Positions 1 to 64,000 of a DNA stretch of 64,000 bases are shown one piece after another. A program made the position numbers and the translations under genes. Numbering within the stretch: the stretch's first letter is position 1; every line of letters begins with the position of its first letter. This stretch comes from Candidatus Marithrix sp. Canyon 246. GTDB lineage: Bacteria > Pseudomonadota > Gammaproteobacteria > Beggiatoales > Beggiatoaceae. Under the pieces are notes generated by a model, which did not search any database, was not told the origin of the DNA, and was given only the letters and a program-made list of their open reading frames with translations. The DNA lies in the NCBI RefSeq assembly GCF_001723685.1, contig NZ_MCBX01000017.1, positions 1 through 64,000 on the forward strand, in the 5' to 3' direction.

Positions 1-127
1 TGCTGAAATTTTTCTGCCTGCTTAGCTTGACGCTTTAATTTATTTAACTGCTTAGTTAATTCACCACGAATATCATCAATTCTACCAAGATTTTCACGAG
101 TCTTATCAAGCCGCTGCTCAGTTTCCT
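1..127. repeat. Exact inverted copy of 372-498 (contig-edge chimera)
   Basis: Reverse-complementing bases 1-127 reproduces bases 372-498 of smc exactly; the match stops between 127 and 128. From 128 onward the smc frame is open (GAT CAT TCT GAA), so native sequence begins there. An inverted copy of nearby sequence joined head-on to a broken gene is the usual signature of a displacement-amplification chimera or a misassembly at a contig end. A real inverted duplication is possible but less likely. Confidence 0.85.
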
Positions 128-3100
128 GATCATTCTGAAATCGCTGTTAAACGCCAGTTGTCTCGTAGTGGGCAGTCTGTTTATTTTCTTAATAATGTTC
201 GTTGTCGGCGTAAGGATATTACTGATTTGTTCTTGGGAACTGGCTTGGGTCCAAGGAGTTATGCCGTTATTGAGCAGGGAATGATTTCGCGCTTGATTGA
301 GGCTAAACCTGATGAGTTGCGGGTGTTTTTGGAGGAGGCAGCGGCTATTTCTAAATATAAGGAACGGCGTAAGGAAACTGAGCAGCGGCTTGATAAGACT
401 CGTGAAAATCTTGGTAGAATTGATGATATTCGTGGTGAATTAACTAAGCAGTTAAATAAATTAAAGCGTCAAGCTAAGCAGGCAGAAAAATTTCAGCAGC
501 TTCAACAATCTGAGCAGTTATTAAAGGCTCAATTATTGGCTATACGTTGGCATAGTTTGGATACTACTGTGCAAGAACAACAAGTGTATCTTGATGAACA
601 AGGTGAAATTTTAGATACTGATTTAGCCAGTTTGGAGAATTTTGATGCTACTCATAAGCAGCAACGTGAGGCTCAAACTATTGCTCAAAATACTTTAGCT
701 GATGTACAAACTAATTTTTATGATATTGAATCTGAAATTAATCGCCTTGAGCAAACTATTGAGCATACTAATCAGCGTCATAAGCAATTAGAAGATGATT
801 TAGAACAACTTGAAATTAAATGGGCTGAAACTGAGCAGACTTTGCAATCTGATCAAAAGCAAATCACTGAATTAGAAACTCAAATAGCAACAACTGAGGC
901 TGATTTAACTGTGAAGCAAGAGGCTGAAACTTTAACCGTACAAGCTTTGCGCGAGGCTGATGAACAGTTACAAGATTGGCAATTAAATTGGGATCAGTTT
1001 AATCAACGTGCCGCTGAGCCAACTCAAACGGCTCAAGTTGAACGCGCTGGTATGCAAAATTTGGAGTTGCGCATTGAAGAAAATAAGCAGCGGCTATTTC
1101 GTATCAATGAAGAAGCCAAAGAGATAAATATCAAGGATTTAGAACAGGCAGTTAATGATATTGAGGTTGAAATTGCTAAGCTAAATACTGTGTTATTAGA
1201 AGCCGAAGCTTTATTAACTAATCATCAAGAAACGGTGTTGGATTTACGAGAAACTATTCAAGAGCAATCAACAGAATTAGATCAACATCAATTACAAATC
1301 CATAAACTAAATGGACGTTTAGCATCCTTAGAAACCTTACAAGAAGCCAGTTTAGCTAAGTTACAAACTCAAGGTTTAGACGATTCACCACGTTTAGCGG
1401 CATCTTTGCAAGTAGAATCGGGTTGGGAACGAGCAGTTGAGGTAGTTTTAGGCGAACGTTTACAAGCTTTGTGTGTGTCAAACTTGAATGATTTAGACTT
1501 AGAAAATCCACCACCGGGAAATTTAGCCGCTTTTGAAACTGTTAAATCTAATACTGACACCACCAAATCCTTATTAAATGTTTTAATTGATAAAGTTCAA
1601 GCACCTTGGAATTTAAATAGTCTATTTGCTGGAGTCTTGGTAGCTAATAATATTAAAGCCGCTTTAAAATTACGTAAAAAATTAGCTGATCATGAATCAG
1701 TTATTACTCCACAAGGCATATGGTTGGGTAAAAACTGGCTATATAGTCAACAAGCGATGGATGAAAATGTTGGAGTTTTAGCGCGTACACAAGAAATAAA
1801 AGATATTATAAGCCAATTAGATCAATTAAATGACAAGGTAACAATTCTATCTGAAAACCTAGAACAACAAAATTTAATTTGGCAAGAACATGAACATCAA
1901 CGTGAACAAGCACAACAAGATGTCACTAAAATTCGCCAACAATTATCAGAATTAGAATCGCAACAAGCGGGTAAACAAGCGCGACTTGAACACATTAAAA
2001 GCCAATTACTACGTATTGCTAATGAACGCGCTGAACTAGGTTCACAACTTGAACAAGACAATGAAAATTTGCAAAGCACTAGTGATAAGTTACATGCCGC
2101 GCTTGAGGCAATGGATAAATTTGCTGATGAACGAGAACAATTAACTCAACAGCGCGATTTATTGCAAGAAATGGTGTTGCAAAGTAATGAAACTTGGCAA
2201 ACTGCTAAAGATGAAAGGCATACAGTTGATGTGCGATTAGAGGCATTACGCACTGATCATATTCGCCTACAACAAGCAATAAAACGCTTAACCACACAAT
2301 TAGAACAATTAACTCATCAGCGTCAAGATATAAAATATAATATAGAAAAACAAGCGGCACCATTAGAAAATTTAGATGCTGAATTAACAACAGCTCAAAC
2401 TAAACGCACCGAAATCGAAGAAAATCTACTTCAAGCCAAACAAACAGTGGCTCATTTAGAAGCAGCACTAGGTGATTATGATGGTGAACGTAAACGCTTA
2501 GAACAAAAATGTAATGAATTGCGTGCTAAATTAGAACAAACCCGTATGGAATCTCAGGCAAATAAAGTGCGCTGCCAAACTTTAGAAGAACAATTAAATG
2601 AAACCGAATTTAGTGCAGTAGCATTACTAGGTGAATTACCAGAAGACGCTAATGAGCAAGTTTGGGAACAAAAATTGGAAGATGTAATTGAAAAAATAAA
2701 GGGTTTAAGCGCGGTTAATTTAGCTGCATTAGAAGAATATGATGAACAATTAGAACGCAAAACATATTTAGATTCTCAAGCTGATGATATAAATAAAGCT
2801 GTGAAATCTTTAAATGATGCAATCAAAACCATTGACAAAGAAACCAGAATTCGCTTTAAACAAACCCTTGATCAAGTTAATGATTTTTTACAAACTATGT
2901 TTCCAAAACTATTTGGTGGTGGAGAAGCGAGCTTGCAATTAACTGGTGACGACATTCTACAATCTGGTGTAGCATTAATGGCACGCCCACCCGGCAAACG
3001 TAATACTCATATACACTTACTATCAGGGGGTGAAAAAGCCTTAACCGCAATAGCCTTGGTATTTGCGATATTTGAACTCAATCCAGCTCCATTTTGTTTG

Positions 3101-3319
3101 CTTGACGAAGTTGACGCACCGTTAGATGATAGTAATGTAGGGCGTTTTAGTGAATTAGTAAAAATGATGTCAGAACGAGTACAATTTATATTTATTTCTC
3201 ATAACAAGATAACAATGGAAATTGCAGAACAACTAATAGGTATAACCATGCAAGAAGCAGGAGTATCACGTATAGTGCCAGTTGATATTGAAGCGGCTAT
3301 GGATATGGTGAAGACTTAA
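128..3319 (+). CDS. smc: Chromosome segregation ATPase SMC, 5' end missing
   Basis: SMC forms ring-shaped dimers that compact and segregate the nucleoid. The visible frame starts inside the N-terminal ATPase head ([17 protein letters not shown]) and continues with [19 protein letters not shown] and [14 protein letters not shown] very long Gln/Glu-rich coiled coil is interrupted by the hinge (about residues 400-530 counted from the TTG at 158). The C-terminal head carries the signature [13 protein letters not shown] and the Walker B/D-loop [14 protein letters not shown]. About 1,060 residues are present against roughly 1,170 in the family. The missing part, including Walker A, was lost at the chimeric junction at 127/128, so the true start is outside the window. 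In many gammaproteobacteria smc is followed directly by zipA; here about 2.4 kb of broken genes separates them. Confidence 0.95.
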
Positions 3320-3321
3320 AT

Positions 3322-4543
3322 ATGATTACTAAAATTGAAATTGATGGATTTAAAACCTTTAGTAATTTGAAAATTGAACTTTCTCCTTTTGTTATTATAG
3401 CCGGTGCTAATGGATCAGGAAAAAGTAATCTGTTTGACGCGATTCTTTTATTATCCCGTTTAGCAGAAACCGATATTAAATCTGCTTTTCAAGAGCAACG
3501 GGGTGAAGCGCGTGAATTATTTACTCAATATCCAGATGAAAATTATAAGTAAAAAAAAATTAAAATATACCCGCTTAAAATATACATTAGAAATATATCG
3601 TTATAAAGATAAAAGGGGATTGGATAAATTATATATTACTAAAGAAGAGTTGTTAGCTATCGAATCTAACATCGCATTTATCAATACTGAGTTTGCAAGC
3701 ATCTATCTACGGCAAGATGGTACAAGAATTGGAAACTCCAGTCGTGCTAATGAGGTTGAACAAACAGTATTAAGTGGTGTCAGCAATACAGAATTTCCTC
3801 ATGCTTTTGCCATGCGAAAAGAAATGAGACACTGGAAAATGCTGCAATTAAATCCTGTAGAACTAAGAAAACCAAGTTCAATACTAGCTAAAGACTTCAT
3901 TGGTTCTGATGGATCTAATTTGCCAGCGGCTTTAGCTAGAATGAAGGCAGATGATTCATATATAATTAAAGATATTTCAAAGGTTATTATTAATACTCAT
4001 TCTCCGGCATTATTAAGCTACTTGATAAAAAATAAGGAACTTGACTGTAACATACTATATGCAACACTTTTTTCTAAAGTAGATCCACACAAAAAACAAG
4101 CGTTAAGATTTACAAAGATGATACCTGTTACAACAGATTCTGATGAAATTACTGAACCAGAACAAAAACTTGATAAAACAGAAGAAGAATTTTGTAAAGA
4201 TTTGCTAGCTATTGTACCTGTGCAAATGACAGAAGCGTGGATGCTTGCTGACAAAGAGGCACTCAAGGAAGAATTAGGAACCCAAAAAAACAATCAAAAA
4301 TTAGGTTTAAGTTTCCCATTAAAACAGGTTGAAAAAATTGCCGATCCAAAATCTAAAATTCAAGAAATTATTAGAATTGCTTTTAAAGATTTACCAACTA
4401 ATAAACGAAGGGTTCAGATTAGCTCACTATATTCACCTTTAGGGCAACAAGTGCGTCTTGATATTTTAGAAAAATTACCTTCTTATATAAAATTCAAAAC
4501 AAATTTAACTAATACTTTAATAAAGTTAAATTATATAAGATAA
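3322..4543 (+). pseudogene. AAA_21-type ATPase collapsed onto a DUF4276-like protein
   Basis: The ATG lies 3 bases after the smc stop. The 76-residue first frame has an SMC/RecF-like N-terminus with Walker A (GANGSGKSN) and stops at TAA 3550, just before an A-tract. A second frame (3503-4543) continues with ATPase middle sequence, then jumps from MKADDSYIIKDIS straight to the C-terminal VIINTHSPALLSYL. The signature (LSDGT-like) and Walker B (EEPENG-like) segments expected between them are absent. After DEITEPEQK it changes without a stop into a DUF4276/Toprim-like partner (FCKDLLAIVPVQMTEAWMLAD ... PLGQQV). In related genomes I know these as two adjacent genes. Reading: at least one frameshift and two deletions fused the pair. 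It could not work as an ATPase. The DUF4276 assignment is from memory of the motif. Confidence 0.75.
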
Positions 4544-4601
4544 ATATTATTAGCTGATGTTACGCACTTAACTTCCACAAGCTGTCTCATTCCGACAACA
4601 G

Positions 4602-4712
4602 GATTCTATATATGGTGACAATGATGAAAAGCCAGTGCATAGAATATTTATAAAACGTTTTGCGATTGGGAGACATGAGGTGACAGTTGGTGAGTTTCGG
4701 CACTTTGTTTAA
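4602..4712 (+). pseudogene. Fragment of a SUMF1/FGE-sulfatase-domain protein
   Basis: One open stretch reads DSIYGDNDEKPVHRIFIKRF and then AIGRHEVTVGEFRHFV before TAA. This resembles the conserved first third of the formylglycine-generating-enzyme (SUMF1/EgtB/PvdO) domain (DExPxHxVxxxxFxIGxxEVTxxxF). No start codon and no remaining two-thirds of the domain follow, so it is a remnant. The assignment rests on motif recognition only. Confidence 0.6.
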
Positions 4713-4765
4713 TAAAATTAACATAGTTTTATTCATAGTTATCACCTATATTATTAGTTGGATAT

Positions 4766-5210
4766 AATGCGTGCTAAATTAGAACAAACCCATATGGAAT
4801 CTCAGGCAAATCAAGTGCGTTGCTAAACCATTGATAAAATAAATGAATTTTTACAAAACTATTTTGGTTACGACATTCTACAATCTGGTGTAGCATTAAT
4901 GGCACGCCCACCCGGCAAACGTAATACCCATATACACTTACTATCAGGAGGTGAAAAAGCCTTAACCGCAATAGCCTTGGTATTTGCGATATTTGAACTT
5001 AATCCAGCTCCATTTTGCCTGCTTGACGAAGTTGACGCACCGTTAGATGATAGTAATGTAGGGCGTTTTAGTGAATTTATATTTATTTCTCATAACAAGA
5101 TAACAATGGAAATTGCAGAACAACTAATAGGTATAACAATGCAAGAAGCAGGAGTATCACGTATAGTGCCAGTTGATATTGAAGCGGCTATGGATATGGT
5201 GAAGACTTAA
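4766..5210 (+). pseudogene. Deleted second copy of the smc 3' end
   Basis: The segment repeats smc from about 2521 to its stop but lacks several blocks. After GTGCGTTGC it jumps ahead to the CCATTGA near 2829. It lacks the part between TTACAAAACTATTT and ACGACATTC, and it has lost a 30-bp in-frame block ([10 protein letters not shown]) between two AATT direct repeats. The rest, including [13 protein letters not shown] and [11 protein letters not shown], is nearly identical. An open frame of 103 codons (4899-5210) survives but encodes only part of an ATPase head. Confidence 0.85.
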
Positions 5211-5212
5211 AT

Positions 5213-5543
5213 ATGATTACTAAAATTGAACTTTCTCCTTTTGTTATTATAGCCGGTGCTAATGAAGTTGAACAAACAGTATTTCCTCATGCTTTTGCCA
5301 TGCGAAAAGAAATGAGACACTGGAAAATGCTCCAATTAAATCCTGTAGAACTAAGAAAACCAAGTTCAATACTAGCTAAAGACTTCATTGGTTCTGATGG
5401 ATCTAATTACAAGACATGCCGCTAAGACAAATTATTATTAATACTCATTCTCCGGCAGATGATACCTGTTACAACAGATTCTGATGAAATTACTGAACCA
5501 GAACAAAAAATAATCCTGTCTGAAATTCAGAAATTATTAGCAT
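5213..5543 (+). pseudogene. Deleted second copy of the ATPase gene
   Basis: It parallels the pseudogene at 3322 but with different losses. Thirty-nine bases are lost between two AAAATTGAA repeats near the start. About 340 bases including the whole P-loop are lost between two GTGCTAATG repeats (3404 and 3744 in copy 1). A small loss follows ACAGTATT. It keeps pieces that copy 1 lacks: a MPLRQIIINTHSPA-like segment (5416-5457) and what looks like the native C-terminus (EQKIILSEIQKLLA, stop at about 5543). The two copies are therefore separate deletion derivatives of one longer gene. Confidence 0.75.
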
Positions 5544-5737
5544 AATGGGAACTAATAAAGCAAATGTAATATGAGTACAACTAATTACGTGGATAAACTA
5601 ATAAGGTTAAAAATTTTAATTACTTAGTTACTTCGTTGCGTTACTTAGTTTCGTTTATCTATTATTAAGCAACTCAGTATATTTTGATGCGATGTTTGGT
5701 AATAACAAAATATTAGTGCGTAACATCAATTATTAAC

Positions 5738-5773
5738 TTATAACAATGTAAGAAGCAGGAGTATCACATATAA
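5738..5773 (+). repeat. Third short copy of smc 3' sequence before zipA
   Basis: TATAACAATGTAAGAAGCAG and the following GAGTATCACATATA match smc 3238-3275 and its copy at 5128-5165 with a few changes, one of which turns a CAA codon into TAA. It ends just before the zipA start and may be the leftover of the original smc-zipA junction. Confidence 0.75.
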
Positions 5774-5776
5774 TTT

Positions 5777-6439
5777 ATGAACGACATATGGTTAATTGCA
5801 GGAATAGTGATTTTTATTATTGGCGTAATATTGCTATTAATAGCAAAACGCTATCAATCTAAACCAGAAGACAATCCAGAAGATGATTTATATATTGATA
5901 ACAATTATCAAGATGATAAGGATCCATTATTTAATTCATCCTTTATGGATGATTTTAATCAAACACCAGAAGAGACAAAACATAAAGACACTGAATTAAT
6001 AATAGTACTATATATAATAGCCCAAGGAGAATCAGGTTTTTTAGGCAAAGATATTGTAATGATATTAGAACAATTAGGCTTAAAATATGGAGAAATGAAC
6101 ATTTTCCACCACTATGGAATAGGAGAAATGAAAAGCAAAGACTCTATATTTAGCATAGCGAACATGGTAGAACCCGGCACATTACACCCAGACAAAATAG
6201 CAGAAACAACAACACCGGGCTTAGCCTTATTCATGCGACTACCCGGACCATTTGGAGGGCGAATAGGTTTTGACTTAATGCTAAAAAATGCCGAAAAAAT
6301 TGCTGACAAATTAAATGGCTATATAGAAGATAAAACAAACAAACCGTTGAATAATAAAATGATTTTTGCTTTGCGTGATAAAATTGACAAATTTGAACAA
6401 CGCGATACTAGCTTGGCTATGTTGCAGAAATTTTCTTAA
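5777..6439 (+). CDS. zipA: Cell division protein ZipA
   Basis: ZipA is an inner-membrane protein that tethers FtsZ polymers at the division site. Residues about 5-25 (IWLIAGIVIFIIGVILLLIA) form the single N-terminal membrane anchor, followed by a short acidic linker. The C-terminal FtsZ-binding domain begins near residue 75 and shows the family motifs FLGKDIVMILEQLGLKYGEM, IFHHYG, IANMVEPGTLHPD and TTPGLALFMRLPGP. At 220 residues it is shorter than the E. coli protein because the linker is reduced. Its position downstream of smc is the usual gammaproteobacterial order. Confidence 0.93.
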   Translation: MNDIWLIAGIVIFIIGVILLLIAKRYQSKPEDNPEDDLYIDNNYQDDKDPLFNSSFMDDFNQTPEETKHKDTELIIVLYIIAQGESGFLGKDIVMILEQLGLKYGEMNIFHHYGIGEMKSKDSIFSIANMVEPGTLHPDKIAETTTPGLALFMRLPGPFGGRIGFDLMLKNAEKIADKLNGYIEDKTNKPLNNKMIFALRDKIDKFEQRDTSLAMLQKFS

Positions 6440-6446
6440 TTAAAAT

Positions 6447-6776
6447 ATGCAAACTTTTATTGACTTCCTAAACTTCAGATTTTTTATAAGCCCCTATGTT
6501 TTGGTGATTTGTTACTATATTGGAGCACTAGGTGTTCCAATTGGAAGCTGGTTGTTGGCATTGTGGATAAAACGTAAATACTCGTTAGCGTCTAATATTT
6601 ACGATTTAAGTAAAACCACATTCATTAAGATCACAAGAACAAAAGATAGAATATTGTTATATATTCTATTTATTGTGTTTTTCATCTGTATGGAAGTTAT
6701 GTGGCGCATGATGTTTGAATTTATTATTGCCTATTTACAAATGAGAGAGGCTCTTATGGAACTGACAGGGCATTGA
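6447..6776 (+). CDS. Small integral membrane protein, DUF4282-like
   Basis: The protein has 109 residues and two predicted membrane spans (about 15-42 and 70-92) around a basic cytoplasmic loop (KRKYSLASNIYD). The N-terminus, FLNFRFFISPYVLVICYYIG, resembles the DUF4282 pattern of small membrane proteins. It begins 7 bases after the zipA stop, so it is probably co-transcribed with zipA. No function is known to me. Confidence 0.7.
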   Translation: MQTFIDFLNFRFFISPYVLVICYYIGALGVPIGSWLLALWIKRKYSLASNIYDLSKTTFIKITRTKDRILLYILFIVFFICMEVMWRMMFEFIIAYLQMREALMELTGH

Positions 6777-6784
6777 AAACTATT

Positions 6785-6817
6785 AGACCTGTCAGGTTTT
6801 TAAAACCTGACAGGTCT
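6785..6817. repeat. Dispersed 33-bp palindrome, copy 1
   Basis: Arms AGACCTGTCAGG and CCTGACAGGTCT are joined by TTTTTAAAA. It sits 9 bases after the stop at 6776. The following TAAAACCCGACAAAGTACTAG also recurs after the copy at 37783, so the mobile or repeated unit is probably longer than the palindrome. As RNA it would form a strong hairpin. Confidence 0.9.
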
Positions 6818-6963
6818 AAAACCCGACAAAGTACTAGCTAAAACTCAATGATTATATCATTTTCAGTAATGGCTTGAATTCCAATGAATGGCCCATACTA
6901 TCACAAACAGGCCATTTCAAATATCCTTTCAAATGTTTTTCAATATTAACATCAATAAAAATT

Positions 6964-8230
6964 ATGACTTTATTTGCCGTATTAAGCGGCAATGCTGTGG
7001 CTGATGATAGATGAGTTCACTGGTAAAGAAACTGATAACAAAGGAATCTTTGATGCTCAATTGCAAGAAAAAATTTCAAGAACACATTTGATGGAGATGA
7101 TGCTAGCGGCTATATTTTGCATGATCATAAAACCAGATCAGTCAAAATTCCTTGTTTTGAAGTTACTACTATTGCTAAGTTTGGTGATGGAGTTGAAGGT
7201 GAGTCCATATATTACAAAGATGTAAATATGAAGCAGAGGCATGTAGATTATCCAATCTTTCATGTTGATAATATGACAAAAACTGATAGTTGTGAAAGTT
7301 CAGTAGAACCAATTCAAAAACCCACTTTAACAACAACTCCAACAACAACTAAAGATGACACTGTAGAAGTTGAAGTTAATGGGAAAGTAGGAACAATTGT
7401 TTTTGTAAATGGTGTTGATAGTGGTGATGATGGGTTTGAAAGATGATGCTGGTAATGAGAGTGAGGGTTTGATTTTTAGTGTTACCAAACAGAGTAATCA
7501 TGCTTTAGAGTTTGATGGTGCAACAAAAGGACAAAAATCTGTTGCAGATAGATTAGAAATTGGGGAATTAGAAGGAATTGCTATTAATCCAACAGATAAT
7601 TTTACAGTTTCTTTTAATATCCATTTCGATAGCTTTTCAAATGATAATCCTAATTTAGAAGACGCTTGGAAAAATAGTCAGCGAGGTTATCAATTTATTA
7701 TAGGTAATTATATGGGACAACCATCAGGTAGTGGGCATTTTTCATCAATGTTATATGAGCTTGATGGCAAATTACATTTTTTATTTAATAAGGCTCAAAG
7801 AAGAGATAAAGAAGTAATATTTGATTTTAAAACCCTTAATAAAGACAAACTTGATTATAATATTTATGCATCTTTTGATGGTACTACCGCAAAAATTTAT
7901 ATAGATGGCAATGAAGTAGCAGATAATTATATTGGAAATATAGGTGGGATTGCCAATACAGCAAAATGGCGTGCAGGAAATCATTATGATGGCTCGTTAA
8001 ATGGTAATCGTGTTACTGGTGACTTTGCTTTAGATGGTAAATTAGATAATATTTTATTTTATAATCGAGCATTAAGTTCTGAAGAGGTGAATAAAATTCA
8101 AAATGGTGGTGAAGTAACAACAGGAATTGTTGCAAAATATGACTTTGAGGGTTCTAATCCATTAGCAGATAAAACAGGTAATGGTCATGATGCTTCGATT
8201 ACGAACACACCGACTGTTGTAAAATGGTAA
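6964..8230 (+). pseudogene. Broken secreted protein with LamG (concanavalin-like) domain
   Basis: A short ATG frame at 6964 (MTLFAVLSGNAVADD, signal-peptide-like) ends at 7014. Coherent protein then continues in other frames: DEFTGKETDNKGIFDAQL, then DGDDASGYILHDHK to VFVNGVDSGDDGF (ending 7446), then DDAGNESEGLIFSVT to the stop at 8230. The last frame (about 260 codons) is a LamG/laminin-G-3-type beta-sandwich: ALEFDG, NFTVSFNIHFDSF, YNIYASFDGTTAKIYIDG and KLDNILFYNRALSSEEV. At least three frame changes are needed to read it through, the last near 7440. 8231-8368 contains nothing recognisable. Confidence 0.7.
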
Positions 8231-8368
8231 AAATTTAACTAATTACGACGACGGTCTCAGCCTTGTAGGGTCGGTGATAACCGACAATTTAACGTCTACA
8301 GATACTGGAATTTTGCCAGATACATTGAATTGGTACTGCTAATCAAATTAAACAGTATTAAAACTATC

Positions 8369-8401
8369 AGACCTGACAGGTTTTAAAAACCTGTCAGGTC
8401 T
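8369..8401. repeat. Dispersed 33-bp palindrome, copy 2
   Basis: Arms AGACCTGACAGG and CCTGTCAGGTCT with TTTTAAAAA between them. It lies 8 bases beyond the 3' end of mraY (transcribed from the other strand), where it could act as a transcript-end hairpin. Confidence 0.9.
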
Positions 8402-8409
8402 TCAATAAT

Positions 8410-9495
8410 CTAACGAATTTTCAAGCTAGCCAATCCAATCAATACCAATATTATTGTAATAATCCAAAAGCGTACAATGACGCGCGGCTCGGGCCATCCT
8501 TTTAGTTCAAAGTGATGGTGTATTGGTGCCATACGAAATATTCGTCGCCCCGTTAATTTGAATGAGGCTACTTGCAACATCACTGATACTGTTTCCATTA
8601 CAAATACTCCTCCCATAATTAGTAATATTAATTCTTGTCTAACTACTACCGCTAATATACCTAATGCTGCTCCTAATGCTAATGCTCCTACATCTCCCAT
8701 AAATACTTGAGCTGGGTATGTATTAAACCATAGAAATCCTAGCCCTGCTCCTACTATAGCTCCACAAAATATCATTACTTCTCCAACACCAGCAATGTAA
8801 GGAATACCTAAATATTTAGCAAAATTAATATGTCCAGTCGTATAAGCAAATAATGCGAACGCACCTGCTACTAAAACTGTTGGTACAATTGCTAAGCCAT
8901 CTAAACCATCTGTAAGGTTTACGGCATTACTGGTACCTACAATCACAAAATAAGTTAATAATATAAACATCCACGGTGATAACTGAATTACCGCATCTTT
9001 AACAAATGGTATTACTAATTGGGTTTCAGTCGGTGATTGAGCATTCATTAATAAAAATACAGCGGCTCCAAAACCAAATACTGATTGCCAAAAATATTTG
9101 GCTTTTGCAGATAAACCTTTAGAATTACCTAAAGCTACTTTTCTATAGTCATCAATCCAACCTATAACACCAAATAATAGGGTGACAATTAGCACTACCC
9201 ATACAAAACGATTTGATAAGTCACCCCATAATAAAGTACTAAAGGCGATAGAGATTAAAATAAGTGCCCCACCCATTGTTGGTGTACCGCTTTTTTTTAA
9301 ATGGCTTTGTGGTCCATCATCGCGTACACTTTGTCCAATTTTTAACAGTCTTAAGCTATTAATTAATAGTGGACCAACTATTAATGATATAAATAATGCG
9401 GTAATAGTAGCTAAAATAGCCCTTAAGGTTAGGTATTGAAAGACATTAAAACCGCTATAAAAAGAACTTAGGTATTCACTTAACCAAAGCAACAT
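8410..9495 (-). CDS. mraY: Phospho-N-acetylmuramoyl-pentapeptide transferase
   Basis: MraY moves phospho-MurNAc-pentapeptide from UDP to undecaprenyl phosphate, giving lipid I at the inner membrane. The 361-residue length matches the family (about 360). Seen: the cytoplasmic motif [18 protein letters not shown], the catalytic [13 protein letters not shown], the conserved [11 protein letters not shown] and the [13 protein letters not shown] histidine motif, among about ten hydrophobic spans. It is the last gene of a murE-murF-mraY run, with one base between the murF stop and its ATG. Confidence 0.97.
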
Positions 9496-9496
9496 A

Positions 9497-10837
9497 TTAT
9501 ATTTTCTCCTGTAAGGCGTTTACTATTGTTTCCATTTTCATTCCACGTGATCCTTTAACTAATATTGTTGCATTTGTTGATATTTTTTGTAAATATTTAT
9601 TTAAATCAGCATGTTGTTCAAAATGCTTAGCCCCTTCACCAAAACTATCGGCTGCATTTTTACTTAATTCGCCAATTGTTAATAATGATTCAACTCCAAA
9701 TTCTCGCGCTTGTTTTCCAGCTTGTTGATGGAATTCGACACTTTGACTACCCAGTTCATTCATATCACCTAACACTAAGATCCGTGGCGCATTACTTTGC
9801 TGTAATACCATTAAAGCAGCATTTAAGGAAGTTGGATTAGCATTATAAGTGTCATTAATAATTGTAGAATCATTAATGCCTTTACATAATTGTAAACGCC
9901 CTTTTACTGATTGCATGGTTTCTAAACCATTTTTGATAGTGTTTAAGGAGCAACCACTAGCTAAAGCACATGCACTAGCGGCTAAGGCGTTCATAATATT
10001 ATGTTGCCCGGGTAGGGGTAAATGAATTGTTATATCACCGGTTGGTGTTTTTAAGTTGAAATCACTGCTAGCGGCATTTAATTGTATCTGGGTTGCTTTC
10101 ACATCAGCATCATTTTTTATAGCAAAAGTACTAATAGTATGTGGTGCCGCTAAATCACGCCAAAGTTCAGCATAATCATCATCATTGTTAATAACCGCAA
10201 TACCATCAGCTTGTAAATTAGAAAAAATTTCTCCTTTAGCTAGTGCTACACCTTTAATAGTTTTAAAACCTTCCAAGTGAGCTGGAGCGCATTGGGTAAT
10301 AGTAGCTACATTTGGTGGTGCTAATTGAGTTAAATAGCCAATTTCACCAGCATGATTGGCACCCATCTCAATAACTGCTTGTTGATGTGTCGCGTTTAAA
10401 TTAAATAATGTCAAGGGTACTCCAATATCATTATTGAAATTACCCTGATTAGCTAAAACATTTTCTGCAAAAATAGCGCGTAGCATTTCTTTAGTCGTAG
10501 TTTTACCATTACTGCCAGTAATTGCAACTAATGGTAATTTAAATTGTTCTAACCAAAATTTCGCTAAAGAACCTAAAGCTTTGCGGGTATCATCCACACA
10601 CAAGCAGGGTAAATTACAATCTGCTACTGCTTGTTCAACAATAACCGCGCTGGCTCCATTTTTTTCAGCCACTGATACAAATTTATGCCCATCAAAATTT
10701 TCACCGCGTAAGGCAACATAGATACTTCCCGGTGTAATCTTGCGCGTATCAGTGTTACAACCGGTAAATTTAACATCATCTCCTAATAAAGTTGCATTTA
10801 AAACGGGCGCAACTTCACTTAAATAAAGTTCTATCAT
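9497..10837 (-). CDS. murF: UDP-MurNAc-tripeptide--D-Ala-D-Ala ligase
   Basis: MurF adds D-Ala-D-Ala to UDP-MurNAc-tripeptide in the cytoplasm using ATP. At 446 residues it has the normal length. The Mur-ligase P-loop [11 protein letters not shown] is at about residues 108-118, with [20 protein letters not shown] and the C-terminal [10 protein letters not shown] and VLGDMNELG motifs following. It lies 6 bases downstream of murE and reads into mraY, so the three are almost certainly one transcript. Confidence 0.97.
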
Positions 10838-10843
10838 AATAAT

Positions 10844-12259
10844 TTATTTTACTAATTCTCTATCACTAAATGGCAAACGCTGATCACCAATTTCTTGATA
10901 ATCTTCATGCCCTTTACCAGCAATTAAAACAATATCATCCACAGTTGCCTGTTGTAGAGCATATTCAATAGCCTGTTTTCGATTAGCTATAACTGCTTCA
11001 GGTTTTGGGCAACCTTGTAATATATCATCAATAATGCTTTGAGAAGTTTCATGACGTGGATTATCATCTGTGATGATAACTTTATCAGCATAAGTTTGTG
11101 CAATTTCACCCATAATTGGGCGTTTACCTTTATCACGATCACCACCACAACCAAATACACACCATAATCTGCCGGTATTATGTTGTTTTAAGGTTAATAA
11201 AGCTTGTTTTAAGGCATCAGGAGTGTGTGAATAGTCAATAATTATGGTGGCTTGATCTGAGCTGCCAAATCGTTCCATACGACCGGCTACTGCTGGTAAG
11301 TTTTTGATTTTTTTCAATAATTCAGATAAAGAATAACCCATATTTAGTAATACTGCTAACACAGCTAAAATATTACTAATATTAAATTCTCCAAACCAAG
11401 GAAAATAACATTGTTCGCCTTGGATTGTAAAAACCGAACCATTATTATCATAACGTTCTATTTTGGCATATAGATCAGCGGATTTATCATGCAGACTGTA
11501 AGTCAATGGTGTTACGGTGCTTGATAAATTACTTAAAATCTGTTGCCCAAAAATATCATCACTATTTATAATAGCAGTTTTTAAATTAGGCATGGTAAAT
11601 AATCGTAACTTAGCTTCACCATAAGCCTGCATAGTTTTATGATAATCCAAATGATCGCGACTTAAATTAGTAAATACCGCAGTATCAAAATTAATTGCAT
11701 TAACCCTGCCTTGCACCAAAGCATGAGATGAAACCTCCATAGCAACTGTTGACGCTTGAAGTTCAGCAAATAAAGCTTGCAAACGAATTGCATCAGGAGT
11801 GGTATGACTAGCGGTTTTCAAATTACCATAAATTCCATAACCCAAAGTACCTAATAAACCACAGTCTGTATTTTGAGTTTGTAATAAATGAGCGATTGCA
11901 TGTGTAATAGAAGTTTTACCATTAGTGCCAGTCACGCCAATCACCTGCATATTATCAGACGGATAATTATAAAAACATGCAGCAATTGCTCCAACTTGCT
12001 CAGACAAATTAGGAATACTGATACAAGGAATACCACCATCTAATTGCTCAATGCCAGCAACAGGTGCTTCTGTTAAAATTGCACTAGCACCTTTTTCTAA
12101 ACTAGACGGAATATAAACTTCCCCATGCTGTTGCGTGCCAGCCAGCGCAAAAAACACATCACCGTTGCCTACTGCGCGACTATCTAAAGTTAAACCGCTA
12201 ATATTACAATCTAACTCATTGGGTAAATCAATCTTTAATAAATTACTTAATAACATCAT
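10844..12259 (-). CDS. murE: UDP-MurNAc-dipeptide--meso-DAP ligase
   Basis: MurE adds the third stem amino acid of peptidoglycan. The protein has 471 residues, with the ATP loop GTNGKTSITHAIA at about residue 111, the UDP-MurNAc-binding TLDSRAV near the start, and the DNPRHE motif near the C-terminus. The DNPR motif marks enzymes that add meso-diaminopimelate, as expected in Gram-negatives. Two adjacent ATGs (12259 and 12256) could start it. In most related genomes ftsI lies upstream; here ycjF does, so the mur cluster is split. Confidence 0.96.
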   Translation of the reverse strand: MMLLSNLLKIDLPNELDCNISGLTLDSRAVGNGDVFFALAGTQQHGEVYIPSSLEKGASAILTEAPVAGIEQLDGGIPCISIPNLSEQVGAIAACFYNYPSDNMQVIGVTGTNGKTSITHAIAHLLQTQNTDCGLLGTLGYGIYGNLKTASHTTPDAIRLQALFAELQASTVAMEVSSHALVQGRVNAINFDTAVFTNLSRDHLDYHKTMQAYGEAKLRLFTMPNLKTAIINSDDIFGQQILSNLSSTVTPLTYSLHDKSADLYAKIERYDNNGSVFTIQGEQCYFPWFGEFNISNILAVLAVLLNMGYSLSELLKKIKNLPAVAGRMERFGSSDQATIIIDYSHTPDALKQALLTLKQHNTGRLWCVFGCGGDRDKGKRPIMGEIAQTYADKVIITDDNPRHETSQSIIDDILQGCPKPEAVIANRKQAIEYALQQATVDDIVLIAGKGHEDYQEIGDQRLPFSDRELVK

Positions 12260-12412
12260 ATTTTTTCTCGTTTACTTGACATTGGAGCGCACTATCTTAT
12301 ACATAACTCTATAAATAATTTAAATAACATGATATTTTGTACATAAAAACTTATGTATAACGATGAATGCTGGAGCGTGGGATACGCAGTCAGCGCAAGC
12401 TAACGAGATAAG

Positions 12413-13447
12413 TTAGGATTTAGTTTTAGTTTCAAATGCCCCTTTAAGTGAAGACATAACTTCGCGACGTATTTCTTTTAAGCGTGGTTTTTCGTCTTCC
12501 ATAAAGGGTAGTGGGCGACAAGCATTCATTGCATGAATACCAAGTCGTGCTGTTAATATACCTGCACCTAAGCCTTGTGCGATTTGAGTTGACATTACTG
12601 ATAATACTGAACCGCCTAAAATTTCAGCAGTTCCATCGGCAACTGTTTCACTTACATCAGCGTAAATAAGATTTTGTATAACTGTAAACATTAAGCTCAT
12701 TGAGCCGAAAAATCCGGGTTTACCACCATAAAGTGTAGCAATTTCTCTAATAATACGCACATTACGCCACAAAGTTAAAATGATATCTAATAATGCAATC
12801 TGACTGATCATAACCAATAATGCTGTTTCTTTAGAACCTTTGGTAACTATTTGATATGCTTGTTGATCTATATCGTGCATAACTTTATTAGAAAACAATG
12901 CACACATTTCTCTATCATGATGGCTGTCATTAATACTAATATTAAAACGATCTAAACGATTTCTAAAACTTAAATCTTCGTTATAAAATAATGCTATATT
13001 ATTTAAATAGCTTTTAGCATTACCATAAGCATTATTTGTAATAATTTGTTGCCCTTCTTGTTGTAAATTTGAAACAGTGCGTAATCTACGTATTTTTTGA
13101 ATAGCTTGCCCAGTTAATGCTAAACTAGTTCCACATATAATAACTATTAAAAAGGAAAATACTGTACCTAATATAAAACTATTATTATACTGTTCTATGA
13201 TAAAATTATAGCTATCCACTAATAGCATTAAAGCTAATAATCCACTTAATGAGGTTGCTAACCATAACCAAGCAGAATGTTTTGGAACGATTGGAGTAGT
13301 AGTGATTGTATCTTCATGTGATTGATCAGTTTCTAACTGAATATCATCAGGTAAAATAACTGGTGGAGTATAATCTAAAGTAACTTTGGCTTTATCTTCA
13401 GGGATAATTTCTACTGTATCTAAATCAAAATAAATTGCTGTATTCAT
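12413..13447 (-). CDS. ycjF: YcjF-type membrane protein (DUF697/TIGR01620)
   Basis: This is an inner-membrane protein of the YcjF family, usually encoded with the YcjX GTPase-like protein and linked to envelope stress. The start was set at ATG 13447 (MNTAIYFDLDTVEIIPED) because the open frame further upstream overlaps the divergent receiver gene. Two membrane spans lie at about residues 65-115. The C-terminal DUF697 region includes LLVMISQIALLDIILTLWRN, YGGKPGFFGSMSLM and QGLGAGILTARLGIHAMNACRPLPF. No ycjX is present beside it. 12260-12412 upstream of murE holds no gene. Confidence 0.85.
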   Translation of the reverse strand: MNTAIYFDLDTVEIIPEDKAKVTLDYTPPVILPDDIQLETDQSHEDTITTTPIVPKHSAWLWLATSLSGLLALMLLVDSYNFIIEQYNNSFILGTVFSFLIVIICGTSLALTGQAIQKIRRLRTVSNLQQEGQQIITNNAYGNAKSYLNNIALFYNEDLSFRNRLDRFNISINDSHHDREMCALFSNKVMHDIDQQAYQIVTKGSKETALLVMISQIALLDIILTLWRNVRIIREIATLYGGKPGFFGSMSLMFTVIQNLIYADVSETVADGTAEILGGSVLSVMSTQIAQGLGAGILTARLGIHAMNACRPLPFMEDEKPRLKEIRREVMSSLKGAFETKTKS

Positions 13448-13478
13448 AATAATATAGTGTACATAAAGGAAAAAAATA

Positions 13479-13841
13479 ATGATTAATAAAATTCTTGCTG
13501 TTGATGACTCAAAAGTAGATCTAACTAATATAGAGAATATCATAACTGAAGCTGGTTATGAAGTTGTTACGGCTTCTTCAGGCAAAGAAGCAATTGAAAA
13601 GGCAACTGCTGAACTTCCAGATTTAATTTTTATGGATGTTATAATGCAAAAAATGGATGGTTATCAAGCATGTAGGGTATTAAATGAGAATGATCAGACT
13701 AAAGATATTCCTATTATTTTTGTGACTTGCAAGGGTCAAAAGGCAGATCGTATCTGGGCTAAAATGACAGGGGGTAAAGGTTTAGTACAAAAACCTTATA
13801 CCCCAAAAGAAATTATTGATGAAATTGATAAATTAGTTTAA
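13479..13841 (+). CDS. Single-domain response regulator, PilH-like
   Basis: A stand-alone receiver domain of 120 residues. Seen: the acidic pair D9-D10 (ILAVDDS), phosphoacceptor D53 (LIFMDVIM), T83 (FVTCK) and K105 (LVQKPYTP). The loop [12 protein letters not shown] resembles PilH/twitching-motility receivers (NQKADRxW). No output domain is present. It is divergent from ycjF, with 31 bases between the start codons, and its stop overlaps the gcvPA stop on the opposite strand. A motility role is inference; no other pil gene is in the window. Confidence 0.85.
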
Positions 13842-15157
13842 TTCATTATGTTGTCTAATATTTCAACATAGTTATCTATTTCTGTTTCAGTACGCATTTC
13901 GGTAGCACATACTAATAAGGTATTGTCTGTTAGCTTATATCCACCTAAAATATTATTTTTTAATAATTGGTTTAAAACATCATCTACGGGTTTGTTTAAC
14001 TTTAATACACATTCATGAAAAAATGGTGCATTAAAAACACGACTTATTCCGTTAATATTTGATAGTTTTTCTACTAATTCACTGGTATTAGTGTGACATT
14101 TTAAAGCTACTCGTTCTAAACCTTCAGTTCCTAATATTGCGGTATGAATGGTAGCTGCTGTTACCATTAAGCCTTGATTAGTACAGATATTAGAAGTTGC
14201 TTTAGAGCGACGAATATGTTGTTCACGAGCTTGTAGAGTTAAAGTATAACCAGTTTTACCTTCTAAATCAACTGTGCGCCCAACAATGCGCCCGGGCATT
14301 TGACGTACATAAGCTTTTTTGCAACACATAAACCCAAAATATGGTCCGCCTCCCGATAAAGGAATACCTAAAGCTTGCCCTTCGCCACAGGCAATATCGG
14401 CACCTTTAGTACCCCATTCACCGGGGGGGGATAATGTAGCAATTGCTAATGGATTTACCACTGCTATTACTAATAAACCTTGTTTATGCGCCCAATCAGT
14501 TAATTCATCTACTGCTTCTAAGCCACCAAAAAAATTGGGTTGTGGAATCACTAAAGCCGCTGCATCAGATGTGTTAATATCCAGATTAATAGTGCCAGTT
14601 TTAGGATCATAAGGTATTTCAATCATAGAAATACCTTGATTTTTCACAATGGTATTGACAACTTGCCTATAAACAGGATTTACCGTTGTTGGCATTAAAA
14701 TCTGTTTTGCCTTTGCCTTTTTCAGCCGCACCGCCATTAAAACCGCTTCTGCTAATCCAGATGCTCCATCATATAAAGACGCATTAGAAACTTCCATAGC
14801 GGTTAAATTAACCATCATACTTTGAAATTCATATAATAATTGCAAAGTACCTTGGCTGGCTTCAGCTTGATAAGGTGTATAAGCTGAATAAAATTCACCA
14901 CGTGTAGTGATTTCCCAAACAGCGGCTGGAATATGATGCTCATAAGCACCAGCACCAACAAAACAAGTTGGTGTTGGAGTAGCGCGTTGCTGCATTAATT
15001 GTGCAACTTCCATTTCTGTTAATGCAGTTGGAATTTTTTCTAAATTGCCACAACGTAAATCCGCTGGAATTTCATCAAATAAATCCTCAATGCTATTGGC
15101 ACCAATAGCATCGAGCATACTTGTAATGTCATTCTTCGTGTGAGGTATGTATGGCAT
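13838..15157 (-). CDS. gcvPA: Glycine dehydrogenase (decarboxylating) subunit 1
   Basis: This is the N-terminal half-protein of the two-subunit P-protein of the glycine cleavage system, which decarboxylates glycine and loads the aminomethyl group on GcvH. The 439-residue length fits the family. It opens with [19 protein letters not shown] and contains [15 protein letters not shown], the conserved [20 protein letters not shown] and NASLYDG. The pyridoxal-phosphate lysine is carried by subunit 2 (GcvPB), which is not in this window. The start overlaps the end of gcvH by 29 bases, and the stop overlaps the convergent receiver gene. Confidence 0.95.
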
Positions 15158-15515
15158 ATTGTTCAGCGTTCATTAAATTGTCTAAAACTTCACTTGATTT
15201 GATTTTAAATAACCAAGCTTCTTCATATGGGCTACTATTAGCTAATTCTGGGGAATCATTTAATGATTGATTAATTGCAATGATTTCACCTGATAATGGG
15301 CTATATACATCTCCAGCAGCCTTAACTGATTCAATTACTACAACTTCTGTTCCAGCAGTGACTTGATTATTCAATTCTGGTAATTCAATAAAAACTATAT
15401 CGCCTAAACGCTCTTGAGCATGATCAGTAATACCTACTGTTACTGTATCATCATCTTCAACACGTACCCATTCATGAGTTTTGGTATATTTTAATTCTTG
15501 AGGTATATTGTTCAT
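15129..15515 (-). CDS. gcvH: Glycine cleavage system H protein
   Basis: GcvH is the lipoyl carrier that shuttles the aminomethyl intermediate between P, T and L proteins. It has 128 residues, begins [17 protein letters not shown], and carries the lipoylated lysine in [12 protein letters not shown] (K65). The family C-terminal [10 protein letters not shown] follows. It lies between gcvT and gcvPA in one operon (order gcvT, gcvH, gcvPA). Confidence 0.96.
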
Positions 15516-15530
15516 AATATTTACTATAAA

Positions 15531-16598
15531 TTAAACAAAAATTTTACCATTTCTAACAAATGGTGGTTTAACTACTTTTGCCACTAATTGTTTATTACGT
15601 ATTGTCACCAGAACTTGTTCATATTTGCCTGCTGGTACACGTGCAAAAGCTATAGACTTTCCAATAGTAGGTGAAAAAGTGCCACTGGTTATTTGTCCAA
15701 TACCACCGCCTTCAACGGTAACAGTTTGATGCCCACGTAATACTCCGCCTTTCTGTTCTAATACTAAGGCGATCATAATGTCATGATCTGCGCTTGTTTC
15801 TAAAGCTTTGCGCCCAATAAAATCTCGATTTTCAGGCTTAAAAGCCACTGTCCAACTTAAACCAGATTCTAAAGGAGAATAATTCTCATCCATATCAATT
15901 CCATATAGATTCATACCAGCTTCGAGTCTTAAAGTATCGCGAGCAGCTAAACCAATTGGCGCGACATCAGCGGCTAATAATGCTTCCCATAATTCAGGTG
16001 CTTTTTCTCCGGGTAATATGATTTCAAAACCATCTTCACCAGTGTAGCCAGTACGCCCAACAAAGAATTCATCATTCCAAGTTGCATAAAAAGGTGCAAG
16101 TTCTTGTACATCTATTGGTAATAAAGACCTTACTTTTTCGCGTGCAAGAGGTCCTTGTACCGCAATCATGGCTAAATCATCACGTTGTTTGACATCAACT
16201 TTAAAATCTGTAGCATGTTTTGTAATCCAAGCCACATCTTTTTCCGTTGTAGCAGCATTAACAACTACACGGAATTGAGTATCTGATACCAAATAAACAA
16301 TTAAGTCATCAATGACACCACCATTTTCATTCAACATGCAACTATAGAGGGCTTTACCGATATTTTTCAAGCGTGCAATATCATTCGCTAACAAATAAGC
16401 TAACAAATCACGCGCTTTTTCTCCTTCCAAATCAACTACAGTCATATGTGAAACATCAAACATACCCGCAGATTTACGAACTTGATGATGTTCAGTGACT
16501 TGAGAACAATAATTTAAAGGCATATCCCAGCCGCCAAAATCGACGATTTTAGCATTTAATTTTAAATGGTTATTGTATAAATAAGTTTTTTTGCCCAT
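15531..16598 (-). CDS. gcvT: Aminomethyltransferase (glycine cleavage T protein)
   Basis: GcvT transfers the methylene unit from GcvH to tetrahydrofolate and releases ammonia. The protein has 355 residues. Seen: the folate-binding start DFGGWDMPLNY, MFDVSHMTVVDLEG, the GRTGYTGEDGFEIILP motif, LRLEAGMNLYG and the C-terminal OB-like domain with ITSGTFSPTIGKSIAFARV. It is the first gene of the gcv operon. I saw no glycine riboswitch-like structure between it and the tRNA terminator upstream. Confidence 0.96.
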   Translation of the reverse strand: MGKKTYLYNNHLKLNAKIVDFGGWDMPLNYCSQVTEHHQVRKSAGMFDVSHMTVVDLEGEKARDLLAYLLANDIARLKNIGKALYSCMLNENGGVIDDLIVYLVSDTQFRVVVNAATTEKDVAWITKHATDFKVDVKQRDDLAMIAVQGPLAREKVRSLLPIDVQELAPFYATWNDEFFVGRTGYTGEDGFEIILPGEKAPELWEALLAADVAPIGLAARDTLRLEAGMNLYGIDMDENYSPLESGLSWTVAFKPENRDFIGRKALETSADHDIMIALVLEQKGGVLRGHQTVTVEGGGIGQITSGTFSPTIGKSIAFARVPAGKYEQVLVTIRNKQLVAKVVKPPFVRNGKIFV

Positions 16599-16682
16599 GT
16601 AATAATCCTGAGTAAATTGCTTTGTTATTATAACATGGTGTTGAAAATGTTGAAGATGTTTATGGAAGTAATATTGAGGGAT

Positions 16683-16713
16683 AAAAAAAATGCCTCATCT
16701 GTCAGATGAAGCA
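16683..16713 (-). terminator. Intrinsic terminator downstream of tRNA-Thr
   Basis: On the minus strand TGCTTCATCT - GAC - AGATGAGGCA forms a 10-bp stem (one G-U pair) followed directly by a run of eight T. It sits about 40 bases after the tRNA 3' end. Confidence 0.85.
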
Positions 16714-16755
16714 TTATGACTAGACTACAAAGGAGGAATGTCATGAAAAAATTTA

Positions 16756-16831
<76 letters not shown>

Positions 16832-16868
16832 AAAAAGCAAGGGGAACGTTTGCAAACGCTGACCCCTT
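16832..16868 (-). terminator. Hairpin after ppa, abutting the tRNA-Thr 5' end
   Basis: The minus strand has AAGGGG ... CCCCTT enclosing a second palindrome (CGTTTGCAAACG), followed by GCTTTTT. It resembles an intrinsic terminator for ppa. Its T-tract runs into the first base of the tRNA, leaving no room for a tRNA promoter between them, so the tRNA may depend on read-through or on a promoter overlapping this hairpin. Confidence 0.5.
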
Positions 16869-16937
16869 TTATCGAAAGAACCAATGGAGATCGGTGAGTA
16901 TAATAATCGAATAGAAAAAAAAATGCAAGAGTTTTTT

Positions 16938-17486
16938 TTAAAAATTTGGTTTTTCTTTTAGTTGATTAAAACGTTTTACTGAGTCATTAATTTCTTGTTT
17001 AGCTGCATCAACATCAGCCCAACCATCAATTTTTACCCATTTATTATCTTCTAAATCTTTGTAATGTTCAAAGAAATGAGAAATTTGTTTTAATAACATT
17101 TCTGGTAAATCATTAATACTATTTGTATTTTTATACAAACCACAAAGTTTAGTGATAGGCACAGCTAATATTTTAGCATCTCCACCTGATTCATCAGTCA
17201 TATTTAATACCCCAACTGGGCGACAACGAATAACTGAGCCACTAATAAGCGGTATGGGTGTTACAACTAACACATCTGCTGGATCACCATCTTCTGATAA
17301 TGTATGTGGAATATAACCATAATTACATGGATAATACATAGCTGTATTCATGAATCTATCCACAAACATAGCTCCAGTATCTTTATCAACCTCGTATTTT
17401 ACAGGGTCACTATGAGAAGGGATTTCAATAATAACATTAATATTATCAGGTACATTCTCTCCTGATGAAACTCTATCTAAATTCAA
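16938..17486 (-). CDS. ppa: Inorganic pyrophosphatase (family I)
   Basis: This enzyme hydrolyses pyrophosphate to phosphate in the cytoplasm, pulling biosynthetic reactions forward. It has 182 residues with the family I signature DGDPADVLV. Conserved metal and substrate residues sit in [36 protein letters not shown] and GDAKILAVP, and the C-terminal [20 protein letters not shown] is also typical. It is divergent from the antiporter cluster. Confidence 0.97.
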
Positions 17487-17549
17487 AGTATCTTATTCCT
17501 ATCTAAGTAAAATATACTATAATACTACGTTTATCATTTGGAGTTCAAA

Positions 17550-17795
17550 ATGAATTTTGAATCATTATTTGATGGTATTTTAGCATTATCCTTATTGTGG
17601 ATTGCGTGGCAAACACTTACGATTCGTGATTTATTTAGAGCAGTTATATTATTTATAGTATATGGATTATTAATGGCATTGACATGGATACGTTTTTCAG
17701 CACCTGATGTCGCTATAGCTTATTTAGCGATTGGCGTTGGTTTTACTGGGGTATTATTCTTGGATATTTTACGTGATATAAGAGAATCTTTATAA
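17550..17795 (+). CDS. Mrp/Mbh-type antiporter subunit, MbhD-like (DUF4040)
   Basis: An 81-residue membrane protein with about three hydrophobic spans. The segment RDLFRAVILFIVYGLLMALTW and the following SAPDVAIAYLAIGVGFTGVLFLD are typical of the MbhD/DUF4040 module, which in Mrp complexes forms the C-terminal part of MrpA. ATG 17550 is preferred because GGAG lies 7 bases upstream; an in-frame TTG at 17538 is unlikely. It abuts the next gene with no gap. The role in cation/proton exchange follows from the family. Confidence 0.8.
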   Translation: MNFESLFDGILALSLLWIAWQTLTIRDLFRAVILFIVYGLLMALTWIRFSAPDVAIAYLAIGVGFTGVLFLDILRDIRESL

Positions 17796-18455
17796 ATGTC
17801 TATTTATTCTGTAAAACTCATTTTTATTATATTGTTACTGTCTATATTGGAACTTGGCTTAGCTTCTGCTGTTTTATTTATGCCAGATGCTCCTACAATA
17901 AATTTAACAGAAGTAATGCACGAGCAATTGGCTACTACTAATATGACTAATTCGCTAAGTGCGATTATAGTTCATTTTCGTAGTTATGATATTTTATTAT
18001 CAATTAGCTGTTTATTTATAGCCATTGTAGGTATATGGACTATTTTTTATAGTACACCGATTATAGAAAAGACAGAGTATGATTATGATACTCCTTTAAT
18101 GCAGGATTTTCCACGATTGATATTGTTAGTTATTTTTGTTGTAACTATAGCTTATATTCTGTGGAGAGGTGCTGAATTAGCAATCATTGCATTTCATATC
18201 GGAGCAGTTTTAGCTGGTATTGCTTTATTCATACGTTTAAAGCAGGCTACAAAACCACAAATCAAAAATTGTATATTTGTACGCTTAGTTTTAAGTAGCG
18301 GCTTATTGGTATTTGCGACTATTGCGTTTAGTGTAACCGCTGCTGGCTATGAATTCTCTAATAGCTTAATATTATTAACAGAACTATCTATCATAATATT
18401 AATAGCATTTAGTTTATTAATATTTTTTATGGCTAGACCAAATATGAATAATTAA
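17796..18455 (+). CDS. Mrp-like Na+/H+ antiporter subunit B (MnhB-like)
   Basis: A 219-residue membrane protein with about six hydrophobic spans. The N-terminal part resembles MbhE and the C-terminal part the MnhB/MrpB domain: the RGAELAIIAFHIGAVLAG stretch occupies the place of the usual GADxPGGGFxxGAVLA motif. The glycine/proline-rich core of that motif is replaced by hydrophobic residues, which is odd. It starts immediately after the upstream stop and ends 4 bases before the NuoK-like gene. Confidence 0.75.
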   Translation: MSIYSVKLIFIILLLSILELGLASAVLFMPDAPTINLTEVMHEQLATTNMTNSLSAIIVHFRSYDILLSISCLFIAIVGIWTIFYSTPIIEKTEYDYDTPLMQDFPRLILLVIFVVTIAYILWRGAELAIIAFHIGAVLAGIALFIRLKQATKPQIKNCIFVRLVLSSGLLVFATIAFSVTAAGYEFSNSLILLTELSIIILIAFSLLIFFMARPNMNN

Positions 18456-18459
18456 TAAC

Positions 18460-18780
18460 ATGGCAGATTTTGTTTTTTTACCTTTAGTTAGTATGGGTGT
18501 ATTCACCATTGGTGTATATGCGTTAATTCTTGACACTGATCTTTTACGCAAAATTATGGCTTTAAATTTTATGGCTAGTAGCGTATTTTTACTATTAATT
18601 TCAATTTCTTCACGTTCTCAGCCAGCGGTAGATGCTATACCACATGGATTTATTTTAGTAGCTATTGTAATTATGGTGAGTTTGACAGCATTAGCTTTAA
18701 TGTTAGCGCGACGTATTTATCAAATTACTGGACAATTATATTTATTGGAAGATGAGAATGAGACGGGAGAACCTTTATGA
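18460..18780 (+). CDS. Mrp-like antiporter subunit C (NuoK-like)
   Basis: A 106-residue protein with three spans, homologous to MrpC/MnhC and NuoK. The family features IMALNFMASSVFLLLIS, a buried acidic/basic pattern, and IPHGFILVAIVIMVSLTALALMLARRIY are visible. Its TGA overlaps the next ATG in an ATGA arrangement, pointing to translational coupling. Confidence 0.85.
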   Translation: MADFVFLPLVSMGVFTIGVYALILDTDLLRKIMALNFMASSVFLLLISISSRSQPAVDAIPHGFILVAIVIMVSLTALALMLARRIYQITGQLYLLEDENETGEPL

Positions 18781-20399
18781 TGGATAGTCCATTATGGGTA
18801 ACATCTATGATTATGTTGCCGCTGATTGGAGCAATTTTGATTTTTATTTTTGGACGCTATAGTGAACGAGTTTTGGTTCCACTAGTCATTATTGCTATGT
18901 CAATCAGCCTCTGGAAATTATTTCTACAAGTATGGACAAATGGAGTGCAATCTTATCCAATTGCAAATTGGAGTATTCCTTTGGGAGTTGAATTATATGT
19001 AGATGGTTTAAGTATAGCAATGTTAATAATGACGTTTATAATAAGCGTTTTTGTCAGCCTTTATGCTTTCAAATATTTTTCATGGTTTCAAGAACAAACA
19101 AATTGGTCTGTTCCAATTCCTGATAAAAATACTAAAGCACTTGGACAAACTAAAAATAACAAAGAAAATCAAATAGTTATTATAGAAGCAACAGAATCAT
19201 TACCTAGTAATTATGTAGAAACAGTCACTGTAACTACTAAACGTGATCCACAAGCTTTTCCAAAAGGTCAAGCTAATTTCTTGTTTTGGCCATTATGGTT
19301 ATTACTTTGGAGCGGGCTAAATGCTTTATTTCTATCTTCAAATTTATTTAGTTTTTATGTGACTTTAGAAATATTAACCTTAGCATCAGTACCTATGATT
19401 GTATTAAACAATACTGTATTGGCATTGAATGCGGCTATGCGTTATTTGTTCATTGCGGTATTTGCTTCAATGGTTTATTTATTAGCTATTGCTTTTTTAT
19501 ATGGTGTTGTTGGAAGTTTGGATATTCAATCATTAGCTTTAGAATTAAGATCTGGAGCAACTATATGGATGGCTATATTTTTGATTTTCATAGCATTGAC
19601 TATTAAATCAGGAATTCTACCCTTTTGGTTGACATCTACTATTGCCAATGCTCCAATACCTGTGGCAATTTTATTAGTTGCTCTGGTAATAAAAGCAGCA
19701 TTTTATATTTTGTTACGTGTATGGTTTGAAGTATTTCCAAATGAAATTTTAGGTTTAGTATCACAGTTAGTAGGTTTAATAGCGGCGGTAATTATTATTT
19801 GGGCATCATGGCAAGCCTTACAACAACGGCAATTAATACGATTATTAGCCTATGCTACAGTTGCACAAGCAGCTTATGTATTGTTAATATTTCCTCTAGC
19901 TAATGGAATTACTGATAGTTGGAGTTTTGATGCTTGGCAGGCTGGTATTTATTTAAGTATTTCTCATGCTTTTATATTAGCGGCACTATTTATGGTAGCT
20001 GGGCATATATTATATATTGTCAATTCAGATTTTATACATGCAATGCAAGGAGTGGGGCGAATTTCTCCACTGACGTTAATAACATTCAGTATTGCTGGAT
20101 TGTGTCTAATTGTTTTACCATCGATATTAGTTAATCCGATCTGGCAAAGTGGGCAATGGTGGTGGCTTATAGTTATTATAATAGGAACATTACTAACAGC
20201 TAGTTATATATTCAAAGTGCTAATGATCTTGTTTACAAAACTAGATGATCCTGTTAAACATGAAGGTAACTTAGGGCTTTCAATGATATTGATTCCATTA
20301 TTATTGTCTATACTTACTGTAGGTATGGGAGTATTTGAGGGTGAAATATCGCGTGTATTAGCAATGGAATCTCCTTTTGGGGAGATTAATCGTAATTAA
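18777..20399 (+). CDS. Mrp-like antiporter subunit D (proton-translocating)
   Basis: A 540-residue protein of the NuoN/NuoM/MrpD family, about 14 membrane spans. Seen: the N-terminal YVDGLSIAMLIMTFIISVFVSLYA, VTLEILTLASVPMIVLNN (conserved Glu on TM5), LTIKSGILPFWLTSTIANAP and VIKAAFYILLR (conserved lysines), and SHAFILAALFMVAGHILY. A hydrophilic insertion at about residues 105-165 is unusual for the family. Subunits A (large), E, F and G of a full Mrp complex are not nearby, so this cluster is minimal. Confidence 0.85.
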   Translation: MMDSPLWVTSMIMLPLIGAILIFIFGRYSERVLVPLVIIAMSISLWKLFLQVWTNGVQSYPIANWSIPLGVELYVDGLSIAMLIMTFIISVFVSLYAFKYFSWFQEQTNWSVPIPDKNTKALGQTKNNKENQIVIIEATESLPSNYVETVTVTTKRDPQAFPKGQANFLFWPLWLLLWSGLNALFLSSNLFSFYVTLEILTLASVPMIVLNNTVLALNAAMRYLFIAVFASMVYLLAIAFLYGVVGSLDIQSLALELRSGATIWMAIFLIFIALTIKSGILPFWLTSTIANAPIPVAILLVALVIKAAFYILLRVWFEVFPNEILGLVSQLVGLIAAVIIIWASWQALQQRQLIRLLAYATVAQAAYVLLIFPLANGITDSWSFDAWQAGIYLSISHAFILAALFMVAGHILYIVNSDFIHAMQGVGRISPLTLITFSIAGLCLIVLPSILVNPIWQSGQWWWLIVIIIGTLLTASYIFKVLMILFTKLDDPVKHEGNLGLSMILIPLLLSILTVGMGVFEGEISRVLAMESPFGEINRN

Positions 20400-20407
20400 G
20401 ATTAAAG

Positions 20408-20433
20408 CTGACAGGTTTTTAAAACCTGTTAGG
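20408..20433. repeat. Dispersed palindrome, copy 3 (shortened)
   Basis: ACAGGTTTTTAAAACCTGT flanked by degenerate outer arms (CTG ... TAGG). It lies 8 bases after the mrpD-like stop. The outer base pairs are partly lost compared with the 33-bp copies. 20434-20560 holds no gene. Confidence 0.8.
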
Positions 20434-20560
20434 TTCGATTATTTTTACAATTCATGATAATTTCCAATTAAACCAACCTTATTACATCATAATCATTTTT
20501 TATTTGTTTATATAAAATAGAACCGTAATAATAGTAGTTCTCATTTTCATTAGGATTATT

Positions 20561-21343
20561 ATGCTGCAATATAAAAATTTGCTTAAAATAAGTTTATTTA
20601 CTATGTCTTTTGGAGTAGTTGCTTCTGTTCAAGCTGTAACTAAAGAACAATTGCAGGAAACTATAGAGCGTCAACAGCAGCATTATAATAATTTGGATAA
20701 TAGTAAAGTCGGTGGTAGCGATAAAAAGGAAATTGATTTTCATAGGTTTGTACTATTTTTTGGTCATGAATTTAGTGATAAAATTCGTTTTTTCTCTGAA
20801 CTTGAAGTTGAACATTCCTTATCTGGTGATGGTAAACCCGGTGAAGTTGAATTGGAACAGGCATATATTGATTTAGACATCAATCAGCGATTAACCGCGC
20901 GAGCTGGTTTATTTTTATTACCTATAGGTATTGTTAATGAAACTCATGAACCACCTACTTTTTATGGTACAGAACGTAACCCAGTAGAAAAATATATTAT
21001 TCCTAGCACTTGGTGGGAAGCACATGCTATTTATAGCATCCAAGGATTTACAATCAGAGCTTTATATGCACAATGGGATATTGATGGTGATGGTCCAAAA
21101 TCTACTGGGCAAGATGAACAATTTGGATATTATATTGAGCCATCTTATAAATTTACTGAAAAATTTGGTGTTTTTGCTCGATATAATATTTGGGATAATA
21201 GCTCTGGTAATAATGAAGATACTGAATATCAACAAATTGATTTTGGTGTGATATTAAAATTTGACTATCAAATGCAAAATACGCCTGATGGCAAAAATGA
21301 GTTTGATGGATTTAATATTGGTATAGGTTATCAATTTTATTAA
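20561..21343 (+). CDS. Outer-membrane porin, probably internally shortened
   Basis: A 260-residue exported protein. Signal peptide about residues 1-25 (cut after VQA), a short coiled region, then amphipathic beta strands such as FHRFVLFFGHEFSDKIRFFSELEVEH and GLFLLPIGIVNETHEPPTFYG, ending in aromatic Y-F-Y as porins do. Members of this porin group that I recall are nearer 380 residues. The joins STWWEAHAIYSIQG and DFGVILKFDYQ look like in-frame deletions that removed strands in the middle and near the end. Whether the product still forms a barrel is doubtful. Confidence 0.75.
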   Translation: MLQYKNLLKISLFTMSFGVVASVQAVTKEQLQETIERQQQHYNNLDNSKVGGSDKKEIDFHRFVLFFGHEFSDKIRFFSELEVEHSLSGDGKPGEVELEQAYIDLDINQRLTARAGLFLLPIGIVNETHEPPTFYGTERNPVEKYIIPSTWWEAHAIYSIQGFTIRALYAQWDIDGDGPKSTGQDEQFGYYIEPSYKFTEKFGVFARYNIWDNSSGNNEDTEYQQIDFGVILKFDYQMQNTPDGKNEFDGFNIGIGYQFY

Positions 21344-21846
21344 TTAAAATTATTCTTGCAATAATAATATGTTTATTTAGTATTGGGGTTATAACTAAAG
21401 GCGTATATCAGCAACCTAGTGCTTTTTTAAATGAAGTCTTTAATTATCAGCCACCTAAAGCTCGTATGATTTGGCTAACTCGTGCGCGACGCTTAGAAAT
21501 TCGCAAAATTTTGGGGCATAAACTTAATCGGTTGCGGATTCGTTATTGGAAACGCAATCAACGTACAGCTTGGATTTTAGAAGAGATTGGTAAAGAGAAA
21601 CCGATAACTACTGGAATTGTGATTAATAAAGGGCGAATTGAACGCTTTAAGGTATTAATTTTTCGCGAAACTCGCGGCTGGGAAGTACGTTATCCTTTTT
21701 TTACTAATCAGTTTAAAGGTAATTCATTAAACAATTTTTCTCATATTGATGGAATTAGGGGCGCGACTTTATCAGTAAGAGCCTTGAAAAAATTGGCTAA
21801 ACTCAGTCTATATTTACATCAACAACAACAAGGAAAAAGCTTTTGA
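21343..21846 (+). CDS. FMN-binding domain protein
   Basis: Residues from ATG 21466 onward show an FMN-binding domain: RGWEVRYPFF and the covalent flavinylation motif GATLS (Thr carries FMN, attached by ApbE in related systems). Coherent sequence extends upstream in the same frame to about 21343, encoding a hydrophobic signal-anchor (KIILAIIICLFSIGVIT), but the only possible starts there are ATT codons, the first overlapping the porin stop as TAATT. Either a rare ATT start is used or the ATG was lost. With the porin and the PepSY remnant it resembles an extracytoplasmic flavin electron-transfer cluster. Confidence 0.7.
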   Translation: MKIILAIIICLFSIGVITKGVYQQPSAFLNEVFNYQPPKARMIWLTRARRLEIRKILGHKLNRLRIRYWKRNQRTAWILEEIGKEKPITTGIVINKGRIERFKVLIFRETRGWEVRYPFFTNQFKGNSLNNFSHIDGIRGATLSVRALKKLAKLSLYLHQQQQGKSF

Positions 21847-22423
21847 TACACCGTTGGCATCGCTATCTGCCGCTTATCCTGTAACTGATAAGATTTGGAT
21901 TAGTTCCATTGCTAATCAATTGTATCTAAATAAACAGCTTATTCAGGGTAATTATGATAAATTAGCAGGTGCGGTAAATCTACCACAAGGATTTATCGCG
22001 ATCTTAATAGAACAACAAATTTTATTAATCACAGCAGAAGCTGAAATAATCGAAGCTTTAACAGCAACAGAAGGTTTACCAATTGGTATAGGCTTGTTAG
22101 GATTGACAACAGATAAACAACTAATTGCACAAACACCATCTGGCTTATATAAACCAGATGATGACTTTATGACTTGGGAAAAAGTAGCAGATAATTCTAA
22201 ATTACAATGGATTAAGCCTCAATCCCCACCCTCAAACTTAGAACAAGCACTAATCGCACAAGTAAGTGAACAAATAATACCACTTGAACGGCTATTATTA
22301 GATTTACATAGTGGTCGTTTATTTGGTATTTGGGGCGTATATGTTATGGATTTAGTTGCAATTTTAATATTAATTTTAGCAGCTACTGGGTTGTTTATGT
22401 GGTTAAAGCGTAAGCGTCGGTAA
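21843..22423 (+). pseudogene. PepSY-associated membrane protein, central part deleted
   Basis: A TTG start at 21843 overlaps the FMN-protein TGA and gives MIHRWHRYLPLIL, the usual beginning of PepSY-associated TM proteins, then TAA. The C-terminal portion lies in another frame (TDKIWISSIANQLYLNKQ through 22423) with a soluble beta-rich segment, LLDLHSGRLFGIWG and a final span ([18 protein letters not shown]) plus a basic tail. The N-terminal helix pair and most of the periplasmic domain are missing, with a frame change at the join. Confidence 0.7.
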
Positions 22424-22439
22424 AATAGCAACTTAAAAT

Positions 22440-22892
22440 TCAATTAACATCACTACTTTCAGGAAAAAATTCTACTTTCAGCATTTCTTCAAGTGAAAAT
22501 GGACATTGTTTGGGGAATTTGTTCTTATTTATACCAGTTTCGCTTTCCGCGCTTAATTTTGCTTTTTCATAAGCAATCATCATTTTATTTTCAATTTCAT
22601 AACGTAAACTAGGGCTTTCTTCAATAAGTTCTTTAATATCAATTCGTTGAATTAAAATAGTGTTTTTCCAACTTCTTGATCTTCTTATAGATTGAAATTT
22701 CCATTTTAAAAGATGGGAAATTAGTACAGTTAAACGACTGAGCAATTCCCTTTTTTCACGTTTACCCATAGATTCCAATTCCTCTGCAATATATTCACTA
22801 TCTATTTTTGTGAATTGTTTGTTACGAATTAACATGGCGTTTTTCATCAGCCACGCATAAAAATCTTTATCATATTCAGCTGTAATTTCCAT
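22440..22892 (-). CDS. DUF29 family protein
   Basis: A 150-residue soluble protein with the DUF29 pattern: YDKDFYAWLMKNAMLIRNK, IAEELESMGKREKRELLSRL, LISHLLKWKFQ, RSRSWKNTILIQR and a C-terminal FPKQCPFSLEEML. DUF29 proteins are common, often multicopy, in cyanobacteria and large-genome Thiotrichales. Their function is unknown to me. Its start is 2 bases from the bamE stop on the same strand. Confidence 0.88.
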   Translation of the reverse strand: MEITAEYDKDFYAWLMKNAMLIRNKQFTKIDSEYIAEELESMGKREKRELLSRLTVLISHLLKWKFQSIRRSRSWKNTILIQRIDIKELIEESPSLRYEIENKMMIAYEKAKLSAESETGINKNKFPKQCPFSLEEMLKVEFFPESSDVN

Positions 22893-22894
22893 GA

Positions 22895-23266
22895 TTATAA
22901 AATAGGTTCTTCATCAAATTCATCAGGCAGTGATGGTTTTGGCAATTTACGCTTGCCTATTTTCACATTGCCTTCTATTTTTTTTAATTTTTGATTCTCA
23001 TCAAACAATAAAGTTATATGACGTTGTTGAGCTTTCTTATAAGCTGGCTGTATTATATATATATAATCCCATCTGTTTTGATGGAATGTATCCATTACTA
23101 ATGGTGTACCCATTATAAACCGTACTTTATGTGCTGGCATCTTTAGTTGTAATTGATCCAGCATGTCTTGGGTAACTAAATTTCCTTGTTGAATATCTAT
23201 TCTGTGTAAACTACAACTTAATAAACTAATGCTTAGTACATATACAATAAAAAATTTTGGTATCAT
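22895..23266 (-). CDS. bamE: Outer membrane assembly lipoprotein BamE
   Basis: A lipoprotein of the BAM complex that inserts beta-barrels into the outer membrane. Residues 1-18 form a lipoprotein signal ending in LLSC (C18). The SmpA/OmlA fold is seen in VTQDMLDQLQLKMPAHKVRFIMGTPLVMDTFHQNRWDYIY. The tail is Pro/Glu rich. It is divergent from fur with about 29 bases between starts, an arrangement common in gammaproteobacteria. Confidence 0.93.
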   Translation of the reverse strand: MIPKFFIVYVLSISLLSCSLHRIDIQQGNLVTQDMLDQLQLKMPAHKVRFIMGTPLVMDTFHQNRWDYIYIIQPAYKKAQQRHITLLFDENQKLKKIEGNVKIGKRKLPKPSLPDEFDEEPIL

Positions 23267-23295
23267 AAATATATTAAATCAATTAAAATAAAATT

Positions 23296-23706
23296 ATGGT
23301 AAATAAAAACCTTAAAAATGTTGGATTAAAAGCCACTTTGCCGCGACTAAGAATTCTCGGATTATTAGAGAATAATACTCAACGTCACATGAGTGCAGAG
23401 GATATTTATAAATCTTTACTAGACGCAGGGGAGGATGTTGGCTTAGCTACAGTTTATCGTGTCTTGACACAATTTGAAAGTGCTGGTTTAGTGGTTCGTC
23501 ATCATTTTGAAAACAGTATTTCTGTATTTGAATTAAATGATGGTAAACATCATGACCATTTATTATGTATTAAATGTGGTAAAATTATAGAATTTGTTGA
23601 TGCTGAGATTGAAAAAAGACAAACAGCTATTGCTAAAAAACATAAATTTGAGATCACTGATCATTGTTTATATATATATGGTGTATGCCATGACTGTAAA
23701 ACCTGA
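23296..23706 (+). CDS. fur: Ferric uptake regulator Fur
   Basis: An iron-dependent repressor. The winged-helix DNA-binding domain (LKATLPRLRILGLL, LATVYRVLTQFESAGLV) is followed by the dimer/metal domain with HHDHLLCIKCGKIIEF and a C-terminal CHDC zinc-type pair. It has 136 residues, slightly shorter than usual. The stop codon TGA (23704-23706) lies inside the palindrome at 23700-23730, so the extreme C-terminus was probably set by insertion of the repeat. Confidence 0.94.
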   Translation: MVNKNLKNVGLKATLPRLRILGLLENNTQRHMSAEDIYKSLLDAGEDVGLATVYRVLTQFESAGLVVRHHFENSISVFELNDGKHHDHLLCIKCGKIIEFVDAEIEKRQTAIAKKHKFEITDHCLYIYGVCHDCKT

Positions 23707-23730
23707 CAGGTTTTTAAAACCTGTCAGGTT
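23700..23730. repeat. Dispersed palindrome, copy 4, supplying the fur stop codon
   Basis: AACCTGACAGG / CCTGTCAGGTT joined by TTTTTAAAA. It overlaps the last codons of fur and ends 9 bases from the 3' end of the convergent PfkB gene, where it could serve as a bidirectional transcript-end hairpin. Confidence 0.9.
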
Positions 23731-23739
23731 TAGCTTAAC

Positions 23740-24672
23740 CTAAAAATTATAAGCAAAATTTTCTTTAAAGCTTTGTTTAAAATCATCTAAGCTAAATGTG
23801 TGATTTTGAGTACCATGATGTTCCACTTTCTTTGCGCCCATCAATGATGCAATTCGCCCTGTCGTTTTCCAATCAAAATCATTCATTAACCCATATAACA
23901 AACCACCGCGAAAAGCATCGCCACAACCTGTAGGGTCTTTTGCTTCAGTGATTTTAGCGGCAGGAATTTCATAAATGGTATCAGAAGTATAAATTATAGC
24001 ACCTTCAGCACCTTTAGTGATAATTAAAGCTTGTACTTGTTTTGCAGCTTGTTCTGGTGTTAAACCAGTACGTTCTTGCATTAATTGCCATTCATAATCA
24101 TTAACAATCACCCAACTGGCTTGTTTGATAAATAATTTTAAATCATTACCATCAAACATAGGCATACCTTGCCCGGGATCAAAAATAAAAGGAATATTCG
24201 CATCTACAAATTGTTGCGCATGTTCTAACATTCCATCACGCCCATCTGGAGAAACTATACCAATAGTTACAGCTTCAGCTTGGGATACTTTATTGTGGTG
24301 AGAAACATTCATTGCACCGGGATGAAATGCGGTTATTTGATTATCATCCATGTCTGTGGTAATAAATGCTTGTGCAGTATAATTATCATTTATAGTTGTC
24401 ATATGCTTACGTGAAATACCGCATTTATCCATCCATTCAGCATAAAGTGTAAAATCTTTACCAACTGTAGCCATTGGTAAAGCATCACCGCCTAACAGTT
24501 TAAGATTATAAGCAATATTACCAGCACAACCGCCAAATTCACGACGTAAATCGGGTACCAAAAATGATACGTTGAGAATATGAACTTGATCTGGCAAAAT
24601 ATGATGTTTAAACTTATCTTTAAATACCATTATGGTATCAAATGCAAATGAGCCACAAATTAAGGCTGACAT
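23740..24672 (-). CDS. PfkB-family carbohydrate/adenosine-type kinase
   Basis: A 310-residue ribokinase-fold kinase. ATG 24672 (MSALICGSFAFDTI) is chosen because GAGGG precedes it; the upstream open frame is not family-like. Seen: the N-terminal GGCAGNIAYNLKLLGG (PfkB signature 1), ALIITKGAEGAII, and the catalytic/anion-hole motif DPTGCGDAFRGGLLYGL (signature 2). The sequence looks closest to bacterial adenosine-kinase-like members. The substrate cannot be fixed from sequence alone. Confidence 0.88.
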   Translation of the reverse strand: MSALICGSFAFDTIMVFKDKFKHHILPDQVHILNVSFLVPDLRREFGGCAGNIAYNLKLLGGDALPMATVGKDFTLYAEWMDKCGISRKHMTTINDNYTAQAFITTDMDDNQITAFHPGAMNVSHHNKVSQAEAVTIGIVSPDGRDGMLEHAQQFVDANIPFIFDPGQGMPMFDGNDLKLFIKQASWVIVNDYEWQLMQERTGLTPEQAAKQVQALIITKGAEGAIIYTSDTIYEIPAAKITEAKDPTGCGDAFRGGLLYGLMNDFDWKTTGRIASLMGAKKVEHHGTQNHTFSLDDFKQSFKENFAYNF

Positions 24673-24748
24673 CTTAACCCTCTTTTTATTAAAATTAAAA
24701 TAACTATAGTAAACAACTATCATACCATTTTAAAACAAGGTAATTATA

Positions 24749-25066
24749 ATGAAATATAAAAATCTAAAACTAACTATTCTTCTAAGTATATTATTAGGAT
24801 TAGCTTCTTGTAATGGAGAAGATGATTCTAAATCAGAAACTTTGGATCCATCAGAAGAAAAGGTTTTATCTATTGATCAAATTAAAGATTCTCAAGAAGA
24901 GTTTTTAGTCGAAGAGATTGATACTCCTGATGAAAAAGAACCTGAAGAATCTGAAGAACCTGAATTAAATAAAGATGAAATTGAGGCTGAAGCTGAAACT
25001 AAGGATGAAATAGAAGATGATGATGATGAAGAAGTTGTAGAAGATGATGATGAAGAAGTACAATGA
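24749..25066 (+). CDS. Acidic lipoprotein, same frame as the following C39 domain
   Basis: The 105-residue product has a lipoprotein signal (LLGLASC, C21) and then a low-complexity, extremely acidic tail of Glu/Asp runs. It ends at TGA 25064-25066. Reading on in the same frame, without any shift, gives a C39-like peptidase domain (next entry). The acidic tail therefore looks like a linker between a membrane anchor and a peptidase, cut by a single stop codon. Confidence 0.75.
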   Translation: MKYKNLKLTILLSILLGLASCNGEDDSKSETLDPSEEKVLSIDQIKDSQEEFLVEEIDTPDEKEPEESEEPELNKDEIEAEAETKDEIEDDDDEEVVEDDDEEVQ

Positions 25067-25555
25067 AATTCATTATCAATTTTTCCAATTTATTTACAAA
25101 ATGATTCACGTTGGAAAAATGACCGAATTGGTGGTAGTCAACAAACTTTAGCAGCAGTTGGCTGCACTGTCTGTTGTGTCAGTATGTCACTCGCACATCA
25201 TGGTATAGATATACCACCTAATTTATTAAATGATTTATTAAAAGCCAATAATGGTTATACCAACAGAGGCTGGTTAAAATGGAATGCGATCTCAAAAATA
25301 ACTAATGGGCGCATTTATTTTGACATTTTAAATGGATCAAATACTAGTGTAATTGATAATGCACTCAAAGCTAAACAACCAGTTATAGCTAAAATCTTAC
25401 TTTATGGAATTATTTATCATTGGGTGTTAATTGTTGGCAAAGCTGGATCAGATTATTTAGTTAAAGATCCTTTAGGTGATGGAAAATCACTCAAACGATT
25501 ATCTCTATATAAAAGTAAAATTTATGCTATTAGAATTATGAGAACAAACAATTAA
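25067..25555 (+). pseudogene. C39-like cysteine peptidase domain cut off by an in-frame TGA
   Basis: The frame continues directly after TGA 25064 with FPIYLQNDSRWKNDRIGGSQ and LAAVGCTVCCVSMSLAHHG. The probable catalytic Cys codon is at 25163, with His in IYHWVLIVGK and Asp in VKDPLGD, so the triad is intact. The first internal ATG (25184) falls after the Cys and would make an inactive fragment. Unless TGA is read through or is a sequencing error, no active enzyme is made. The stop overlaps the purC start (TAATG). Confidence 0.75.
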
Positions 25556-26433
25556 TGCCTATTTTTAACTCTGAATTACAGAGTCTTGCTTTAATTAAAC
25601 GTGGTAAAGTCCGTGATATTTATGCGGTTGATGATCAGCATATGTTAATTGTTGCCACTGATCGTTTATCTGCATTTGATGTAATTTTAGCTAATCCAAT
25701 TCCTGATAAAGGGGCTGTTTTAACCGCAGTCTCAAATTTTTGGTTTGATTTTACTGAAACTTTAATTGCTAATCATCGTAGCAGTTCTAATATCAAATTA
25801 GCTGATATTTTATCAGTAGATGAATATCAGGCTGTTAAACAACAGGCAATAATTGTTAAAAAATTAAAACCATTACCAATCGAAGCCATTGTTCGAGGGT
25901 ATTTAGTTGGATCAGGATGGAAAGACTACAAACATAGTGGTGGTATTTCTGGTATTATGTTACCAAAGGGCTTACAATTAGCCGATAAATTATCTACAGC
26001 AATTTATACTCCTTCAAGTAAAGCTGACCTTGGTGAACATGATGAAAATATTAGCTTTTCAGATACTTGTAAGCTAATAACTACAGAATTAGCAGAACAA
26101 GTCCGTGATATGAGTCTGGAAATTTATCATCGCGCTCGTGATTACGCTCTAACACGCGGCATAATTATTGCCGATACCAAATTTGAATTTGGTTTAGATG
26201 AAAATAATCAATTAGTTTTAATTGATGAAGTTTTGACACCAGATTCATCACGTTTCTGGCCAGTAGATCAGTATCAAGTGGGTATTAGTCCACCCAGTTT
26301 TGATAAACAATTTGTACGTGATTATTTAGAAACTTTGGATTGGAATAAACAGCCACCCGCACCGCTGTTACCTTCAAATATTATTGAAAAAACAGCGGCA
26401 AAATATCGGGAGGCACAACAACGTTTAATATAA
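25555..26433 (+). CDS. purC: SAICAR synthetase
   Basis: PurC joins aspartate to CAIR in de novo purine synthesis. It has 292 residues, the longer PurC type. Motifs: RGKVRDIYAVDDQHMLIVATDRLSAFDV, KLKPLPIEAIVRGYLVGSGW, GIIIADTKFEFG and IDEVLTPDSSRFWP. The start overlaps the upstream stop by one base; the downstream lipoprotein gene starts after one base. Confidence 0.96.
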   Translation: MPIFNSELQSLALIKRGKVRDIYAVDDQHMLIVATDRLSAFDVILANPIPDKGAVLTAVSNFWFDFTETLIANHRSSSNIKLADILSVDEYQAVKQQAIIVKKLKPLPIEAIVRGYLVGSGWKDYKHSGGISGIMLPKGLQLADKLSTAIYTPSSKADLGEHDENISFSDTCKLITTELAEQVRDMSLEIYHRARDYALTRGIIIADTKFEFGLDENNQLVLIDEVLTPDSSRFWPVDQYQVGISPPSFDKQFVRDYLETLDWNKQPPAPLLPSNIIEKTAAKYREAQQRLI

Positions 26434-26434
26434 A

Positions 26435-26929
26435 ATGAAACATTATGTAGTATTATTAATAATATCAAGTACTTTGATCGGATGTGCTAACCCAGCTCTA
26501 AAAGAAGTAACACCTACGTCTCATAGTAAATCACGTAGTTATTTACAGGTATTAGCTCGTCAAGCCGCCACTGATTATGGTATTGATCATCGACTTTTTT
26601 ATGCTTTAATAAAACAAGAGTCTGCTTGGAATCCTTATGCGATTTCTCCAGCAGGAGCTAGAGGATTAACTCAAATAATGCCTGCTACTGGTATGGGTGA
26701 ATGTGGTTTAGAACGCGAAGCTCTATTAGATCCATATTTTAACCTTTATTGTGGTGCTTATTATTTTAGTAAATTATTAAGGCGATTTAAAGATGTAAAA
26801 CTAGCTTTAGCCGCATATAACAGTGGTCCAACGCGGGTTGCGCGATTAGGTAGAGTGCCTCGCATACGCGAAACACAACGTTATGTGAGACGAATTATGG
26901 CAAGTTGGAATCGAAGTAAAACTCTATAA
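26435..26929 (+). CDS. Lytic transglycosylase lipoprotein (SLT domain)
   Basis: Predicted outer-membrane lipoprotein (lipobox LIGC, C17) that cleaves peptidoglycan glycan strands. The SLT domain carries catalytic E62 in KQESAWNPYAISPAGARGL, then TQIMPATG and LALAAYNSGPTRV. At 164 residues it is a minimal MltC/Slt-like enzyme. Its 3' end overlaps the convergent FHA gene by 6 bases. Confidence 0.9.
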   Translation: MKHYVVLLIISSTLIGCANPALKEVTPTSHSKSRSYLQVLARQAATDYGIDHRLFYALIKQESAWNPYAISPAGARGLTQIMPATGMGECGLEREALLDPYFNLYCGAYYFSKLLRRFKDVKLALAAYNSGPTRVARLGRVPRIRETQRYVRRIMASWNRSKTL

Positions 26930-27367
26930 GCGTTTAAATGACATTGGTATTTCACCCAATACCAATGTTTCACCTGATTGCACTTGTAATTTTTCAAACG
27001 GTTTTAAGGCTTGATTATTTCTCCATAAACCATTAAATGAATTTAAATCTTCTATATATAAATCATTTTTAATATAAGAAATTCTGGCGTGACGATGCGA
27101 AACACTATTATCATGAACTAGTAATTCACTTAATTTCGCAGAACTACCAATAGTTATACCTAATCTAGCCGCATTTAGTTGAACATCACTAATTGTCAAT
27201 TTAATATCAGCACCTGATATTAGCCAACCATCTTTAGTAATAGAATTCTTTGCTGCTTTTCTGACAAATTTACCTGATTCAAAATATTTTGTTATATAAA
27301 CAATAGTTATTGTTAAGATTAACAATAAAATACCTATTTCTATATAGTAATTAGATAATATAAACAT
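26924..27367 (-). CDS. Membrane-anchored FHA-domain protein
   Basis: A 147-residue protein with an N-terminal membrane span (about 8-28) and a cytoplasmic FHA domain that would bind phosphothreonine. Seen: GITIGSSAKLSELLVHDNSVSHRHARI (the conserved Gly, Ser, SRH-like SHRH) and IEDLNSFNGLWRN (the NGxxxN element). It may report on Ser/Thr kinases such as the one at 33478, but that link is inference. Confidence 0.87.
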   Translation of the reverse strand: MFILSNYYIEIGILLLILTITIVYITKYFESGKFVRKAAKNSITKDGWLISGADIKLTISDVQLNAARLGITIGSSAKLSELLVHDNSVSHRHARISYIKNDLYIEDLNSFNGLWRNNQALKPFEKLQVQSGETLVLGEIPMSFKRL

Positions 27368-27460
27368 AATATGATTTGATATAATAATTTACTTGCTTTG
27401 GAAGTTTATTTAAACCATGAATTTGCTTCCATATTGTTAATCCTTCCTCAACAGTAAATT

Positions 27461-27769
27461 ATGAAATTCCTTACCTCTGTATTATTATTAATCTTGATTG
27501 TAAATGTTCAAGATACGCAAGCTGCCTATCAAAAATGGTATGTTGTTTTAGGGCGTTATTCAGAAACTAAACAAGGTTATAAATCTGCTTATGCCCTGCG
27601 TTATAAATTAAGAAGATATGGACATAGTAATGTCAAAATTATAAACAGTAATTATTATAATGGTTTAATTATTGTGACTATGGGTCCATTTTTTAATCAA
27701 AGAAAAGCCTTAGCACAACGCAATGCTGTAAAACATTTTGTATTACATGCTTATATAAAACAATTTTAA
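27461..27769 (+). CDS. Small exported SPOR-like protein
   Basis: A 102-residue protein with signal peptide 1-21 (cut after TQA). The rest resembles a single SPOR domain: WYVVLGRYSETKQGYKSAYALRYKLRR, then a VTMGPFFNQRKALAQRNAV strand-helix unit. SPOR domains bind denuded glycan at division septa. The match is by pattern and is not strong. It ends 1 base before the cbiA-type gene. Confidence 0.6.
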   Translation: MKFLTSVLLLILIVNVQDTQAAYQKWYVVLGRYSETKQGYKSAYALRYKLRRYGHSNVKIINSNYYNGLIIVTMGPFFNQRKALAQRNAVKHFVLHAYIKQF

Positions 27770-27770
27770 T

Positions 27771-29120
27771 ATGTCCAATATCCTCATATCTGCCGCTCAT
27801 AAATCTTCTGGTAAAACCACAATTAGTATAGGTTTATGTGCTGCTTTAACTGCACGTAAGTTTATAATTCAAGCCTTTAAAAAAGGTCCAGATTATATTG
27901 ATCCTTTATGGTTAAGTCAAGCGACTAAACGCCCTTGTCATAATTTAGATTTTTATACTATGACTTCAGATGAAATTAAACACAGTTTTAGTCATTATAG
28001 TCAAACTGCTAATTTATCTATTATTGAAGGCAATAAGGGTTTATATGATGGAATGGATTTAGATGGTAGTAATAGCAATGCCGCTTTAGCACATTTGGTT
28101 GATGCGCCAGTTATTTTGGTTATTGATACTCAGGGTATTACGCGCGGTGTTGCTCCTCTGATTTTGGGCTATAAAATGTTTGATAAAGACATTTCTATTG
28201 CTGGTGTGATTTTTAATCAAGTTGGCGGAGAGCGTCATGAAAATAAATTACGAGCGGCTGTTGAATATTATACTGATGTGCCAGTTATTGGCGCAGTTAG
28301 GCGTAATAAAAATTTGCAGATTAAAGAACGACATTTGGGTTTAATGCCTAGTAATGAAGATCAAAAAGCTCAATTAAAAATTCAAACCATAGCACAAGCG
28401 ATTGAAGAACAAGTAGATTTAGATAAATTACTGGAGATTGTCGCACCTGTTGAGGCTAAAAATCCAGTTTCAATAACAACAATCAAACCAGATATTAAAA
28501 TAGGTATTATTCGTGATGCTGCTTTTGGGTTTTATTATCAAGGCGATTTAGAGGCGTTAGAAGCCGCTGGTGCCGAATTAGTATTTATTGACGCTTTACA
28601 AGATTCACATTTGCCAGCAATTGATGGATTATTTATTGGCGGAGGTTTTCCTGAAGAACAAATGCAAATGTTAGCTAATAATAGGAGTTTAAAACAAGAC
28701 ATTTATGAAGCTGTAGAAACAGAAATGCCGGTTTATGCTGAATGTGGAGGTTTGATGTATTTAGCACGTCGATTAACATGGCACGATAAAACTTGTGAAA
28801 TGGTAGGAGCATTGCCTTTTGATACCATAATGCAACAACGCCCAGTGGGGCGTGGCTATGTGCATTTACGCGAAACTGGAAATGGATTATGGCAACAAGG
28901 TAAAGAAACAGAATTTTATGCTCATGAATTTCATTATTCTAAACCAATAAATGTACCAGAAAATCTAAAATATGCCTATGAAGTAATACGTGGGCATGGA
29001 TTAGATGGTTATAATGATGGGATTGTTTATAAAAATACTGTTGCTAGTTATGTTCACTTGCGGGATGTGAAAAATAATCGCTGGGCAGGGAGATTTGTGG
29101 AGTTTGTGCGTAATAATTAG
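27771..29120 (+). CDS. Cobyrinate a,c-diamide synthase family (CbiA/CobB/DsrN)
   Basis: A 449-residue ATP- and glutamine-dependent amidase. N-terminal P-loop HKSSGKTTISIGL, QAFKKGPDYIDPLWL and IEGNKGLYDGMDLDG are diagnostic. The C-terminal class I glutaminase-like domain has GGGFPEEQ and catalytic Cys325 in YAECGGLMYL. In cobalamin makers it amidates cobyrinate; in sulfur oxidisers the DsrN homologue amidates sirohaem for dissimilatory sulfite reductase. No cobalamin or dsr gene is adjacent, so the substrate is open. Confidence 0.9.
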   Translation: MSNILISAAHKSSGKTTISIGLCAALTARKFIIQAFKKGPDYIDPLWLSQATKRPCHNLDFYTMTSDEIKHSFSHYSQTANLSIIEGNKGLYDGMDLDGSNSNAALAHLVDAPVILVIDTQGITRGVAPLILGYKMFDKDISIAGVIFNQVGGERHENKLRAAVEYYTDVPVIGAVRRNKNLQIKERHLGLMPSNEDQKAQLKIQTIAQAIEEQVDLDKLLEIVAPVEAKNPVSITTIKPDIKIGIIRDAAFGFYYQGDLEALEAAGAELVFIDALQDSHLPAIDGLFIGGGFPEEQMQMLANNRSLKQDIYEAVETEMPVYAECGGLMYLARRLTWHDKTCEMVGALPFDTIMQQRPVGRGYVHLRETGNGLWQQGKETEFYAHEFHYSKPINVPENLKYAYEVIRGHGLDGYNDGIVYKNTVASYVHLRDVKNNRWAGRFVEFVRNN

Positions 29121-29138
29121 TTATTAAACTACGTTGAA

Positions 29139-29465
29139 ATGGTAGGTTATTACTTGGAAAAAACTTTTGAAATTATAGATGGACTTAGACGAGCAAAAGC
29201 GTCTTATCTGGTAGGATATACAACTATCATAGCTCATATTCTGGATAAAGAAAGTAAGATTATAGAAACTACAGAATTATCACTTGATTTACTCAGATCG
29301 CCTTATAAAAATAGTATTGATGTTAGTCATCAAAGGAAAATGGATAGATTTATGGAAACATTAAACAAAATAAAATCTGGTTCTATTCCACCGCCTATTA
29401 TAGTTCAGTTAGGTAATAGAGGATTAAAAATTAGAGATGTTGATTTAGATTCAATCGGAGAATAA
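29139..29465 (+). CDS. Uncharacterised small protein (first of a three-gene unit)
   Basis: A 108-residue soluble protein, not recognised. An N-terminal alpha/beta part (YYLEKTFEIIDGLRRAKASYL, then YTTIIAHILDKESKI) is followed by a C-terminal SGSIPPPIIVQLGNRGLKIRDVD stretch. It lies 2 bases upstream of the 87-residue gene and shares its direction, so it is probably in one operon with the PP2C. A polymorphic-toxin tip is conceivable but unproven. Confidence 0.6.
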   Translation: MVGYYLEKTFEIIDGLRRAKASYLVGYTTIIAHILDKESKIIETTELSLDLLRSPYKNSIDVSHQRKMDRFMETLNKIKSGSIPPPIIVQLGNRGLKIRDVDLDSIGE

Positions 29466-29467
29466 GT

Positions 29468-29731
29468 ATGATTAAAAAAGAAAAATTAAATAATGCTCTT
29501 TATGCTTTACAAGCACTTATGGTTCATGCTAGAAGCATGGCTCATGAAAAAGTTGATCATAAGTTATTGGCAGAATTACTTGATGATGTGGAAGAATTAC
29601 CTCGATTGATAGCTGTAGCTGAAGATAAAACAGATGATTTTAAATCTGCGCTAACTGATCTATCAGAACAGTATAGTTGTCCATATATTTTACAGCAATT
29701 TGAACAGTCTAATAATTTAAATGGTTTTTGA
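29468..29731 (+). CDS. Uncharacterised small helical protein
   Basis: An 87-residue protein, almost entirely predicted helix (KLNNALYALQALMVHARSMA and ELLDDVEELPRLIAVAEDK). It is acidic overall. It overlaps the following PP2C gene by 11 bases. It is not recognised; size and setting would suit an adaptor or immunity-like partner, which is inference. Confidence 0.6.
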   Translation: MIKKEKLNNALYALQALMVHARSMAHEKVDHKLLAELLDDVEELPRLIAVAEDKTDDFKSALTDLSEQYSCPYILQQFEQSNNLNGF

Positions 29732-30335
29732 TTATTTCGCTAATACTGTAGGATTAGATGATCGTGCTGCTGTTTATCAAAAATATGATTTTTTAGTTGC
29801 TGTAGTTGCTGATGGTGCTGGTGGCATGACTGGATCTTCTGAAGCTGCTGATTATTTTCTTCAATCTGTTCTTCAGAAAATTTCAACTGAAACTAGATAT
29901 ATAATGGATCACACCTACTGGTATCGAGTGTTAGCGGAAATAGATGATTTGCTTTATCAGCATCCAATAGCTGGCGAAACTACTGGAATAATAGCAGCGT
30001 TTAATACCAATAATAATTGCATAGTTGGTGCTAGTGTGGGCGATTCTGAAGCTTATATTATCTCAAATAAATACTGCTGCTTGACTGAGCATCAGTATCG
30101 CAAACCTTTATTAGGTTCAGGTGCAGCTATTCCGATACCATTTGGTCCAATTACTGTTGATGGAACTCTTATATTGGGTTCCGATGGTTTATTTAAGTAC
30201 ACTAGTTTGAGTAAAATTAGTCAAATTATTCAATATAATCATCCCAAAGAGAGTGTTTTACGCCTATTTGATTTGGTTAAGTTACCAAATGGTAGTTTTA
30301 TGGATGATGTTTCAGTTGTAGTAGTAAATCCGTAG
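29721..30335 (+). CDS. PP2C-type protein phosphatase
   Basis: A compact (204-residue) PP2C-fold phosphatase that would remove phosphate from Ser/Thr. Motifs: VVADGAGGMTGSSEAADYF (metal Asp and Gly), ETTGIIAAF, GASVGDSEAYII, LILGSDGLFKY and the C-terminal MDDVSVVVV (metal Asp). It has no membrane span. It is a different subtype from the PP2C at 31755, 1.4 kb downstream. Confidence 0.85.
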   Translation: MVFDYFANTVGLDDRAAVYQKYDFLVAVVADGAGGMTGSSEAADYFLQSVLQKISTETRYIMDHTYWYRVLAEIDDLLYQHPIAGETTGIIAAFNTNNNCIVGASVGDSEAYIISNKYCCLTEHQYRKPLLGSGAAIPIPFGPITVDGTLILGSDGLFKYTSLSKISQIIQYNHPKESVLRLFDLVKLPNGSFMDDVSVVVVNP

Positions 30336-30787
30336 TAATTAATAACAAAATAATCACTTGGCTGGGAGATTAAAATTAAAAAGACAACAAGAATTAGTGT
30401 CGCAGCAGACACTATTAAAATTTTGGAACCCTTAATTAAAATAATTAATATACAGTTTACACAGAAGATTAAAAATGCCTATTTAATACATTGGTATGAT
30501 GTGGATGGTTATAATTACGGGATAATTTTAAGAAATTTTCAAAACTCACGTATTATGTATCGCCCCTTCAGGGCTAAAATTCTAAACAAATCAATCCTAG
30601 GGTGTTGCCCTCCTCTCGACGATAGGAGAGACCATTAGGAGGGGCCTTGTATGTCTGCCCCTTTCAGGGGCAACTGATAAAATTGATACGAATTGAGGTG
30701 CGTAACATCAGTTAATTAAAGAAAAATTCTATGGTATCATATATATGAAGTATCTAAACTTTTGAAATTGCAATATAAACAAGAATA
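30336..30787. other. Gap with unassigned frame and repeat debris
   Basis: A plus-strand frame without ATG runs from about 30369 to 30638 (contains ADTIKILEPLIKIINIQ and AYLIHWYDVDGYNYGIIL); I cannot assign it. CGCCCCTTCAGGGCT at 30561-30575 is the same motif as the hairpin arms at 59653-59709. TGCCCCTTTCAGGGGCA at 30656-30672 is a second small palindrome. GTGCGTAACATCAG at 30698 matches the inverted-repeat ends at 4555 and 5715. This looks like a landing site of several short repeats. Confidence 0.5.
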
Positions 30788-30955
30788 ATGTATATTATTA
30801 CTTTTATTATCTTTAAGGAACTTAATGAAGTTTACAAAGCCTATAACCGCGCTGACTATCCAACCGCCCTAGAAAAATTGAAACAATGTTTAAATTTAGC
30901 GCGTCAAGCTAAAAACCAACAGGCTATTGGAAGTTTAAGCCGCCTTCCCGCATAG
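30788..30955 (+). pseudogene. TPR-like fragment
   Basis: A 55-codon frame includes ELNEVYKAYNRADYPTALEK and then LKQCLNLARQAKNQQAIGSL, a tetratricopeptide-type helix pair, and stops just after. A genuine TPR protein would continue for many repeats, so this is most likely a remnant. 30956-31063 is empty. Confidence 0.5.
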
Positions 30956-31063
30956 ACTAGATGCCCCAAACACTAATCATAGTAAATAGCATCCAAGCAT
31001 TTCCTACATGGCATATATATTGTATCCCATACAATATTATAATTAAATTGGGAACAATAAATA

Positions 31064-31765
31064 ATGAATAAACGTCCCGGTGGTGAGCTTGCTACTCGCC
31101 CGCTGCATTTTATTTTACTTGCAGATTGTTCTGGCTCTATGAATATTGATGGTAAAATTCAAGCCTTAAATAATGCAATTCGTGAAGCTATTCCACATAT
31201 GCAAGCAATTGCCAATGAAAATCCTAATGCTGAAATATTAGTACGTGCTATTAAATTTGCTGATGGTGCATCATGGCATATTTCTCAACCCACTCCAATT
31301 GACAAATTTCAATGGGTTGATTTAACTAGCGGCGGTTTAACTGATATGGGTGAAGCTTTAAGCTTATTATCAGAACAATTAAAAATACCACCTATGAGCG
31401 ATAGGGCTTTACCTCCAGTATTAGTCTTAATTTCTGATGGCTTGCCTACTGATGATATTAATAATGGTTTAAAAACATTAATGGCTTTACCGTGGGGTAA
31501 AAAATCAGTTCGTATCGCAATTGCAGTTGGAGAAGATGCTGATCAAGAAATTTTACAACGATTTATTGACAATACAAATATAAAACCCTTACAAGCAAAT
31601 AATGCAGATCAATTAGTTAAATATATAAAATGGGTATCAACTGTAATTTTAAAATCAGCATCATCACCATCTAGTCAAGTTAATTATATGAATTCTTCAG
31701 GTATGAATGTGCCAATTCCAAAACTGCCAGAAAATGAGCCTTCTTCAGCAACGGATGTCTGGTAA
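31064..31765 (+). CDS. TerY-like von Willebrand factor A protein
   Basis: A 233-residue cytoplasmic VWA protein. The metal-dependent adhesion site is intact: DCSGS (D21, S23, S25), the Thr in TSGGLTDMGEAL, and the Asp in LVLISDGLPTDD. This form (RPLHFILLADCSGSM ... LPPVLVLISDG) is that of TerY proteins linked to tellurite-resistance-type stress systems. It is the first gene of a five-gene run; the PP2C start overlaps its end by 11 bases. Confidence 0.88.
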   Translation: MNKRPGGELATRPLHFILLADCSGSMNIDGKIQALNNAIREAIPHMQAIANENPNAEILVRAIKFADGASWHISQPTPIDKFQWVDLTSGGLTDMGEALSLLSEQLKIPPMSDRALPPVLVLISDGLPTDDINNGLKTLMALPWGKKSVRIAIAVGEDADQEILQRFIDNTNIKPLQANNADQLVKYIKWVSTVILKSASSPSSQVNYMNSSGMNVPIPKLPENEPSSATDVW

Positions 31766-32558
31766 TCAATGCTTAATGATGGCGGCTAGTGTTCGCGGTG
31801 CAACACATAAGCGTCATAATATACCCAATCAAGATTCTATCAGATGTTATATTTCAGACGCTGTTATTTTAGCAATTTCTGACGGGCATGGCAGCAAAAA
31901 GAGTTTTAGAAGTGATCAAGGTTCATCTTTTGCAGTTAAAATTGCGACTGAAACTATCAAAAAATTTGTTAAATCTATTAAATCTTATAACTATAATTTA
32001 TCTTTTATAAAAAGATTAGCTAATGAACAGCTACCTAAATTTATTGTTCAAAAATGGCTAGCCGCTGTAGATGCAGATATTCGTAACAATCCCTTTTCTG
32101 AAGCTGAATTAAAAATCTTAGAAGGCAAAACTACAATTGCTTACGGTGCAACCTTATTAATTGTATTGGTAACAGAGGATTTTATTATCTACTGGCAACT
32201 AGGTGATGGAAATATTTTAACAGTTTGGGAAAACAATATTATAGAACAACCAATTTTAAGAGATGAACGCTTATTTGCTAATGAAACTACATCCTTATGC
32301 ATTAAAGATGCCTGGCGTGATTTTAGTCTTACTTTTCAAGTCATTACAAATAAATCACCGCAATTAATTTTATTAGCTACTGATGGATATGCTAACTCTT
32401 TTCCTGATGATGCAAACTTTTTAAAAGTAGCCTCAGATATTACACAATTAATAAAAAAGGAAGGTTCCTCTTTTGTGACAAAAAATTTAGAACAGTGGCT
32501 CACAGAAGCCTCAAAAAGCGGTAGTGGTGATGACATCACTATAGGAATAATAAAATGA
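31755..32558 (+). CDS. PP2C phosphatase of the TerY-like operon
   Basis: A 267-residue PP2C phosphatase. The start is set at ATG 31755 (MSGNQCLMMAASVRGATHK), overlapping the VWA stop; longer frames are not family-like. Motifs: IPNQDS, AISDGHGSKKSF, YGATLLIVLV, QLGDGNIL, LLATDGYANSF and SGSGDDITIGI. In TerY-phosphatase-kinase triads this enzyme opposes the partner kinase. Its stop overlaps the next start (ATGA). Confidence 0.88.
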   Translation: MSGNQCLMMAASVRGATHKRHNIPNQDSIRCYISDAVILAISDGHGSKKSFRSDQGSSFAVKIATETIKKFVKSIKSYNYNLSFIKRLANEQLPKFIVQKWLAAVDADIRNNPFSEAELKILEGKTTIAYGATLLIVLVTEDFIIYWQLGDGNILTVWENNIIEQPILRDERLFANETTSLCIKDAWRDFSLTFQVITNKSPQLILLATDGYANSFPDDANFLKVASDITQLIKKEGSSFVTKNLEQWLTEASKSGSGDDITIGIIK

Positions 32559-33466
32559 ATAATATTGTTCGTAATAATTTAAAAATTATTGTTACCAACT
32601 ACGGTATTAATATCTGTAATGACATTAAAAAATGTGAAGCCTTATTACGTGATTTATGCCCCCAATATAAACGTGAAATTAATTTGTTAATCAGCGTATT
32701 ACAGGAAAACATTGTTACAGACTTATTAAAACTCTCAAATAAAGACTCAATAGATATAGTATTAGTTAAATTCACACAACGTTTATATGATAATTTAGGT
32801 ATTGCACCAGAATTTGCAGCTTGGGCAGTCGAATCTTGGGCTTTAATATTAGAAATCATTTCGTCTCCAAATAATTCTATACAAAATATATCTTTAACTA
32901 AAAGTTTTATTGCTGCTGATTTAGAATGGTGGCGACAATTAGACTCTGAATGGAAAACTATTTTAATGAATGCTGTTGGTATTCAATATCAACCACACGA
33001 ACAACAAATTAATCATATTATCAGTTTAACTGAATTAGATTGTCGTTATCATCCATTGCTAAGTAACTTCAAAGCTTTAAAATTTTTAAAAAATTTAAAA
33101 AAATTAGATTGCAGTTTGACTAGTTCCAATGATTTACATGGTTTAGCCCCATTAAATAATTTACAATCTTTATCTTGCTGGGGTAATGAAATTCAAAATT
33201 TAGAAGCACTGTCAAATTTACAACAGTTAGAGTCTTTATATTGTGCAGAAAATCAAATTACTGATTTAACACCACTAGAAAATTTAAGTAATTTAAGATC
33301 ATTATCTTGTTGGAACAATCCAATTATTAGTTTAGAACCTTTATTAAAACTTGAAAATTTAGAATATTTAAACTGCAAAGAGACTCAAATTACTCAACTA
33401 CAAATAAAAACATTTAAAAGCCTGATGCCAAACTGTGAAGTGATTCATAATTTTGGTTATTTGTAA
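32555..33466 (+). CDS. Leucine-rich-repeat protein 1 of the TerY-like operon
   Basis: A 303-residue protein in three parts. Residues 1-95 are a helical domain with ALLRDLCPQYKREINLLISV and LGIAPEFAAWAVESWALIL, a module known to me from cyanobacterial and Thiotrichales signalling proteins. Residues about 115-165 hold a WWRQLDSEWKTILMNAVGI linker. The C-terminal half has about five bacterial LRRs of 22 residues (LxxLxCxxNxIxxLxPL), for example NLQSLSCWGNEIQNLEAL. There is no signal peptide. It is paralogous along its length to the gene at 34791. Confidence 0.85.
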   Translation: MNNIVRNNLKIIVTNYGINICNDIKKCEALLRDLCPQYKREINLLISVLQENIVTDLLKLSNKDSIDIVLVKFTQRLYDNLGIAPEFAAWAVESWALILEIISSPNNSIQNISLTKSFIAADLEWWRQLDSEWKTILMNAVGIQYQPHEQQINHIISLTELDCRYHPLLSNFKALKFLKNLKKLDCSLTSSNDLHGLAPLNNLQSLSCWGNEIQNLEALSNLQQLESLYCAENQITDLTPLENLSNLRSLSCWNNPIISLEPLLKLENLEYLNCKETQITQLQIKTFKSLMPNCEVIHNFGYL

Positions 33467-33477
33467 CGGATAAAAAA

Positions 33478-34791
33478 ATGAACCAATTACTAAGTCCAAA
33501 ACAAATCATACAATTAGATACCAATCTATATTGCGAAGTTGAAAAATACATTGGTGGGGGTGGACAGGGAGAAGTTTATCAAGCCAATTTAAACGGTAAA
33601 CTTGTAGCTCTAAAATGGTATTTTCCTGAACAAGCTACCGAAGAACAATATCACGCGCTGGAAATGTTAATTAACAGCGGCGCACCTAATGAAAAATTTT
33701 TATGGCCCCTCAGTTTAGCTACAGCTTCTCAAATTAAAGGTTTTGGTTATGTAATGCCATTACGAGGAGCGCGTTATAAAAGTATTAATGATTTAATGAA
33801 GCGGCGTATTGATCCTTCATTTCGTATCTTGGCTACTGTTGGCTTAGAATTAGCTCATAGTTTTTTGCAACTTCATGCTAAGGGTTTCTGTTATCGAGAT
33901 ATTTCTTTTGGTAATGTCTTTTTTGATCCTGATACTGGAAAGGTGTTAATTTGTGATAATGATAATGTTACCCTTGATGGTGATGCTAATGGAGGAATAT
34001 TAGGTACCCCCCGCTTTATGGCACCAGAGGTAGTACGAGGAGAAGCAAAACCAAGTACAGAAACAGATTTATTTTCATTAGCAGTATTATTGTTTTATAT
34101 ATTTATGATACATCATCCATTAGAAGGCAAAAAAGAAGCTAAAATCAAGTGCTTTGATTTGCCTGCGATGAATAAATTGTATGGAACAGAACCAGTTTTT
34201 ATATTTGATCCTCATGATAAATCTAATATTCCGATATTAGGTTATCATGATAATGCTATTATTTATTGGAATCTTTATTCAGCTCAACTACGTAATATTT
34301 TTACAAAAGCTTTTACTAATGGTATCTATGATCCTAAACAAGGTAGGATACGTGAAAGTGAATGGTGTCATGCAATGATAGCTTTGCGAGATTCAATTAT
34401 TTATTGTGGAGATTGTGGGGCAGAAAATTTCTATGAAACAGACATGATGGATCATAAAAAAGGCAAACTTTGTTGGTCATGTCAAAAGCTATTAAATATT
34501 CCACCACATATTCGTATTAATAATAATATTATTATGTTAAATTATGATACTAAGCTTTTCAATCATCATATTGATCCAGATAAAAATTATGAGTTTTCTA
34601 AAGCTATTGCCACAGTGAATCAACATCCTGATTTACCTGATGTATGGGGGCTAAAAAATCTTTCCTCAGAAACATGGCATGTTACAACAGTAAATAATCT
34701 AACCAGCAAAGTAGAAATAGGGCAAAATGTAAAAATAGCTTTAGGTATAAAAATAAATTTTGGTAAAACCACTGGAGAAATTAGATTGTAA
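33478..34791 (+). CDS. Ser/Thr protein kinase with zinc ribbon
   Basis: A 437-residue kinase of the TerY-associated type. Glycine loop GGGGQGEVY (from residue 26), Lys46 in VALKW, catalytic loop YRDISFGNV (D141, N146), and GTPRFMAPEV. The DFG motif is replaced by DND (D160-N161-D162) and the HRD His by Tyr. C-terminal to the kinase fold is a CxxC...CxxC zinc ribbon (YCGDCG, LCWSCQK), then a beta-rich tail with WGLKNLSSETW. It overlaps the next gene by one base. Confidence 0.9.
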   Translation: MNQLLSPKQIIQLDTNLYCEVEKYIGGGGQGEVYQANLNGKLVALKWYFPEQATEEQYHALEMLINSGAPNEKFLWPLSLATASQIKGFGYVMPLRGARYKSINDLMKRRIDPSFRILATVGLELAHSFLQLHAKGFCYRDISFGNVFFDPDTGKVLICDNDNVTLDGDANGGILGTPRFMAPEVVRGEAKPSTETDLFSLAVLLFYIFMIHHPLEGKKEAKIKCFDLPAMNKLYGTEPVFIFDPHDKSNIPILGYHDNAIIYWNLYSAQLRNIFTKAFTNGIYDPKQGRIRESEWCHAMIALRDSIIYCGDCGAENFYETDMMDHKKGKLCWSCQKLLNIPPHIRINNNIIMLNYDTKLFNHHIDPDKNYEFSKAIATVNQHPDLPDVWGLKNLSSETWHVTTVNNLTSKVEIGQNVKIALGIKINFGKTTGEIRL

Positions 34792-36101
34792 TGAATGATA
34801 TTCCTCGTGACATGCTAAAATATATCATTACACAATATGGTAATGTTATATATCAGGATCAAAAAAAATTTAAAGCTATATTAAAAGATTTATGTCCTGA
34901 ATATAAGCGTGAAATCAATCTGTTAATCAGTGCCATTAGAGAAAGAGTTGTGGCAGATTTAATTAATAGCTCTGCAACACAACCAATTGAAATTTTATTG
35001 GTAAAATTAAAACAGCGTTTATACAATAATCTTGGTGTAGCACAAGAATTTGCTGATTGGGCGGTAGATTCTTGGGCTTTAGCTTTAGGTGTCATTTCTA
35101 AAGCCGTTAGCACTCCTCCAAAATTAGAAAAACCTAAAGAATTTATTAATCCAAAATGTACAATTGTACCATCTGTACAAGAATACGAAGATCTTATTTC
35201 AGAAGATAGAAAATGGTGGAATAGTTTAGATGATAAATGGAAACAGATTTTTATTAAAGCAATTGGTATTAAGCGTACACCAAAAGATATTGAATTATTA
35301 AGAATAATAAATTTACGTGCATTAAATTGTCGTGCTAATAACATTAGCTGTTTGGAGCCGCTAAGCCGTTTGAAAAATTTACAACAATTAGCTTTACAAG
35401 ATAATCAAATAAGCAGTTTAGAACCGTTAAAATCATTAAAACATTTACGAAAATTATTTTGTGGAAATAATAAAATTGATAATTTAATAGCTCTTAAAGA
35501 CTTAAAAAAATTACAATATTTAAGTTGTTGGAAAAACAATATTACTAGTTTAAGATCAATAAAAGATTTAGATGATTTGCGTGAATTAGATTGTAGTTAT
35601 AATGAAATAACTGATTTAGAACCATTAAGTAAATTAAATGACTTACGAGAATTATTTTGTTATTATAATCCTATAAAGAGTTTAAAAGCAATTAGCAAGT
35701 TAGTAAATTTACAAAGATTAGATTGTTATAACACTAAGATAACTAAGTTAGTAGATCTAAAAAATTTAAAGAATTTACAACGTTTAAATTGTGTAAACAC
35801 AAAAATTTCAAGCTTAGAACCATTACAAAATTTAACCAAATTACATTATTTAAATTGCAATAATACCTTAATTTCTAATTTAGAACCGTTAAGAAATATA
35901 TATAACTTGCAACAACTATATTGCAAACAAACCAAAATCAAAACTTTAAAACCACTACGAGAATTAAATTATTTACAAGTATTAGATTGCGAAGAAACTA
36001 GGATAAAAAAAGCAGAAATCACCAGATTTAGAAAAGCAGCACCTCAATGTCATATCTATGCCAAACCAATTCCGAGTATTTGGGATCAATGGTTTGCATA
36101 A
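34791..36101 (+). CDS. Leucine-rich-repeat protein 2 of the TerY-like operon
   Basis: A 436-residue paralogue of the protein at 32555. It has the same N-terminal domain (AILKDLCPEYKREINLLISA, LGVAQEFADWAVDSWALAL), the WWNSLDDKWKQIFIKAIGI linker, then about twelve LRRs such as LRELDCSYNEITDLEPLSKL and LQRLDCYNTKITKLVDLKNL, capped by a PQCHIYAKP tail. The longer array could recognise a ligand. It is last in the operon; the palindrome at 36108 follows 6 bases after its stop. Confidence 0.85.
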   Translation: MNDIPRDMLKYIITQYGNVIYQDQKKFKAILKDLCPEYKREINLLISAIRERVVADLINSSATQPIEILLVKLKQRLYNNLGVAQEFADWAVDSWALALGVISKAVSTPPKLEKPKEFINPKCTIVPSVQEYEDLISEDRKWWNSLDDKWKQIFIKAIGIKRTPKDIELLRIINLRALNCRANNISCLEPLSRLKNLQQLALQDNQISSLEPLKSLKHLRKLFCGNNKIDNLIALKDLKKLQYLSCWKNNITSLRSIKDLDDLRELDCSYNEITDLEPLSKLNDLRELFCYYNPIKSLKAISKLVNLQRLDCYNTKITKLVDLKNLKNLQRLNCVNTKISSLEPLQNLTKLHYLNCNNTLISNLEPLRNIYNLQQLYCKQTKIKTLKPLRELNYLQVLDCEETRIKKAEITRFRKAAPQCHIYAKPIPSIWDQWFA

Positions 36102-36107
36102 ACTAAA

Positions 36108-36140
36108 AGACCTGTCAGGTTTTAAAAACCTGACAGGTCT
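36108..36140. repeat. Dispersed 33-bp palindrome, copy 5
   Basis: Arms AGACCTGTCAGG and CCTGACAGGTCT around TTTTAAAAA. It sits between the convergent LRR and exported VWA genes, where it may act as a shared transcript-end hairpin. Confidence 0.9.
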
Positions 36141-36177
36141 GAGAGTTTAAGGGCAGCTAAGTATCATAATAAATGAT

Positions 36178-37650
36178 TTAATCTGAAATTATGATAGCGG
36201 CACTAGTTCCGGGTTTGCCCTTGGCTGTTAAAGTAATTGTATTATCATTTCCTTCGAACATATATTCTGAAATGTCTAGGAATCTTTCCTCATTGTCCTT
36301 TAAACCAGTGACATTATACTTATTACCGTTGACAATAATCTCAAGCTTCTTAAGACCGGGATTACCATTTTTAATATTTATCTTACTTTCTACTTCAGGA
36401 ATGGCAGTAAAGGTGTTGCTAACTGGCTTACCACTTTCTCTGACTTCTAAAGTTAGAATTGGGTCACAATGAATTGAGTTTCCAACTCTGTCTTTTACTT
36501 CTAACAGAACTTGAGCAGACTGACTCTCATCATCTTTATCAGCGTGAACTATCACAGAATCAGTTGTACCATATTGGAAAAGTGGTATAGTCACTGTAGC
36601 ATTGTCATCTTGCAAGATATTTATTGATGCAAGACCACTATCATTATCCTGAGTGAATATATCAATATATGTTGTTGGTGGACCACTAACATGTTCCAAG
36701 ATGTAACATGTAGGAGGTGTGCTATCCCACACTTTTTCAGCTATATCTGTCTTGACCTTTTGTATAGCATTAGTAAAGCTGCCTTGAATTATATCTGTCC
36801 CAGCCCCGTTATCTCCAAGATATGTGAAGCTTGCTTCACCATTGCTATCAGTAACAGCAGTAGCAGTGTCATCCTTGTTAGGGCCTGAGATTACTTTGAA
36901 AGTTACTGTTACCCCAGCAATAGGAATTTTTAGAAGAATGTCTCTTACTAATGCAGTAACTGTATGACTTGTTCCCAGTGGATTTGCAGCTTTCTTAGGA
37001 GTGACAACAATCTCTTTCCTAATGCATAAAGGAATCAGCTTGTTCAACACAGCTTGAGGACTTGCTTTAAAGTCAATAATTTTAAAAATAGTCCCACCTG
37101 TTGCTTCAGAAAGACTACCGGGGTTAGATCCATACGTTGTTGCTGTATTACCACCAAATGGGGGGTTGACGATCCCCAACCATAAAGCATTCTGTGCCTG
37201 CAACTTAGTAACAGCAGTAGTCAAATTACCACCATCTGAATCTTCATCAGTAATCAAAACATAGCATCCATAAGCAGATCCAGTGCGGAAACTGACATTG
37301 TCATGGGCAAAAATGGTAGCTTCGACACCCGGTTCATAACCTCCACTAGCTACAAGTGTAGCTAAAGCGGTACTTAAGCCTGCTGCATCGGTAAGATTTG
37401 TAGTAAGTCCGGGATTTGGACCAGAACCTCCTCCAAATTCAACGAGTGCATACCGGGAATCCAAAGATAGTTCTAATTGATCTGCTATAAAATTGACATT
37501 TATTCGAACTTGATCGATATCATTCTGCATACTTCCAGATTCGTCAATAATAAAAACTATATCAGCTGGAGGATTTACTACTGCATGGGCTGCTGTGAAA
37601 ATGCCAGCAAACATCACAAAAACAGCCGCAATTACAAATTTTATATTCAT
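36178..37650 (-). CDS. Exported VWA protein with Ig-like and shared C-terminal domain
   Basis: A 490-residue secreted protein. Start ATG 37650 has AGG 7 bases upstream; an upstream in-frame ATG (37683) would lengthen the signal peptide. After the signal (FTAAHA) comes a VWA domain with intact MIDAS DESGS and LITDEDSDGG, then a bacterial Ig-like (Big) domain (ANPLGTSHTVTALV ... DSNGEASFTYLGDNG). The C-terminal about 160 residues (from WDSTPPTCYI to the end) are homologous to the end of the protein at 37966. A role in adhesion or surface layers is plausible but not shown. Confidence 0.82.
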   Translation of the reverse strand: MNIKFVIAAVFVMFAGIFTAAHAVVNPPADIVFIIDESGSMQNDIDQVRINVNFIADQLELSLDSRYALVEFGGGSGPNPGLTTNLTDAAGLSTALATLVASGGYEPGVEATIFAHDNVSFRTGSAYGCYVLITDEDSDGGNLTTAVTKLQAQNALWLGIVNPPFGGNTATTYGSNPGSLSEATGGTIFKIIDFKASPQAVLNKLIPLCIRKEIVVTPKKAANPLGTSHTVTALVRDILLKIPIAGVTVTFKVISGPNKDDTATAVTDSNGEASFTYLGDNGAGTDIIQGSFTNAIQKVKTDIAEKVWDSTPPTCYILEHVSGPPTTYIDIFTQDNDSGLASINILQDDNATVTIPLFQYGTTDSVIVHADKDDESQSAQVLLEVKDRVGNSIHCDPILTLEVRESGKPVSNTFTAIPEVESKINIKNGNPGLKKLEIIVNGNKYNVTGLKDNEERFLDISEYMFEGNDNTITLTAKGKPGTSAAIIISD

Positions 37651-37782
37651 ATTGTTACCTAGTATAATTTTATTAAGTTTCATAACTACTAAAGCATAAG
37701 TTTTAATTTTTCAAAATACTTGAAAACTTGTGTTTTAGTTCCTAGTACACTGTCAATAAACTAAACCTTGTTATAAGTTCCA

Positions 37783-37797
37783 AGACCTGACAGGTCT
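37783..37797. repeat. Half-size palindrome, copy 6
   Basis: AGACCTGACAGGTCT followed by AAAACCCGACAG and, after a short insertion, GACAAAGCACTAG, matching the sequence after copy 1 (6818-6838). The inner TTTTTAAAA and one arm pair are missing, as if deleted between the repeated arms. Confidence 0.8.
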
Positions 37798-37910
37798 AAA
37801 ACCCGACAGTTTAAAGTTGACAAAGCACTAGTGATTATTATGCAATAATATCTCCATATTATATATATTGTTAGCGTCATCAGCAAAAGAAGGAATTTAT
37901 AGGGTTCTTA

Positions 37911-37950
37911 GAAAAGCAGATGCCCCTTTAAGAAGAACTCAAAGAGGCAT
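37911..37950 (-). terminator. Probable intrinsic terminator after the DUF11-type gene
   Basis: The minus strand has ATGCCTCTTT - GAGTTCTTCTT - AAAGGGGCAT (10-bp stem, one wobble pair), then CTGCTTTTC. It lies 16 bases after the stop of the gene ending at 37966. Confidence 0.6.
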
Positions 37951-37965
37951 CTAGTATCAGATTGA

Positions 37966-40122
37966 TTACATATCTGCAATCAATACAAGTGCGCTACCAT
38001 CAGGCTTACCTAGAGCTGTTAAGCTAATTGTATTGTTATTATATAGATTCATATAAGCTGCAACGTCTTGGAATATTACTTGATTATCTGCTAAATTATC
38101 AAATACAAATATCTGACCATTTACGTTAATCTGAATTTCCTTAAGACCGGGGGCACCGTTTGTAACAGTTATCTTACTTTCAATTTCAGGAATATCAGTA
38201 AATGTCTGGGTAACGGGCTTACCATTTGTTCTGGCTACTACACTGATAACTGGATCGCATACAGTTACATTTCCAACTAAATCAGTAATCTGAAATTCAA
38301 CAACTGAACTTAAGTTTTGATCAACCTTTGTAGCAGTGATTAGTATAGGAACAGTGATACCTACTGTAAAACCAGTGTGTCCAGTTATATTAACATTTTC
38401 CTCTCTGGTAACTAGAATTTCAGAAATACCACTATCAGTATCACTAGTAGTTACTTCTATGTACTTATCACCGTTAGCATTGGTACCTACTGCTGTAATT
38501 GCACAATATGGTCTAGCATCTCCCAAGTAGTGACTGTAATCTGTGTCAGATACTGCTCTTTGGTTAGCTAAATCATCAGTATAGGTTGTAGTGGCTGTAC
38601 CAAGATTATCGTACTGACCAGCTGTAGATATGCCATTGGCTTTACAAGTTTTAGTTTCACCCATATGCAGGATAGAGATGACATTATCATTATTAGCTTC
38701 ACCGCAATCAATATTGGCTGAAGCGATTACACTATCAGTCACCTGAACATTGGTAAGATCAGTATTACCAGTATTTTCTACTCTGTACATCCAGAATACA
38801 GGATCATCCGCTGTTATCATTGGACCTGTAATAGTATCAGCATCTTCACCATTAGTGAACTTCTCAAGATCGATACTTGGATCAGCACCATAGTAGTGGC
38901 TCTTATCAGTATCACTTACTGGAGTGCCGGAATAGTCAGCAGTTACTGAAGCAGTATTAGAGTACTGATAGGCTGTAGCGGTGCCTGTAGCGGTACATAT
39001 CATGGACGCACCAACAGCTAGAGATGTGCTAGGGCAACTTATGGTACCCAGAATATTATCTGTTACCACAATATTTTGTAGAGCTACATTACCGATGTTA
39101 GTGACCTCGTATTTCCACGTAACTGTTTCACCAGTTAAGATAATTGGTCCACTTGGACCATCTGCATCTGCATAATCATTTACACCCGGTCCTGATTTAG
39201 TTAAGTACTCGATATCAATGTTGGATACACCACCGAAGTAGTGGCTGGGATCAGTATCATTAACTGAATCACCATCAGGATCAGTAGCAGTAACAGAACC
39301 TACATTAGCATACTGGTTGGCTGTTGCTGTACCAGTTGCGGTACATATCATAGACTCACCAACAACTAAAGAAGTTTTAGGGCAACTGATGCTACCAACA
39401 ACATCATCCGTCACCGCAATACCAGTGAGATCAGTATAACCATTATTTGTAACAATGTAGCTCCAATTTACCCCATTACCAACTGCGATAACCGGACCTG
39501 TTGGATCATCAGCATCAATATCGTTAGTGTGTGTCTCTATGTCAATATTAGATACTGGATTACACTGTAGTGATAGCTCAAGCGGATCATTTTTTTTACC
39601 TGTTGATGAAGTCCGATCAGAATCAATGTTTATGTGCGCTTCTATGTCGTAGGGATCAGGAATTAGTGGAAATGAAACTTCATAACCAATAAGATCAACA
39701 CCTTCAATTCCATTCGGTGCTACCCATGAAAACTGTGAACCGCTAGGAATAGGATCCCCACCAGCTACAGGATTTTGCCCAAGTTGATAGGCTTTGATCC
39801 ATGACTCATCAGCTTCTTTCTCAGGCCAGTAATTACCTTCCCGCAATACCAATGCGTACATGGTATTGGTGCTGCAATCGTAGCGCAGATATAGATTAGA
39901 TAAGTGATCTTTGGTACAATTACCAGTGCTATGATCTATACGTCCAGCTTCACACATCTTGGAGAAGAGATCAGTAGTAAGATTCCACTCACTAGTATAA
40001 CCATCAACAGTAGCACTAGCATAGGTGGGCTCGTTCGCTGCATTTGCAGTTGACATGAAAGCGGCTGATATGCCCAGCGCAGACATAACTGCTAACGACA
40101 TCATATTGAATTTTTTTTTCAT
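37966..40122 (-). CDS. Exported repeat protein with DUF11/DUF7507-like domains
   Basis: A 718-residue secreted protein. Signal peptide 1-28 (MSTANA). An N-terminal domain of about 150 residues (DGYTSEWNL ... CSTNTMYALVL) resembles beta-sandwich surface domains. Then come three about-105-residue repeats of the DUF11/DUF7507 type: NWSYIVTNNGYTDLTGIAVTD, WKYEVTNIGNVALQNIVVTD and WMYRVENTGNTDLTNVQVTD, each with Cys-Pro or Cys-Lys pairs and a DTDxSHY end. The C-terminal about 150 residues match the VWA protein at 36178. It follows the RiPP-like cluster on the same strand. Confidence 0.82.
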   Translation of the reverse strand: MKKKFNMMSLAVMSALGISAAFMSTANAANEPTYASATVDGYTSEWNLTTDLFSKMCEAGRIDHSTGNCTKDHLSNLYLRYDCSTNTMYALVLREGNYWPEKEADESWIKAYQLGQNPVAGGDPIPSGSQFSWVAPNGIEGVDLIGYEVSFPLIPDPYDIEAHINIDSDRTSSTGKKNDPLELSLQCNPVSNIDIETHTNDIDADDPTGPVIAVGNGVNWSYIVTNNGYTDLTGIAVTDDVVGSISCPKTSLVVGESMICTATGTATANQYANVGSVTATDPDGDSVNDTDPSHYFGGVSNIDIEYLTKSGPGVNDYADADGPSGPIILTGETVTWKYEVTNIGNVALQNIVVTDNILGTISCPSTSLAVGASMICTATGTATAYQYSNTASVTADYSGTPVSDTDKSHYYGADPSIDLEKFTNGEDADTITGPMITADDPVFWMYRVENTGNTDLTNVQVTDSVIASANIDCGEANNDNVISILHMGETKTCKANGISTAGQYDNLGTATTTYTDDLANQRAVSDTDYSHYLGDARPYCAITAVGTNANGDKYIEVTTSDTDSGISEILVTREENVNITGHTGFTVGITVPILITATKVDQNLSSVVEFQITDLVGNVTVCDPVISVVARTNGKPVTQTFTDIPEIESKITVTNGAPGLKEIQINVNGQIFVFDNLADNQVIFQDVAAYMNLYNNNTISLTALGKPDGSALVLIADM

Positions 40123-40184
40123 ATTTAATACCTAATTAAATGATTAATGTGTATGTGCTAATCATGCAATTATATCACCATGTT

Positions 40185-40613
40185 TTATAATGATTTTATA
40201 TTACGTATTAATCTATAAATATGAGTAAAAATAAAGGGAGTGCTAGCGATAATATAACCTATTACATACCAAACTTTTGTATCTAGCCTTCTGTTTTTCA
40301 CAGCTATAACTTTGCCAATGACGCTTTTAATATCAACTACTTCATCAAGATAACAATTAAAATCTCCTTTAGTAATTAGAGAATCATTTTGTATTTTTAT
40401 CACACGATGGACTATAATTTTTCGCTCTCTCCTGTATGCAATAATAGAACCTACTCTTATATCATTGCTATTATGTTTGAGCGTCAGCCAGTCACCATTT
40501 TTTATAACAGGAGTCATACTATGACCGGAAAGTTTCAGTTGACTTTCTTTATCATTTTCCTGCCAAAGATCAAAGATAGTATTGGCTATAGAGTTTTTAA
40601 TATTCACAATCAA
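40185..40613 (-). CDS. S26 signal-peptidase-like protein of the RiPP-like cluster
   Basis: A 142-residue protein of the S24/S26 type with the nucleophile Ser in LSGHSMTPVIKNGDWL, the general-base Lys probably in RRERKIIVHRVI, and ITKGDFNCYLDEVV. A C-terminal membrane span (about 118-134) would anchor it. Its start overlaps the HprK-like stop by 4 bases. In such clusters it may cut the leader or only act on surface proteins. Confidence 0.8.
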   Translation of the reverse strand: MIVNIKNSIANTIFDLWQENDKESQLKLSGHSMTPVIKNGDWLTLKHNSNDIRVGSIIAYRRERKIIVHRVIKIQNDSLITKGDFNCYLDEVVDIKSVIGKVIAVKNRRLDTKVWYVIGYIIASTPFIFTHIYRLIRNIKSL

Positions 40614-41590
40614 TCCAGCAACTCTGTCAATACCTTTACATTTTCCTCGCTATTTCCAAGATTAAATTTATAACACTCTGCCTTTTGGACTACATTTGAC
40701 ATAGCCATAAAGTGCTTAAAGGAATTTTCTTCACCGGTACGTGAATATTTTAAAGATTCAAATAGAACATCAGATTTAGAGATTGGTGTTAGTTTAGGAT
40801 ATTTTGAGAATCCATTGAGAAAAATCAAATAACGAATCTGACATTTACCTCCTAAAGAATTGGGATAAATATCTTCTATATCCACACTCCATTTGTTCTC
40901 ACCATTTAAAGATTTTGTACTATCTGTTTCATTTAAAGCTTTCAATGCTGGAAATTTCGCCAGTGTATCTTGCCTAAATCCTAAAGATCGGGGAAATGGT
41001 GATAGTTCACAACTAGATAAATCAATAGAAGCAACCTCATCAGAGAGGAATTTAAAGCCACTTTCAACCAATTTTAAAGTTAGCGTACTTTTCCCCATGT
41101 TCGATGCACCACAAATCACTATTCCCTGATCTTTCCAAGAAACTACACCAGCGTGAAGAAGATAATGATTTCGAATCTGAAACAGAATGGAATTGAATAT
41201 TATGTGTTCTGCATAGGAATTCCACAGCTCAGTATCTAAAATTACACAAGTTTTATCTTTCAAAATCATCGTTGACTTGTCAGATAAAAAACTATCAGTA
41301 ACAGTGTAATCAGAATTATGTTTCTCTAACTTAAACCGACGTTGATTGCTACCTGTTAAGAAAATATCCTGCAAATTGCTTATTGTTTCACTTTCTACAA
41401 TTACTAGAGGTTGACTACCAGAAATAACATAATAAGTATCGCAATTTTCCTTTGATACATCAGTTTTAAAGTGCCTATTACTATTATAGTAATGTTCACG
41501 TGCTAAAGAAGAGTCAAATTTAACTGTAAAATTAATACCAAACAAGCAATAATTATCTGAATATATCGCATTGTCTTTTAATTTTTTCAT
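40610..41590 (-). CDS. HprK-like kinase of the RiPP-like cluster
   Basis: A 326-residue protein with a C-terminal HPr-kinase-like P-loop (ICGASNMGKSTLTLKLVESGF) and FLSDEVASIDL, plus an N-terminal domain typical of HprK-related proteins found beside PqqD-like genes. Related enzymes (for example in paeninodin-type lasso clusters) phosphorylate a Ser near the precursor C-terminus. The start overlaps the PqqD-like stop by 4 bases, implying coupled translation. Confidence 0.85.
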   Translation of the reverse strand: MKKLKDNAIYSDNYCLFGINFTVKFDSSLAREHYYNSNRHFKTDVSKENCDTYYVISGSQPLVIVESETISNLQDIFLTGSNQRRFKLEKHNSDYTVTDSFLSDKSTMILKDKTCVILDTELWNSYAEHIIFNSILFQIRNHYLLHAGVVSWKDQGIVICGASNMGKSTLTLKLVESGFKFLSDEVASIDLSSCELSPFPRSLGFRQDTLAKFPALKALNETDSTKSLNGENKWSVDIEDIYPNSLGGKCQIRYLIFLNGFSKYPKLTPISKSDVLFESLKYSRTGEENSFKHFMAMSNVVQKAECYKFNLGNSEENVKVLTELLD

Positions 41591-41844
41591 TGTTCAACCA
41601 ATCCTAGTTGACTGAACTGATTGATAGTTTCTCTGATATCATCTTTTACATCTTGAACATTGGAAACATTAAATTTACCCATTATTTTGTTCTCAATCAT
41701 TTCAAGACTATGTTTACCATCGCAATATTCCCAGACCATAGAAGATGTTTTATTGAGAACGTGTATCGCTTTAGTTTGGGGGTTATAAAGCACAGCTTCA
41801 TCACCCATATCCCTGATGACTATTTTGTCTTTTTTTAGAAACAT
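41587..41844 (-). CDS. PqqD-like peptide-binding protein
   Basis: An 85-residue winged-helix-like PqqD/RRE protein that would bind a precursor leader: DEAVLYNPQTKAIHVLNKTSSMVWEYCDG and a helical end. ATG 41844 is preferred because GGAG lies 6 bases upstream; ATG 41868 lies inside a hairpin. It is the first enzyme-side gene after the precursor-like peptide. Confidence 0.85.
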   Translation of the reverse strand: MFLKKDKIVIRDMGDEAVLYNPQTKAIHVLNKTSSMVWEYCDGKHSLEMIENKIMGKFNVSNVQDVKDDIRETINQFSQLGLVEQ

Positions 41845-41861
41845 TTTTTCTCCATTATGAT

Positions 41862-41895
41862 TTACCATTCGCTTAATAACTGTTGCGAATGGTAA
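41862..41895 (-). promoter_or_regulatory. Hairpin between precursor-like gene and PqqD-like gene
   Basis: TTACCATTCGC (41862-41872) and GCGAATGGTAA (41885-41895) form a perfect 11-bp stem with a 12-nt loop. There is no T-tract. It follows the precursor stop by about 13 bases. It may protect the precursor message or reduce read-through, giving more peptide than enzymes. Confidence 0.65.
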
Positions 41896-41907
41896 GTAAA
41901 TACTAGC

Positions 41908-42036
41908 TTAGAAGGAAAAACCAACCACTTTATACTGACTCATAATATCTTCTTCAGTATAAGTAGTTATTTCAGGTTTTTCATAGCTTGCTTTAACTTC
42001 TTTTATTTGATCCTGATTGTTTTCTTGTATTTTCAT
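41908..42036 (-). CDS. Precursor-like peptide of a RiPP-type cluster (42 residues)
   Basis: A short frame from ATG 42036 to TAA 41908 with GGTGA 5 bases before the ATG. The N-terminal part is charged (KIQENNQDQIKEV), followed by SYEKPEITTYTEEDI, which has the look of RiPP leaders recognised by PqqD/RRE proteins, and a short C-terminus MSQYKVVGFSF with a penultimate Ser. It lies directly upstream of pqqD-hprK-S26 and divergent from the nucleotidyltransferase. Role as precursor is inference from position and composition; no product is known to me. Confidence 0.7.
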   Translation of the reverse strand: MKIQENNQDQIKEVKASYEKPEITTYTEEDIMSQYKVVGFSF

Positions 42037-42174
42037 CTTTATCACCTTAGATTGTTAATGTAAAATATCTGAAAATGCAAATATTATACCGAAAAATAAG
42101 GCGCACTTGCTAAAAAATTGCTTAATAAATAATGGCATATGACTTGCTTAGTTTTTTGATAAAATTTCATAAAT

Positions 42175-43338
42175 ATGGCTGATCAAATAATGCTAGCTAA
42201 AAAATTAACAGGTTTATTACTCAATAACGCACAAGAATTCAAAAACTTATCATATATGGAATGGGATGTATTATTACGTTCAGCTATAAAACATGGTATT
42301 GCTGCTTTACTTTATAAGCGCGTTAAGAATTTAGATAATATTCCTAAAGATATTTTAGCGGCTTTAAGTAAGGCTTATTATACAAATCTTTTAAGAAATT
42401 TTAGTTATTATCAAGAATTATCTGAAATAATAAAGCAGTTACACGAGAATGAAATTGAAGTTATAGTCTTAAAAGGAGCATATTTAGCAAAAACAGTTTA
42501 TGAATCTGATGCACTTAGATTCATTGGTGATATGGATTTAATGGTAAAATCCGCCGATTTATCTAAAACTCAGAATCTGCTGTTACAATTAGGATATAAA
42601 CAAAATTTAACTGATTTTAAAAAACAAGGTGCGTTTAATATTGATCTTCATTGGAATTTTCATTTCACACCAGATACTCCATTTAAAATCAATCCAGAAA
42701 TGCTATGGCAAGCAGCACAGCCTTGCACAATTGGCAATATTAAAGCTCAATGTTTATCCCCAGAAGATTTATTATTTCATGCCTGTTCTCATGCAGCCTA
42801 TGCAAATAACTTTGGTAGTATGCGATTTTTGTATGATATTCAAAAAACGATTGCTTATTATGAAATTGATTGGAATCTATTATTTAAACGCGCTTCTGAA
42901 TGGAAAGCTGAAAAGGTAGTTTACTTAGCACTATATATAGCAAAAGATTGTCTAGCAGCAGAGGTGCCAGACAAAGTCTTGAATGAATTTAAACCCAAAG
43001 ATTTTAATTTAGAATTAGTAACAATCACCAAAGAAATTATCAGTTTCAATATCAATTATCAACTATCTTCAATCAATCTAGCCACACTATGGATGATTAA
43101 TAAACCACTACGAGAAAAATTATCCATAATAATAAATAGAACATTGCTCTCACCGAAAAGCCTAGCGGCTCTCTATAACTTACCCACCAACTCATGGCGA
43201 GTTTATTTTTATTATCCAATACGTATGAAATACCTATTTGTACGATATATTGGTATTATTCATGGTGATAAAAAAATGCAAGAATGTAATTTAAAAAATA
43301 ATAAAATTACTCTTATTTTGAATTGGATGAGAAATTGA
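42175..43338 (+). CDS. Nucleotidyltransferase-family protein (NTP_transf_5)
   Basis: A 387-residue protein of the NTP_transf_5 group. Catalytic region: IEVIVLKGAYLAKTVYES, RFIGDMDLMVKSADL (metal-binding DxD), then INIDLHWNFHF-like strands and helical C-terminal part. Members sit next to HprK-like kinases in RiPP clusters, where a homologue (in pseudomycoidin biosynthesis) modifies the peptide. It is divergent from the precursor-like gene, with about 138 bases between starts. Confidence 0.82.
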   Translation: MADQIMLAKKLTGLLLNNAQEFKNLSYMEWDVLLRSAIKHGIAALLYKRVKNLDNIPKDILAALSKAYYTNLLRNFSYYQELSEIIKQLHENEIEVIVLKGAYLAKTVYESDALRFIGDMDLMVKSADLSKTQNLLLQLGYKQNLTDFKKQGAFNIDLHWNFHFTPDTPFKINPEMLWQAAQPCTIGNIKAQCLSPEDLLFHACSHAAYANNFGSMRFLYDIQKTIAYYEIDWNLLFKRASEWKAEKVVYLALYIAKDCLAAEVPDKVLNEFKPKDFNLELVTITKEIISFNINYQLSSINLATLWMINKPLREKLSIIINRTLLSPKSLAALYNLPTNSWRVYFYYPIRMKYLFVRYIGIIHGDKKMQECNLKNNKITLILNWMRN

Positions 43339-43344
43339 ATGAAC

Positions 43345-43782
43345 TTAATAAAAATACAAGATAGGCACAGCTATGCAGTTTTTTTCAAAATACAATAAAT
43401 TTTCACCCATATAAAAAACTATTCCAAATATATCTTTTTTTGAGTGTTTTTTATTGTTGGTTCTGTAATGAAAAATTTGGGTTTCATCTGTGCAAAATGA
43501 CAAATGTTTCAACTCTAATTCCAATTTGTTTTGCAATCTCTGATTTATTTAGCAAAGTTGTACTTCTTGAAGCAATCACATTTACAAATATAAAAAAGCT
43601 ATCTATATCTCTAAATTCTCCTAGGCGTTTCTAAATTTTCTATAAATCTATTGGGATCATCTTTAGCACTGATTCTAGTAGAAACATCATCAAGTACAAT
43701 ATAATTTTTACTTAAACTCATCGCAAGAGTTGACTTACCAACTTGCCTTGCACCTTTTAAAAGTACGATAGGATTTTTTTTA
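43345..43782 (-). pseudogene. Broken DUF4143-type ATPase
   Basis: The minus strand has a P-loop segment (NPIVLLKGARQVGKSTLAM, then NYIVLDDVSTRISAKDDPN) that runs into a stop near 43618. A fragment in another frame resembles SRSTTLLNKSEIAKQIGI, the helix-turn-helix part of these proteins, and 43345-43536 still encodes the nuclease-like end (TQIFHYRTNNKK). The middle of the gene is missing. DUF4143 ATPases are a common accessory family. Confidence 0.7.
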
Positions 43783-43827
43783 CTATTATACTAGTTAAAT
43801 TTATTTTATTGTGATAAAATAACAATC

Positions 43828-44271
43828 ATGACAACTGAAAATAATATATCAGCTGAAGATACTATGACTTTAACAAGTGGTATCTCAGCCTTTGAAAGCA
43901 AACAATTTGTTCGCGCTTATGAATTACTTTTTCCATTGACAGAAAAAGGTAATACAGAAGCAATGTATCGTCTTGCTATCATTTCTCAAAATGGCTTAGG
44001 TATGGTGGCTAATAAAGAAAAAGCCTTCAACTGGATGAAAGATGCCGCTGAGAATGGTCTTGATTTAGCTCAACATGGTTTAGGTTTTATGTATATGGAA
44101 GGTGAATGTGCTGAGCAAGATTATGCTAAAGCTATTCATTGGTTTAAATTAGCCTCTGAGCAAGGTTTAGCAGGCGCACAAGCAACTTTAGGTAATATGT
44201 ATCAAGAAGGGCTTGGAGTTGAAGTTGATTTAGATGAAGCTAAACGCTGGTTTGCTAAGGCTGGATTTTAA
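43828..44271 (+). CDS. Sel1-repeat protein
   Basis: A 147-residue protein with about three Sel1-like (TPR-related) repeats: YELLFPLTEKGNTEAMYRLA, GLGMVANKEKAFNWMKDAAE and ECAEQDYAKAIHWFKLASEQ. It has no signal peptide, so is probably cytoplasmic. It ends 3 bases before der and is likely co-transcribed with it. Confidence 0.88.
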   Translation: MTTENNISAEDTMTLTSGISAFESKQFVRAYELLFPLTEKGNTEAMYRLAIISQNGLGMVANKEKAFNWMKDAAENGLDLAQHGLGFMYMEGECAEQDYAKAIHWFKLASEQGLAGAQATLGNMYQEGLGVEVDLDEAKRWFAKAGF

Positions 44272-44274
44272 TTT

Positions 44275-45660
44275 ATGCTTCCTACAATTAGCATTATTGG
44301 CAGACCAAATGTTGGTAAATCTACATTTTTCAATGCTTTAACTAAAACTCGTGATGCCTTAGTAGCCGATGAATCTGGTTTAACTCGTGATCGAAAATTT
44401 GGTCGAGGATCTGTGGGTGATCGCGATTATTGGGTGATAGATACTGGTGGTATAGGTATTGATGATGATGTGATTGTCAGTCATATTACACAACAAGCCT
44501 TATTAGCCATAGAAGAATCTGACGCTATCTTTTTTGTTGTTGATGGGCGTGCTGGATTAACTCCAGTGGATGAAAAGCTGGCTCAACAAATACGTAAGTT
44601 TAATATTCCTGTTTATTTAGTAATAAATAAATCCGAAGGCATACAGGCTGAAATTATCAGTGCTGAATTTCTGGGTTTAGGTTTAGAAACATATACGATT
44701 TCTGCCGCTCATAGATCTGGCATTTATGAACTTATGGAACCAGTGTTAGCTAGTTTTCCTGATAGTGAAAAGATAGAAATAGATAAGGATAATCGCATAA
44801 AAGTTGCAATTCTTGGTCGCCCTAATGTCGGTAAATCTACCCTAGTTAATCGTATTTTAGGTTATGAGCGCGTTATTGCTTTTGATAAACCGGGAACAAC
44901 TCGTGATAGTATTTTTATACCCTTTGAACGCGAAGGTAAATCATACACTTTAATTGATACTGCTGGTGTCAGACGACGAGCTAAAGTTCATGAAACCATT
45001 GAAAAGTTCAGTGTAATTAAAGCATTACAAGCTATTGAATCTGCGAATGTAGTAGTTATGTTGCTAGATGCTAATGAGGGCATGACAGATCAAGATGCAA
45101 ACTTATTAGGTAATGTGCTTGATAGTGGGCGTGCTTTAATAATTGCAGTCAATAAATGGGATGACTTAGACGCAAGTAAGCGTGAACAAGTACGTTATAA
45201 CTTAAATCGAAAACTACATTTTATTGATTTTGCTACAACTCATTTTATTTCAGCATTACATGGTAAAGGCATTCAAACTTTATTTAAATCAATTAATTCA
45301 GCATGGCTAGCCGCTAATAAAGAAACCAGTACATCTAAATTAAATTATATATTAGAAGCGGCTATCAGCAAACACGAACCACCAATAGTACGTGGCAGAA
45401 GAATTAAATTACGCTATATCCATCAAGCTGGAACCAATCCACCATTATTTATAATTCATGGCAACCAAGTTAGCTCCCTTTCAGGAACTTATAAACGCTA
45501 CTTAATTAATGTTTTGCGAGAACAGTTGCAATTAAAAGGTACGCCAATTCACCTAAGTTTTAAACAGGGAGACAATCCCTTTGCTGGGCGAAAAACTAGC
45601 TTGACACCGCGCCAACGTAAGAAAAAAGTACGTTTAATGAAACATGTTAAAAAGAAATAA
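44275..45660 (+). CDS. der: Ribosome-associated GTPase Der (EngA)
   Basis: A tandem-GTPase needed for 50S ribosome assembly. Two complete G domains: G1 GRPNVGKSTFFN / DTGGIG / NKSE in the first, and GRPNVGKSTLVN / DTAGVRRRAK / NKWD in the second. These are followed by the KH-like domain ending in ITPRQRKKKVR-like basic residues. At 461 residues it has the normal length. Confidence 0.97.
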   Translation: MLPTISIIGRPNVGKSTFFNALTKTRDALVADESGLTRDRKFGRGSVGDRDYWVIDTGGIGIDDDVIVSHITQQALLAIEESDAIFFVVDGRAGLTPVDEKLAQQIRKFNIPVYLVINKSEGIQAEIISAEFLGLGLETYTISAAHRSGIYELMEPVLASFPDSEKIEIDKDNRIKVAILGRPNVGKSTLVNRILGYERVIAFDKPGTTRDSIFIPFEREGKSYTLIDTAGVRRRAKVHETIEKFSVIKALQAIESANVVVMLLDANEGMTDQDANLLGNVLDSGRALIIAVNKWDDLDASKREQVRYNLNRKLHFIDFATTHFISALHGKGIQTLFKSINSAWLAANKETSTSKLNYILEAAISKHEPPIVRGRRIKLRYIHQAGTNPPLFIIHGNQVSSLSGTYKRYLINVLREQLQLKGTPIHLSFKQGDNPFAGRKTSLTPRQRKKKVRLMKHVKKK

Positions 45661-45665
45661 TCTAA

Positions 45666-46592
45666 CTATTTTCTCAATAATTCCACCGGAATACTAAAAG
45701 TAGTAGTTTCAGCCTTGCCGGGCATGGTAGTAACATTGCTTAGTTCTAAACTAGCTAAACGTTCCAATACTTCTTCAATCAAAATTTCTGGTGCTGATGC
45801 ACCAGCAGTAACACCTACTTTTGGTTTATTTATAAACCATTGATCTTGCAAATCATTTGCATTTTCAATCAAATAAGATGGTATCTTAGCATTTTCACCT
45901 ACTTCACGTAAGCGATTAGAATTAGAACTATTATTAGAGCCTACAACTAATAAAACCTCAATATCAGCCGCTAATTGGCTTACTGCATTTTGTCGATTTT
46001 GAGTTGCATAACAAATATCACTTAAATCAGGACCCTGAATCTTAGGAAAACGCGCTGTTAAGGCTTCAATAACATCACGAGTATCATCAACACTCAAAGT
46101 TGTTTGAGTTACATAAGCTACTCGTTCAGAATCTATTACTTGTAAATCTTTTACTTCTTCAACTGTAGATAACACATGTACTATTCCTTCTACACTACCC
46201 TGTGTTCCTTCCACTTCAGGATGCCCCGGATGACCAATAATAATTATTTCAAAACCCTTTTTTGCATAACGTTGTGCTTGTGAATGCACCTTGGTAACAA
46301 GAGGGCAAGTTGCATCAATCACTTCTAATTGTCGTTGCTTAGCATCTTTTACAATAGTTGTTGCCACACCATGTGCACTGAAAATACAAATTGCACCCTG
46401 TGGCACCTCATCTAAAGTTTCAACAAATACAGCACCTCGTTTTTTTAAATCATTGACCACATAAGTATTATGTACTATTTCATGTAAAACATAAATAGGA
46501 TGTTGATAAATATCTAAAGCACGTTCAACGATTTCTATCGCACGTACTACACCGGCACAAAAGCCACGAGGTTGAGCTAAAGTAATATCCAT
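45666..46592 (-). CDS. ispH: 4-Hydroxy-3-methylbut-2-enyl diphosphate reductase
   Basis: The last enzyme of the MEP isoprenoid pathway, an iron-sulfur protein. Cluster cysteines are in GFCAGVVRAIE, DATCPLVTKVHSQA and SDICYATQNRQ. Catalytic residues sit in HEIVHN and GHPGHPEVEGTQG, and SSNSNRLREV matches the substrate-binding part. The protein has 308 residues, the usual length, and is convergent with der (5 bases between stops). Confidence 0.97.
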   Translation of the reverse strand: MDITLAQPRGFCAGVVRAIEIVERALDIYQHPIYVLHEIVHNTYVVNDLKKRGAVFVETLDEVPQGAICIFSAHGVATTIVKDAKQRQLEVIDATCPLVTKVHSQAQRYAKKGFEIIIIGHPGHPEVEGTQGSVEGIVHVLSTVEEVKDLQVIDSERVAYVTQTTLSVDDTRDVIEALTARFPKIQGPDLSDICYATQNRQNAVSQLAADIEVLLVVGSNNSSNSNRLREVGENAKIPSYLIENANDLQDQWFINKPKVGVTAGASAPEILIEEVLERLASLELSNVTTMPGKAETTTFSIPVELLRK

Positions 46593-46689
46593 AAGATTAT
46601 ATTGAAATTTTTACTATTTAAATTTATAATTAAACTGATCTAATAACTCAAATTATGAACTATGTATAATTTAAATAATATCCTTGAGT

Positions 46690-46704
46690 AAACCTGTCAG
46701 GTTT
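46690..46704. repeat. Half-size palindrome, copy 7
   Basis: AAACCTGTCAGGTTT lies 10 bases from the 3' end of the pseudogene at 46715. It is one arm pair of the dispersed palindrome without the inner TTTTTAAAA spacer. Confidence 0.75.
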
Positions 46705-46714
46705 GTTCAAGTAA

Positions 46715-47388
46715 TTATTTAGACAAAGCAAATAATCTTTGTTCTGTTCCATCAGGATAAGTAATCATAACATCATTGCTATCTGCAATTTCTGTTACTT
46801 TTATTGTTTCAGTTGCTGGAACTTTAATGTTACCATCATTACTAATATTTACTTTTGGTAAATTAATTTTACTTAAACTTTGTTTAAAACTTGAAATATC
46901 TTGTACCGCTGGAAGAGCTAATACCTCTATTTGTGTATCAGTTTTAAAACGTACTGTTTGTCCAGATTCTTGCAGGCGATTTATAGCTGGTAAAATACCT
47001 TCTCCACCTAGCACTGGATCAGCTGATAAATCAACACTTTCTCCTTTTTGAGGCAAAGTTGCAGTCAAATCAACATCTGCGGATATTTCTACACCATCAC
47101 CAATTGTTACATGATTTAATTGTCAACAACACTAGTATTTTGGATAGTGAAGGTTTTTGTGATATTGTTACCAACTACTACATCACCAAAATCAGTATAA
47201 TCATCGGTGCTAGGCTCTGTGTCTCCATCAGCAATATCAGTGTTATTAGCTTTAACATTTATTTCTGGTAAAGCTTGGACTTTATAGGCTGGATTTGTAT
47301 TCTTAAAATGTATCCAGCCCACATTTTCGCTCCATGCGTAGCCTTGGATCACCACTATCAATAAACACATTCTTACATGCTCAAACAC
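46715..47388 (-). pseudogene. Broken exported protein, choice-of-anchor-D-like
   Basis: Two pieces in different frames. The upstream frame (47388-47116) begins in the MITE end, gives [20 protein letters not shown] (a truncated signal/start) and a choice-of-anchor-D-like segment ([20 protein letters not shown]), then stops. The downstream frame is open from about 47112 (HVTIGDGVEISADVDLTATL) to 46715, ending YPDGTEQRLFALSK. Coherent protein upstream of the ATG at 47068 shows that ATG is not a natural start. A frame change joins the two. Confidence 0.65.
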
Positions 47389-47573
47389 CGCCTAGGAATA
47401 AATTCAAGGTCCCTACGGGATTAAGTCTGCTAAAGCAGACTATGGATATTGTAAATAAAAAAACAGCTAGTTATAATGTAATGTATATTTTTAATCCTTA
47501 TATTAGTCACCTTTAGGTGACTTTATCCCGTAGGGACCTTGAATTTATTCCTAGGCGGTGTTTGAGCATGTAA
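47373..47573. mobile_element. 201-bp MITE-like element with 48-bp terminal inverted repeats
   Basis: The first 48 bases (starting TTACATGCTCAAACACCGCC) are the exact reverse complement of the last 48 (47526-47573). Inside are two small hairpins, GTCTGCTAAAGCAGAC and GTCACCTTTAGGTGAC. It carries no gene. It sits between two broken genes of the same orientation, and the start of the gene at 47388 lies within its left end. No transposase for it is present in the window. Confidence 0.85.
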
Positions 47574-47589
47574 CAATGTTTGCTTTACA

Positions 47590-48054
47590 TCATGTTGAGG
47601 TCACACTCATGTGTATCTTGTTGCATTTTAATAAAAAATCAAAGCCTTGCACTGGCCACACATAGTTCGTGTTCGCCTTGTTGCTGCTGGTCACGCTGCT
47701 GTAGCCGAGGTCCACGTACCAAGCGTAGGCCGTTAAGATCAAGGAGATGGAAGATGACCAATAGCTGTTCGACGACTGCACGCCCAAGAACGCATCTCCA
47801 TCTGTTGCCCACTTGGCTCTGCTCATCACATCATCTAAAGTTTTGCCTGTACTTGCCGGCACAGCATTTGATTCTGTAAAGGCACCACTGCGTTTAGTGC
47901 CTTCTGTACCATCATTAAGGCGATTGTAAATCTCCTCAATAGTGTACATGGCACTGCCTCCATAGGTTGGGGCGGCTGGTGAATTTTAGTTGCCAACTAA
48001 AAGTGGTGATGAAAAAACCACTGTTGAACACATGATTGCAATTTTTATCTTCAT
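47590..48054 (-). pseudogene. DUF1566 (Lcl C-terminal) protein with in-frame TAA after its signal peptide
   Basis: ATG 48054 starts a signal peptide (MKIKIAIMCSTVVFSS) that ends at an in-frame TAA after LLVGN. The same frame then continues NSPAAPTYGGSAMYTIEEIY to 47590. The rest has the Lcl/DUF1566 pattern: SSNSYWSSSIS, AYAWYVDLGYSSVTSSNK and YVWPVQG. The Lcl region looks shorter than usual, with a jump near RAKWATDGDAFLG. 48055-48205 is empty. Confidence 0.7.
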
Positions 48055-48205
48055 TTAATCTGCCTTTAACTTATAAAAACTAACATTATACTTTATACGT
48101 AAAATAATATCAACTTATTGTTTTTTTTATTACAAATTACTATATATACTAAAATATTTAGTCTTATGTTATAATTCAAATGAATTTGAATATATCTAAA
48201 AAATC

Positions 48206-49939
48206 ATGCAATACCCCTTAACCGAAAAAATAGGCGAACCAGAATTACTAGTTGGGCGAGAAAAGGAATTTAAACACTTCGGCAAATGGATAAAAAACAT
48301 ACCAAAAAGACTCTCGAAATCCAGAGTAATAATAGCCAGAAGGAAAAGCGGCAAAACTAGCTTTGTACAACGAATTTTCAACCAATTATGGACAGAAAAT
48401 AAAGAGGTTATACCATTTTATTTTGAATTTGATGAAAATAAAATGTGGTATCCAGATTTGGCAATTGATTATTATCGTGCTTTTGCTTCACAATATATTT
48501 CTTTTATTACTAGAAACCCAAAATTGGTAATACATCATTTATCTTTGAAGCAAATAAGAGAATTTGGTATAAATAAATCAATTACACCTATAGTTGATGA
48601 TGTAAATTTTCTAATTGAAAACAAAGAAGTTGGAGGTAGTCATGGATTAATGTGGAAAACTGCTTGTGAAGCACCACATCGTTATGCTTCTGTTCTTGAC
48701 ACTAAATTTTTAGTGATTTTAGATGAATTTCAAAATATTACTAAATATATATATCCAGATCAAGAGTATCAAACAGCAGCAATTGAAACTTTAGCCGGCA
48801 GTTATCATTCTCTTGCTGAATCAAAAGTTGCTCCAATGCTAGTAACTGGTTCTTATGCTGGTTGGCTATTAAAAGTTATTAGTCAATATTTAGAAGCTGG
48901 AAGATTAAGTCAAATCCGTTTTTCTCCTTATTTAACCGAAGATGAAGGTTTAGAAGCAGTATATAAATATGCTTCATTTTATGAAGAGCCGATTACTAAT
49001 GATACAGCTATGCAAATCAATAAATTATGTATGGCTGATCCATTTTTTATTTCTTGTGTCATTATCAGCGATTATGAAGATAAAGATTTAACCACCTCAA
49101 AAGGGGTGGCAGATACTGTTGATTATGAACTTTCAGAAGAAAATGCTGAAATGTATTTAACTTGGGGAGAATATATTCATCATACTGTCAATGAAGTTAA
49201 TGATAAAAATGCTAAAAATATTTTATTGTTTTTGAGTAAACATAATGAAAAATATTTTACACCCGAAGATTTGAAAGAAAAATTAGGCTTAAATTTAGAA
49301 ATTAATGAAATTCATAAGCAATTAATAGTTTTAAAAGAAGCTGATTTGATTAATAGGGCTGTTTCTAATATTGATTTTAGAGGTTTGCAAGATGGAACTC
49401 TTAATTTAATATTACGTAAGAGTTTTGGAAAACAAATAGACGGATTTGCACCTAATTTTAAGCAAGAGTTTGCTGATAAAATTGCTGAATTAAAAAAGGA
49501 AAATAAACAACTACAAGGTAAGATCAATTATTTCTCTGGTAAAATGGCTGAAAATATGTTAGCTGCTGCTTTAAGAAATAAAAAACGTTTTAGCCTATCT
49601 AAATTTTTTAAGAATGTTAAAGATAATACGGTTTTAAATATTCAAAAAGTTAAAGAAAGAGTTCATATTCAGCGTGAAGATGGTAAAAATATGGAACTTG
49701 ATATTGTTGCTGAATCTTCATGTGCTAGAATGGTTTTGGTGGAAGTTAAAAAAACTCAGACTAAAATTGGTTTAAATCAGCTTGAAGATTTTCAAGAAAA
49801 GGTTGAGGTTTATAAAACTCTTTTTCCTGACGCTATTGTTTTAGCGGCTTATTTATCTTTGGGTGGTTTTACTGATGAGGCTGGTGATTTTTGTTTGATG
49901 CATGGAATTGGGGTGGCTGAGAGAATTGAGGAGTTATAA
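48206..49939 (+). CDS. AAA ATPase (ATPase_2/STAND-like) with C-terminal nuclease-like domain
   Basis: A 577-residue protein. N-terminal ATPase: VGREKEFKHFGKWI, an unusual P-loop IIARRKSGKTSFV (the first Gly replaced), Walker B KFLVILDEFQNI, sensor-like LVTGSYAGWL, then a winged-helix region (YFTPEDLKEKLGL). A coiled segment (IAELKKENKQLQGKI) leads to a C-terminal PD-(D/E)XK-like nuclease fold: MELDIVAES ... MVLVEVKKTQTKIG (Asp, Glu-x-Lys). Similar ATPase-nuclease fusions are common, often accessory, genes. A defence role is possible but not shown. Confidence 0.75.
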   Translation: MQYPLTEKIGEPELLVGREKEFKHFGKWIKNIPKRLSKSRVIIARRKSGKTSFVQRIFNQLWTENKEVIPFYFEFDENKMWYPDLAIDYYRAFASQYISFITRNPKLVIHHLSLKQIREFGINKSITPIVDDVNFLIENKEVGGSHGLMWKTACEAPHRYASVLDTKFLVILDEFQNITKYIYPDQEYQTAAIETLAGSYHSLAESKVAPMLVTGSYAGWLLKVISQYLEAGRLSQIRFSPYLTEDEGLEAVYKYASFYEEPITNDTAMQINKLCMADPFFISCVIISDYEDKDLTTSKGVADTVDYELSEENAEMYLTWGEYIHHTVNEVNDKNAKNILLFLSKHNEKYFTPEDLKEKLGLNLEINEIHKQLIVLKEADLINRAVSNIDFRGLQDGTLNLILRKSFGKQIDGFAPNFKQEFADKIAELKKENKQLQGKINYFSGKMAENMLAAALRNKKRFSLSKFFKNVKDNTVLNIQKVKERVHIQREDGKNMELDIVAESSCARMVLVEVKKTQTKIGLNQLEDFQEKVEVYKTLFPDAIVLAAYLSLGGFTDEAGDFCLMHGIGVAERIEEL

Positions 49940-49944
49940 TTAAA

Positions 49945-50012
49945 GTTGAGGTTTATAAAACTCTTTTTCCTGACGCTATTGTTTTAGCGGCTTATTTATC
50001 TTTGGGTGGTTT
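49945..50012 (+). repeat. 68-bp partial duplication of the ATPase gene end
   Basis: Bases 49945-50012 repeat 49802-49869 exactly (GTTGAGGTTTATAAAACTC onward), starting 5 bases after the stop codon. It is a tandem duplication of coding sequence that now lies in the intergenic space. Confidence 0.9.
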
Positions 50013-50076
50013 CACTAATTGTATTTGGAATAGCAATTGCTTCAGTATCATAATAAACTTGCACTAGGTAAAAACC

Positions 50077-53000
50077 ATGAAAGTTCAATTGATATTCATT
50101 ATCTTTTCACTGTTTTCAACAGCACAAGCTGCTGATTTAGTCTTCACTCCTGCTACTCCCGTAGTAGAAATTAATAAACAAATACAATTATCTGTTGCTG
50201 GTGCTAGCGGTGATGTTACATGGAATGCTAGTAAAGGTGAAATCGTTAAAGGCACTTATATCGCGCCTGATAAGCCCGGTTTAGATGTTGTTACTGCTTT
50301 TGATAATCAAGGTAATGTTGGCACGCTTAAAATTATCGTTATTACTCCAAGCATTTCACTAGAAAATAGTGTTTGGGAGGTTTTTACTAATCGTAGTTGG
50401 ATTACTGCACTTTTATTATCCGCAGATAATAATACACTATATGTTGGCACTTGGGGAGGGCTTGAGGAGCGCGATGCTAAGACTGGTGAAATCAAAAGAA
50501 TTTGGACTAATTTAGATGGTTTACCTGAAAATCGTATTCGCTCTATTGTCACTGATAATAATGGTGATTTATGGGTAGGAACTCAGGCTGGTTTAGCCCA
50601 TCTTAATAAAAAAGGTGATTGGGAAATTATTAAATCACCACATAAGCAAATATGGTCTCTGTTTTATCAAAATGGAATCTGGCTTGGAACAGAAAATGCC
50701 GGTTTAGCTTATCGTAATAGCAAAGGTGATTGGCAAGTTTTTAATACTGAAAATTCTAAATTACCTCATAATAATATTAGGCAGATTACTGGAGACACTA
50801 AAGATGGTATTTGGATAGCTACTGTAGGTGGTGGCATAGCTCATCGTCATCTTGATGGTAGTTGGGAAATATTTAATACCAACAATTCTAATTTACCAGA
50901 TAACAATACTAACACTATTTTAACTGATAATAAAGGTGGTATTTGGGTTGGAACAGCAACAGGTTTAGCTCATCGTGATAAACAAGGGCGTTGGAACATA
51001 TTTAATAATGATATTATTTATTCAATTATTCATGATACCAATAATGGCATTTGGATAGGTAGTGACAAAGGTTTAACCCATCGCGACAAAGATGGCAAAT
51101 TAGAAATTTTTAATACCGAAAATTCCGATTTACCAGATCAAGCTGATTTTTTCTTTCCATTAATAAATGGTTCTCCAACTTCTCCTAAAGGCGCAGTGCT
51201 TGCTCTATTAAAAGATAAACGCGGTGGAATTTGGGTTGGCACATGGGCTGGTGGTTTAGCTCGTCGTAATGCAGACGCTAGTTGGAACAGTTTTTATAAT
51301 CAAAATTCTTTGACAGATATAGATGTACAGAGTAGTGCCGCTGATGGTAAAGGCGGAATTTGGATAGGTACCAATAAAGGCGGATTAGTTCATCGTGATT
51401 CCAATGGCAAATGGCAAAAATTTAATACCGATAATTCTGGATTGCCAGATAATAGTATTACTGCAATTACAACAACTGATACTGATCTGTGGGTAGGAAG
51501 CTTTCAAAACGGCTTAGCTAATCGCGATGTTAATGGTAATTGGCAGAGTTTTAAAACTTACAATTCACCCTTGCCAAGTAATACAATTATTTCTCTCCTA
51601 GCTAAAGATGGTTTATGGATAGGCACTTTAAGAGGAGGCTTAGCACATCGTTATACTGATAATACTTGGAAAATATTTAATACCCAGAACTCTGAATTAG
51701 CCTCCAATAATATTTCTGTTTTAGTTTCTGATAATCAGAATGGGCTATGGATAGGCACTCTCAATGGTGGATTAGCCTATCTTCGCGCTGATAATACTTG
51801 GAATATTTTTAATACAGATAATTCTAGTTTACCCAGCAATAATATTTATTCATTATTATTAGATAATAATAACAGTTTATGGGTAGGAACAGATAAAGGT
51901 TTAATTCATAGAAAAAATGATGGCAGTTGGGAAACTCCTAATATACCTGTTGAAGTTATTTCATCACTTATAACTGATGAGCGCGGCGATATTTGGATTG
52001 GCACTTATAATGGTTTAATTTATTATCGTCATACAGAAAATAAATTTACTATTTTTAATACCGAAAATTCAGGTTTACCCGGTAATGGCATTGATACATT
52101 GGTAACAGATGGTTTAGGTGGAATATGGGTAGGCGGTAATGATTTAGCACATCTGACTTTTGGAAACAAATTTGCTCTTTGCAAAACCAATCAAGAAACT
52201 TGTTTAAATAAAAATGCGGCAATTATTATAGCTGGTGGTGGTAATCATAGTCAAAATACACTCTGGGATACTACTGAATCAATCGCTAATTACACATATA
52301 AAGTACTAAATAAGCGCGGTTTTTTAAATGAAAATATTTTTTATGTAAATCCAAGATCATGGGCAGATTTTAATGGTGATGGTTTAAATGATCGAATTGT
52401 CGATGCACCAAAACCCGAACGCCCTTTAAAAGTTGAAGATATTCGCGAAGCTTTAGCATGGGCAAAACAACGCGGAAAACTTGATCAGCCGCTTTATATA
52501 TTTTTTATTGATCATGGTGGAGATACGAAATTTCAATTAAGCAGATTGAATGATATGTCAGCCGCTGAGTTTAAAACAATTTTAGACGATTATCAAAAAG
52601 CTACTGATAATGAAATAGTTTTAGTCATCGATGCTTGCCACTCTGGCAATCTATTAAAACAAATTATCGCGTCTAAACGTTCAATTATAAGTAGCACCGG
52701 AACAGGATTAGCCTATTTTGATCGCGAGAATAAAAAAGGATTTGGTTATTTTTTTGCTAGCGGCTTACTTAGAGGTATGAGTTTTTTTGAAGCATTTGAA
52801 TATTCCAGTATTCAGCAAGCTAAATTATTAGGCAATATTACTAAACTCTTAGTAGGCTCATCAACTAAGACTGAAACCAATTTCAAACAAGAGCCACAAT
52901 TTGAAGATGGAAACAATGGCGATAAATTACGCAAACTCTTTATTAATGGTAGCTTTACTACTGGCGACACTACTTTAGCGATTGAAAGTTTGACTACATC

Positions 53001-53676
53001 AACAACAATAGCCGCTGGTAAAACCATAACATTAAAAGCTCAAATTGCTCTTGCACAAGGGCAAGTAAAAAAAGCTTGGGCAGTAATTATTCCACCAAAA
53101 ATCAATTTAGTAATGGATAGCAACGGTACACCACTATTAGCCTTTCCACGTATATTACTAAATAAGAAAACTCCAAATTTATGGCAAAGAAATTGGCAAG
53201 CGGCAGTTTATAATGGTGATTATCAAATACGCTTTTATGCAGAAGATGATCAAGGCAATATAGCCAGCAACGATAAAGAGTTAATTATAACTGTAAATGC
53301 TGGAGTAAATTCACCAGCAGAAGCAAATGTAGAATTATTATTAACAAAAAATAACTATAAGCCCGGAGAACAGTTCAAAGCTGAATTAATAGAAAATTTA
53401 ACTTGGGGTTATGACTTATATGCTGCATTAATTCTACCTGATAATAATTTTATAGCTATTCAAAATACTAATAAAGCGGCAGCAATTAATCAAGTGAAAC
53501 AATGGCAAGGAAACAGAACTCAAACTAATAAAATTACCTTATTTGACTTAGCTTTACCTGATAACTTAGCCAAGGGAGAATATTGTTTGTATGGAATTTT
53601 ATCTCCTGCAAAAGAAAAGGTATTGGAGACAATACCCTTATGGGTTATGAAAAAACAATGTTTTAAGATTTTATGA
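50077..53676 (+). CDS. Secreted beta-propeller protein with caspase-like peptidase domain
   Basis: A 1,199-residue exported protein (signal peptide 1-18, AQA). An Ig-like start (LVFTPATPVVEINKQIQLSV) is followed by about 14 two-component-regulator-type propeller repeats (pattern GGIWVGTxxGLAHRxxxGxWxxFNTxNSxLPxN), enough for two propellers. A C13/C14 caspase-fold domain follows: AIIIAGGG, His813 in FFIDHGG and Cys854 in VIDACHSG. About 270 residues of beta-rich tail close the protein. Metacaspase-type proteins are abundant in giant sulfur bacteria; here the domain is extracellular. Confidence 0.85.
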   Translation: MKVQLIFIIFSLFSTAQAADLVFTPATPVVEINKQIQLSVAGASGDVTWNASKGEIVKGTYIAPDKPGLDVVTAFDNQGNVGTLKIIVITPSISLENSVWEVFTNRSWITALLLSADNNTLYVGTWGGLEERDAKTGEIKRIWTNLDGLPENRIRSIVTDNNGDLWVGTQAGLAHLNKKGDWEIIKSPHKQIWSLFYQNGIWLGTENAGLAYRNSKGDWQVFNTENSKLPHNNIRQITGDTKDGIWIATVGGGIAHRHLDGSWEIFNTNNSNLPDNNTNTILTDNKGGIWVGTATGLAHRDKQGRWNIFNNDIIYSIIHDTNNGIWIGSDKGLTHRDKDGKLEIFNTENSDLPDQADFFFPLINGSPTSPKGAVLALLKDKRGGIWVGTWAGGLARRNADASWNSFYNQNSLTDIDVQSSAADGKGGIWIGTNKGGLVHRDSNGKWQKFNTDNSGLPDNSITAITTTDTDLWVGSFQNGLANRDVNGNWQSFKTYNSPLPSNTIISLLAKDGLWIGTLRGGLAHRYTDNTWKIFNTQNSELASNNISVLVSDNQNGLWIGTLNGGLAYLRADNTWNIFNTDNSSLPSNNIYSLLLDNNNSLWVGTDKGLIHRKNDGSWETPNIPVEVISSLITDERGDIWIGTYNGLIYYRHTENKFTIFNTENSGLPGNGIDTLVTDGLGGIWVGGNDLAHLTFGNKFALCKTNQETCLNKNAAIIIAGGGNHSQNTLWDTTESIANYTYKVLNKRGFLNENIFYVNPRSWADFNGDGLNDRIVDAPKPERPLKVEDIREALAWAKQRGKLDQPLYIFFIDHGGDTKFQLSRLNDMSAAEFKTILDDYQKATDNEIVLVIDACHSGNLLKQIIASKRSIISSTGTGLAYFDRENKKGFGYFFASGLLRGMSFFEAFEYSSIQQAKLLGNITKLLVGSSTKTETNFKQEPQFEDGNNGDKLRKLFINGSFTTGDTTLAIESLTTSTTIAAGKTITLKAQIALAQGQVKKAWAVIIPPKINLVMDSNGTPLLAFPRILLNKKTPNLWQRNWQAAVYNGDYQIRFYAEDDQGNIASNDKELIITVNAGVNSPAEANVELLLTKNNYKPGEQFKAELIENLTWGYDLYAALILPDNNFIAIQNTNKAAAINQVKQWQGNRTQTNKITLFDLALPDNLAKGEYCLYGILSPAKEKVLETIPLWVMKKQCFKIL

Positions 53677-53741
53677 TAAAAATGGGTTTCTTATTTGCAT
53701 ATATTTTCAATATCAATTAAAAAATACTAGAGGTCATTGAT

Positions 53742-54509
53742 ATGAAACTTAAACAATTATTAGCAACCATAATGGTGATAGGCAGTTTCGCCTTGATACC
53801 AAATGTTACTTGGGCAGAAGGTGAAGAAACACCATTAGATACAACTACACCATCTCCTGAAGAACCAAAAGACGATCCTAAATATACTGGTCTTCCTAAA
53901 ATTGATTATTATCTTAGTACAGAAGAACATTTAATTATAGTGGTTCGTGGTGTTCTACATCAAGATGTAGAACAAGTATTGTGGGATGGTCAAGACATTA
54001 CTGAAGTACTAGAACAATTAACCACAGCTAAGACTGTTGAAATCACGGAACAAGATGATGGATTTCAAGTATTAGTTAAAATTCCTATGAGTGGACTTCC
54101 CGGCAAACATGAATTTGCTCTGGTTTTCTTAGATCATAATAAACTATCTGCTACTGTCGATGTAGATAAATTATTAGCTGAAATTCAGGATGCAGATAAG
54201 GGATTTGGTCGCACAGAAGTGTTTGGTAAGGTTAAGTCTCGTGAAAAATGTTTCTGGTTCTTTAAATGTTGGAAGGAAGCCAAAGGTGCTAGATTATATT
54301 TTTATCGTTTACGAAATAATCGTTGGATTTATGTGGGTAATGTACTTACAAATTCCAGTGGTAATTACCGAGCTATCTTTAATGGACGTGATAGTAATCG
54401 TCTCTTAGTGGTCGCCAGATATAAAAATAAAGTTCAAAGAAGAACTTTTCGAGGTCCTGTATCTCGTCTTGCTCCAGCATGGGTTAGAGCTAATTTCTAC
54501 TTAAGATAA
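53742..54509 (+). CDS. Secreted protein of unknown function in the peptidase cluster
   Basis: A 255-residue exported protein (signal peptide 1-25, TWA). A Thr/Pro/Glu-rich spacer precedes two beta-rich parts: YYLSTEEHLIIVVRGVLHQD and, near the end, GRTEVFGKVKSREKCFWFFK and SGNYRAIFNGRDSNRLLVVARYKNK, the latter like a carboxypeptidase-regulatory/transthyretin-type fold. It is not recognised. Its setting between two predicted peptidases suggests a linked role, for example inhibitor, adaptor or substrate. Confidence 0.7.
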   Translation: MKLKQLLATIMVIGSFALIPNVTWAEGEETPLDTTTPSPEEPKDDPKYTGLPKIDYYLSTEEHLIIVVRGVLHQDVEQVLWDGQDITEVLEQLTTAKTVEITEQDDGFQVLVKIPMSGLPGKHEFALVFLDHNKLSATVDVDKLLAEIQDADKGFGRTEVFGKVKSREKCFWFFKCWKEAKGARLYFYRLRNNRWIYVGNVLTNSSGNYRAIFNGRDSNRLLVVARYKNKVQRRTFRGPVSRLAPAWVRANFYLR

Positions 54510-54554
54510 TTTTAAACTTCCATTCCCTCTATCAAAAGGTGGAAACTAATTCCT

Positions 54555-57329
54555 ATGAAAATTAAAATCTTACTTGCATTGTTTGCAGTGGCTAATATTT
54601 TAGCCATTACAAATGTCCATGCTATTGCTACCCCCGCTTCATGTCAACTCTATGCTGTTAATCAACAAGAAGCTAATAATTCACAATTTTTTACTGTTGG
54701 TTTTGATCTTAAAGTAAATGATTTAAAAGCTTTATATCAAGGCTATGATATTCAAGCATTGGCTATTCATCCAAAAACTAATCTAATATATGCCGCTTCA
54801 GGTAAAAATGTTGCCGCTGGTAAACCAAAGGGTCATCTTTATCAAGTTGATGGTAAAACTGCTAAGTTATTCTCAATTGGCAGCACCGGATTTGATGATC
54901 TTGGTGATTTAGCTTTTACTCCTGATGGCAAACTTTGGGCTTGGGCAAAAGGCGATGGCTTAATTGATATTGATCCACATACTGCGATTAGTACTGTAAA
55001 AATGCCTGTAAAAGTTGCCATAGAAAGCCTTGCTACGCTAAAGAATAAAGGCAAAATATTTTTTGCTGCGCTTCAACAACAAGATTCATATGATCTATTA
55101 CGATATGATATGGATACAAATGATTTAAAAGTTGTTTGCACAGGAATAAAAGGCAAAGCACAGGATTTAGAAATATTCTCAGAAGAACTGTTTATTTCTG
55201 GTAGTGATAAAGGCTTGTATTTGTTAAATAGCAAAAAATGTACATTTGATTTGGAAATTCCTACTGGACAATTTAAAAAAGTCAAAGGTATCGCCTTACC
55301 TGATAATGCTTGTCAGCCAAATGGTACGCCAATTTTCAAATCTTTTCCTAAATCTGGTTCTACTGTAAATTTTGGCAAAGTGACACTAGAAACTTCAGGT
55401 TTACGAACTATTGCGATTACAGAAACTGGAAATGCTAATTTATTGCTAAATTCAATCATTGAAGGAACACATAAGGATGAATTTAAGTTAATTACACCAA
55501 CAAATATCACAATTGCTGATGGCAGTACACCCAAGGCTCTCACTATTAAATGTACACCTTTAGATGTTGGACAACGTGAAGCTGTTTTAAAAATTAACAG
55601 TAATGATCCTGCACAAAGTGAATTAACATACAAGTTAATATGTGAAGGTATTGAAGATGATGCCAGTAAAGGAACTATTAATCAAATTCCAAATGAACTT
55701 TTGTTAAGAGCAGCTCAATTGCTAGAAGATGTGCGTAATGATGAAAATTCTGCACCGGGTTGGGCAAGGGCACAATTATCAGATGATATTACACCTATTT
55801 ATCGCCCTGATTTACCGGAATTAGGTCATAAACCGGCTTATTATAATATTCCAGTAAAACCATCTGGTTTTATCATAGTATCCACAGGCGATCATGATTT
55901 TCCTATTCCTCATTGGAATTTTACTGGTGAATCACCGGTGCAATATTTAACTGCAAAAGCAACTAAGTTAGATAAAAAAGCTACACGTTTTTATAAACTA
56001 GATGCTTTATCTTATATAGCAGAAGATCAAGAAAGTCAACAAGTAGCTGATTTAGGCGATTTCCCTCGTAAAGCTATTGGAATACAAAGAGAATGGTTAA
56101 ATCAGGAAGAATTATCTGAAACTACTGCTGTAATTCCAGAATCTGAAAATGGAGCAAAAGTTGAAAGTGATGTAAGAATTAGTGGTCCTCAAAAATTTGC
56201 ATTTGAATTTGAAAAATGGGAATCTTGGCAAGAATATAAGGAAAAATCTGCTGAAACTAACAGGGTACTTAATGAAGGCTTACGTTATGACGCTAGCAAA
56301 GAATGGGAACTTATTTCCTTGACTGAACAATATGGTGAATTATTATCAGCCGGAGAAAGTTATCAGTTAGCTATATTGCCTAATAAGCGAGTTCCAGAAA
56401 TTAAACTTGAAGGAAAAGGGGCAAAATTTGTAAAAGTCGAATTGTTAGAACGCAGTAAGCAAAAGCTTCCTTCAGTAATTGAAATTAAAGTGTTAGATGC
56501 GCCAAGTGATGCTGAAGTATCATTTAATTTAAGTTTGATTTATTCTAGTAGCGAAATTTCTAAACCAATTAAATTTGTTGTTGCAACTAAGAAACAAATT
56601 GTTGAATTACCACAAATTAATTTAGAATTAGATTCTTTAAAAGTACCTAATATACGTGGTAATTGGGGACCATGGACTACATTTTGGGCTGGTAGCCATA
56701 ATGATCAACGTTTGTATAGTCAAATTCCAAAAAAAGAATTTAATAATAGTTCTAATTGTGCTAGTGGTTGTGGTGCCACAGCTTGGGCAATGTTATTTGG
56801 TTGGGGTGATTATCGTGCAAGTATTAATGGCTCTGGTTGGCAACATCGTTGGGGTTTATATCGTGAAAATGGTGGCTACGGTAATAATGTTGTTGCTCCC
56901 AAGAATATGACTCAAGGTATTAGAAATGTAAGTTGGGAAATTCGTAATGATATAAGTACCTTTTGCTGGGATGGTCAAGGCGCAACAGCACCTTGGAATA
57001 TGAGTGATGCTTACAAGTATCTACAAGGGCGTACAGGTGCAACCTTAAAAACTAATTATAATGTTTTAGGTATTTCTACAGGTGGTTTACGTAACCGTGC
57101 CCGTGATTCAATTATAAACCGTAGAGTTCCTGCGATTATTGGTACAGGTTGGTTTAAACATTATCCTCTTGCCTATGGATATTCTTGGCGACGTAAAAGA
57201 GTAAACCTTTTATTCTGGTCTTATTGGAAATACCAACGTAAATTTTATGTGAATCAAGGCTGGGGTGGTTCCGGTAATGGCTGGATTTCTGCTCGAACTT
57301 GGTTTGTTGGTCAATTGTACCATAATTAA
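54555..57329 (+). CDS. Secreted multidomain protein with papain-like C-terminal peptidase
   Basis: A 924-residue exported protein (signal about 1-23, VHA). Residues about 25-255 look like a propeller (LAIHPKTNLIYAASG, LAFTPDGKLWAWAKGDG). About 265-370 is a choice-of-anchor-D/ASH-like domain. The C-terminal about 230 residues look like a papain-fold cysteine peptidase: NCASGCGATAWAMLFGWGD (Cys735 or Cys739), His in WFKHYPLAYGY and Asn in YVNQGWGGSGNGW. The assignment of the peptidase domain is by motif pattern. Confidence 0.75.
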   Translation: MKIKILLALFAVANILAITNVHAIATPASCQLYAVNQQEANNSQFFTVGFDLKVNDLKALYQGYDIQALAIHPKTNLIYAASGKNVAAGKPKGHLYQVDGKTAKLFSIGSTGFDDLGDLAFTPDGKLWAWAKGDGLIDIDPHTAISTVKMPVKVAIESLATLKNKGKIFFAALQQQDSYDLLRYDMDTNDLKVVCTGIKGKAQDLEIFSEELFISGSDKGLYLLNSKKCTFDLEIPTGQFKKVKGIALPDNACQPNGTPIFKSFPKSGSTVNFGKVTLETSGLRTIAITETGNANLLLNSIIEGTHKDEFKLITPTNITIADGSTPKALTIKCTPLDVGQREAVLKINSNDPAQSELTYKLICEGIEDDASKGTINQIPNELLLRAAQLLEDVRNDENSAPGWARAQLSDDITPIYRPDLPELGHKPAYYNIPVKPSGFIIVSTGDHDFPIPHWNFTGESPVQYLTAKATKLDKKATRFYKLDALSYIAEDQESQQVADLGDFPRKAIGIQREWLNQEELSETTAVIPESENGAKVESDVRISGPQKFAFEFEKWESWQEYKEKSAETNRVLNEGLRYDASKEWELISLTEQYGELLSAGESYQLAILPNKRVPEIKLEGKGAKFVKVELLERSKQKLPSVIEIKVLDAPSDAEVSFNLSLIYSSSEISKPIKFVVATKKQIVELPQINLELDSLKVPNIRGNWGPWTTFWAGSHNDQRLYSQIPKKEFNNSSNCASGCGATAWAMLFGWGDYRASINGSGWQHRWGLYRENGGYGNNVVAPKNMTQGIRNVSWEIRNDISTFCWDGQGATAPWNMSDAYKYLQGRTGATLKTNYNVLGISTGGLRNRARDSIINRRVPAIIGTGWFKHYPLAYGYSWRRKRVNLLFWSYWKYQRKFYVNQGWGGSGNGWISARTWFVGQLYHN

Positions 57330-57341
57330 ATACGAGGTTAA

Positions 57342-57374
57342 AGACCTGTCAGGTTTTTAAAACCTGACAGGTCT
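57342..57374. repeat. Dispersed 33-bp palindrome, copy 8
   Basis: Arms AGACCTGTCAGG and CCTGACAGGTCT around TTTTTAAAA. It lies in the 51-base gap between two genes of the same strand and ends 6 bases before the ATG at 57381, so it occupies the ribosome-binding region of the clostripain-like gene. Confidence 0.9.
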
Positions 57375-57380
57375 GATATT

Positions 57381-59648
57381 ATGAAAAAAAAAATATTTAT
57401 CCTATTATTTCTATTCCCGATAAAACTCCTTGCCGTTTACGATCTACTCTCAATAGATATCACTCCAGTTAATGACAAGGTTAAATTTTGTTTTTATTCC
57501 GATTATCCACTTAAAGCCGATACTTATTTAGCCGTTGATATTAATCAAAAGCTGTTTTTTATTGATCAACAGAAACAACTTAAACCTTTTAACAACACTC
57601 CTCCTATTTTTAGCAAAAAAGCTAAATTTATTGATAAACCCATCTGTTTTGATCCTATTTCTAAAGCTGTTCTTCAGAATATTGCTATTTATGCTGGTGT
57701 TGGTTCTTCTATAGATGATATTGTTAAGAAATCTCAATATGCAAAAATCTTTAATGGTGTAATGCAATTACCTCAGCCGAAAAAAAATTGGACGGTTATG
57801 GTTTATATGGTTGGTTCTGATCTTGAGCTTAGAAGATTAAGAGTTAATAAAAAAACCGGTGAAAAAAAAGGGCGTTGGGCAAGTCAAGATATTTTAGAAA
57901 TGTTAGCTGGTAGCCAGAATACCGATAATGTTAATTTAGTTGTATCTACTGGTGGTTCCATTCGTGAAGGTTGGAAAACTGTTAAACGTTCTGTGGTTCA
58001 AAAGGGCGAATATAATGTTGTAGAAGATTTAGGCGTGCAAAATATGGCTACTCCTAAAAGTATTAGTGATTTTGTGGTTTGGAGTCATACTAATTTTCCG
58101 GCTGAAAATTATGCATTAATCATGTGGGATCATGGTGTTGGTTCACAAGGTTTTGGTTATGATATTTCTCAAGCCGGTAGTGATAAAGTAATGGGCTTAA
58201 ATGAACTGCATACAGCCTATAAAGATATACGTAGTAAAATTGCTAAACCACTTGATATTGTGGTTTATGATGCCTGTTTAATGGCTTCAATTGAAGTAGC
58301 TCAAGTGACTGCGGCGGTTGCTAAAACTATGTCTGGTTCTGCTGATCTTGAACCGGGGCATGGTATTGATTATGCTCATCTTATTATGAATATAAATGCT
58401 TCTCCACCTGCTGATGGTGTAAATTTTGGTAAAATCGTTAAAACCGGTTATATTCAACATACTAAGAATAAAAATACTTTTGATAAAAACCGTATTACTT
58501 ATAGTGTATTTGATTTAAGTCATATAAATTCATTTAGTGATACTTTTAAAAATTTTGCAGTTGAATTTAAAACAATTCTAAAGCAACAAGGTTTTTTAAA
58601 CTATCAGAATCTAAGTCGCGGTATCATTCGCGCTCCGGGTTATCCATTAAAACAAGCTGGCAGATTAGGTTCCCTAAATGACAATTATATTCGCATAGAT
58701 TTATATAGTGTGCTAAAAACAATTGGTCCAGATTTTCCTAAATTTAAACAATATACTGATCAGTTACTTGGCATTATTGATAATATGGTGGTTGATTATG
58801 AAGGCAATATTGCTAAAATTGATAAGAATGCTGGGCGCGTAAGTTTAGATATTGGTAGTGAAGAATCTTATTTAGCTGCCTTACCAGAAGCTTATACTTT
58901 ATTGAAGCAAGGATTAAAATTTTATAATCAACGTCGCACAACAGATAAATTTAAGCCTGAAGGAACATTAGTCTGCCCACAAGGAATTGTTTGTGCTTTT
59001 GCTCAATGGCTGGAATTATCAGCAACTGATATTTTGGGTATTGAGGCTTATTTTGGACAAATGCTGAATAAAGATGTAATGGACATTTATCGAATTGATA
59101 AATCTTTCTATATATATAAACCTTTAACAACTGATTTAGAACTGCCTGTAGATGGTACTAAGGCATGTCAATATCAAATTTGCGTAAATGAAACTAATTG
59201 TGCAAATGTTACCTTAACTGAATTTGATAAAAATCAAATGCTAGCAGATATAAAATTAAATGATTCACCTGCTATTTTATCGTTTTGTAACAGCGGCAGC
59301 ACATGGTCAAGTTGCGGTGTAGTACCACAAACTCAAGGTATTTGGGGGCGCGATGATGTTTTATCAGTTGAAGATCGTATAACTCCAATAAGCATACACT
59401 TAACCAATAATACAGAACTTAAACAAAAACAAAATAATACGCTAGTTGTAAGCGATCCAGAACAAGTAATTTTAAAACAAACATGTGATAGCTCAAAAGC
59501 AGCTATTTCAGCGGCTTATTATAGTAATAATCAACAGTCGAAATTTGAAAAATTATGTGATAGTGGCGATTGTGTTTGTAAGCCCGGAGAAGAAGATCCC
59601 GGTTGTAAAAGACTTGGTTTTAAGGCTGGGGTTATTTTGAAGCAATGA
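57381..59648 (+). CDS. Secreted clostripain-family (C11) cysteine peptidase
   Basis: A 755-residue exported protein (signal about 1-18). The C11 caspase-fold domain begins about residue 130 (WTVMVYMVGSDLE), with catalytic His251 in IMWDHGVG and Cys299 in VVYDACLMASIEVA. DLEPGHGIDYA and a C-terminal Cys-rich segment (CDSGDCVCKPGEEDPGC) follow. There is no Shine-Dalgarno-like sequence because the palindrome fills that space, so its expression may be controlled by the hairpin. It is the last of the secreted-peptidase cluster. Confidence 0.88.
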   Translation: MKKKIFILLFLFPIKLLAVYDLLSIDITPVNDKVKFCFYSDYPLKADTYLAVDINQKLFFIDQQKQLKPFNNTPPIFSKKAKFIDKPICFDPISKAVLQNIAIYAGVGSSIDDIVKKSQYAKIFNGVMQLPQPKKNWTVMVYMVGSDLELRRLRVNKKTGEKKGRWASQDILEMLAGSQNTDNVNLVVSTGGSIREGWKTVKRSVVQKGEYNVVEDLGVQNMATPKSISDFVVWSHTNFPAENYALIMWDHGVGSQGFGYDISQAGSDKVMGLNELHTAYKDIRSKIAKPLDIVVYDACLMASIEVAQVTAAVAKTMSGSADLEPGHGIDYAHLIMNINASPPADGVNFGKIVKTGYIQHTKNKNTFDKNRITYSVFDLSHINSFSDTFKNFAVEFKTILKQQGFLNYQNLSRGIIRAPGYPLKQAGRLGSLNDNYIRIDLYSVLKTIGPDFPKFKQYTDQLLGIIDNMVVDYEGNIAKIDKNAGRVSLDIGSEESYLAALPEAYTLLKQGLKFYNQRRTTDKFKPEGTLVCPQGIVCAFAQWLELSATDILGIEAYFGQMLNKDVMDIYRIDKSFYIYKPLTTDLELPVDGTKACQYQICVNETNCANVTLTEFDKNQMLADIKLNDSPAILSFCNSGSTWSSCGVVPQTQGIWGRDDVLSVEDRITPISIHLTNNTELKQKQNNTLVVSDPEQVILKQTCDSSKAAISAAYYSNNQQSKFEKLCDSGDCVCKPGEEDPGCKRLGFKAGVILKQ

Positions 59649-59652
59649 AATA

Positions 59653-59709
59653 AAGCCCTGAAGGGGCGTATTAAAACATAAACCTAATTATTTCGCCCCT
59701 TCAGGGCTT
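59653..59709. terminator. Inverted repeat between convergent genes
   Basis: AAGCCCTGAAGGGGCG (59653-59668) and CGCCCCTTCAGGGCTT (59694-59709) are perfect reverse complements, giving a 16-bp stem with a 25-base loop. Each arm is itself partly palindromic. It begins 4 bases after the clostripain-like stop and ends 2 bases before the convergent gene. It is probably a bidirectional transcript-end structure. One arm motif also occurs alone at 30561. Confidence 0.65.
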
Positions 59710-59711
59710 AG

Positions 59712-61449
59712 TTAAATCACCCGCTCATTACCACCATCTATAGCAACTTGGGCACCAGTAGTTTTAGAAAAAATATCTCCAGCCATACTACAAGCTAATA
59801 AGGCTACATCTTTAGATTGTACTTCTACTTTTAGTAAGTTATTTTGTTTATATTCTTCTACGCTGATGCCATAATGTTTGGCGCGTTTGGATAAAATGTC
59901 ATCAGTCCATAAAGCGGTGTCAAATACAGCATTTGGATGAATTGTATTTACGCGAATGCCTTTAGGAGCTAATTCTAAAGCAGCAACTCTTGCCAATTGT
60001 GTTTGTCCAGCTTTGGCTACTGAATAAGCACCTGCTCCCGGTCCGGGTGCGGGTACATTTTTAGATGCTATCATAACTACTGCTGGTTCAATACCTAGGC
60101 TTAAATAAGGGGTACAGATTTGTAATAGTTGTTGATGGCTGCTTAGGTTAATATTTAAACTGGTATTCCAATTTTTTGCTGACATATTTTCTATGGTTTC
60201 ATTGGCAAAAAATGCTCCGGCATTAGAGATTAAAATATCTAAACCGCCAAATTTCGCAACAGTATTATCAACTGCATCTTTTAATTGTTGTTCATCAGTA
60301 ACATCACAAACCAAGCCTAAAACATTATCTGTTTGAAATAATTCAGTAACTTGTGGATTTAAATCTAAGGCTGCAACTACTGCACCTTGTGCCAATAGTT
60401 CTTTCACGCAAGCATATCCAATACCGCTGGCTGCTCCAGTGACTAGGGCAATTTTTCCTTGTAATGCTAAACTGGTTTTATTTTTCTTTAATTTAGCTTG
60501 TTCCAGTTCCCAATATTCCATTTCAAAAATATCTTTTTCTGGTAAAGCCTGCCACTGATTTAAATTTTCAGCTATTTGTATGGCGTTGATAGTATGATCT
60601 TTTATATCAGCTACTATATTAGCTTCTTTTACAGTTTTACCAAAACTAATACAACCATATTGTTGCCATACAGCCCAACAAGGAGCAGGATTTAAACAGG
60701 TTAATTTGCCATTATCATGACGTGCAAAATAAGCCTGATAATCTTTGACATATTTATCAATGCTATCATTAACTTCTTTATTTAGAATAACAGGAGTTCT
60801 TTTAGTGCGAATGACATGATCAGGAGTTAAGGGGCTATATATCGCAGAGAAATTACTAAAGTTTATTGAATCCCATTTGGCAATTACTGCCTTAGCTAGA
60901 CCAATCAAGATTTTGAGTTAATTCATAAACTTTTTTAGCTAACACAAAACCGGGCATTATATAAGGAATAATTAAAACTTTGTTACCATAAATTGTTTGT
61001 ATTAATTCCTTACCATTTGGAGTATTAGTAATAGTAACAACAGCATCGGCATGAGTATGATCAACATACTTACATGGAATAATTGCATGTAAGATTGCCT
61101 CAACTGAAGGATTTGGTGCATTTGGATCAAGCATAGCGGCACGTTGATTATTTACCATATCAGAATCGCTTAAACTGTCTAAAGCAGCCATTTTTTGTAA
61201 AACCTTTAGTTTTACAGGAGCAAATCCGGCTGTTTCAATAGTTGCCAAATCCCAGCCACTACCTTTAACATAAAGCACCTGTTCTTGCTCACCAAATAAA
61301 TTAGTAATTTCAGTTTTGACAGAAGTATTACCGCCGCCGTGTAAAACTAAATTTTCTTCTTGACCAAGCAAACGTGAAGTATAAACACGCAATGCTAAAA
61401 CATCATTATTATATTTACTAGCTTGATCTTGATTCCATAAATTTTTCAT
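59712..61449 (-). pseudogene. Bifunctional class II aldolase/short-chain dehydrogenase, broken
   Basis: The first part (61449-60892, 185 residues) is the class II aldolase domain: LVLHGGGNTSVKTEI, VLYVKGSGWDLA, DHTHADAVVTITNT. It ends in a stop after NLDWSS. The second part (60908-59712) overlaps in another frame and holds the rest: IAKWDSINFSNFSAIYSPLTP, then a Rossmann dehydrogenase with VTGAASGIGYACV, SNAGAFF and the Tyr-x3-Lys of GAYSVAKAG. Intact homologues are a single protein of nearly 700 residues, so about 100 residues were lost with a frameshift near 60900. The dehydrogenase part could still be made on its own. Confidence 0.8.
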
Positions 61450-61525
61450 AGGTTTTTTGGTTTTCGCTTGGAATTAAAAAGTTTGTAACTATATTACATT
61501 AACATCTTATTAAATAGGAAATTAA

Positions 61526-64000
61526 ATGTCTCACCAAGCTTTTACCTTAATTCGTCAAGCAGAAATATCAAGTCTAAATATTAAAATTGAGGAATATCGT
61601 CATAATGTTACTGGCGCACGTCATTTGCACTTAGCCGCTGATGATAATAATAATGCATTTTTAGTAGGCTTTTTGACCGTACCTCAAGATTCTACCGGTG
61701 TCGCGCATATTCTTGAGCATACAAGTTTATGTGGTAGTCGCCGCTTTCCGGTGCGTGATCCGTTTTTCTTGATGATGCGCCGCTCTTTGAATACTTTTAT
61801 GAATGCCTTTACTAGCAGCGATTGGACAGCTTACCCTTTTGCTAGTCAAAATAAAAAGGATTTTGATAATTTATTACAAGTTTATTTAGATGCTACTTTT
61901 TTCCCTAGTTTGGAAGTTCTTGATTTTGCTCAAGAAGGGCATAGAGTTGAATTTGAAGCTAATGATGAATTGGTATATAAAGGTGTAGTTTTTAATGAAA
62001 TGAAAGGTGCATTGAGTTCGCCGGTGCAGCGTTTATGGCAGGCAGTGTCTGAAAATATCTTTCCTACTATCACTTATCATTATAATAGTGGTGGTGAGCC
62101 TACTGATATTCCTGATTTAACTCATGCTCAATTGCAGCAATTTCATGCAAATCATTATCATCCTTCTAATGCTATATTTATGACTTATGGTGATCGTGCA
62201 GCCGCTGAACATCAACATTGGTTTGAAGAATGCGCCTTAAAAGAATTTCAAGCACAAGATTTAAATTTACAAATTCCAAAAGAGCAGCGTTATGATAAGC
62301 CTCAACAAGCAACTACAATTTATCCAATTGATAAACAAGAAGATAATCAAACTCATATAGTTGTAGCATGGCTATTAGGTGATAGCACTGACATTAATGA
62401 GGTAATGAATGCAAATTTATTATCAGGAGTATTATTAGATAATAGCGCATCTCCCTTACGTGATGCTTTAGAATCAACAAAATTAGGTACCGCAGTTTCA
62501 CCTTTATGTGGTTGTGATGAAAGTAGTACTGAAACTACCTTTATGTGTGGCTTAGAAGGTTCTAATCCTGAACAAGCTGAAGCTGTAGAAGCCTTAATTT
62601 TAGAAGTATTACAAGATGTAGCCAAAAATGGAGTGCCGCTGGAACAAATAGAATCAGTATTACATCAAATAGAATTGAGTCAACGCGAAATTACTGGTGA
62701 TGGCTTTCCTTATGGTTTACGCTTAATAGTCAATGCTTTATCTCCTATGATACATGGAGGTGATCCAGTAGAATTTTTAGATTTAGATTCCGCACTAACC
62801 AGATTACGAGAAGATTGCCAAAATCCGCGCTTTATTCCAGATTTAATACAAGGATTATTATTAGATAATCCACATAGAGTTCGGGTAGTAATGGCACCAG
62901 ATGCCGAGTTAGCCGCTAAAGAAATTGCTGACGAAACAGCAAAATTAGCAGCCATAAAAGCCAAAATGACTGAAGAACAAAAAGCCCAAGTCATTGAACA
63001 AGCAGCGGCTTTACAAGCGCGTCAACAACAAGAAGATGACCCTGAAATATTACCAAAAGTAGGTTTAGAAGACATCGCAGATGACTTAAAAATTCCCAGC
63101 GGCGACTTTAAAACCATAGGCAATTTACCAAGCACATGGTTTGCCAGCGGCACCAATGGTATGATTTATCAAAAAATTGTCATAGATTTACCAGAATTTG
63201 AACCAGAATTATTAGAAATATTACCCCTATTTTGTGACATACTTACCGAAGTAGGTGTTGGAGAGCAAGATTATCGACAAACAGCGGCATTACAAGCAGC
63301 AGTCACCGGAGGTATAGGTGCCAGCTTATCAATTCGCGGCAACATCAATGATGTGCAACAAGTACAAAGCTTTTTTAGTATATCTGGCAAAGCCTTAGTA
63401 CGAAATCAAGACAAACTATCCGAATTGTTACGCCAAACATTAGAACAAGCTCGCTTTGACGAATTACCAAGATTACGCGAACTAATTTCTCAATTTAGAG
63501 TAGAAACAGAAAATAGTGTCACCTCAAGAGGGCATCAACTAGTAATGACTGCCTCAAGTAGCGGCTTCAGCCCAGTTGGCAAATTATCCGAACAATGGCA
63601 TGGCTTAGAAGGAATACAGAAACTAAAACAACTAGATAAAAACTTAGAAGTTGAAAAATTTGCTGCAAAATTAGCCCGAATTCGCGACCAATTACTACAA
63701 GCACCGCGTCAACTATTAACTGTAAGTGAAGCAGAACAAACATTAGATTGGCAAGATCAACAATATACAGAAATCAAAAAATTCAAACCAGCGGCTGTAA
63801 ATGAACAAATAAAACAAGCTTGGACAACTAATACCCAAGTAAATTTTTGCTCCAAAGCATACCCAACAGTAGCACCAAATGATTTTGATGCCGCTGTTTT
63901 CACAGTACTTGGACAATTTTTAGGCAATGGTTACTTACACCGAACAGTGCGCGAACAAGGCGGGGCATATGGAGGCGGAGCCAGTTATGATGGCAGCACC
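61526..64000 (+). CDS. M16C metallopeptidase (PreP/insulinase family), 3' end outside window
   Basis: The frame is open from ATG 61526 (AGGAA 5 bases upstream) to the end of the window, 825 codons. The inverted zinc motif HxxEH is present as VAHILEHTSLCGS, followed by FMNAFTSSDWTAYPFAS and the distal Glu in VYKGVVFNEMKGAL. The second half includes TREQGGAYGGG-like residues (VREQGGAYGGGASYDG), the substrate-binding R/Y region of presequence-protease-type enzymes. About 150 residues are expected beyond the window. It degrades peptides in the cytoplasm or periplasm; no signal peptide is seen. Confidence 0.9.
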   Translation, partial: MSHQAFTLIRQAEISSLNIKIEEYRHNVTGARHLHLAADDNNNAFLVGFLTVPQDSTGVAHILEHTSLCGSRRFPVRDPFFLMMRRSLNTFMNAFTSSDWTAYPFASQNKKDFDNLLQVYLDATFFPSLEVLDFAQEGHRVEFEANDELVYKGVVFNEMKGALSSPVQRLWQAVSENIFPTITYHYNSGGEPTDIPDLTHAQLQQFHANHYHPSNAIFMTYGDRAAAEHQHWFEECALKEFQAQDLNLQIPKEQRYDKPQQATTIYPIDKQEDNQTHIVVAWLLGDSTDINEVMNANLLSGVLLDNSASPLRDALESTKLGTAVSPLCGCDESSTETTFMCGLEGSNPEQAEAVEALILEVLQDVAKNGVPLEQIESVLHQIELSQREITGDGFPYGLRLIVNALSPMIHGGDPVEFLDLDSALTRLREDCQNPRFIPDLIQGLLLDNPHRVRVVMAPDAELAAKEIADETAKLAAIKAKMTEEQKAQVIEQAAALQARQQQEDDPEILPKVGLEDIADDLKIPSGDFKTIGNLPSTWFASGTNGMIYQKIVIDLPEFEPELLEILPLFCDILTEVGVGEQDYRQTAALQAAVTGGIGASLSIRGNINDVQQVQSFFSISGKALVRNQDKLSELLRQTLEQARFDELPRLRELISQFRVETENSVTSRGHQLVMTASSSGFSPVGKLSEQWHGLEGIQKLKQLDKNLEVEKFAAKLARIRDQLLQAPRQLLTVSEAEQTLDWQDQQYTEIKKFKPAAVNEQIKQAWTTNTQVNFCSKAYPTVAPNDFDAAVFTVLGQFLGNGYLHRTVREQGGAYGGGASYDGST

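Follow-up and report, generated by a model that had tools for sequence, protein, structure and literature searches.

Our results indicate that the 42-residue peptide gene of the window (the whole 64-kb stretch of DNA analysed) probably belongs to an LPP-type RiPP cluster (LPP, linear polyphosphorylated peptides; Popov et al., 2026; PMC13381572). In such a cluster a PqqD-like protein would bind the leader, an HprK-like kinase would phosphorylate Ser41, an NTP_transf_5 protein may add a cap and an S26 peptidase would cut near residue 33. Judged from the gene content and by analogy, the product is most likely a linear phosphorylated peptide. The features on which the proposal is built are the following:

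36178..37683, minus strand: secreted-looking VWA protein, possible partner, with the same C-terminal domain as the DUF11-type protein
37966..40122, minus strand: secreted-looking DUF11-type protein, possible partner, with a C-terminal domain found only beside window-type clusters
40185..40613, minus strand: archaeal-type signal peptidase I (S26), proposed leader peptidase (TIGR02228; Ser32-His69-Asp84)
40610..41590, minus strand: HprK-like kinase, called from weak domain matches and conserved catalytic residues
41587..41844, minus strand: PqqD-like discrete RRE protein (PF05402, E 4.5e-11), in an open frame that starts at 41868
41862..41895, minus strand: hairpin with an 11-bp stem and a 12-nt loop in the gap between the peptide and PqqD genes (folding z -4.1)
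42036 (ATG) to 41908 (stop), minus strand: precursor peptide gene, 42 aa, MKIQENNQDQIKEVKASYEKPEITTYTEEDIMSQYKVVGFSF, called from its frame and conserved copies
41914..41916, minus strand: codon of Ser41 in G-x-S, predicted phosphorylation site, invariant in 15/15 aligned copies
41935..41940, minus strand: predicted site of leader removal, between residues 33 and 34 (IMS/QYKVVGFSF), placed by spacing relative to LppA
41968..41985, minus strand: leader motif YEKPEI, residues 18-23, with the YxxPx[I/L/V] signature (motif from the available part of PMC13381572)
42043..42048, minus strand: Shine-Dalgarno-like AAGGTG preceding the peptide ATG
42175..43338, plus strand: divergent NTP_transf_5 nucleotidyltransferase (PF14907, E 2.6e-55), proposed to tailor the phosphate

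The 42-aa frame is a real gene. The initial annotation had placed the peptide, PqqD, HprK, S26 and NTP_transf_5 frames at these positions, with 4-base overlaps between PqqD and HprK and between HprK and S26 and with NTP_transf_5 divergent on the plus strand, and all of this was confirmed. It had also let its case depend on a conserved short frame in related clusters; such a frame was found, with copies in three related genomes at identities from 76% down to about 63%, and its wider family has 17 places. A first search of 57 genomes gave a 76% copy in the same genus and a 69% copy in another genus, both with PqqD, HprK and S26 alongside, and a 42%-identical copy adjoining another HprK and PqqD; seven of its twelve rows (E 0.04-0.93) were chance matches inside frames of 187-682 aa. 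When the 42 genomes of the order were scanned with a peptide profile, 9 of them yielded the 17 places (E no higher than 3e-6), and three further matches (E 0.04-0.09, frames of 279-523 aa) were dropped. L098, L099 and L100 are counted among the 17 places, not as intact genes: at the first two a stop just 5′ of the YVPP stretch closes the frame, and at L100 a stop lies inside the peptide. No credible copy beyond the window was obtained with the profile in 369 genomes of the class or 398 of the phylum, two draws that share some genomes with one another as well as with the order; the single extra match in the class (E 0.04, frame of 155 aa) and that in the phylum (E 0.005, frame of 1024 aa) were rejected. 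Plasmids gave no match to the peptide, none of 31 peptide and 150 HprK pattern matches in viral contigs was confirmed, and the PqqD loci L063 and L065-L072 held no member of the family. Neither Pfam nor NCBIfam has a model covering the window peptide (a single chance match had E 0.05), and no NCBIfam model covers five relatives that were scanned. A sister-type peptide with HprK (L093, genome G406) is located on LUTY01003001.1 of the gammaproteobacterium Candidatus Thiomargarita nelsonii. The window genome itself measures 3.2 Mb.

The copies form two clades: a window clade (the window, L009, L010 and L092) ending in ...I(M/L)(S/N)QYxVxGFSF and a sister clade of 13 places ending in ...(L/M)LKxxxVxGCSxx. 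The pattern of the precursor family can be written as YxxPxITxYxEE...VxGFSF. In an alignment of 15 copies, omitting L012 (protein identical to that of L011) and the broken L100, the Y and P of YxxP were invariant and V-x-G-x-S near the C-terminus was kept throughout (15/15 for both). Nei-Gojobori dN/dS values for five pairs within the window clade were 0.29, 0.21, 0.29, 0.40, and 0.70. Four of six sister-clade pairs, at 0.00-0.55, indicated constraint, and two, at 0.79 and 0.97, gave no sign of protein-sequence constraint; L011 and L012 differ by 6 silent changes and 0 others (chance about 8e-5). Before the peptide ATG, AGGTGA is present in 4/4 copies of the window clade. An alternative GTG lies 9 bases 5′ of this ATG and would give a possible 45-aa form.

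According to the available part of PMC13381572, discrete RRE (PqqD-like) proteins bind leaders through the signature YxxPx[I/L/V], and in LppB residue D70 holds the tyrosine of YxxP and N33 its proline kink. The PqqD-like protein of the window probably starts with the ATG at 41844, which is preceded by GGAGAAAAA, as in L009 and L010. The best solved relatives of its profile were LppB (9x8z, E 1.6e-5) and then the lasso protein TbiB1 (2.8e-5); as LppB is barely ahead, this protein does not separate LPP from lasso systems. By alignment reading, the equivalent of N33 is Asn in 9/9 PqqD rows and that of D70 is Asp in 8/9, the exception being L056, which has no peptide alongside. Asn and Asp at these positions occur also in lasso and PQQ RREs and are thus not diagnostic of LPP. 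Against NCBIfam the protein scored under the cut-offs, with ScmD as the top match. The ScmD match would fit a scaffold or cofactor RiPP (PqqA- or SCM-like) whose peptide is chiefly a radical-SAM substrate and whose kinase is accessory, as would L011 and L012, in which a radical SAM/SPASM maturase stands directly before the peptide. Yet this gene occurs in only 2/17 peptide places and in none of the window clade in the stretches read, and we regard such a role as quite improbable.

Domain matches of the HprK-like kinase were weak but consistent, both lying under the cut-off: Hpr_kinase_C (PF07475) gave 2.6e-6 and 27.5 bits vs. 33.3, and HprK_rel_A (TIGR04352) gave 1.4e-18 and 67 bits vs. 200. 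His146, the P-loop Lys167, Asp184, and Glu185 were invariant in 5/5 aligned rows, so that His, Lys, and Asp are kept and the fourth catalytic position is Glu. The AlphaFold model of this protein was poor (mean pLDDT 50). One contig scan with HprK gave three loci, and among plasmids two distant matches were seen. Of the 42 order genomes, 9 carried the peptide, 9 the window-type HprK and 8 both (hypergeometric P about 7e-7, with genomes treated as independent though related, and with an HprK profile built from five copies, all of them peptide-linked). HprK is present in every one of the 7 genomes whose peptide is intact. G035 and G405 have broken peptides only, that of G035 without HprK, and G029 has HprK without the peptide. 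In G010 and G028 a long distance separates the peptide from the HprK-PqqD pair, so the link between peptide and kinase is not one of mere neighbourhood, which suggests that the parts can act in trans. Given this genome-level co-occurrence, the leader motif and the invariant Ser, a regulatory or toxin-like peptide that has nothing to do with the adjacent enzymes is very improbable.

The NTP_transf_5 protein keeps KG...R...DxD. Its closest relative found (75-79% identical) is encoded in the same-genus genome, near a broken peptide of the sister type (about 2 kb away) and not next to the intact one; five plasmid matches were distant. Its structural model matches the nucleotidyltransferases LnuA, ANT(2'')-Ia, MenT1, and FKRP, by which the donor is not fixed. 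Neighbours were counted in the fetched stretches, several of which are on short contigs. In the window clade these held PqqD and HprK in 4/4, S26 in 3/4, NTP_transf_5 in 2/4, and C25 in 0/4. Of the 13 sister-clade places, 8 had C25, 6 had proteins with a Fn3-like LDNAGFHIWR region, 5 had HprK (intact or broken), 4 had NTP_transf_5, 4 had an ABC transporter ATPase (three with permease; a weaker match in L097 was left out), 2 had PqqD, 2 had radical SAM, and 1 had S26. A group II intron frame separates the parts of one HprK. HprK, S26, PqqD, and NTP_transf_5 are also found together in L057 and L122. A search of 40 genomes, 25 of them from the family, located the C-terminal domain shared by the two secreted-looking proteins at 4 places, each next to a window-clade cluster. 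The hairpin after the peptide gene has an equivalent in the same-genus genome, with compensating base changes (folding z -3.1), and its first arm is still 3′ of the peptide in L010 and L092. In L010 the second arm is still 5′ of PqqD, with a secreted-looking protein gene in between; in L092 other frames separate the peptide from PqqD.

The S26 protein scored above the cut-off of TIGR02228 (61.3 vs. 51.85 bits), and its Ser32, His69, and Asp84 were invariant in 7 rows. Its profile gave 4 extra matches in 398 phylum genomes, none of which had a PqqD or HprK gene closer than about 1.5 kb. Signal peptidases may be paired with matrix proteins, as SipW is with TasA. The RiPP could accordingly be real while S26 serves as a dedicated signal peptidase for the adjacent secreted beta-sandwich proteins in a matrix system of this kind. 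A weak match to the SipW model NF046067 (E 1.6e-5, under the cut-off) would agree with this, as would the adjoining position of the shared-domain proteins in 3/3 genomes having the domain and the arrangement in L092, where a secreted-looking frame directly follows HprK and no S26 is seen before the contig end. However, no hydrophobic segment lies N-terminal to the catalytic serine (best 19-aa mean 0.27), so the catalytic part is probably cytoplasmic, and the S26 frame overlaps that of HprK. The four-gene set with S26 also exists in L057 and L122, and the secreted domain is absent at L057 (the 40 genomes searched for it did not include that of L122). Moreover, LppS, likewise of S26 type, is a proven leader peptidase according to the available part of PMC13381572. 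A role for S26 in processing the secreted proteins is thus unlikely, and we favor leader peptidase as its function.

Cleavage may differ between the clades. Immediately N-terminal to the predicted cut, 4/4 window-clade copies have Ser or Asn and 12/12 readable sister copies (11 aligned rows and L012) have Lys; the broken L100 has Gln. Gingipains belong to C25 and cleave on the C-terminal side of Lys or Arg. S26 is missing from 12/13 sister places, 8/13 have a PorU-like C25 peptidase, and in 5/13 no C25 is in view. One C25 protein scanned against NCBIfam resembled PorU, under the model cut-off. In a FastTree phylogeny (midpoint-rooted, no support values displayed, the broken L059 copy omitted) the C25 proteins of the family fell into two clades, one with 8/16 members from peptide loci and the other with 0/17; two of these eight proteins share one locus, L012. 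As the contrast of Lys with C25 vs. Ser or Asn with S26 is that of two clades, it counts statistically for little more than one event. A peptidase swap within one precursor family is possible, as a lead rather than a finding. The accessible portion of PMC8545088 describes PorU as cleaving its cargo and joining it to A-LPS, the polysaccharide of which carries a phosphorylated mannan. Taking this coupling of a phosphorylated polysaccharide to cargo as the model, the leader peptidases might be interchangeable (S26 at Ser/Asn, C25 at Lys) and the phosphopeptide might act at the cell surface via, or coupled to, the adjacent secreted proteins; we consider this combined reading improbable.

In the LPP-type mechanism that we favor, the precursor would be made in excess of the enzymes, aided by the hairpin after its gene. 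The PqqD-like protein would bind the leader via YEKPEI, as suggested by the conserved motif and conserved binding residues. Invariance and precedent point to Ser41 in VVGFSF as the residue that the kinase would phosphorylate, and NTP_transf_5 might conceivably add a nucleotide or sugar to the Ser41 phosphate. In the cytoplasm the PqqD-like protein would recruit S26, which would remove the leader at about residues 33/34. The site follows from spacing: in the available text of PMC13381572, the LppB-aided cut by LppS falls after position -1 with the YxxP Tyr at -16, which in the window peptide predicts a cut after residue 33. The product would be close to QYKVVGFSF, a linear phosphopeptide. For the Ser41 phosphate, leader removal, linear product and possible cap, the proposal draws on LPP and paeninodin-type precedents together.

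Like the paeninodin/pseudomycoidin lasso systems, as far as PMC9266682 was available, the window has a discrete RRE, an HprK-like kinase, NTP_transf_5, and a Ser at or near the C-terminus; unlike them it has no B2 peptidase and no cyclase, and its leader has YxxP instead of WxxP. The accessible text of that paper describes paeninodin-type kinases as having His-Lys-Asp-Asp and acting on the C-terminal Ser, and PsmN as adding hexoses to the paeninodin-type phosphate directly or via a host enzyme. The Paenibacillus lasso control L138 has WQAPVV and a terminal Ser. A lasso ring is closed on an Asp or Glu acceptor. The common YxxP leader, PqqD, HprK, and NTP_transf_5, and the presence of a lasso cluster in a relative (L058), could suggest a degenerate cluster for a phosphorylated lasso peptide that is cyclised by enzymes elsewhere in the genome. 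However, cyclase and B2 queries from L058, which do detect L138 (E 3e-66 and 8e-23), found neither enzyme in any of the 17 peptide stretches, the window among them, bearing out for the window the earlier statement that it lacks a lasso cyclase, and the predicted core lacks both Asp and Glu; we judge this origin extremely improbable. The HPr-rel-A (TIGR04352/04353) and SynChlorMet (TIGR04248/04249) cassettes also combine PqqD with HprK-like proteins, yet all matches to them were under the curated cut-offs; no paper on these cassettes was among the literature matches listed. Phospeptin (PMC9259500, available in part) resembles the proposed product as a linear poly-phosphorylated RiPP.

The LPP systems offer the closest comparison. 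In the available part of PMC13381572 they are stated to be restricted to Bacillota, with a cluster described in Paenibacillus alginolyticus, and their core consists of SpI, a discrete RRE, an HprK-like kinase and an NTP transferase, without a lasso cyclase. There LppK phosphorylates core Ser3, with up to four phosphates seen, and LppN displayed no activity. A linear phosphorylated product, raised in the initial annotation as one possibility, gains support, as LPP systems with the same enzymes make a linear phosphorylated intermediate in the same account. The window shares with LPP the SipW-like archaeal-type SpI (with Ser, His, and Asp kept as in LppS), the discrete RRE, the kinase, YxxP, the missing cyclase and the NTP transferase, the last on the divergent strand and in 2/4 window-clade clusters. 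It differs in several respects from what the accessible text gives for LPP. With the leader consensus YxxPxVLxHQxIxFETxxS the window peptide shares only YxxP and the branched residue two positions on; the Ser stands at position 8 in the predicted core and not at position 3; LPP clusters have an MsbA-like exporter, whereas no ABC ATPase was matched in the 64-kb window; and secreted proteins adjoin the window cluster where capsule genes adjoin LPP. Since the enzyme features agree and the leader consensus and exporter do not, we call the cluster a variant. Open-access literature in one library yielded no earlier description of a window-type cluster, and the relevant paper, as available, limits LPPs to Bacillota. 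This would be an LPP-like cluster outside Bacillota, found among relatives of giant sulfur bacteria such as Thiomargarita and using a second precursor family. Its predicted core of 9 residues, smaller than that of LPP, should give easier access to the final product, the association with secreted proteins provides a new handle on LPP function, and the possible peptidase swap within one precursor family would open the evolution of leader cleavage to testing. By its genes, the window cluster is a gammaproteobacterial LPP-like variant that would work like an LPP system, with another precursor family and a short predicted core bearing Ser near its end.

Interruption and decay were seen at peptide loci in related genomes. 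At the L094 locus, a group II intron reverse transcriptase (5819-7816) lies between the parts of the HprK gene that adjoins the peptide. At L059 (G017:C458), the HprK, NTP_transf_5 and C25 peptidase genes are each partial or interrupted and an open peptide frame persists; this locus is a decaying sister cluster. In the window, short minus-strand frames (43484-43721) resemble, by eye, remnants of an ATPase gene.

Four-gene HprK-S26-PqqD-NTP_transf_5 cassettes occur in the genomes G017 (locus L057, 5585-8502) and G031 (locus L122, 4927-7799), and no precursor peptide was recognisable among the short frames listed near either of them. Short frames near PqqD genes were found at two other loci:

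L067, 1822-2019: short frame
L070, 81-281: short frame
L070, 265-486: short frame

These carry a YKKP or YISP leader and a tail rich in Ala/Val, and perhaps represent a further RiPP family.

Two lasso-like precursors with YHTPKL leaders are encoded at L062 (6724-7262), with NTP_transf_5 nearby. The L058 locus (4025-7256) harbors a cluster of lasso type, in which PqqD and HprK are accompanied by a cyclase, assigned by eye as asparagine-synthetase-like, that has a match in the Paenibacillus lasso locus used as a control (L138).
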